From positions 1 to 29,819 of the IMG/VR virus record IMGVR_UViG_3300011114_000185: a stretch of 29,819 nt of DNA. One strand, written 5' to 3'. A model generated the notes under the pieces. That model had not been told where the DNA came from. It worked only from the letters and a program-made list of their open reading frames with translations, and did not search any database. The DNA is from a virus. This document shows positions 1-29,819 of this stretch, piece by piece (the first letter of the stretch is position 1; the number at the start of each line of letters is the position of its first letter). The position numbers were made by a program, and so were the translations under genes.

Positions 1-40
1 GTTAATTACCTTGCGGGATGTTCCTCTAGTCTGTGAATAT

Positions 41-107
41 TGTAAAGATGCTTTATAAGTCATTGATTCTATTGCCAGATAAATATGTTGGAAAGATGCT
101 TGACAAG
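41..107. repeat. Pair of 19-bp imperfect direct repeats (operator-like)
   Basis: Two copies, at 41-59 and 89-107, match at 16 of 19 positions with the pattern TG-n-AAAGATGCTT-n-A-n-AAG. They start 48 bp apart in AT-rich leader DNA. The second copy contains the TTGACA hexamer of the promoter candidate and the first has TTTATA at the same place. This fits paired sites for a regulator acting on the early rightward promoter, but no regulator gene is visible in the window, so the role is inferred. Confidence 0.5.
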
Positions 108-128
108 GTATTCTAGGCATGAAACTAT
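100..128 (+). promoter_or_regulatory. Sigma70-type promoter candidate for the rightward genes
   Basis: A perfect TTGACA lies at 100-105, followed after 17 nt by AACTAT (123-128), a moderate match to TATAAT. It sits in AT-rich DNA about 45 nt upstream of the first rightward start codon and faces the genes at 171-6775. The -10 box is imperfect, so neighbouring hexamers are also possible. Confidence 0.4.
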
Positions 129-152
129 TCTTCTCAGCAGCACCCGTACCCA

Positions 153-166
153 CACCTCAAGGAGAT
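153..166 (+). promoter_or_regulatory. Duplicated ribosome-binding leader, copy 1
   Basis: The 14-mer CACCTCAAGGAGAT occurs here and again at 370-383. Each copy lies just upstream of an ATG (171 and 388), with AAGGAG about 6 nt from the start codon. The identical leaders decide the starts of the first two genes and suggest duplication of the translation-initiation region. Confidence 0.75.
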
Positions 167-170
167 AGAC

Positions 171-359
171 ATGGATGCCAACCTCGTCAAGATCGAAGTC
201 AAGTCAGTGTACGGAAATTCACTGATCTATCCCGCAAACGAAGCAGCAGAAATCTTTGCCAGCCTCGCCGGAACAAAGACACTCAGCCGCGCAGACCTCA
301 CCAAGATCGTAAAGCTTGGGTTCCGCGTCGAGCAAGTCCACGCAGCATTCGCACTCTGA
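171..359 (+). CDS. Small conserved phage protein, 62 aa
   Basis: First rightward gene after the promoter region, with a strong AAGGAG ribosome-binding site. The sequence resembles a small protein seen in many phages, with an IEVKSVYG strand near the N-terminus and an LAGTKTLS segment in the middle, but I know of no assigned function. It is acidic to neutral, has no membrane segment or cysteine, and probably folds as a compact beta-alpha domain. The next gene follows after 28 nt with the same leader, so the two are probably co-transcribed. Early phage position suggests a host-takeover or regulatory role; that is only inference from context. Confidence 0.75.
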   Translation: MDANLVKIEVKSVYGNSLIYPANEAAEIFASLAGTKTLSRADLTKIVKLGFRVEQVHAAFAL

Positions 360-369
360 CCTGTACCTT

Positions 370-383
370 CACCTCAAGGAGAT
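370..383 (+). promoter_or_regulatory. Duplicated ribosome-binding leader, copy 2
   Basis: Second copy of CACCTCAAGGAGAT, four nt upstream of the ATG at 388. It makes 388 a better start than the earlier in-frame ATG at 316, which lies inside the previous gene. Confidence 0.75.
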
Positions 384-387
384 TCAA

Positions 388-726
388 ATGAGCAACCTTC
401 ACCCCCTCTTCAGCAACATCCTCTCCAGCTTCGCCGCCAGCACCTCTGCTGCCACCCCCGCGAAGAAGTCCACCCGCGAGTCCGGTGACTTCGACTCCAA
501 TGTCCAGGGCATCCCCTGCCAAGTGGTCATCGACTCCTGCACGGTGGTCAAGGGTTCCTTCAGCCGCAACGCACCATCCGACCTGGACTACAACGGGTAT
601 TCGGAGGTCGAGTTCCACCTCCTGGATCGGAAGGGATACGCAGCATCCTGGCTGGAATCGAAGATGTCGGATGCGGATCGTGAGCGCATCGAAGGCGAAG
701 TTCTTTCCCACAATTCGGAGGAGTAG
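388..726 (+). CDS. Hypothetical early protein, 112 aa
   Basis: Start chosen by the strong AAGGAG leader. The N-terminal 35 residues are rich in Ser, Ala and Thr and look disordered. The rest is a small acidic domain with the segments VVIDSCTVVKGSFS and SEVEFHLLDRKGY, which suggests beta strands. The C-terminus is a charged helix ending in SEE. I do not recognise the family. It lies between two small conserved early phage genes, 2 nt before the next start, so it is probably translated from the same early message. Confidence 0.7.
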   Translation: MSNLHPLFSNILSSFAASTSAATPAKKSTRESGDFDSNVQGIPCQVVIDSCTVVKGSFSRNAPSDLDYNGYSEVEFHLLDRKGYAASWLESKMSDADRERIEGEVLSHNSEE

Positions 727-728
727 CC

Positions 729-932
729 ATGTCATTCGCGCCGGAAGTCACAACCGACAATTCAGGAAAGTTCTACGGGAACGCATTGCGCTTCGCCACC
801 AGGGAGGAAGCAGAAGCCAATGCGGCAAACCTCGCCAGCCGGTGGCTTCTCGTTCGCGAGACCCGTGTGGTCGAGTTCACCGATCCGGTCAACTACCAGT
901 GGGTGTTCGGTAATTTGGTTCCAGTAGTCTAA
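729..932 (+). CDS. Small conserved phage protein, 67 aa
   Basis: Short protein with the pattern LRFATREEAEANAANL, then WLLVRETRVVEF, then DPVNYQWV. This helix-strand-strand pattern is common in small uncharacterised phage proteins that end in a VNY-x-W segment. No catalytic residues, membrane segment or cysteine is visible. It begins 2 nt after the preceding stop, so translation is probably coupled. A 136-nt noncoding gap with a hairpin follows. Function unknown. Confidence 0.75.
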   Translation: MSFAPEVTTDNSGKFYGNALRFATREEAEANAANLASRWLLVRETRVVEFTDPVNYQWVFGNLVPVV

Positions 933-944
933 GACCCACCTACC

Positions 945-970
945 TTGCCGGCACTTGCATCAGCCGGCAA
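945..970 (+). promoter_or_regulatory. Hairpin in the gap before the DUF932 gene
   Basis: TTGCCGGC (945-952) and GCCGGCAA (963-970) form a perfect 8-bp GC-rich stem with a 10-nt loop. Outside the stem ACC (942-944) can pair with GGT (973-975) past a small bulge. No T-tract follows, so it is not a standard intrinsic terminator. It may be an attenuator, an RNA-processing site or a transcript-stabilising structure between the small early genes and the recombination block. Confidence 0.4.
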
Positions 971-1068
971 TAAGGTGTGCCTTACCAGCAAGCTTCGCAC
1001 GGTGAGCCAAAGACTCCGGTCATAGGACATCGAGATGCGCGGCGGAAAAGTAGGCAAGGAGCAATAGA

Positions 1069-2145
1069 ATGAAAACAGGACGCAGTCTTACCGAGTTGGC
1101 TCAAGAGATCGAACGTCAGGCATCCGCGAAGCAGGACATGGTCGCAGACACCCGCAAGTTGGCAATGGCCCCAGTCTTCAACACCCAGGGCAATGAGGCA
1201 GTGCTGGATGTGCAGAACGGGACCGTCCACCGTTACAACGTCAAACCCCTGGCGCACCGGCAAATCGCGGAACGTGTCGGCATCCCCAGCAAGTACTACG
1301 AACGGATGCTGGCTGAACAACCGCAACTCCTGGCGACCAACGTCAACACATGGTTCGAACAGAAGCCGGAACGCAGACTGGTTCGCCTCCTGGACGGCAA
1401 GGTCCGCGCCTTCCTGTCTGACCGGTATCAACGCATCGACAACTGGGACGTTGCCCAGACGGTGCTGCCGATCCTCCTGGGAACCCCTGGCATCGAGTGC
1501 TTGAGCCAGGAGATCACCGAGTCCCGCCTGTACATCAAGGCAGTGACGCACAAGGTGCAAGGCGAGATCAAGTCGAAGCGTGTCGGTGATGTGGTCGAGG
1601 CCGGCGTGATGATCAGCAACTCTGAGGTGGGTCTGGGTGCGATCTCGATCAAGCCATTCGTCCACTTCCTGGTCTGCACCAACGGGATGGTCCGCGACAA
1701 AGACTCACTGCGCCGCGCCCATATCGGACGGCAGATCGAGGGTGACAATGTGGTGCAGTTCCTGACTGACGAAACGCGCAAGGCAGAGGACCATGCCGTC
1801 CTGCTCAAGGTGCGTGATGTGGTCAACGCCGCAATGGATGCCGCGAACTTCCGTAGGATGTTGGACGAAATCCAGCAGACCACGGAGCAAAAGCTGGAGG
1901 GTTCGCCGGTGGAAGCAATCAAGGTGCTGGGTTCGACGTTCGGTCTTCTGGAGGGTGAGCAGAACAACATCCTGCGCCACCTGATCGAGGGTGCTGATCT
2001 GAGCCGGTACGGAATGATGAACGCCGTCACCAGGGCATCGGCAGACATCGAGTCGTATGACCGTGCCACTGACCTGGAGACCATCGGCGGCGCGATTCTG
2101 GACTTGCCCAGGTCTGATTGGCATCGTATCGCGGTTGCGGCGTAA
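1069..2145 (+). CDS. DUF932 family protein, 358 aa
   Basis: Matches the DUF932 / phage-plasmid-like family by overall pattern: an N-terminal segment in which the substrate-like region HRYNVKPLAHRQIAER is followed by YYERML, then VRAFLSDRYQRIDN near residues 111-124, a hallmark of the family. A helical C-terminal half follows. Length is normal. The biochemical role of DUF932 is not settled; members are often found next to recombination genes in phages and plasmids, as here, where an annealing protein, exonuclease and SSB follow. AAGGAG lies 7 nt upstream of the ATG. A strong mRNA hairpin separates it from the next gene. Confidence 0.88.
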   Translation: MKTGRSLTELAQEIERQASAKQDMVADTRKLAMAPVFNTQGNEAVLDVQNGTVHRYNVKPLAHRQIAERVGIPSKYYERMLAEQPQLLATNVNTWFEQKPERRLVRLLDGKVRAFLSDRYQRIDNWDVAQTVLPILLGTPGIECLSQEITESRLYIKAVTHKVQGEIKSKRVGDVVEAGVMISNSEVGLGAISIKPFVHFLVCTNGMVRDKDSLRRAHIGRQIEGDNVVQFLTDETRKAEDHAVLLKVRDVVNAAMDAANFRRMLDEIQQTTEQKLEGSPVEAIKVLGSTFGLLEGEQNNILRHLIEGADLSRYGMMNAVTRASADIESYDRATDLETIGGAILDLPRSDWHRIAVAA

Positions 2146-2154
2146 CTGAGGGAA

Positions 2155-2188
2155 TGGAGACCATCATGGACAACGATGGTGGTCTCCA
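2155..2188 (+). promoter_or_regulatory. 13-bp intergenic hairpin before the annealing-protein gene
   Basis: Positions 2155-2167 pair with 2176-2188 over 13 bp with a single G-T wobble (2164 with 2179) and an 8-nt loop. It lies between the DUF932 stop (2145) and the Shine-Dalgarno of the next gene (GAGGAG, 2214-2219). No T-run follows, so RNA processing or attenuation is more likely than simple termination. Confidence 0.55.
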
Positions 2189-2225
2189 GTGGTATCAAAC
2201 CGTAGGTCAATTTGAGGAGCAGGAC

Positions 2226-2921
2226 ATGGCAGACAAGAAGGCAGGACTGGCACTAATGCGGGAACCCTTCCCGCCGCACCAGATAAGCAAGATGTGCCGC
2301 AGCACCAAGAAGGACAACCCCAAGGGCAAATGCCCCAAGTGCAACGGGTGGCACGGTCTGCCGGCAATCCAGTTGGACTATGTCGGACACGCAGCACTGA
2401 CCGACAGACTCCTGGAGTCCGACCCCCAGTGGGCATGGGAACCCATCAGCATGGGGCCGAATGGTGGTCCTGTCCTCGATGAATCCGGTGGCATGTGGAT
2501 CAGGCTCACCGTGTGCGGTGTGACGCGCCTGGGGTACGGTGATGCCCAGGGAAAGCAGGGTGGTGACGCAATGAAGGAGCGGATCGGGGATGCCCTCCGC
2601 AACGCCGCAATGCGTTTCGGTGCTGCCCTGGAACTGTGGCACAAGGGTGATCTGCACCTCGATGAGGAACCGGAGCAGGTCAAGGCCGGCATCACCGACC
2701 AGCAGTTTGAAAAGTTTCAGACCTCCATCACCAAGGCGAAGACCACCAAAGCACTTACTGACATCTGGAAGACGATTGCCCAGGCATGTCGCGAGGCAAA
2801 GGACAACGCAACCTACAACAACCTGAAGAACGAAGTGTCCCACAAGGGTGCTGCGCTCAAGGCGGCAGAGGCTGAACTGGAGAACACCCCCACCGGTCAG
2901 GACGGTGATCACAATGAATGA
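2226..2921 (+). CDS. Predicted Rad52-like single-strand annealing protein, 231 aa
   Basis: Resembles phage annealing proteins of the Rad52/ERF type. A CxxC pair (C36, C39) is followed by a WHGLPAIQLDYVGHAALTDRLL region. A second conserved block at about residues 113-138 (GDAMKERIGDALRNAAMRFG) resembles the helix of Rad52-like proteins in which a lysine/arginine-rich segment precedes a small-residue RFG turn. The C-terminus is a charged helix. Its likely role is to anneal ssDNA made by the adjacent exonuclease. GAGGAG (2214-2219), 6 nt from the ATG, supports this start, but in-frame ATGs at 2154 and 2166 are open and 2166 has a GGAG. The gene overlaps the exonuclease gene by 8 nt. Confidence 0.72.
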   Translation: MADKKAGLALMREPFPPHQISKMCRSTKKDNPKGKCPKCNGWHGLPAIQLDYVGHAALTDRLLESDPQWAWEPISMGPNGGPVLDESGGMWIRLTVCGVTRLGYGDAQGKQGGDAMKERIGDALRNAAMRFGAALELWHKGDLHLDEEPEQVKAGITDQQFEKFQTSITKAKTTKALTDIWKTIAQACREAKDNATYNNLKNEVSHKGAALKAAEAELENTPTGQDGDHNE

Positions 2922-3576
2922 AACCACCATTGCGAAGGCAGTCCGGTACATCCTATCGCCCAACCCTCAAGGCACTCCTGAGTGGCTCCAGGACCGTGCC
3001 GGCAAGGCCACTGGGTCATCGATCAAGGCACTGTATGCATCGATCAAGAGTGGCGAAGCTGCCGTGCGGCGCGACTACCGGTTCCAGCTTGCCGTCGAAC
3101 GTCTGACCGGCTCACCCGCACCGCAGGGGTTTGTCTCGGCAGACATGGCATGGGGTACAGAGCAGGAACAGTTCTCCAGGATGCGGATGGAGGAGGAGAC
3201 CGGTCTCCTGATCATGGAAGCGGGGTTCTGCTATCTGCCAGACATGGCGACGGGATCATCCGTTGACGGGTTCTTCCCTGACGGTGGCATCTGGGAGTCG
3301 AAGTCGCCCAAGACTGCCACGCACATCGGCTACCTGGAGGAGGGTGTCCTGCCGGCAGACTACGTTCCCCAGGTGACGCACAACGTCTGGGTGACCGGCG
3401 CACCCTATGCCGTGTTCACCAGTTTCGATCCACGGTTGCCGGAACATCTGCAACTGTTCCACGTTCGCGTCGAGAGATCAGCATTGAAGATTGACCAGCA
3501 TGAGTCCCTGGTCAAGACGTTCTTGAAAGAGGTGGACTCGCTTGAAGACAAACTCCGTAACCTGAAAAGGAAGTAA
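2914..3576 (+). CDS. YqaJ-type phage exonuclease / recombinase, 220 aa
   Basis: Member of the lambda-exonuclease/YqaJ family of the PD-(D/E)xK nucleases. Visible family features are TPEWLQDRAGKATGS near residues 21-35, MAWGTEQE (78-85), then SSVDGF with the catalytic-type Asp at 118 and WESKSP with Glu128 and Lys130. These give the D-x(n)-E-x-K metal site. It would degrade one strand of dsDNA to provide a substrate for the annealing protein encoded just upstream, as in lambda Red. The 220-aa length is normal. The start codon lies inside the 3' end of the upstream gene (8-nt overlap), so expression is coupled and stoichiometric. SSB follows after 2 nt. Confidence 0.88.
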   Translation: MNETTIAKAVRYILSPNPQGTPEWLQDRAGKATGSSIKALYASIKSGEAAVRRDYRFQLAVERLTGSPAPQGFVSADMAWGTEQEQFSRMRMEEETGLLIMEAGFCYLPDMATGSSVDGFFPDGGIWESKSPKTATHIGYLEEGVLPADYVPQVTHNVWVTGAPYAVFTSFDPRLPEHLQLFHVRVERSALKIDQHESLVKTFLKEVDSLEDKLRNLKRK

Positions 3577-3578
3577 TC

Positions 3579-4025
3579 ATGCCATCCCTGAACAAAGCAA
3601 TCATCATGGGTCACCTGGGCAAAGACCCAGTCCTCCGCTCGATGCCTGACGGCAAGTCCGTTGTGTCGTTCTCTGTCGCCGCATCCGAGTCCTACAAGAA
3701 CAAGGACGGTGAGAAGGTGGACAAGACCGAGTGGTTCAACATCGTTGCGTTCGCGAGGCTGGCAGACATCTGCGCGGAGTACCTGAAGAAGGGCGCACTG
3801 GTCTACGTCGAGGGCAAGTTCCAGACGCGCAAGTATGAGAAGGATGGAACGGAACGGTACATCACTGAGGTCATCATCCATGAGATGAAGATGTTCGGAG
3901 GCAAGTCTGAGCGCAACTCAGCGGATGATGACCACCAGGAACCGGCGAAGGCGAAGTCACCGTCCAGGCCGGCGCACCCGAAAGATGATCCGCAAGACTT
4001 CGAAGACGATATACCTTTTAATTAG
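3579..4025 (+). CDS. ssb: Single-stranded DNA-binding protein, 148 aa
   Basis: Typical bacterial/phage SSB. The OB-fold occupies about residues 1-105, with an N-terminal NKAIIMGHLGKDP, then SFSVAASE, then KTEWFNIVAF and LKKGALVYVEGKFQTRKY. A disordered Lys/Pro/Asp linker leads to the acidic tip DFEDDIPFN. The family tip normally ends in DDIPF; here one Asn is added after the Phe. The tip binds partner repair proteins. AAAAGGAAG precedes the ATG. It forms a functional trio with the annealing protein and exonuclease genes immediately upstream and would coat ssDNA during replication and recombination. Confidence 0.95.
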   Translation: MPSLNKAIIMGHLGKDPVLRSMPDGKSVVSFSVAASESYKNKDGEKVDKTEWFNIVAFARLADICAEYLKKGALVYVEGKFQTRKYEKDGTERYITEVIIHEMKMFGGKSERNSADDDHQEPAKAKSPSRPAHPKDDPQDFEDDIPFN

Positions 4026-4132
4026 AACGGGTCTGCAATGGGTGGTCACCACTCGCAACGGTAACCACCATGATTCGTTCTAAAACGTGTTTCAAATGCG
4101 ATATGGGCCATATTTCATAAAGGATTGAAGTG

Positions 4133-4528
4133 ATGCAACCCCGCACCTGGATCATCGAGAACCTGGAGCAGATGTCCCGTCTGGCGGGGTATCTGCCCAG
4201 GCTCACGGACTACCCCTTGGACATCACGGTCAAGGAGTTCGTCCCGAAACGCACCCTGTCGCAGAATGCCAGACTGTGGAAGCTGCACACGATGGCATCA
4301 GAGGTGACCGGCTACACACCGGAGGAGATGCATGAAGAGGCACTGTGCCATCACTACGGGTTCGCTGAGAAGGAGGTGGTGTCCCTGGTGACCGGACGCA
4401 AGGAGATGAAGCGTGTGCCACTGAAGAGGAGCAGTGCGAGGGACAAGAAGGAGTTCCGAGACTTCATGGACAAGACAGAGATGTGGTATGCGGACCACCT
4501 GGGCATCTGGTTGGGCCAGGATGACTAA
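4133..4528 (+). CDS. ninB: NinB-like recombination protein, 131 aa
   Basis: Resembles lambda NinB (Orf), which binds ssDNA and SSB and can substitute for RecFOR in loading recombinases. The family signature is the KRTLSQNARLWKLH segment (about 39-52), followed by the EVTGYTPEEMHEE helix and the C-terminal half containing VPLKRSSARDKKEFRDFMD. Length is close to lambda NinB. A GTG at 4130 is also in frame, but ATG 4133 has AAAGGA at a better distance. It follows SSB after about 107 nt of noncoding DNA and overlaps the Ref-like nuclease gene by 8 nt, which fits a recombination operon. Confidence 0.85.
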   Translation: MQPRTWIIENLEQMSRLAGYLPRLTDYPLDITVKEFVPKRTLSQNARLWKLHTMASEVTGYTPEEMHEEALCHHYGFAEKEVVSLVTGRKEMKRVPLKRSSARDKKEFRDFMDKTEMWYADHLGIWLGQDD

Positions 4529-4781
4529 GGAAGAGAAAGCTTGGGTCGCATTCCTTCACGATCACGGGTGTGTGGTCTGTCGTTCGCCGGCAGACATCCA
4601 CCATGTGTCGCGCAAGTCACACCTGGAGACCATCCCACTGTGTCCCAGGCATCACCGGTTAGGCGAGAACAACCAGCAGTTCGTTTCAATCCATCCCTGG
4701 AAGAGGGAATTTGAGAGGAGGTACGGAAATGAGACTACGTTTCTTGAAGACCTACGGAGGAAGTATGCAGGACTTCGCTAA
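4521..4781 (+). CDS. Ref-like HNH nuclease, 86 aa
   Basis: Small HNH-type protein resembling the C-terminal domain of P1 Ref, a RecA-dependent nuclease. Visible residues are C17 and C20 (HGCVVC), the DIHHVSRKSH histidines at 27-28 and IPLCPRHHRLG with C41, H44 and H45. The typical SIHPWKREFERRYG tail follows, in which the HPWKREFE segment is characteristic of the Ref-like group. The domain lacks the N-terminal extension of P1 Ref. It overlaps the NinB gene by 8 nt. It probably nicks or cuts DNA in recombination intermediates. The start at 4521 has only a weak ribosome-binding site and probably depends on coupling. Confidence 0.85.
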   Translation: MTKEEKAWVAFLHDHGCVVCRSPADIHHVSRKSHLETIPLCPRHHRLGENNQQFVSIHPWKREFERRYGNETTFLEDLRRKYAGLR

Positions 4782-4887
4782 GATGCCCAAGGTAAGAGTC
4801 ATCGATGCATCTGACCTGGGTGACACTGCGGTGCTTTGGTTCTGCATTGGCACGATGGTGGGCTTGCTTCTGGGACAACTGCTATGA
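4765..4887 (+). CDS. Single-pass membrane microprotein, 40 aa
   Basis: Short ORF overlapping the 3' end of the Ref-like gene by 17 nt. A strong GGAGG lies at 4756-4760, before the ATG at 4765; an alternative in-frame ATG is at 4783. The N-terminal 20 residues are soluble and charged and the rest, from about residue 21, is a single hydrophobic helix (LWFCIGTMVGLLLGQLL) ending at the C-terminus. Its stop overlaps the next start in an ATGA, the first link of a chain of such overlaps. Function unknown; a small inner-membrane protein is inferred. Confidence 0.55.
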   Translation: MQDFAKMPKVRVIDASDLGDTAVLWFCIGTMVGLLLGQLL

Positions 4888-5054
4888 ATGACGAAAAGCT
4901 TGCCCGTGCAATCGAGTGGATGGGGCCGCGCTACGTCTACCACCCTGAGAATCGAGTCCCGCGAATCCCTGTGTCCCACCAGCAGGAACTCCACCGGACT
5001 GACGTTGCCAGCACCTTCAAGCGTGTCAAGAAGTCGATGGAGAAGTCATCGTGA
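4884..5054 (+). CDS. Hypothetical protein, 56 aa
   Basis: Starts at the ATG of an ATGA overlap with the upstream microprotein and ends in a GTGA overlap with the next gene. The protein is basic at the C-terminus (FKRVKKSMEKSS) and contains ARAIEWMGPRYVYHPENR near the N-terminus. It has no cysteines or membrane segment. No family is recognised. The tight coupling at both ends is the main evidence that it is translated. Confidence 0.6.
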   Translation: MNDEKLARAIEWMGPRYVYHPENRVPRIPVSHQQELHRTDVASTFKRVKKSMEKSS

Positions 5055-5548
5055 CACTACGCACTCCAAGGACTGAAGCCGCGCAAGTGTCAATGCTAAG
5101 ACTAGACGGTGACATTGATGAAGTGGTCGCGGCAACTTTCGCACGGCAGCTAGAGCGCGAGTTGATTGCGGCGCAATCGGCAACGGCAGCGCTCCCCGTG
5201 GAAGAAGGGGCCATACAGATGCTCCGCGCCGTCCGCGATTTTCTTGCAGACGATCAGCACAGCAAGTGGCGTTACGTCGAAAGCGGGGAGCAAAACGAGG
5301 ACATGGCTGAGTGGATTGGGAAGATGGACGCGCTGCTTGATCGCCACCGTATGAAAGGGGAGCCAGATCGTCCTGACTGGGCGCAGCAATTGCCGGGGGC
5401 GGAGATATTTGATCGCGCAGCCCGGTACGAGTACATCCGCACACTCAACCCAAGGGAGTTCGCGGCGCTGTATGACGAGGCGTTGCACGGGGATCGGTTC
5501 GACGATCTGGTGGATCGCTATCGTGACGCAGGGGGGCGACAGGAATGA
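5051..5548 (+). CDS. Hypothetical phage protein, 165 aa
   Basis: Starts with GTG in a GTGA overlap. The N-terminal segment, RTEAAQVSMLRLDGDIDEVVAATFARQLERE, resembles an N-terminus found in many phage hypothetical proteins, and the C-terminal segment IRTLNPREFAALYDEAL with FDDLVDRYRD resembles another recurrent phage motif. The middle is an acidic helical region (WRYVESGEQNEDMAEWIGKMDAL). No catalytic motif is visible. Codon use is GCG-rich and the gene lacks CCWGG, unlike the flanking recombination and virion genes. It probably came with the module that ends at 6775. Confidence 0.72.
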   Translation: MTLRTPRTEAAQVSMLRLDGDIDEVVAATFARQLERELIAAQSATAALPVEEGAIQMLRAVRDFLADDQHSKWRYVESGEQNEDMAEWIGKMDALLDRHRMKGEPDRPDWAQQLPGAEIFDRAARYEYIRTLNPREFAALYDEALHGDRFDDLVDRYRDAGGRQE

Positions 5549-5919
5549 GCCAACTAATGCTGCCCCTCAAGCGTGAACGCAAGATGATGGGATCGGTCGT
5601 TTGGACAACGTGCCTTCCGTTCGTGGAGAACTCGCGGGGCGTTTTGATCCACCGGCCCCGAGTAGTGACGGGCTACAACATCCACAAGTTCCCGCACATC
5701 GCCATCAACTACTGGTGCAAGAACACCGCGACCGGAGGAAAGAATTTCACCTTCCTACCGAAGCCCCCGACCGGAAAGCTGCTCTGCAAGCATTGTGAAG
5801 TGAACGCTGTAACAGCCGGACTGCCGAGTACCGATTCGCTGGTCGGAGCGCATGTGCATCTTGGAATCGTGGTCGCGCAGCAAACGTGCTGCCATGACGC
5901 AAGGGGACTACCGAAATGA
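5545..5919 (+). CDS. Hypothetical protein with a CxxC pair, 124 aa
   Basis: Begins at an ATGA overlap with the 165-aa gene. It contains NYWCKNTATGGKNFTFLPKPPTGKLLCKHCE, with cysteines at about 57, 80 and 83 that could bind zinc or a nucleic acid, followed by GLPSTDSLVGAHVHLG and a CC near the C-terminus. Similar His/Cys-containing proteins are scattered in phages; I know of no assigned function. No membrane segment. Tightly coupled to the zinc-finger-like protein downstream. Confidence 0.68.
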   Translation: MSQLMLPLKRERKMMGSVVWTTCLPFVENSRGVLIHRPRVVTGYNIHKFPHIAINYWCKNTATGGKNFTFLPKPPTGKLLCKHCEVNAVTAGLPSTDSLVGAHVHLGIVVAQQTCCHDARGLPK

Positions 5920-6128
5920 TTGCCTGCCCGAAGTGCGCCCTTGAGTGGGAGCCGAACTGTGAGCAGACGCGCTGCATTGAACGATTTGGAGAGTGCGTCA
6001 AGTGCCGATTCGTTAAGCCGGGGAGTTACAACCCGCAAGGCAGCGGAGAAGGGACGGAGGAAGAACTGGCGCAAATCGCACTCAAGGGGGCTGATAGCCA
6101 CCACACCACACGGGAGCAACCTAAATGA
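5916..6128 (+). CDS. Zinc-ribbon-like small protein, 70 aa
   Basis: Two CxxC-type pairs are visible: CPKC at residues 4-7 and CVKC at about 27-30, with further cysteines at 15 and 20. That is enough for a zinc ribbon or finger. The C-terminal half is acidic, then Thr/His-rich and probably disordered. It overlaps its neighbours by ATGA at both ends. A DNA- or RNA-binding or protein-binding adaptor is likely by analogy, but no specific family is recognised. Confidence 0.68.
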   Translation: MIACPKCALEWEPNCEQTRCIERFGECVKCRFVKPGSYNPQGSGEGTEEELAQIALKGADSHHTTREQPK

Positions 6129-6208
6129 AACCGTGTCCTGACTGGGTTCTCTGGCTCATGTTTGTCCTGTGCTTGGTCGCCAGCATTGGCATTGCCCTAT
6201 TTACATGA
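6125..6208 (+). CDS. Membrane microprotein, 27 aa
   Basis: A very short ORF starting in an ATGA overlap with the zinc-ribbon gene. Nearly the whole protein is one hydrophobic helix (residues 8-26, WLMFVLCLVASIGIALF) after a KPCPD head. It would insert as a single-pass membrane peptide. The position in a chain of exact overlaps supports translation. There is a 9-nt gap to the next gene, the first after five consecutive overlaps. Function unknown. Confidence 0.55.
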   Translation: MKPCPDWVLWLMFVLCLVASIGIALFT

Positions 6209-6217
6209 GGTACTAAA

Positions 6218-6775
6218 ATGATTCTGCTAGGTGACACACCATACATCGAATGCTTTGTGCGGAACGAATTCTTGTTTAACGAAGCGCGGGGGCATGGAGA
6301 ATTCACGCCAGCCGTTGCCTTTGCGTTTCGCGCCGAGCCAGCGCGTGTACCCATGTTTCAGGTCATGCTGGATTCTGGCGCACAGTGGGCGCGAGTTCCC
6401 ATACACATGATATGCAGCAAACCGTGCGACCCGCTGCCGGTAGAGCAGTCGTGCTGGTGGGACAGCTACGGGTACGAATTCACCGTAGTTGCGCTGCCGT
6501 TTCTGAAAAACCATGCGGTCACCGCGTTGGGTAGGGACGGGCAAATTCGCAAGGGTAACTATCTTTTTACGGTGGATTGGATGCAGACGGGCTGGAGCGA
6601 AACGCCAGATCAGCACAAGAACCACCACATCATCGCGCTGGAGTCTGGACCGTGGATTGCGTACCCGAACAACAGACTTGTATGGCACGACCCGTCATGG
6701 ATCACGCCAGCACCTAACCGGGAATGGCAAACCCCCACCCGCAACTATTCGGTTGAAGGTTTATTTAACAACTGA
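6218..6775 (+). CDS. Hypothetical protein, 185 aa
   Basis: Last rightward gene, with GAGG 7 nt before the ATG. It starts ILLGDTPYIECFVRNEF and contains three potentially metal-binding features: HGEF near residue 26, HMIC (63-66), and KNHHIIALESG near residue 134. It is rich in Trp and Tyr and has no membrane segment. The arrangement suggests a compact beta-rich soluble domain; no family is recognised. Its last 31 bp overlap the 3' end of the endolysin gene on the other strand. It shares the GCG-rich, CCWGG-free composition of the module. Confidence 0.68.
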   Translation: MILLGDTPYIECFVRNEFLFNEARGHGEFTPAVAFAFRAEPARVPMFQVMLDSGAQWARVPIHMICSKPCDPLPVEQSCWWDSYGYEFTVVALPFLKNHAVTALGRDGQIRKGNYLFTVDWMQTGWSETPDQHKNHHIIALESGPWIAYPNNRLVWHDPSWITPAPNREWQTPTRNYSVEGLFNN

Positions 6776-7185
6776 GCCTCAACCTCCCTGCGGATCACCA
6801 ACCCAGGGAGGACTCGACCTCCACCCCTGACCCACCGGCGAAGCTGAATCGCCGCGCCGGCAAGGTCTCCAGCCAGCAACCTCTGCCTCAAGGTCGATGC
6901 CTTGAGCGCACCCAGGCCCAGGTTGTAGGCAAAGTCAGCAATCGCGCACAGACGGTCTCCAGCCAGTTCTGGGCAGAGTTTGACCGTGCCGGTGGCAAAG
7001 GCCAGGGCATCCCACTCCATGCGCCTGTCGGCGTATTCCTGGGTCCAGGCGCGGCCTGGGAACACATCATGCCCAGTGGACCCCCACCCACAGGTCCAGA
7101 CCCCAGCAGGGCAGATGTAGGGCATCAGCCGGCATCCTTCGAACCGTTTGATCAGCCGGTACAGGGTGGTCAGGTCATTTGCCAC
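6745..7185 (-). CDS. Endolysin, GH24 lysozyme, 146 aa
   Basis: T4/P22-type lysozyme that cuts the MurNAc-GlcNAc bond of peptidoglycan. The catalytic segment FEGCRLMPYICPAGVWTCGWGST gives Glu16, Cys25 and Thr31, the E-8x-C-5x-T form of the usual E-8x-D-5x-T triad. The AIADFAYNLGLGALKASTLRQRLL segment and the WVRGGGRVLPGLVIRREVE tail are typical of the family. GTG 7185 is the only good start: no in-frame ATG exists before the catalytic Glu, and it overlaps the upstream holin-like gene by 11 nt. There is no signal peptide or SAR helix, so release depends on a holin. Confidence 0.9.
   Translation of the reverse strand: MANDLTTLYRLIKRFEGCRLMPYICPAGVWTCGWGSTGHDVFPGRAWTQEYADRRMEWDALAFATGTVKLCPELAGDRLCAIADFAYNLGLGALKASTLRQRLLAGDLAGAAIQLRRWVRGGGRVLPGLVIRREVEAQLLNKPSTE
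6783..6811. terminator. Inverted repeat after the convergent gene ends (weak terminator candidate)
   Basis: CCTCCCTG (6783-6790) and CAGGGAGG (6804-6811) form a perfect 8-bp stem with a 13-nt loop, 8 nt after the stop of the rightward gene and inside the endolysin gene. No T-tract follows in either direction. It may slow or end rightward transcription before it runs into the leftward lysis genes, but it is not a canonical terminator. Confidence 0.3.
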
Positions 7186-7642
7186 GCTTGCCCAGGCTCC
7201 GATCCGCAAAGTAGAACCCCGCAATGGTCGCCAGGAGGGTCGAATCGAAGTCATCCATGACGAACCCCTGGTGCGCGATCTTGAAAAGCCACAGGAGTAG
7301 TGCCACAGATGCGTAGGAGGGGCGCACAGACGCATTCCAGGCATCGACCCACCTGATGCCTGTCGGAACGGACGATGCCCGTATAGCCTCTATAAATGCC
7401 GTTGCGTCCTGCTTCTGCACTTCCAGGTCGCCCATGACCTTGACCTCGGTCACCTTGAGATCGGACTGTAGCCTGATCCTCTCCAGGTCTCGCGCCTGAC
7501 GTTTGTCCTCGTTCTCAGCCTGGACGCGCATCATCTCGATCTCGTTCTGGTGGTCCTGTCTCTTGGTGACGAAGGAGGAGACCTCCCCCCAGATCATCCG
7601 AAACACAGACCCACCCAGGAACGATATCAGGCCGGCGAACAT
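7175..7642 (-). CDS. Holin-like membrane protein with coiled coil, 155 aa
   Basis: Resembles the 3-TM phage/GTA holin group. A hydrophobic N-terminal helix (about 1-18) is followed by a long charged coiled coil (about 25-85, rich in Glu, Gln, Arg and Lys). Two more hydrophobic helices occur near the C-terminus (SYASVALLLWLF and LLATIAGFYFADRS), and the tail is basic. The ATG at 7642 shares its A with the stop of the upstream holin gene (TGATG), and a GTG at 7645 is also in frame. It lies between a small holin candidate and the endolysin, so a role in membrane permeabilisation is likely. Confidence 0.78.
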   Translation of the reverse strand: MFAGLISFLGGSVFRMIWGEVSSFVTKRQDHQNEIEMMRVQAENEDKRQARDLERIRLQSDLKVTEVKVMGDLEVQKQDATAFIEAIRASSVPTGIRWVDAWNASVRPSYASVALLLWLFKIAHQGFVMDDFDSTLLATIAGFYFADRSLGKRGK

Positions 7643-7836
7643 CACTGGCTCCCTTGCGGGATCAGCCGCACCACGATCACCAGAACACCCAGGCCAGCAT
7701 TCGCCCAGGCGAAGGCATTAGCCGGCAGCAATGCCTGGAACTGCGGCAGGAGACCCTGGGCAGCATTGACCACCGCAATGACCAGGGCAACATGCACCGA
7801 CATCCACTTCCACGCATCCTTCCAGTTCTCAATCAT
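7642..7836 (-). CDS. Small holin candidate (DUF7940-like), 64 aa
   Basis: Two-helix membrane protein. The N-terminal KDAWKWMSVHVAL resembles the conserved DAWKWxS entry of DUF7940-type phage proteins, followed by a first helix (about 12-28) and a second helix (about 41-56), ending VRLIPQGSQ. ATG 7836 is preceded by GGGGGG at 5 nt spacing; a GTG at 7842 is in frame too. It follows the tailspike by 31 nt and is coupled to the 3-TM protein and endolysin. This is the usual tailspike-holin-lysin order, so it is probably the pore former. Confidence 0.75.
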   Translation of the reverse strand: MIENWKDAWKWMSVHVALVIAVVNAAQGLLPQFQALLPANAFAWANAGLGVLVIVVRLIPQGSQ

Positions 7837-7867
7837 ATTCACCCCCCTTTGTTTTTGAAATGCACTG

Positions 7868-10255
7868 CTACGATCTGTTGGACGTTGCCATCAGGTACGT
7901 CACGCTTCCGCTCAACTCCGTGCCGTTCCCCAGCACCGTCAGGCTTGAATATGCTGTCGCCGCAGCAGTCATTCCTTTCAAGACGATGCTTGTGCCACTG
8001 ATGTACCCGCCCAGTTCCACCACAGACTGTCCACCAGTAAGGAAGATTCCACCAGAGAATCCACAGGCATAGCCGGTGGTCAGTTCTGCCGGCAGACCGG
8101 TAATAACTCCGGTTGTTCCAGTGCCAATCAAAGTGATGGTCAGGTCGAAGTAGACCGTGACAACATCATCGTTGCGTTCCCACACACCGGTTTGCGCCCC
8201 GTATGTTGCGGTTCCACCGACTGCTGGTGTCCACGATCCCTTCGCATACCGTTCGCGACAGTTGAGGTAGTTGGAAACTGTGCATGCGACATTCATCTGC
8301 GTCCCAAGAACCTCAACGTCCTGGATGCCGTACTCCACGGCAACCCCATACTTGGGGTAGCCAATCGTTCCCATCGATGAATCGTTGCCGATATTGTTGT
8401 CGCGGATGACTGCTCGATGCGCCCTGTTGATTGCCCACCCGTAGGTGTGCGCCCCACTGTCCGCAGCAGTTGCCGTGAAGATGGTTCCAACAGCATTGCT
8501 GGTAGACCCCAAACCGGTCCAGGTTGTCGCCCCAGCATAGGTGATCTGGTATTCCTGACCGACAACCAAGTAGTTTGCCTGAATCTGGTTGTCCACATAA
8601 ATTGCGCCAGTGATTTGGTAGACATACGCAGTTCCATAGTTGTTGGTGTTCCAGTTCATGCATGTGTTGCCTTCAATCAATGCATCCTGGCAGTTCGCAA
8701 CGTAGATCGACCCTGCTGCCGTCCCGCAGATGTGGTTCCCTTTCACTATTGCGTGTTTGATATACCCAAGACTTGCTTGGGAAAATCCAATGTTGATTCC
8801 TGGTAAGTTTGCCGCGACCTCCGCAATGTAGTTGTTCAGGATTCTCATGTGACGCGGAGCAGTCAGTGCGGTGCTGCTTCCGCGCATGGAAATTGCCCCG
8901 CCATAAGAATAGTTGCCCTCAACAAGTTCACTCTTCCAGGAACCACCTCGGTAGAGGTATGTGGACACGTTGGCATTGGTCACGGACTTCAGCACGTTGT
9001 TGGAGAAGATGCCCGAATCACCGTTGCCGGCATAAATGCACATCGTGTGGTTCGCGCCAGACACTGCGGCGGCAGACAAGATGCTGGTGCAGTTTGTCAT
9101 CACCACGTTTTCGGACGTTCCATCACTGACGTACAACGCATAGGAATCTGATGCGGTGATGCCAACGATATTCTTGAAGAAGCATCCATCCACCAGGAGG
9201 TTCTTGACGAAGTACCCATAGATTGCTGTTGGGTTCGCGCCACCGGTTGTCCCTGTCTGCTCAAAGTAGCAGTCGCGCACCTCACAGAAATCTGAGTAGG
9301 TTCCAGGCGCACCCGCCGGCCAGGAGTCAAAATACACCCCTTCGTCAAAGTCGAAGAAACTGCAATTTTGCAGCTTGAACCTCGTTGTTCCCTGGGTGCG
9401 AATGGGTTGCGTCGATCTTGTGTTCCCAGACTTTTCACCGTAAAACGAACAGTTCTCGATCCGCACGTTGTCGCAAAGCTTGAACGTAGGCAGGAAACTG
9501 TACGTCCCATCAGTGTGGAAACTCATGTCCCTGATGATGATGTCAACCTTGGTGTCGGCGTAAAGCTGCCCAAGTCCTGCGCCACCGGTATTGGTGGTGA
9601 GAATTGTGGCATCTCCATCACCGTACATGAGGATGCTGCTTGGCATTGCCGTGTCCGCACCAAGACGATACGTCCCGCCAGGGACATACAGTGCCTTCCC
9701 TGTTGCCGCCGCAAATGCGTAGACGAAATAGGGACTGCAATTGGTGGTCGCGGTGTCGGTCCCGACTGGGATGAAGTCCCAGATGTTGACGATGTCACGA
9801 AGCTTCGCCTGAACCGTTCTTGTCTGCGCCCCAGAACCAGCAGCAAGGAACGATATAGCCGCAGAATCACTTGAGATGATTGCCGGCGCAACGATCACTG
9901 AGAAGACCAGTGCTGATGTGCCGATAATGAATGGATCGGTTGTTTGCAGCATCCAACTTGTTCTGGTGTTCGCCGTTCCCGACTGGACAATAACTATCGT
10001 TCCATTGACAGCATCTCGATTCCCGTTGAAGTCAATGTCTCTTGACCATGCTCCTGTATCGCAAACATAAATTCCGTTTGTAGTGGTATCTGTCTGGGAT
10101 TTGACCAGCACACGATCACCGGCAACTACTGCCACACCGTCAATAGTTTGCTCCCCAGAAAGGGTGATTGCTGCCGTTGTGGCAACCAAGCACGGGGCTT
10201 TAATTGCCAGCCCAGGGGATACTCCGTAACGCCGGTCAGTCGATGGTGAAGTCAT
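7868..10255 (-). CDS. Tailspike with right-handed beta-helix, 795 aa
   Basis: Receptor-binding virion protein. Residues 1-125 are an N-terminal domain common in podovirus tail fibres (GVAVVAGDRVLVKSQTDTTTNG, then IGTSALVFS), probably the particle-attachment part. From about 150 to 640 are successive short strands and Asn/Cys/Phe-rich turns (VRIENCSFYG, FKLQNCSFF, VRDCYFEQT, LVDGCFFKN) typical of a pectate-lyase-like beta-helix. An inserted beta-module near 555-608 (LVVGQEYQITYAGATTW to GTIFTATAADSG) is also seen in unrelated tail fibres. The C-terminal domain (GSWTPAVGGTATYGAQTG onward) probably caps or trimerises the spike. The substrate is likely a host polysaccharide, but no catalytic pair could be assigned by eye. 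Confidence 0.88.
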   Translation of the reverse strand: MTSPSTDRRYGVSPGLAIKAPCLVATTAAITLSGEQTIDGVAVVAGDRVLVKSQTDTTTNGIYVCDTGAWSRDIDFNGNRDAVNGTIVIVQSGTANTRTSWMLQTTDPFIIGTSALVFSVIVAPAIISSDSAAISFLAAGSGAQTRTVQAKLRDIVNIWDFIPVGTDTATTNCSPYFVYAFAAATGKALYVPGGTYRLGADTAMPSSILMYGDGDATILTTNTGGAGLGQLYADTKVDIIIRDMSFHTDGTYSFLPTFKLCDNVRIENCSFYGEKSGNTRSTQPIRTQGTTRFKLQNCSFFDFDEGVYFDSWPAGAPGTYSDFCEVRDCYFEQTGTTGGANPTAIYGYFVKNLLVDGCFFKNIVGITASDSYALYVSDGTSENVVMTNCTSILSAAAVSGANHTMCIYAGNGDSGIFSNNVLKSVTNANVSTYLYRGGSWKSELVEGNYSYGGAISMRGSSTALTAPRHMRILNNYIAEVAANLPGINIGFSQASLGYIKHAIVKGNHICGTAAGSIYVANCQDALIEGNTCMNWNTNNYGTAYVYQITGAIYVDNQIQANYLVVGQEYQITYAGATTWTGLGSTSNAVGTIFTATAADSGAHTYGWAINRAHRAVIRDNNIGNDSSMGTIGYPKYGVAVEYGIQDVEVLGTQMNVACTVSNYLNCRERYAKGSWTPAVGGTATYGAQTGVWERNDDVVTVYFDLTITLIGTGTTGVITGLPAELTTGYACGFSGGIFLTGGQSVVELGGYISGTSIVLKGMTAAATAYSSLTVLGNGTELSGSVTYLMATSNRS

Positions 10256-10271
10256 AGCAACTCCTTATCAG

Positions 10272-10679
10272 TTAATTGGTCACCGGAAAGAAAGGACTCC
10301 GCACTCTTGAGGAGGAGCAAAAGAAAGCACGTTGCCCAATCTTCCGGTGATTCATTACGGACGGCATGATCGATGCCATGATAGCCGCGATCTCATCGTC
10401 CTCGATTATTCGTCTGTTGTTCCCAGATACCTTGTACCAACCACTCACTGCTTGACCGACTGCACTGCCTGATATCTCAACAGATGCAGACATAGCACCG
10501 GCAACCACTGTCGCGCCACCAGCAGTCCCGCCGATAAATTGCGAGTCTATTTGCGCGGATGCAGATAAGACTGCCTGATCTATTGCTGCGCCCTCTGCCT
10601 GGGATTCCTGCAATGCATCGACAGTTGCCTCTGCCAGGGCGGCGCGAATCTCTGCTTCCATCAGTGCGGTCATATCCAT
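10272..10679 (-). CDS. Small virion-region protein, 135 aa, 3' end frame-disturbed
   Basis: Lies between the giant virion protein and the tailspike, with its ATG sharing the A of the giant protein's TGA; a GTG at 10682 is also in frame. Residues up to about 100 look coding: a helical start with many Ala, a Gly/Ala-rich middle and SGWYKVSGNNRRIIEDDEIAAIMASIMP. The last 25 residues (HRKIGQRAFFCSSSRVRSPFFPVTN) are basic and unlike the rest. In the -1 frame, positions 10392-10252 are open, read RNESPEDWATCFLLLLLKSA and so on, and stop in an ATGA overlap with the tailspike. A frameshift or a damaged 3' end is likely. Function unknown. Confidence 0.6.
   Translation of the reverse strand: MDMTALMEAEIRAALAEATVDALQESQAEGAAIDQAVLSASAQIDSQFIGGTAGGATVVAGAMSASVEISGSAVGQAVSGWYKVSGNNRRIIEDDEIAAIMASIMPSVMNHRKIGQRAFFCSSSRVRSPFFPVTN
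10280..10350. repeat. 9-bp inverted repeat flanking the 3' end of the small virion gene
   Basis: TCACCGGAA (10280-10288) and TTCCGGTGA (10342-10350) are perfect inverted copies, 53 bp apart. They bracket the part of the small gene that reads poorly in its own frame. They could form an mRNA stem with a large loop or mark a past rearrangement. Confidence 0.4.
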
Positions 10680-13600
10680 CACTGCGCCGCCGGCTGAGTG
10701 AACTTCTGCATGACATCCTGCAACAGAGCGGACCGTTTCTGCGGGTCAACTGCCATCGTTGCCCCGTACTTGTGTGCGACCTCCAGCAACTTGTGAAATG
10801 CCTGACGTTTCATTGCCTTCTCCATCAAGGTTGTCTCTGGGATCGATGTCCAGGATGGACTGGTCACCATCTGGTTCAGCATCTCATTCGCCAGTCTGCC
10901 AGACTCCTCTGCGTACCGTGTGCGCTCCTCCGGTGTCAACTCGACATCTCCCAGCTTGCCGGTGTTCTTGCCAACGTGGAACTTCTTGGGAATCTTTGGA
11001 ACCTTCACACCCAGTCTCTCGCCCTCAATGGCAGCAGCATTCTCTGGGATGGGCTTCTTCACCACCGGCAGGACGTACAGGGCGCGTTCCGGTGAGGGAA
11101 CATTCTGTCCAAGGTAGTCGATCTTGGGTTCCAGGGTCTGCCGCAATCCCCAGATGCGGTACTTCACGGCATCGACAATGGAGTAAATCTCCCTGGCGTT
11201 ATCGTCTGACATTGCTGCGGTCTGGGCAATGATGCTGGGAACCTGGGCAGAGATGATGTTCTGTGCGTACTTCGCACCGTACCGGTCTGGGTCAGACAGC
11301 GCATTGGTGAAGTCCGACAACCCTTTCAAGAACGTCTGGTTCGTAATGGCATTCGCAAAAGCCACCGCAACCATTTTCGCAAAGTGATCACCTTCCTCCT
11401 TCGTCAGGTTCTCTGACACTTCAAACACATCTGCCGCCATTCCAAGCAGTGTTCCAACAGGCTGGACCCTGGCATAGGAATACCATGCGTTATTGATCTT
11501 CACTGAGTACGGTTGGTTGACTGCCAGCCATGCCTGACGTTTCCCAGGATCGACGGGTCCGTTGCCGGTGACGTTCCCTGCTGCCGCGAATGACACGGTC
11601 AATCCGAATAGGGTTGTCCCAAGGAGTGCCTCTGCAACAGCACGGTCTCGCGCAATTCCACCGGAGTTGTATGCCTCTCTCCAAGTCTTGGAGATAAACG
11701 GTGCAAGCGGAGTCAGGCGCATCATCTCATCCAGCACGTTGATCGGTGTGCGCTTGAATGGAAACACAAGGTTTAGGATCGGTATCTGGTTGGTCGCATA
11801 GTTCAACACTGCCGCCATGCCGTACCCACCTTTCGCCTCGTTAAATGAGTGCCGCGCCGCCGCAAGGTCACCCTCTTTCGCCATTGCTTCGTCTGGGTGC
11901 ATCACCAGTTCTGCGACACGCTTTCCGTATTCCTTCGTCCCTGGGCGCATCCCCTCTCCGATAGCCTGATGGGACGCCAGTACTTGCATCTCGCCGGCAC
12001 GGTACATGTGCTGCGTCCAGGTGTCGCCGGCACTCATCAGCCTGAACGGGAACCGCGCAACCTCACCAATCCTTCCTTGGGTAGCACCGGCAAACACATC
12101 CAGCTTCATCGAAGCACCATCAGACTTCACTGCTTCGAATGCGCGTTTGTATGCGTTCCTGGCAACACCGTCTGCCTCAACAATCTTCGCACCACCAACC
12201 ACCGCATCAAACATTCCTGCCATGCGGATCAACGGGTCTCTGAAGTTCAGATGCTCACTGCTGGATGTGAACCTCCCGACTCCAGCCGCAATGAGGTCCA
12301 CAAACGGTCTAGTCCACATGTGCGCGGATGTCCCAACCACGTTCACCACCGTAGTCCAGGGACCGGACAACAAACCCCAACCTTTCCAGTACTCCACCCA
12401 CTTGTCGAATGACGTTGCGCTGAGTGCGCCTTCCACAAACTTCTTCTGTTCGCGCAACGTCTGGTTCTTGTCATCGAGTCTGGCAATCAACTCCACCGTC
12501 AAATCCGGCCCAAACCGTTTGCGGTAGTCCTGCATGAGTTCATCCAGGCGCGTCTGGAGTTCCGCATCGATGCGTTCTTTAGCAGTCTGGAACAGTTTTT
12601 TGTCGCCAATGATTTCCTTGGGATCGTAGAACTTCCCAAACTGTTTCATCTGGTTTAAGGCTCGACCAATGGCGGCGCGTTCCTCGATCATCCTGGTGAA
12701 CACCATGTGCGTCCGGTCAATCGATGTGAGGTAAGAGATTTGCTCCTCCAGGCTCACATTAAAACCGGCATCCCACTTCGCCAGGATAGCCTTGCGTTGC
12801 ATGACCTGATCCTCGACTGCCAACTGAACAAGCATCACCTTCGCACGGTACACCTCATCGACGGGTGCGCCGTTCGCGCCAAGCTTGTCCATCATCGCGC
12901 CGACATCTCGACCATTGCCATCGTAGAAGGCATCCCCTGCCATCTCTGCTGCCTTGTAGTCTGCTTCCTTCCAGGACTTTGGGCCTTTGATCGTGGACTC
13001 GTTGACCTCTTGAATACGCATGATTGCAGCTTCGTAATCACTGTTCGTATTCATGCGCCACATGGCAATCTGGTACGGGAACTTGCTGGTGGGCATCATG
13101 TCTGGGTACGGTTGCGCCGCCACCTGTTCTGCCGCGAACCCAGGGATGATCTCCTTGCCGGTCTTCGCCTTTGCGATCTCAGCATACTCACCACGCAAAA
13201 CGATATCGTCCTTACCAACCATCCGGTCAAAGACCTCGCGAATCTCAGGTGTCAGCTTGACGTTCAGCTTTTCCAGGTTCTTGTAGGTCTCGATCATCCA
13301 CTCTTTGAACTTGCTGAAGATCGAGCGCAAGCCGGTGATGGGGAAGTTGCCGGTCATCACATACTCTTCACCGGACTCTGCCATCTTTTCATGCGCGGCG
13401 ACCCACCGTTGGTATTCGTTCGAACCCTTCGTCCCTGCCTTGAGAGAAGCCCATTCCTCCATCGACTTCACACCCAGGTAGTCGAACATCTTGCCAACGT
13501 CTGCAACGATGTCTGGTGGCGCGTCTGGACCCTTCGCGATCTCGACCATGTAGTCGAAGAAGAAGTGCCACCCCTCATGGATGGCAGTGCTGGGGTTCGC

Positions 13601-16600
13601 CGCCTTCAGGAACCCTACGGACAGACTCTCAGAATCATAGAATCCACGGTTGCCCTGGCGCAGGGTCTCTGACTCACCACTGACCTTGTTGCCAACCCTC
13701 TCCATCTCATGGTTCAGCACCTCGGCAATGTACCGGTCAACGCCGGTCATCGAGTTCTCGACCTGATGATCCAGACCGTTCTCGCGCAGCATTGTCTCGA
13801 CCTCGGCATCGGACATGATCCGGCGCACCTTCATCGATCCCGCGATAGGCCAGCCGCCGGCATCCCCTGACGCACTGGGGTTCGTCTTGTAGTCGTAGGA
13901 CTCGTTGGCATCGATCAGTCTGCCGGTGATCCCGCTACGCATGCCGTTCGCCAGGACCGTCGAGGAGTCACTCTCAGCCTGGGTGCGTTCGCGTATGACC
14001 GGAATCTCCACCTCGACCCAGACACGTTGCGACCCCTTCACGCTGGCCTTGCCCTGGTCGAACACCGGCAAGTTCACACCGTGGATGCCAGGACGTTCTG
14101 CCAGTTGTTTGCTGCCAATGCTGGGACGTTGGTTCTCCGCTTTGTACCACTGACCGGTGGTGAACCCTTGCTTCTGCCCTTCCGGTTTGGCATACAACGG
14201 CAGGACGATGCCTGGGCGCGACTCCCTGATCTCCATCAGCTTGTAGGCAGTCCTGGTGCTTGCCGGAACCTGGGACGTTGGCAGCACCTCGTACAGTGGT
14301 CCCATGAACCGGTTGTTGATCGGATTGATCAGTGCCGCGAGATTGGTGTCACCGGACTGGAACAGGCGCGTCTGCTCCTTGGTCAAGCGGGACGGGAACT
14401 CCCTGGACAGTGCCTTGACTGAGGCAGTCTGCATGGCAACTGCCTGACTGTAGTCCTTGGCATAGACCCCAGGTTGCCCCGCCCTGGCTGGATCGTAGAC
14501 CATGAAGACAACATCAGGCTCACCGTTCGCGAACTTCGAATAAAACGCTTTGTTCCACCCTGGTGGTATTTGCGTTTCATCCCAGGGGAGTCTCGACACG
14601 ATCCTGAACCCTGCTTCTGCATAAAGCCTGGGAAGGGTGGTGTCGAATGCGTCCAGCTTCCTGCCGCCATGATCGACGGCAAGCCGGATCAACGCGAGGG
14701 ACGCACCCTTGAGGTTCGGGTCTGCATTGAAGACCGACACGATATCGTCACCCTTGAGGGCAACGCCGGCCTTGCCGCCTTCAGCCAGGAAGGTACGCAT
14801 GCCGGCGTACTCCTCGACTGAGTAGACGTAGACTGAAGCGGAGTTCGGATTCGCCGCCTTGGCTGCCGTGATGGCATCGTGGAAGGACTGCGGGTCAGTG
14901 GTGACCTCTTGGAAGGATGGTGCTGCCTTGCCCTTGGATGCCGCATACTCGACAAACCAAGGGGTTGGGGTTAGGAGATTCCCTGATTCCTCAACTCCTC
15001 CTTCTCCTCGTCCGAAAGCTTGTCGTAGAACTCCACCATCCCCCTGTAGGGATCGAAGTTGCTGTTCTTCTGCGGCGGCGATTCGGGTTTCGAAGTCTGC
15101 ATCGACTGATTCCCTAATCCGACTTGCGTATTGGCCCAGGGATGATTCGGTGAAACCTCCCCCAGCTTTCTTTTGCCCAGGTAAGCCATAATCCTTCTTC
15201 CCTTTGGTGAGTGACTCAACAAACAAGGAGTCTGAAGTGACATCGTGCCGGTCACCCAGGTACTCCGCGATCCTATTACTAAGTGCCAACTCTGTACCGT
15301 GCGGAACGATGATTGCCATCGTGCCGTCTTCAGTCGTATGCCCACCCAGGAGTTCCTTACCCTTCCCGTCAAGCACATTGCTCCGTATCTCACTATACAG
15401 TGCTTCGATGTCTGCCGCAAACATGCTTTTGGGGATGTGAATCTGAACCGTTCCCATCTCCTTGCCGCCCTTGAATGACTCTGGGGAGGTGATCTGTATC
15501 TCATCCTGGCGCAGGGCATACCCAAGAACCTTCGCCAGTTCCTGAATCTTCGCCATTGACGCACCCTTCGTCATCTGGAGGGAGAACCCAGGCCCAGTAG
15601 TGTCCAAGTACCCAGAAACCACTACCTGTAGTTTCCCCTTGAACGAATCGAGCAGACTCCCAGGCTTGCCAGTGCCTTTCGCCGGTTCTGGGTACTGCAC
15701 CCGTCGAGCCACAATCCCCCTGCCGACATCGTGTTCCTGGTCGAACCGTTTCGCCTCGGTGATCGGGTACAGGTACTTCTCGCCGCCGGCCTTGACATCG
15801 AACTCAGACCCCTCTGGAACCAGATGCTGGTCTCGCATGGCGCGGAACTGCTCCGCATCGACCTTGATCGGTTCCCCGATCACCATCGTGCCGATTGCTT
15901 TTGCCGTGCCTTCGCCGGTTCGTACAATCGCGACCATCTTGCCCACATAGGGTCGCAGTGAATCGGTTTCACGGGTCTCGTAGACCTTCTTCCCATCAGC
16001 CAGGAGGTCCGCATACCGCACACCGACAGTCATGTCACTGGCGACATTCACACCCATCTCTGGGAACACCTTGCGGAATGCTGCTTCCTTGCGTTCCTGC
16101 TTGGCTTGATCTGCCAATAGTTCGAACGCAGTGAATGCCCTCATTGCCGCAGACCGCGCAACCTCTTCCACGATTGCGTTGTGGACGTTGTACGGCAGTG
16201 CTTCCAGTCGAGCAGTCAGTGCCGTGCCATACCCGTTCGCGGAGAACGCGACCTTCCTGCCGGTCCAGGTGGTGGCATCCGGCACATAGGACTTGTCCCG
16301 CGAAACCACTGTTGTCTGCTCATGCCCACCCCACCAGTCTGGGTGATCGATGCCGCCAGCCATGTCGCGCACTTGCGTCAGTGCCTCTTCCCTGGTCAGT
16401 GCGCCACGATCAACCTGATCCCAGATGTCCTTGATGGCATTCTGGTTGTCCTTTGTCTTGAAGGTGTCCTTGAACATCCCGCGAATTGCTTCCCAGGTGA
16501 TCGATTGCATCTCGCGAGGGAGGATTCCACGCGCCTCTGCCGCCCTTTTGTACGCCTCAAGATAAATCGGGTACGTCCCAGATACACCGGTCTCGTTCGA

Positions 16601-19600
16601 CCCACCAGACTTGCCGAAATTCATGGCGACAGGACGATCACTGCCGCCAAACGGGGTCAGCAGTGCCGCAGCAACCGCATGAGTGTCGATGGTCGCGAAC
16701 CTGGGGTCACTTGGGTTGAAGATGTTGTTGTAGAAGTTGCGGACCTTGTGTTCGCCGCCCAGCTTGGCATTGATGTTCTCAGGACTGCCGTCGATGAAGA
16801 TCGATGCCGCCTTGCCCAAGGCATCGAACCCACCCCAGGCGCGGCTCGACTCCACACCGTCCAGTGTGGTCTTGTTCGCGCCGGAATCGCCCTCTGGGTG
16901 GATGATTGCGTACTCACTTGAGTGATACGCCTCATCGTATGCCCTGATCCACAGACCAATTGCTTCCTGGTTGTTCGTCGCGATTGCTTCGCGCAACGTC
17001 TTGCCCTTGACCAGATCGTAGTTCCGCATGTTCTTCTGGTCTGCGACATCTTTCGATCCCTCCTTCAGGAGGAACTGGAATGCCGATCCGCGCATCTTCG
17101 AATCGAACTGGTAGTCCATCTTGCCGTGCAGAATGTCGATGACACGTTCTGCCATCGTCACGTTCATAAACCAGTCCTTCTGCGGAGACAGTACGGCAAG
17201 CATCCCTGCCGCCTGTGACTTGAGAATCCCGTACTTCAGACTCCACTTTTCCGCGATCTGCTCCGCGCCGTCATACCAAAGCTTCGAACGTGCGCGGATC
17301 ACCGGATCGATCTGATCATGCAACCACAGGATGTTGTCCATGATCCTCTGGATCATCCGCTCAGACCTCACCTCTGGAGTGCCTTCTCCGACACGCATCC
17401 CAGACTCCAACCCAACGGCATCCACTGCCTTCGCGAACTGCTCCGGTGTGGTCTTGAGGGTCGCGAGGTCTGCGATCATCGGGTCACTGATCGATGGTGT
17501 CAGACCCTTCTTCGTAGGCCAGCGTGACGGCAACGTCTGGTTCAGAGACCCCTCACCCTCACCGACGATGTGCATCATGTGTTCCATGAATGCTTGATCG
17601 ACTGTTTTTGGTATCCCTGCCATCGTGAACTTGGTGGCAATGCTTTGGTACATGGCATAGTAAAGACGCGCCACTGAATCGGCATGATCCGGCGGGAGGT
17701 TGTCCCTGTCCTTGGTCGCGATCTCAGTGTCGCGCAGCAACCGTTGGTACACAGGACTCTCAGCCACCGACTGCGGAAGCTTTCCTACCGCCAGGACGTT
17801 TTCGGAGACCGACAGACCATACCGATCTGCAATCTCACTGATCTTGCCGGAATCCAGGTTCGACTTGAGGAACTGGTATTCGTCCAGTTGCGCCCTGGTC
17901 ATGCCAACCGTCATGTCCGGTGCTTCGATGACCGCAGCAGTGACCTTCTCCCTGGGAACCTCGACTTCTCTCCCATCCTGGAACTTCACCTTCACGGTGC
18001 GGATGTTCGTCCCGATCACCCTGCCGACCTCACCGTCTACGGTGACATCCTTGCCCTTGAAGTTCGATTTTGCGTCCAGGGCGCGTTTCGCCAACTGCTT
18101 GCTGGTCGCCTCGCCAGCAATCGCCAGTTTCTCCGCTTCGAAGTCCCTGGTCAGGTTGCGGATGCGTGAGTCGCGCTCGATGGGACTGCCGTTGTACTTG
18201 CCCCGCAGGAAGGCAATCATCTGGTTGTGCCGGTTGGTCGCCTCCAGCATCTTCTCGTTCTGCTCTGGGGTCAGTTCCTTTGCGGCAACACGTTTCTGCG
18301 CCGCCACGGTCTCCAGTTCGTTGATCTTCTTCTCAGCCTCGATCTTGACCTGGGTAGCCGACACGGTTCCAGCCTTGCCCACGCTTTCGTAGGAACCTTC
18401 CTGGACAATCTTCAGGAAATGCTCCTCCTGCGGGGTCCGATCCACTTTTTGGGCGATTTCGAATGCCTTCCGCAGAATGGGCGAGGCATCGTCAGGCAGG
18501 GTTCTGACGGCATCCCGCACCTGAGTCTCCTCTGGGGTGATCATGCGTCCAGAGAGTGCTTCCCGCTCGATCCTGGCGGCATCCTGGTGGTCCTGGAGGA
18601 ACTTCGCCTCTGCCGCCTTCTTCACGGGGGTCACATCGAACATTTCGGTCAGGATCGAGGGTCTTTCGGCAATGTCCCTGGCAACCTCCCCAGGCAGTTT
18701 GCCGGTCTTCACCCAGACATCCCCAAGCTTGCTGAACGCACTCCCCGCACCCTTCATGCCGGCATGCATTCCACCCATCAGAATGGCTTGAACGGCGAGG
18801 TCATCCCATCCAGGAACCTCTCCCGTCAACGCCGCGCCGCCGACAGCACCACCGGCTATCCCAGCAGTGAAGTTCTTGATGGCATTCATCGGGAGTTCGC
18901 GCACTGCCTGGGCAGTGGCTTGCTGGGCGGCATCCAGACCGACATCTCGGAATGCCTTGTCCAGGGCATACTTCGCGGCTTGCTCTGCCGGCGCACCTTC
19001 CGCGATCCACATCTTCGCGTATCGTCCAGCTTGCTGATCCACTGCGCCGGTCACGATTGATGTCGCCGCAGTCCTGGGGATGCCGGCAGAAACTAAGGAC
19101 TTGATCCCCATTGCCGACATTGCGCCACCGAATGCCACGTTGATTGCGCCGGATATCCCTGCCTCTTTTGCTATGTGTCCCGATCTCGCGACAATGTCTT
19201 CTCGCGTCATCGATCCATTCAGCAGACTGTCCATGTACCATGCTCTGTACCCTTCGACAGCAGCACCACCCATGAATAGTCCTGCTGCCATACCTAATGG
19301 GCCAGCGGTTGCCCCTACAACCGCGCCAGGAATCGCGCCGATCCCCATTGCCACAAAGTCTGGAAGTCTTGCTGCCGCAGCACCAAGCTTTGCGGTGAAC
19401 GGACTCTTCTCTCCCAACCGCATGTCTGGCAGCTTTCTGTCTGCCATCCCAACCTCGGATGCCAATGCCCTGTATGCAGACTCCTGAAACCCAGTCTGCA
19501 AACCAGAAACAAAACCAGTTGCCTCAGTCTGCCCTTGAGCCAGTTTCTGTTCTGGGGTCAATGCTTCTACCACTGAATCTGGCAAGTACATCGAGTTCGC

Positions 19601-19792
19601 AGTCTGATCAAGCATCGAGCCTTTCGGCATCGTCATGTCAGGAGCAGACCAAGGATCACCACCTTTCGGTGGAATGAGTGCCTGTGCAGGACTGGTGACT
19701 GCGGTAACCGGTAACGGGGGCGGCGCAGGAATCTGCATCGGCGGCGCAATGCCACCGTCAAGCCTCATCAGGGGTGCGTTTTCCAGGCTCAT
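10679..19792 (-). CDS. Giant polyvalent virion protein, 3037 aa
   Basis: Resembles the polyvalent proteins of phages and mobile elements, large proteins ejected with the DNA. Order by eye: Pro-rich start; Gly/Ala hydrophobic segments (about 140-185); charged helical part; SH3/KOW-like patch near 575-620 (GKDVTVDGEVGRVIG); helical domain 815-1155 with SPQxxW and TIDTHA; ASCH-like domain 1250-1365 (GKKVYETRETDSLRPYVGK); unclassified 1380-1535; acetyltransferase-like region 1610-1770 (GGRKLDAFDTTLPRLYAEAGF); a polyvalent-associated region 1900-2000; metallopeptidase HEGWH at 2072-2076; and a C-terminal ejection-type part (from about 2466, with QPYSVKINNAWYSYARVQP). It directly abuts the muramidase gene. 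Domain limits and the acetyltransferase call are inferred. Confidence 0.82.
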   Translation of the reverse strand: MSLENAPLMRLDGGIAPPMQIPAPPPLPVTAVTSPAQALIPPKGGDPWSAPDMTMPKGSMLDQTANSMYLPDSVVEALTPEQKLAQGQTEATGFVSGLQTGFQESAYRALASEVGMADRKLPDMRLGEKSPFTAKLGAAAARLPDFVAMGIGAIPGAVVGATAGPLGMAAGLFMGGAAVEGYRAWYMDSLLNGSMTREDIVARSGHIAKEAGISGAINVAFGGAMSAMGIKSLVSAGIPRTAATSIVTGAVDQQAGRYAKMWIAEGAPAEQAAKYALDKAFRDVGLDAAQQATAQAVRELPMNAIKNFTAGIAGGAVGGAALTGEVPGWDDLAVQAILMGGMHAGMKGAGSAFSKLGDVWVKTGKLPGEVARDIAERPSILTEMFDVTPVKKAAEAKFLQDHQDAARIEREALSGRMITPEETQVRDAVRTLPDDASPILRKAFEIAQKVDRTPQEEHFLKIVQEGSYESVGKAGTVSATQVKIEAEKKINELETVAAQKRVAAKELTPEQNEKMLEATNRHNQMIAFLRGKYNGSPIERDSRIRNLTRDFEAEKLAIAGEATSKQLAKRALDAKSNFKGKDVTVDGEVGRVIGTNIRTVKVKFQDGREVEVPREKVTAAVIEAPDMTVGMTRAQLDEYQFLKSNLDSGKISEIADRYGLSVSENVLAVGKLPQSVAESPVYQRLLRDTEIATKDRDNLPPDHADSVARLYYAMYQSIATKFTMAGIPKTVDQAFMEHMMHIVGEGEGSLNQTLPSRWPTKKGLTPSISDPMIADLATLKTTPEQFAKAVDAVGLESGMRVGEGTPEVRSERMIQRIMDNILWLHDQIDPVIRARSKLWYDGAEQIAEKWSLKYGILKSQAAGMLAVLSPQKDWFMNVTMAERVIDILHGKMDYQFDSKMRGSAFQFLLKEGSKDVADQKNMRNYDLVKGKTLREAIATNNQEAIGLWIRAYDEAYHSSEYAIIHPEGDSGANKTTLDGVESSRAWGGFDALGKAASIFIDGSPENINAKLGGEHKVRNFYNNIFNPSDPRFATIDTHAVAAALLTPFGGSDRPVAMNFGKSGGSNETGVSGTYPIYLEAYKRAAEARGILPREMQSITWEAIRGMFKDTFKTKDNQNAIKDIWDQVDRGALTREEALTQVRDMAGGIDHPDWWGGHEQTTVVSRDKSYVPDATTWTGRKVAFSANGYGTALTARLEALPYNVHNAIVEEVARSAAMRAFTAFELLADQAKQERKEAAFRKVFPEMGVNVASDMTVGVRYADLLADGKKVYETRETDSLRPYVGKMVAIVRTGEGTAKAIGTMVIGEPIKVDAEQFRAMRDQHLVPEGSEFDVKAGGEKYLYPITEAKRFDQEHDVGRGIVARRVQYPEPAKGTGKPGSLLDSFKGKLQVVVSGYLDTTGPGFSLQMTKGASMAKIQELAKVLGYALRQDEIQITSPESFKGGKEMGTVQIHIPKSMFAADIEALYSEIRSNVLDGKGKELLGGHTTEDGTMAIIVPHGTELALSNRIAEYLGDRHDVTSDSLFVESLTKGKKDYGLPGQKKAGGGFTESSLGQYASRIRESVDADFETRIAAAEEQQLRSLQGDGGVLRQAFGRGEGGVEESGNLLTPTPWFVEYAASKGKAAPSFQEVTTDPQSFHDAITAAKAANPNSASVYVYSVEEYAGMRTFLAEGGKAGVALKGDDIVSVFNADPNLKGASLALIRLAVDHGGRKLDAFDTTLPRLYAEAGFRIVSRLPWDETQIPPGWNKAFYSKFANGEPDVVFMVYDPARAGQPGVYAKDYSQAVAMQTASVKALSREFPSRLTKEQTRLFQSGDTNLAALINPINNRFMGPLYEVLPTSQVPASTRTAYKLMEIRESRPGIVLPLYAKPEGQKQGFTTGQWYKAENQRPSIGSKQLAERPGIHGVNLPVFDQGKASVKGSQRVWVEVEIPVIRERTQAESDSSTVLANGMRSGITGRLIDANESYDYKTNPSASGDAGGWPIAGSMKVRRIMSDAEVETMLRENGLDHQVENSMTGVDRYIAEVLNHEMERVGNKVSGESETLRQGNRGFYDSESLSVGFLKAANPSTAIHEGWHFFFDYMVEIAKGPDAPPDIVADVGKMFDYLGVKSMEEWASLKAGTKGSNEYQRWVAAHEKMAESGEEYVMTGNFPITGLRSIFSKFKEWMIETYKNLEKLNVKLTPEIREVFDRMVGKDDIVLRGEYAEIAKAKTGKEIIPGFAAEQVAAQPYPDMMPTSKFPYQIAMWRMNTNSDYEAAIMRIQEVNESTIKGPKSWKEADYKAAEMAGDAFYDGNGRDVGAMMDKLGANGAPVDEVYRAKVMLVQLAVEDQVMQRKAILAKWDAGFNVSLEEQISYLTSIDRTHMVFTRMIEERAAIGRALNQMKQFGKFYDPKEIIGDKKLFQTAKERIDAELQTRLDELMQDYRKRFGPDLTVELIARLDDKNQTLREQKKFVEGALSATSFDKWVEYWKGWGLLSGPWTTVVNVVGTSAHMWTRPFVDLIAAGVGRFTSSSEHLNFRDPLIRMAGMFDAVVGGAKIVEADGVARNAYKRAFEAVKSDGASMKLDVFAGATQGRIGEVARFPFRLMSAGDTWTQHMYRAGEMQVLASHQAIGEGMRPGTKEYGKRVAELVMHPDEAMAKEGDLAAARHSFNEAKGGYGMAAVLNYATNQIPILNLVFPFKRTPINVLDEMMRLTPLAPFISKTWREAYNSGGIARDRAVAEALLGTTLFGLTVSFAAAGNVTGNGPVDPGKRQAWLAVNQPYSVKINNAWYSYARVQPVGTLLGMAADVFEVSENLTKEEGDHFAKMVAVAFANAITNQTFLKGLSDFTNALSDPDRYGAKYAQNIISAQVPSIIAQTAAMSDDNAREIYSIVDAVKYRIWGLRQTLEPKIDYLGQNVPSPERALYVLPVVKKPIPENAAAIEGERLGVKVPKIPKKFHVGKNTGKLGDVELTPEERTRYAEESGRLANEMLNQMVTSPSWTSIPETTLMEKAMKRQAFHKLLEVAHKYGATMAVDPQKRSALLQDVMQKFTQPAAQ
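14971..15189 (-). CDS. Candidate nested ORF in a second frame of the giant gene, 72 aa
   Basis: Lies wholly inside the giant gene, offset by one base. ATG 15189 follows GAAGAAGGATT; an inner ATG at 15102 gives 43 aa. The C-terminal half is strongly protein-like (NSNFDPYRGMVEFYDKL, then an acidic helix and a Ser stop). In the last 28 codons 24 end in G or C, the habit of this genome, whereas the same DNA read in the main frame has only 7 of 28. That points to selection on this frame. It could be a real overlapping gene, or the old end of a protein that a one-base insertion has fused into the giant ORF. No homologue is recognised. Confidence 0.45.
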   Translation of the reverse strand: MAYLGKRKLGEVSPNHPWANTQVGLGNQSMQTSKPESPPQKNSNFDPYRGMVEFYDKLSDEEKEELRNQGIS

Positions 19793-22231
19793 TTATTCCA
19801 CCTTGGTTTTCGCAACCCACTGCTTGGTGACTGGGTTGAACACAACAAAATTTGTATTTTTGGGGAGCAAGTTGTACTGCTCTTTTTCTTTTCCACGATC
19901 CAGCATTTGGATGTTTGCACCCAGGTATGCCCTCTTTCTGTCTGCATCGAACTGAACACCCTCTTTCCCTGGAGGAAGAGCATTGCCAGACTCAATGTAC
20001 TTTGTTGCTGTCTGCGCGATAGTCTCAGCATCTGGTCTGTACGCCCTTTCGAAGGGTCCACCATACCCAACATAGTTCGGAGATTTGACATCGAACATGT
20101 CTCGCACCGCACTGTCGCGTTGCGCCTGTGGTAGTGCATTCGCCTCTGCGATCTTCGTCTGCACACCCTGCTGCCACTTTTCCAAGTGGAACCCAATCTT
20201 CTCGATCATTGCCGGCGTTGCCCACATAGGGTTCGCCTTCCACTGAGAGTGGATCGTCCTGGTCTGCTGATCCAGTTCCTTGTAGATGATGTCATGCCCA
20301 GTCTTGCGGTCTTCGATCAGCTTGTTGAAGAACGGGAAATAGTGAATTCCAACCTGTCCGTACCCCAGGCGCGAGGTCAACTGCGTCATGTTGGTGACCT
20401 TGCCGTCCATCACATCCTTGAACAGATCGTGATACCCAGGAGAGGTGGTGAAGTTGGTGTCCTCGTTGCCCTTGTTCCGATTGCCCTTCAGGATCGAGTC
20501 CATGTGCCACTGCTGCGTTGGGTCGATCTGCTTGAACCACTGCACTGCTTCAGGGTCTGCCTTGACCTGATCAATGCTTGAGTAACCCTTCTCCAGGATT
20601 CTGGTCAGGAGGTTTCCTGCTGCCTGATTTTGCTGGGCAGACTCGATGGCAACCAACCCACTCAGGCGAGACATTGCCTTTGACCGGTACAGTTCAGCCT
20701 TATCCGGTGGAATCTTGTTGTCGATGATGAACTTCTCTACGGTCTCCGCGAGTGCCTCGCTTTGCGCCGCCAGGGTTCTGCGTTGACCGGTCTGCGAGTA
20801 CAGGCTATTGGTCTGCGAGGAACGCGCAATGTCACCAACACTCTGCACCTCATCGGCAACCTGGGCATTGCGGTTGAGCCAGCCTGGGAGGTACTTCGCC
20901 AATCGTTCGGTCGAGGCAATGCTGCGGTATGCCGCCTCACGCGCAGTTAGCAGTGCTGCGGGGTCTCCGTTCGCCTGATCGATCATGCGCTTCGCCAGGA
21001 CTGGGTTGAAGTTCACGATGGTGTCCATCGCGGCAATCGCGAAGGCGGGATTGCTTTGCAGTAGCGCATCACCATTGATCTGCTTCCAGTACTTGCTCTT
21101 GTAGACCTCTCGCGCACCCTCCTCGGTAAGCTTGGAGATGTCTCCAGCCTCTGGGTTGTTCTTTCCGGTGATCCCGTATCTCGATGGGCCTTGCCCGTTG
21201 TCATCAGGGACATATGCCGACCCCTCACGCTTCAGCAGGTTGCCAATGATCGAGTCCACAGTGACCCTGGTGCTGGTCCTGGTGGACATCGGCATGTTGC
21301 CAAGGACAACCTCGGCATTCGATGCCTTGCTCGACTGGTAGGTCGAGACAATAGGCTGGAGGAACCCCTCGACCTTCTGCGCCACATCGAAGGTCACATA
21401 GGCATGCTCGATCCTGGGCGCGAGTTGCTGCCTCTCTTTCGCACTCAGAACTTCCTTGAATGCCGGAAGGTCTGACCGATAGGTTCCTTCCCACATTGCT
21501 TTTGCAAGGTCTGGACGGTTCTCATCGATTGCCTTCGTCAGCAGTGCGGTCCCGAATTGATCCCTGACGTTCTGTGTTGCCTCAGTGATGTATTGCAGAC
21601 CCTCTGCGTTGCTCTGCACACGGTTCTGCATGTACGTCCCGACTGCGTTCTCCGCATCAGCCACTGCCGTCTTGTAGGTCGAGGCGAATGTAGGACTCGC
21701 GACATCAAGCGTGTTGATCGTCTTCAGGTTGCGGCTCACAGTGGTGTTCATCACATCGATGTCCCACTTGCCGCGCTCGGAGGCTTGATGCTCCAGCACC
21801 TTCGCCTTCTGCATCATCATCATGCCACCCGCCCTCTGCTGGAACTTCTGCCGCACCAGGGGATCGGTGATCGTGTCCTCGATACTCTTGTGGATGCCGC
21901 CGAACTGCTCGACGGTGGTGTCAAAGAACTTTGGATCGGCAGCTTTCTGACGTTCCTGCTGCCCCCATCCAGTGTTCTCAGGGTTGTTCTTCGCCAAGTC
22001 CAGCTTCTCGCCAAGCTTGTTCAGGGCATCGTTGGCGTTGACTGTCGCCCAGTCCTCCCGTGCCTTGTACAGTTCATCAGCCACCATGCCCATCGAGTTG
22101 GCGAACTTCTGGGTGTTCTGCGCCCGAATGTCGTACCCCTGCGTCCCAGGTGCTTCCATCGACACTGGGCCGGCAGGATTCGGGTCAGACCGTCTTCCTA
22201 CATCGAGTTCACTGGGAAGGGAGGTTGCCAT
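19793..22231 (-). CDS. Internal virion protein with GH108-like muramidase domain, 812 aa
   Basis: Long helical protein with a peptidoglycan-hydrolase insert at about 326-470. The insert has LLKREGSAYVPDDNGQGPSRYGIT, with the catalytic-type Glu at 336, then EGAREVYKSKYWKQINGDAL and FAIAAMDTIVNFNP, all characteristic of the GH108 (EGG... YGIT) lysozyme family. The flanks are charged helices with Gln/Ala-rich stretches and no signal peptide. By position it corresponds to a T7 gp15/gp16-type ejection protein that opens the cell wall during DNA entry. Its stop abuts the start of the 3037-aa protein, so the two are probably made together. Confidence 0.85.
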   Translation of the reverse strand: MATSLPSELDVGRRSDPNPAGPVSMEAPGTQGYDIRAQNTQKFANSMGMVADELYKAREDWATVNANDALNKLGEKLDLAKNNPENTGWGQQERQKAADPKFFDTTVEQFGGIHKSIEDTITDPLVRQKFQQRAGGMMMMQKAKVLEHQASERGKWDIDVMNTTVSRNLKTINTLDVASPTFASTYKTAVADAENAVGTYMQNRVQSNAEGLQYITEATQNVRDQFGTALLTKAIDENRPDLAKAMWEGTYRSDLPAFKEVLSAKERQQLAPRIEHAYVTFDVAQKVEGFLQPIVSTYQSSKASNAEVVLGNMPMSTRTSTRVTVDSIIGNLLKREGSAYVPDDNGQGPSRYGITGKNNPEAGDISKLTEEGAREVYKSKYWKQINGDALLQSNPAFAIAAMDTIVNFNPVLAKRMIDQANGDPAALLTAREAAYRSIASTERLAKYLPGWLNRNAQVADEVQSVGDIARSSQTNSLYSQTGQRRTLAAQSEALAETVEKFIIDNKIPPDKAELYRSKAMSRLSGLVAIESAQQNQAAGNLLTRILEKGYSSIDQVKADPEAVQWFKQIDPTQQWHMDSILKGNRNKGNEDTNFTTSPGYHDLFKDVMDGKVTNMTQLTSRLGYGQVGIHYFPFFNKLIEDRKTGHDIIYKELDQQTRTIHSQWKANPMWATPAMIEKIGFHLEKWQQGVQTKIAEANALPQAQRDSAVRDMFDVKSPNYVGYGGPFERAYRPDAETIAQTATKYIESGNALPPGKEGVQFDADRKRAYLGANIQMLDRGKEKEQYNLLPKNTNFVVFNPVTKQWVAKTKVE

Positions 22232-22234
22232 TGG

Positions 22235-22849
22235 TTACCCCGTAGTCATCATGTCTGTGATGCCGGCATCGTAGCCACCACCTCCACCACCCTTCAGACC
22301 CCCACCACTGCTGGGCGATCCGAATGTGTTGTACTTCTCAAACAGGGTCGCGCCGGCATTCGCCAGCAACCCCATGTTTGCCATGTCCACAGACCCCCTA
22401 CTCGACGCAATTTGCGCCGCCCTGGTGTCGGCAGTCCAGACATCCAGGTCACCCTTCATCTTCGCCTGACGCGCCTGTTCCTCGTAGCCCCACTGCTTCT
22501 GCTGCCCTTGGTAGGCAGCTTCCGCAATGATCCTGGCGCGTTGCACTGCAAGGTCTGCCCCGTAGGTCGCACTCGCGCCGATCTTCGCCGCCTGGGATGA
22601 CAGGAGGTAGTCTGCCGTGCGTTGGACATCGAGGTTCGCCCTCTGCCCGATTGCCTGAAGTTGACCGGCATACTGGTACTTCTGGTCTCGACCAAACTCG
22701 GCAACCTTCTGACCCTGTTGCCCTGCTGCCATCTGACCGGCGAACTGTGCGTTGTTCGCCTCTGCCCCGTTGATCGACTTCAGGATAGTGAATGCCGCCG
22801 GAAGGAACGATGTCCAACCGCCCATCCCCCCTGCTGCTGCTTCTATCAT
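22235..22849 (-). CDS. gp14-like internal virion protein, 204 aa
   Basis: Between the nozzle gene and the muramidase gene, the position of T7 gene 14; T7 gp14 is 196 aa. The N-terminus is Gly/Ala-rich with a hydrophobic stretch (GGWTSFLPAAFTILKSI). The body is Gln/Ala-rich helices that look coiled-coil-like, and the C-terminus is a glycine run (SSGGGLKGGGGGG). ATG 22849 shares its A with the nozzle gene's TAA stop and has GGAGG 7 nt upstream. Longer in-frame starts would lie inside the nozzle gene. It probably forms the outer-membrane part of the ejection channel; this is inferred from position, not from clear similarity. Confidence 0.65.
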   Translation of the reverse strand: MIEAAAGGMGGWTSFLPAAFTILKSINGAEANNAQFAGQMAAGQQGQKVAEFGRDQKYQYAGQLQAIGQRANLDVQRTADYLLSSQAAKIGASATYGADLAVQRARIIAEAAYQGQQKQWGYEEQARQAKMKGDLDVWTADTRAAQIASSRGSVDMANMGLLANAGATLFEKYNTFGSPSSGGGLKGGGGGGYDAGITDMMTTG

Positions 22850-25527
22850 TATGAAACCTCCATATCTATGCTCACCGCAAGCATGGTGCAAGGTCTTGGT
22901 GCTTGAGCAACAAGATATATCCGCGCCTCGGTCCCCCAGGAACCTGGGAATTCAATCGTTGTCTCATCGTAGGCAGTCCAGATGGCATCTGGATCAACAG
23001 GCTTGCTCTGCTCTTCCCCAGGCATCACATCAAGGATGTCTTCACTCTGCCCGTAGCGCAGTCCCTTGGGGTGCGTGTCTGCCATCACCAGACCAATATG
23101 GTTGATGGTCTTGTGCTTGTTGAGGACGGTTTGTGCGTTCTGGGTTGGAGACCCAAGCTTCATCGAGTAGAACTCTGCTGAATATGGCAGTCCAACCACG
23201 ATGTTGGTCGCCGCAGTTGCCAGGGTGATAGACCCACCGGACACCGTGTAGGACTGGGTGTAATCGTCTGCCGTTCCGACATCAACCCCATCAGCCCAGA
23301 CGCAGACGTTCTTCCCCTCCAGGTGACCAAGACCATTGACCGTTGTCGAGGATGCCTGGGTCACATGAATGAATGAATCCGCAAGCTTGCAGACCGTGCC
23401 GCCGGCACACTCCGTACTCTGTGCCATCTTCTCCAGGTAGCGCACCGTCACCCCGTTAATGCTGCGCTTCACAACATAGTAGGTGAGGTCATCAATCTGC
23501 CCCAACTGCCCAGGCATGACAATCACATCCTCTATGTCGCCATCGGTCTCAATCTTGATCCAGGCATTCACCTCTTCAGCAGCATCAGTCACCAGCATTG
23601 CGACTGTGCCGTCTGCCAAGACGCATTGAATGCGGGTGTCAGGTTGCCGTTGGATCGACATCCGCACAATGCCTGGATACCCGATCTCAGGGATGATGTT
23701 GCACAGGTCGCCTGACTCGTAGTCGTACTTCTGGATGTTGTAGTCCATCTTGTACAACTTGTTCCCGTTCCTCTGCGCGAACACCACCGAATGGTCAAGC
23801 TTGATGGCAGTGACATTCGCACTGCCATGCGTCGATGTGGACTTCACGTTGAACGATGTCGGAGTCAATGGCTCATCAAGACTCGATGACCTCGCAGACA
23901 GTTCTGCACTCGCAGTGCCGATCATCAACCGTTGGTTGGAACACATCCAGGCGATTGAATCCACCGCACCAACCAGGGCGCGGTTGATGGGGCCGGAATC
24001 TCCCAACGTGTCTTCATCGTGGGAATCGAATGCTCCCGCCACCGACCCCCAGATTCTTGCCTTGCCTGACCACCAGCAACGCGCCTCATGCAGTGCCACA
24101 CCACTGGGCCAGCCGGATGTGTCGGACCAGTCGCCCTCTTTCCACAGGTCCGTTGCAACCACATCACCAAGGGATGTCAACACCTCCGCAGTGACTGATG
24201 TGCTTGATGTGTATGCGGTGACACGGACGATCCCCGTGATCGACCCTGTCGGATAGCTGATCTCATAATCAATGTCATCCGCGCCACCATAATCGGCTTG
24301 CTTAACGCCGATCCGGTAGTAGACGATCTGGTTGTCGTAGGTGTCCGCATACGAATACGAACCATCGACAGTGAACGTGGAGTCCGGTGTGTCTGCCCAG
24401 TTGCTGGTGTCTCCAAAACTGCGTTGCAACTGCACGGTTGAGGCAGTCAACCCAGCAACAGTGATCGTGATCGTCCTGTCGGTTCCAACACCCTGCACCA
24501 GCAGGGGATCGGTGAAGTCTCCAGCAGCAGGAGGTAAGCTTGCGGTGGTCCCGTTGACACGCTGAGACTCTGAGGTGATCTGGTACAAACGCCCCACATC
24601 GGTGGAGTAGAACAGTGCCTTGCTTGCCGTCAACGTGATGTTCCCGCTCAACGCAGACGGGGTCAATGTGATTGGGGAGGTGTTGATGAAACCGAAAGGC
24701 CCATCATCTGGTGCGTAGAGGACAATAGACCAGGAACCGTCTGCCCTGCGCTCGATCATCCTCTGCTGGAAGTCTGCGGTGGCGATAAAGATCACATCAC
24801 CAGTGCTGTCTGTCCTGATGTAGGACAGATAGTCCACTGTGTACGGAGTTGGCAGTTCAACGATCCCTGCCGCCTCAATGGCGCAACGGGTTACCGTGAC
24901 CGAATACTCCAGGCGCGACAGGAACCGCACAAAGAACTGTGCCGTAGTGGGAGTGAACGTGATGCTATGCGTCCCAGTCTTTAATGTTGCCTCACTGACC
25001 AAGTTATCGTCGCCCTGGGTCGAGCCAACACGAAACAAGACTGGACCGTGCGTCACGGTCACACGCAGTGCATGTTGAACACCTATGCTGCTGCAATTCA
25101 CCAACCGGTCTGCGATCCCCGCATTCGTTCCGGTCCCAGTGATCACCAAGTTCAGACCACCACCCACGGTCCCACCAGACTCACTGTTGTTTGTGTAGGT
25201 GGACAGTTCGCCAATGGTGGTCGCGACATAGGGTCTGGTGAGCAACGAATCCTCGATCCAAAAACGAAGGATCGAGTCCGTGAACTCCAGAATGGCAGAA
25301 TCGTCTACTGCGAAAACGAACGGGATCATCCGCGCCGGCGCATTCGATTTTACCGACCCAAGATGCTCGAGGCCAGGACGTATCGACATGGACCCAAGAA
25401 CCCTGGGAATCCAGTTCGTCTGGGTCTCTGCCGATAGCGCAATCCGCTTGATGTCTGATCGAGCAACGCCGAAACGTGACACCAACCCTCGGTTGAAGGA
25501 TACAAGTACCGGTTGTTGTCGCGACAT
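22849..25527 (-). CDS. Tail nozzle / tubular protein B (T7 gp12-like), 892 aa
   Basis: Large beta-rich protein with the conserved N-terminus LVSFNRGLVSRFGVARSDIKRIALSAETQTNWIPRVLGSMSIRPG, typical of podovirus nozzle proteins. It then has IPFVFAVDDSAILEFTDSILRFW and many short beta segments. It is longer than T7 gp12 (about 794 aa), as in many relatives. It lies 2 nt after the adaptor gene and overlaps the next gene's start, so the operon order matches T7 genes 11-12-14. The role is to form the tail tip through which DNA leaves and to hold the tailspikes. Confidence 0.85.
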   Translation of the reverse strand: MSRQQPVLVSFNRGLVSRFGVARSDIKRIALSAETQTNWIPRVLGSMSIRPGLEHLGSVKSNAPARMIPFVFAVDDSAILEFTDSILRFWIEDSLLTRPYVATTIGELSTYTNNSESGGTVGGGLNLVITGTGTNAGIADRLVNCSSIGVQHALRVTVTHGPVLFRVGSTQGDDNLVSEATLKTGTHSITFTPTTAQFFVRFLSRLEYSVTVTRCAIEAAGIVELPTPYTVDYLSYIRTDSTGDVIFIATADFQQRMIERRADGSWSIVLYAPDDGPFGFINTSPITLTPSALSGNITLTASKALFYSTDVGRLYQITSESQRVNGTTASLPPAAGDFTDPLLVQGVGTDRTITITVAGLTASTVQLQRSFGDTSNWADTPDSTFTVDGSYSYADTYDNQIVYYRIGVKQADYGGADDIDYEISYPTGSITGIVRVTAYTSSTSVTAEVLTSLGDVVATDLWKEGDWSDTSGWPSGVALHEARCWWSGKARIWGSVAGAFDSHDEDTLGDSGPINRALVGAVDSIAWMCSNQRLMIGTASAELSARSSSLDEPLTPTSFNVKSTSTHGSANVTAIKLDHSVVFAQRNGNKLYKMDYNIQKYDYESGDLCNIIPEIGYPGIVRMSIQRQPDTRIQCVLADGTVAMLVTDAAEEVNAWIKIETDGDIEDVIVMPGQLGQIDDLTYYVVKRSINGVTVRYLEKMAQSTECAGGTVCKLADSFIHVTQASSTTVNGLGHLEGKNVCVWADGVDVGTADDYTQSYTVSGGSITLATAATNIVVGLPYSAEFYSMKLGSPTQNAQTVLNKHKTINHIGLVMADTHPKGLRYGQSEDILDVMPGEEQSKPVDPDAIWTAYDETTIEFPGSWGTEARIYLVAQAPRPCTMLAVSIDMEVS

Positions 25528-25529
25528 AG

Positions 25530-26174
25530 CTACCCGATCAAGCTGCCATTGGTATTCCCACCGTCCCTGCGACTGCTTCCGTATGTCCTCGCCCTGCTCC
25601 AGGTTCCTTTGGCAGGGAACTTTGTCGGTTCAGCCATTGCGGCAGCATTCTTCGCGTCCCGCTTGAACCGTTCCCTGGTTTGGAGGATCAGCTTCAGCTT
25701 GTCCTCGGAGTCCGCGATCTTCATTATGACGCGAGAGGCAAGATGCGCCGAAACGAAGTCCGCGAATGACTGGGGCCATTTCCCCATGTTCATCCCCCAG
25801 TCATCATCGTTGCTGATGTACTTCAGGTAGATCGTGTCGAGGTCTGAGTACCACTGATCACCCTCATCGGTGTACGCAGTCAGTGGCGCACTGAAATACT
25901 CATCGGAACACACCGCACTGGTGGCAACCCAGTCATCCGGCTTGTTGAACACGCGCCTGTAGCCGAAATCCGGCTCGATGGACGGGTCATAGTCGATCTG
26001 CACAGTCCTCATCGCAAACCGCCACTGCCCCTCCTCCAGGCACTTGTTCACCGCACCACCGTTCCATGCCTGATCGAGGTTCCGGCGAGGCTCACGGTCT
26101 TCTGAGAGGCTCGATAGGGACCGTTCGCCGCATAGCAGCAGTGCCGTGTTGTAGACTTCCAGCCGATCAGCCAT
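25530..26174 (-). CDS. Head-tail adaptor / tubular protein A (T7 gp11-like), 214 aa
   Basis: Resembles the gatekeeper/adaptor family: a helical N-terminus EVYNTALLLCGERSLSSLSEDRE, then WNGGAVNKCLEEGQWRFAMR, RRVFNKPDDWV and a long helix QSFADFVSAHLASRVIMKI. The C-terminus is a basic, Ser/Arg/Gly-rich tail. Length is close to T7 gp11. It sits between an unknown protein and the nozzle gene, as expected for the ring that joins portal and nozzle. The ATG follows GAGAGG. Confidence 0.85.
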   Translation of the reverse strand: MADRLEVYNTALLLCGERSLSSLSEDREPRRNLDQAWNGGAVNKCLEEGQWRFAMRTVQIDYDPSIEPDFGYRRVFNKPDDWVATSAVCSDEYFSAPLTAYTDEGDQWYSDLDTIYLKYISNDDDWGMNMGKWPQSFADFVSAHLASRVIMKIADSEDKLKLILQTRERFKRDAKNAAAMAEPTKFPAKGTWSRARTYGSSRRDGGNTNGSLIG

Positions 26175-26184
26175 GTGTCACCTC

Positions 26185-26772
26185 TCAGTGTGGCGCGGAG
26201 ATCACTTTTTCATGTTCCCGCATCCATCCGTTCGCTTCGTCCTTGGTCTGGAAACCGTTCCTGACCACCACTTGATCTGCCAGCCGGATCACCGCAAATC
26301 GATGCTGCGGTCCCTTCCACTCGACCTTGTGCTTCGCCACGCTCGACGGCAGAACCTCGGTGTCGAGTAGGTCGTACTTCGAAACCATCATCACCTTCGC
26401 CCAGGAACGATCCACCTGGATCACGATCAGGTTGGCGATCCATGAACCGTCTTCTGCGCGAACCTCGATGTGATCGTATGGTTGCAGTTGCGCCGCCATA
26501 TGCGCCCAGTACCCAGGGTTGGTCAGGTCTTCGACGGTGTGCGAGAGTTCCGCATTCACAATCCATTCCTGACGTTCATGTTCCGCAAGCTTCATGCGAG
26601 TAGGGTGAATGATCGGGGAACGTCTTTCGATCTGCTTGAGATCGTCCATCGCGCCCTGGTGTCGTTGCGCGGCAGCAGCAGTGTCTGCATGAGCAGTTTT
26701 CGCTTGCTCCTCAGTCATCCTGCGCCGCATCTGAATCTCTTGAGCCGGTGTCATCTTTTGCTGCTCATCCAT
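26185..26772 (-). CDS. Hypothetical structural-region protein, 195 aa
   Basis: The ATG at 26772 has GAGGAG 6 nt upstream and lies after the terminator; the earlier in-frame ATG at 26841 would lie in the terminator region and has been discounted. The N-terminal third is a charged, Gln/Ala-rich helix, probably a coiled coil. From about residue 75 is a compact domain (NPGYWAHMAAQLQPYDHIEVRAEDGSWIANLIV, then DRSWAKVMMV and HKVEWKGPQHRFAVIRL) that resembles a domain seen in phage structural operons. No catalytic motif. It starts a new transcription segment before the adaptor gene. Confidence 0.7.
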   Translation of the reverse strand: MDEQQKMTPAQEIQMRRRMTEEQAKTAHADTAAAAQRHQGAMDDLKQIERRSPIIHPTRMKLAEHERQEWIVNAELSHTVEDLTNPGYWAHMAAQLQPYDHIEVRAEDGSWIANLIVIQVDRSWAKVMMVSKYDLLDTEVLPSSVAKHKVEWKGPQHRFAVIRLADQVVVRNGFQTKDEANGWMREHEKVISAPH

Positions 26773-26793
26773 GTGCTTCTCCTCAGAAGGATT

Positions 26794-26830
26794 AAAAAAG
26801 CCCCAGACCGGTCTGTGCGCCGGCCTGGGG
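26794..26830 (-). terminator. Rho-independent terminator after the capsid genes
   Basis: On the minus strand CCCCAGGCCGG (26830-26820) pairs with CCGGTCTGGGG (26811-26801), 11 bp with one G-U, with an 8-nt loop, and is followed by C and six T residues (26799-26794). This is a textbook intrinsic terminator. It lies after the decoration-like gene and before the 195-aa gene. It should reduce downstream transcription relative to the capsid genes, as T-phi does in T7. Confidence 0.9.
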
Positions 26831-26844
26831 TAAGGCGGCAACCT

Positions 26845-27258
26845 TTAGGTTGTCGGACTCCAGCCACCACCACCGGCAGAGGACATTGCTGCCGCCCCAC
26901 TGGTGCTGATGTTGCTGATGGTCAACAGACGGGTGACCACCGTACCCGCGCCGCCGGTGGAACCCACCGCCAGAATCATGTCACCAGGGCGCATGCCCAA
27001 GGGACCAGCATCCGTGAAGTAACCGGACGATGCGATTGCGGTGGTGTTGTCGGTTGACCAGTACCCCCACAGTTGCCCACCGAAGGCGCGACCCTCCGAA
27101 TAGACAGACGTAGAGGCTTTGTACGCATTGTTCATGTAAATGGTCGAGCCGGTTGTGCCGGAACCAGGGATGCGTTGATCCACCGAAGCATTGGTCCCAA
27201 ACATCAGGACGGGAGGGTTGGCAATGGAACTTGCCGCAGTTGAGCCGTTGTAAGCCAT
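26845..27258 (-). CDS. Decoration- or head-fibre-like protein, 137 aa
   Basis: Follows the capsid gene and is the last gene before the strong terminator. The sequence is rich in Gly, Ser, Thr and Ala, with GQLWGYWSTDNTTAIASSGYFTDAGPLGMRPGDMILAVG near residues 61-99, typical of small beta-rich proteins encoded just after podovirus capsid genes. It would be made in capsid-like amounts. The ATG has AAGGAG at good spacing. A capsid decoration or cement role is inferred from position and composition. Confidence 0.72.
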   Translation of the reverse strand: MAYNGSTAASSIANPPVLMFGTNASVDQRIPGSGTTGSTIYMNNAYKASTSVYSEGRAFGGQLWGYWSTDNTTAIASSGYFTDAGPLGMRPGDMILAVGSTGGAGTVVTRLLTISNISTSGAAAMSSAGGGGWSPTT

Positions 27259-27292
27259 GATTGATCTCCTTGATCAGATGATGGTTGATGGA

Positions 27293-28147
27293 TTAGGCGT
27301 ATGCGGAACCATCGTGCGTGATGACAACCACGCCGGTGTTCTGCAACAGTTTCGCGCCCATGAAGGCAGATGCCCTCGCCCAGGAGTAGTCCTGCTCTTC
27401 GTCGTATCCCACCGGCGATTGCAGACCCGCAGTGTCCATCGCGTGTCCGATTGCCGACTTGTGGAACAGGAACGAAGTCTCACTCGTCGTACCCTTGCCT
27501 GGGAGGTTGGGGTGTTCGACGATGAGGCAGTTCCTCCACCGGTATGCCATCGGCTTGTCTTTCCAGGACGGGTTCTCCGCGCCGGCATAGGGCCGCATGT
27601 CAACCCACTGGGCATTCGCGAACTCCGGTGCTTGCTCCAGGTACGCCAGGAAGCTGGGCTGGCAGAGCAGGGTGACATTGCTGTCCCACGGCACTGCGGC
27701 GTTGCTCAACTTCACACGCGCATTCTGGAAGAGGGACACGTTGGGGATCGTGACTGCTGCCGTGCCGATTGCCACCGATCCGGTTGCGAGTTCGGTGACG
27801 ATCAGGTCATCGATCTTGCGGTTCAGAACGGCGAGGGTGGTCATCTGCATGACCGCACGTTGATTGCCCTGGGACGCGAAGACGTTGAAACCGGTCTTGC
27901 GAACCAGATCGTGCCATTCCTGCAAGGTGCAGGTGTTCTGGAGCATGGAATCGCCCCGCGCCGGAATGCGTCCGTTCACGCCACGCGAGACCGCAACCGC
28001 AGCACCGGAACCGGCAACCAGGAAAACGGCTTGCTGACCCTTGATGACTGCTTCAGTTGTCACGCACTCGCGCAGCAGTGACTGGTGCTGTTCGAATGCC
28101 TGGACGAACTCCTGGCGGTATTGAATTTGAAAGGCAGTGTCTGCCAT
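27293..28147 (-). CDS. Major capsid protein, 284 aa
   Basis: Placed between the scaffold and decoration-like genes. The N-terminus AFQIQYRQEFVQAFEQHQSLLRECV is typical of podovirus coat proteins of this group. The middle contains ALNRKIDDLIV-like helix and an IPNVSLFQNARVKLSNAAVPWD strand region, and the end has SFLFHKSAIGHAM and the GYDEEQDYSWARASAFMGAKLLQNTGVVVI segment, in which the last strand closes the HK97-like core in relatives. GGAG is 9 nt upstream. Function follows from operon position and sequence; the family assignment was made by eye. Confidence 0.8.
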   Translation of the reverse strand: MADTAFQIQYRQEFVQAFEQHQSLLRECVTTEAVIKGQQAVFLVAGSGAAVAVSRGVNGRIPARGDSMLQNTCTLQEWHDLVRKTGFNVFASQGNQRAVMQMTTLAVLNRKIDDLIVTELATGSVAIGTAAVTIPNVSLFQNARVKLSNAAVPWDSNVTLLCQPSFLAYLEQAPEFANAQWVDMRPYAGAENPSWKDKPMAYRWRNCLIVEHPNLPGKGTTSETSFLFHKSAIGHAMDTAGLQSPVGYDEEQDYSWARASAFMGAKLLQNTGVVVITHDGSAYA

Positions 28148-28310
28148 GATAAATCTCCTTGAAAACGATTGAGTGAAAAATCAATCCGTTTGCTTGGGGT
28201 ATCCATCGGTGGCAGACAGCAGAGGTATCCTTGCGGGTTCTGCGCCTGTTCCTACTGGGGCCGCGCTACCGGTAGTATTTGCTTCAGTGGGATCAGTCTC
28301 CTGGTTATCC
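28148..28310 (-). other. 163-nt gap between scaffold and capsid genes
   Basis: Contains the capsid Shine-Dalgarno and a small AT-rich hairpin (28168-28187, 6-bp stem, 8-nt loop) just before it. No clear -35/-10 promoter or phage-type promoter was found. In the +1 frame from the scaffold it is open to 28182 and reads ETDPTEANTTGSAAPVGTG and onward, without a start codon. That may be a degraded or shifted C-terminal extension of the scaffold or chance. Confidence 0.4.
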
Positions 28311-29318
28311 CTATGCCGCCTTCTTGCTCTTTGCTGCTTCCCGTTCCAACGCGCCGTTCAGGTCGCGCAGTCTGGCTTGCATCTTTTCATCCTTGTTGTA
28401 CGCAGTCCGGTTGGTGGACATGAACTTAAGAATCTCGTTGCGTTCATCTTCCACCGACTTCGCCAGATTGCCACCAGCACCTGGAGTCACTGTGGCAGTT
28501 GGGTTGCGCTCAAGTTCGATTTGCAGCAACCACCGCAGTGCTTCCGGTGAACTGGCAATCGGGGTTCCATCTCCCAGTCTGCCGTTCAACAATCCTGTCT
28601 TCAACCCTTCCGGTGCGTTATCCAGAAACGAACTGATCAAGGTCAAATTTCGCTTGTAGTTTACACCCCATTCTTCGCGAAGGAAATCCTCTGATTTTGA
28701 GGCGATTTCACCGTCTTGAGCGGAACGGTTGGCATTGAGTTTTTCAACCATCTCGTAATAGGCGGCAACGGATGCCTTGACCTGTTCCGGTGTCTGGTTG
28801 GTGGCATGGGCAGTCTTCAGGTAGTCATCGATCAAGGACTTGTCTGCTTTCGCCGGAATGACATCACCCAGGTCGTACTTCTCAGGGGTCTCAGGGATGC
28901 CAAGTGCCTCTCGGTACTCTTTGATCTGGTCCTCGGTGGCATCTTTCTTCAGGATCGGCTTGAGATCGCCACTGCTGATCCTGTTTTGGGCGGCAATCAA
29001 GGCATCCACAACCGCTTCAGGTGAGGCATACCGACCCAGGCGGGACAACTTCTTGGCATCCCCCTTGGCTACCTTGTCGCGCCAATCCTCGCCCCAGGCA
29101 GTGGGTTCCGTTTTGGCATCAGCCTTTGCTGCCGGCGCAGCATCAGCCTTTGCTGCGGGTGCAGCATCTGGTTTCGCCGCCGGTGCTACGGTATCAGGTG
29201 CGGCATCAGGTGCTGGTGCAGCATCAGGCACTGCTGCCGGCGCGACATCTGCGCCACTTGCCGCCAAGGGTGCTTCGTCATCGATCAACGGTGCGGTGTC
29301 TACAATTTCATCAGCCAT
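28311..29318 (-). CDS. Capsid scaffolding protein, 335 aa
   Basis: Acidic, highly helical protein upstream of the capsid gene, as for podovirus scaffolds. The N-terminus is acidic. Residues about 15-70 are an Ala/Pro/Lys/Asp-rich disordered region with three 8-residue APAAKADA-type repeats. Then comes a helical body with WGEDWRDKVAKGDAKKLSRL and IPETPEKYDLGDV, and a basic C-terminal helix ending AKSKKAA, which would bind the coat protein. GGAGG precedes the ATG, which overlaps the upstream TAA stop (TAATG). Its removal from the prohead is expected. Confidence 0.85.
   Translation of the reverse strand: MADEIVDTAPLIDDEAPLAASGADVAPAAVPDAAPAPDAAPDTVAPAAKPDAAPAAKADAAPAAKADAKTEPTAWGEDWRDKVAKGDAKKLSRLGRYASPEAVVDALIAAQNRISSGDLKPILKKDATEDQIKEYREALGIPETPEKYDLGDVIPAKADKSLIDDYLKTAHATNQTPEQVKASVAAYYEMVEKLNANRSAQDGEIASKSEDFLREEWGVNYKRNLTLISSFLDNAPEGLKTGLLNGRLGDGTPIASSPEALRWLLQIELERNPTATVTPGAGGNLAKSVEDERNEILKFMSTNRTAYNKDEKMQARLRDLNGALEREAAKSKKAA
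29116..29187. repeat. Three tandem 24-bp repeats in the scaffold gene
   Basis: Units at 29116-29139, 29140-29163 and 29164-29187, the first two nearly identical and the third diverged. Each encodes APAAKADA or APAAKPDA. More Ala/Pro-rich degenerate units follow. The array sits in the disordered scaffold N-terminus and can expand or contract without changing frame. Confidence 0.8.
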
Positions 29319-29596
29319 TATTGCTCCCTCCTCAGGGATTGAAGATTAAGTCGAGTGAGTTTCACTACTTGCTGCCCGACAAATGCTCGACCAAGGGCAA
29401 ATGCCGTATGTCTTTCGCTTTCGTAGTAATGAAAATCGTATGCCCCCGCACCGGACTCGATGATCCACTTAATAGCGCGTTGCTGCTGGGCGGGGTCTGC
29501 TTCGCCACGCACCATTGCCTGGATTGCGGCAACATCAGCAGTCTCGTATGCGGCAGGGACTGCTGGTGTGTCTGCGAGGGTCTTCTTAGTTGGCAT
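29318..29596 (-). CDS. Small conserved phage head-region protein, 92 aa
   Basis: Between a coiled-coil protein and the scaffold. A short Thr/Ala/Pro-rich N-terminus is followed by DPAQQQRAIKWIIESGAGAYDFHYYESERHTAFALGRAFVGQQVVKL. The RHTAFALGRAFVGQQ pattern recurs in small phage proteins encoded near the portal and scaffold; they lack an assigned function. Somewhat Bbp19-like in layout, but I would not assert that family. Overlaps the upstream gene by 11 nt and the scaffold by TAATG. Confidence 0.7.
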   Translation of the reverse strand: MPTKKTLADTPAVPAAYETADVAAIQAMVRGEADPAQQQRAIKWIIESGAGAYDFHYYESERHTAFALGRAFVGQQVVKLTRLNLQSLRREQ

Positions 29597-29819
29597 CGCG
29601 ATCTTCTCTCTTTCTTGTCATCAATGTTCCTTCGATCCTGGCTACAGCAGAATGAACTTCAGACAAGTTGTCGGAAATCTTTTCCTGCCGGTTGAACAAG
29701 GTTTCAAACTTCCCGTTCTGCTGATCAACGTGCCTGTCGAACACATCCCTTGCCAAAAGACTTTCCTCCAGCCTTGTTAATCTACGGGTGAGATGATTCC
29801 AAACCCAACCCAATGCTCC
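29586..29819 (-). CDS. Coiled-coil protein, 5' end outside the window
   Basis: Open in this frame to the window's right edge, with a TTG at 29813 as the only visible start, so it is probably truncated. The visible 77 residues are an amphipathic, charged helix (HLTRRLTRLEESLLARDVF, then NGKFETLFNRQEKI and HSAVARIEG), a likely coiled coil. The LGWVWN at the visible N-terminus suggests a membrane helix beyond the edge. The protein ends 11 nt inside the following gene. Similar small proteins with a membrane helix and coiled coil are common in phages; no function assigned. Confidence 0.6.
   Translation of the reverse strand, partial: GALGWVWNHLTRRLTRLEESLLARDVFDRHVDQQNGKFETLFNRQEKISDNLSEVHSAVARIEGTLMTRKREDRDAN

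What the first reader, a model, noticed from the sequence alone, without database searches (positions are those of the whole stretch)
14971..15189. Second coding frame inside the 3037-aa gene
A 72-codon ORF on the same strand, one base offset from the giant frame, ends in a strongly protein-like acidic helix. In its last 28 codons 24 have G or C in the third position, as usual in this genome; the main frame over the same bases has 7 of 28 and uses CTA, CGA, GGA and GTT heavily. This reversal of codon bias means the second frame was or is the one under selection. Either it is a nested overlapping gene in a virion protein gene, or the end of an ancestral protein fused to the next domain by a one-base insertion, which would explain how the giant ORF arose.
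Basis: partly seen in the sequence, partly recalled or inferred. Interest (0 to 1): 0.65.

Follow-up and report, generated by a model that had tools for sequence, protein, structure and literature searches.

The report
Hidden small gene inside giant gene
Inside the gene for a giant phage particle protein, a second small protein is very probably written in a shifted reading frame, and relatives in dozens of other phages show that such hidden genes recur at the joints between the giant protein's domains, where no record we looked at annotates them.

Summary
A 72-codon ORF (ATG 15189, stop 14971, minus strand) lies one base ahead of the 3037-codon frame, and its codon-bias reversal is the strongest in the gene (0 of 1500 synonymous shuffles reach it). 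It fills the linker between an upstream domain and a GNAT acetyltransferase domain of a podovirus-like polyvalent virion protein. In relatives, a +1 ORF starts at the homologous ATG after the same upstream domain, with its Shine-Dalgarno site written in the host motif KKDYDYA. Other relatives have a +1 ORF ending just before the GNAT domain in 51 of 51 nonredundant loci. Synonymous divergence of the giant frame collapses exactly over these ORFs (down to 0.07 of expected), the wobble position switches frame at the nested ATG, and a Burkholderiales contig carries one nested family as a free-standing gene. None is annotated in the phage records examined. The product's function is unknown; I infer a partner or inhibitor of the neighbouring injected effector domain. 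Main weakness: the window's own peptide matches no other nested family by sequence, so its case rests on position, frame and codon bias.

The parts
14971..15189 (-). Nested overlapping gene: 72 codons plus TAA, +1 frame relative to the giant ORF
   Evidence: ATG/stop read directly; codon bias; position homologous to nested ORFs of relatives
15191..15204 (-). Candidate ribosome-binding site, AAGGGAAGAAGGAT just upstream of the ATG (AAGG with aligned spacing 8; AAGGA lies too close). Weak
   Evidence: Scored
15185..15199 (-). Giant-frame motif K-K-D-Y-G (AAGAAGGATTATGGC) that carries the nested ATG; counterpart of K-K-D-Y-D-Y-A in relatives, where it holds SD plus ATG
10679..19792 (-). Host gene: 3037-aa multidomain (polyvalent-type) virion protein
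   Evidence: ORF; internal virion protein PHROG 6651, DUF7178, borderline ASCH
15185..15637 (-). Upstream domain (residues 1386-1536), shared with podoviruses ctQRb9, ctEw122 and 17 viral contigs
14408..14938 (-). GNAT acetyltransferase domain (residues 1619-1795), about 35 nt downstream of the nested stop
   Evidence: AlphaFold2 pLDDT 93.5; Foldseek best PDB hits are GNATs; phrog_2563

Best explanation
The ORF is a real overprinted gene nested in the +1 frame of a polyvalent virion protein gene, in the poorly constrained linker between two domains. Ribosomes start independently at the internal ATG (15189) and make a small soluble protein of 72 residues with an acidic C-terminal helix, besides the giant protein read through the same bases. 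It belongs to a recurring architecture: phages with such giant proteins carry small +1 genes at domain junctions. SHOWN by computation, in relatives: conserved position and frame, independent start signals, purifying selection on the +1 protein, and a free-standing homolog of one family. SHOWN in the window: extreme codon-bias reversal, and start and stop at the sites homologous to those of relatives. INFERRED: translation of the window's copy, and its role. My best guess for the role, about one in three, is that the small protein binds and keeps in check, or helps fold or load, the neighbouring effector domain (here the GNAT) until the particle delivers it.
For: Codon-bias reversal, 0/1500 shuffles. 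The +1 ORF before the GNAT domain is open in 51/51 nonredundant loci, 32 expected, with a conserved C-terminus DPIE..A...NPGLTREEAE.MAE.FGF* in one large subset. In a 20-sequence group of giants, obs/exp synonymous difference is lowest in the gene over nested ORF 1 (0.07) and over a second nested ORF (0.16), median 1.05. After the same upstream domain as in the window, +1 ORFs MPVRxMTxEE..FGNGxVIFGQK begin at the homologous ATG. There obs/exp synonymous difference falls from about 1.1 to 0.3-0.5, and the most variable codon position moves from giant position 3 to position 1 at the ATG; a further dip marks another nested ORF upstream. SD of 4 nt or more: 16/17 and 18/22 starts in two families, against 21% of out-of-frame ATGs. 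L137 carries one nested family as a free-standing gene, 48% identical and aligned from the first methionine. Across 11 diverse phages the nested peptide is 52% identical, the giant frame over the same bases 46%, and flanking giant-frame sequence 65-69%.
Against: The window's peptide has no detectable similarity to the other nested families: an HMM of the pre-GNAT families did not rank it among the window's top ORFs, and it aligns poorly with the MPVR family. It has no hit in Pfam, PHROGs, the PDB or phage records. Its SD is weak. The only close relative is one near-identical contig that ends 12 bases past the stop. Some GNAT-domain giants lack a clear nested ORF (L095, L097-L099), so it is not obligatory. 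Expression is untested.
Confidence: 0.85

Rival explanations
1. Fusion scar: the nested frame is the relic C-terminus of an ancestral protein, joined to the GNAT part by an indel.
For: The nested stop lies close to the GNAT boundary; the codon bias is confined to the last ~46 codons; L037 shows that a deletion can join the upstream frame to the nested frame.
Against: In relatives the nested ORFs begin with their own ATG and SD and both frames are conserved over long divergence. The free-standing homolog begins at the same Met. A relic would pick up stops, yet 51/51 loci are open.
Confidence: 0.06
2. Programmed +1 frameshift: ribosomes slip from the giant frame into the nested frame and make a truncated giant that ends at 14971.
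For: Same strand and +1 offset; the nested frame is also open for 125 codons upstream of the ATG in the window.
Against: In many relatives the +1 frame is closed a few to about 30 codons upstream of the nested ATG. Start codon and SD are conserved. The free-standing homolog starts at the same Met. No slippery site was searched for systematically.
Confidence: 0.05
3. Chance in a fast-evolving linker: local low GC3 in a Gly/Arg/Glu-rich stretch happens to give a protein-like second frame.
For: First positions of Gly/Glu/Ala/Arg codons are G or C, so high +1 GC3 is partly automatic; the open frame alone has probability 0.48; the window peptide has no homolog.
Against: 0/1500 shuffles that keep the protein and codon usage; same place, frame, start and stop as the selected ORFs of relatives.
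Confidence: 0.06
4. The bases are conserved in relatives for an RNA or DNA signal rather than for a second protein.
For: An unexplained synonymous dip without a clear ORF exists upstream in the same group (L004 near 5581).
Against: The wobble position moves to the nested frame's third position, the nested peptide is more conserved than the host frame, and a free-standing coding homolog exists.
Confidence: 0.02

Closest known systems
Overprinted nested genes of viruses (review PMC8227390; examples from general knowledge: lambda Rz1 inside Rz, gene E inside D of phiX174)
   Same: A second protein in an alternative frame of the same strand with its own start; double coding constraint.
   Different: Here the host is a ~10-kb multidomain virion gene; the nested genes sit at domain junctions, several per gene, from several unrelated families.
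Polyvalent proteins of phages and conjugative elements (Iyer et al. 2017, PMC5512222)
   Same: The host protein: a giant multidomain protein encoded with virion genes, with GNAT and other effector domains; GNATs are described there as a component.
   Different: A term search of that paper found no occurrence of 'overlapping' or 'frameshift'; the nested genes are an added feature.
MuF-type minor capsid proteins fused to effector domains
   Same: Microbacterium phages Caron and UtzChips carry the same GNAT domain behind a minor capsid module with a conserved +1 ORF (47 aa in Caron) in the linker.
   Different: Much shorter host protein; nested peptide not recognisably related.
Embedded lysin gene of mycobacteriophage Ms6 (PMC3111421)
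   Same: A gene inside a gene, made by internal initiation.
   Different: That one is in frame with its host gene; this one is in a different frame.

Membership tests
Overprinted (nested) gene | ORF in another frame, with codon usage like the genome's genes and unlike chance | tested here: met
Overprinted (nested) gene | Synonymous sites of the host frame suppressed over the ORF | tested here: met
   Met in two groups of relatives; not testable on the window itself for lack of relatives
Overprinted (nested) gene | Own translation start | tested here: inconclusive
   Strong in relatives (16/17 and 18/22 with SD); weak in the window
Overprinted (nested) gene | Product made in the cell | not testable with these tools
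   Needs ribosome footprints or mass spectrometry
Nested family B (ends ...NPGLTREEAE.MAE.FGF, before GNAT) | Sequence similarity to the family profile | tested here: not met
   position and frame shared, sequence not
Nested family A (MPVRxMT..FGNGxVIFGQK, after the upstream domain) | Sequence similarity to the family | tested here: not met
   start site shared, sequence not
Polyvalent protein (host gene) | Giant multidomain protein encoded among virion genes, with effector domains | tested here: met
GNAT acetyltransferase (neighbouring domain) | GNAT fold | tested here: met
   Foldseek best hits 1yvo, 3dr8, probability 1.0, TM about 0.5; activity not tested
Toxin-antitoxin or effector-immunity pair | Small protein neutralises the neighbouring domain | not testable with these tools
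   Only adjacency seen; all 11 phages checked of the 41-locus family-B set have the GNAT domain directly downstream

The most novel reading that the evidence does not exclude
Giant polyvalent virion genes are composite units in which effector modules travel with a small out-of-frame partner gene written into the linker. Each nested protein holds its neighbouring effector inactive, or guides its packaging, in the producing cell, so that fusing modules into one polypeptide did not cost the phage its antidotes.
Probability: 0.25. Interest if true: 0.9.

Novelty: new variant of a known kind. Interest (0 to 1): 0.76.

Why it matters
Standard gene finders penalise or forbid large same-strand overlaps, so a layer of small phage proteins inside giant virion genes has gone unannotated in the records examined. 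The recurrence at domain junctions suggests how domain-shuffled effector proteins keep their partners, and gives concrete targets (Limnohabitans phage DC33, Microbacterium phages Caron and UtzChips) to test. For several phages the start codon can be removed without changing the giant protein, a clean genetic test.

Tried and rejected
Sequence homologs of the window's nested peptide: none in phages (tblastn to E=10), PHROGs, Pfam or PDB. HMM link between the window peptide and the pre-GNAT nested families: rejected. Reinitiation at a giant-frame start after the nested stop: no in-frame start near it in the window. A mechanistic preference for the +1 frame: rejected, because ATG is about 13 times commoner in +1 than in +2 inside these genes (1564 vs 119). 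Nested gene obligatory for the GNAT domain: rejected (L095, L097-L099 lack it, as do the free-standing GNAT gene of Streptomyces phage Lika and, as far as checked, Haloarcula and Nostoc phages). The folded model of the joint region gives low confidence over the linker but also over the upstream domain, so it supports disorder only weakly. A profile scan of 399 genomes of the L137 host order found only L137 itself and one weak hit broken by a stop.

Full report
Where it is. The window is a 29.8-kb IMG/VR virus record with podovirus-type structural genes: major head protein, tail proteins, endolysin and a beta-helix fibre. The 3037-codon gene (19792..10679, minus) encodes a multidomain protein of the polyvalent type: an internal virion protein segment (phrog_6651), DUF7178 and a borderline ASCH match. 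Residues 1619-1795 form a GNAT acetyltransferase domain: AlphaFold2 pLDDT 93.5, best PDB matches all GNATs. Residues 1386-1536 form a second conserved domain. The nested ORF covers residues ~1535-1607, the linker between these two.

The observation. ATG 15189, TAA 14971, 72 codons, one base ahead of the giant frame. GC3 in the last 28 codons is 24 nested against 7 main. This is the highest codon-usage preference for another frame anywhere in the gene; 0 of 1500 shuffles that keep the protein and the codon pool come near it. The open frame alone is not unusual.

Relatives at the GNAT side. A scan with the GNAT domain fetched 80 viral loci. In nearly all, the +1 frame just before the domain carries an ORF that stops about 40-80 bases before it. 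In a large subset the peptide ends in DPIE..A...NPGLTREEAE.MAE.FGF*. In 51 of 51 nonredundant loci the last 50 codons are stop-free against 32 expected, and codon usage favours +1 there in most of them. One caution: the longest open stretch near the boundary was chosen for each locus and five loci with no clear ORF were left out, so the 51/51 is flattering. The synonymous-site test below does not depend on that choice.

Synonymous-site test. In 20 giants related to Limnohabitans phage DC33, synonymous differences between pairs fall from about 0.30-0.35 to 0.03-0.15 over this ORF and over a second +1 ORF behind the GNAT domain. Across the whole gene the lowest windows are these two ORFs (0.07 and 0.16 of expectation; median 1.05, 1% quantile 0.25). 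Third-position divergence drops from 0.28 to 0.03 over the last 28 codons. In 11 more diverse phages the nested peptide is 52% identical, the giant frame over the same bases 46%, and flanking giant-frame sequence 65-69%.

Relatives at the upstream-domain side. The domain before the window's ORF occurs in podoviruses ctQRb9 and ctEw122 and in 17 further viral contigs besides the near-identical one. In those where the downstream sequence was read, a +1 ORF begins at a conserved giant-frame motif (K/E)K(K/E/Q)(D/E)YDYA, whose DNA is a Shine-Dalgarno site followed by ATG. The ORFs share the N-terminus MPVRxMTxEE....FGNGxVIFGQKRP, although the modules behind differ. Over these ORFs synonymous divergence is 0.3-0.5 of expectation, and the most variable codon position switches from the giant frame's third to its first at the ATG. 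A further nested ORF upstream shows its own dip. The window's ATG lies at the corresponding place (KKDYG = AAGAAGGATTATGGC), but two residues shorter, which leaves a weaker SD spacing.

Independent start. SD matches of 4 nt or more precede 16/17 and 18/22 nested starts, against 21% of out-of-frame ATGs; for 5 nt or more 13/17 and 13/22 against 7%. L177 suggests that at least one phage uses GTG with a GGAGG site. In a Burkholderiales MAG contig (L137), one nested family is a free-standing 73-codon gene with its own SD, 48% identical and aligned from its first Met. It lies directly upstream of type I-E cas3 and cas8e genes, which may be coincidence. All 41 viral homologs found with that family are nested. 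These facts speak against a fusion scar and against programmed frameshifting.

How sure for the window itself. The window's peptide resembles neither family. Its status rests on four points: the homologous start site, the homologous stop region, the same frame, and an extreme codon-bias signal. The only close relative, L001, keeps it intact; its SNP at 14989 is silent in the nested frame and changes Glu to Lys in the giant frame, while that at 15030 changes both. That is anecdotal. I put 0.85 on a real nested gene here and higher on the phenomenon in relatives.

Function. Not shown. The products are small and hydrophilic, sit beside effector-like modules, and would be made from internal starts in addition to the giant protein. 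A role as partner, inhibitor or loading factor of the neighbouring domain is the guess I would test first. Other roles, such as an unrelated early or structural small protein that merely uses free coding space, are open.

Novelty. Nested genes in viruses are well known (PMC8227390), and polyvalent proteins with GNATs are known (PMC5512222). A term search of the latter found no 'overlapping' or 'frameshift', and the library searches turned up no description of nested genes at the domain junctions of such proteins. The gene tables of the retrieved stretches of DC33, ctQRb9, ctEw122, Caron and UtzChips list no such gene. The library is incomplete, so an unseen report remains possible.

Noticed in passing
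L004 6569-6757 (and relatives L047, L062): A second nested +1 ORF (MENPQSLPNQEPEV..., 62 aa) behind the GNAT domain, with a strong synonymous dip.
   Followed up: partly
L108 3645, L113 3654, L117 3657, L123 3648, L106 2756, L005 5750: A further nested +1 ORF family upstream of the shared domain, most with strong SD sites; L123's peptide resembles the N-terminus of the pre-GNAT family (QDEHDxRM).
   Followed up: partly
L004 around 5581: Synonymous suppression (0.24 of expected) over the giant-frame motif GYSDEDAPDYANAAA without an evident ORF; possibly a regulatory signal.
   Followed up: no
L024 and L078 upstream of the GNAT domain: A +1 ORF of unrelated sequence (MT.HREPDWKEWVDFMKENHIPVTRENYLKLMYMGNPP...), very protein-like.
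   Followed up: no
L037 / L166: A deletion joins an upstream giant-frame segment to the nested frame, leaving the GNAT part in a separate frame; natural variant or assembly error.
   Followed up: no
L137 5001-5222: Free-standing homolog of a nested family, downstream of two unknown genes and directly upstream of type I-E cas3 and cas8e in a Burkholderiales MAG.
   Followed up: partly
PQ492659.1 (L004): Limnohabitans phage DC33 is filed under Inoviridae, but this 39-kb genome encodes a podovirus-like giant virion protein; the taxonomy looks wrong.
   Followed up: no
L001 end, window 14959: The near-identical contig from metagenome 3300011115 ends 12 bases past the nested stop, with 3 of its 8 SNPs in the last 72 bases; perhaps a strain fork there.
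   Followed up: no
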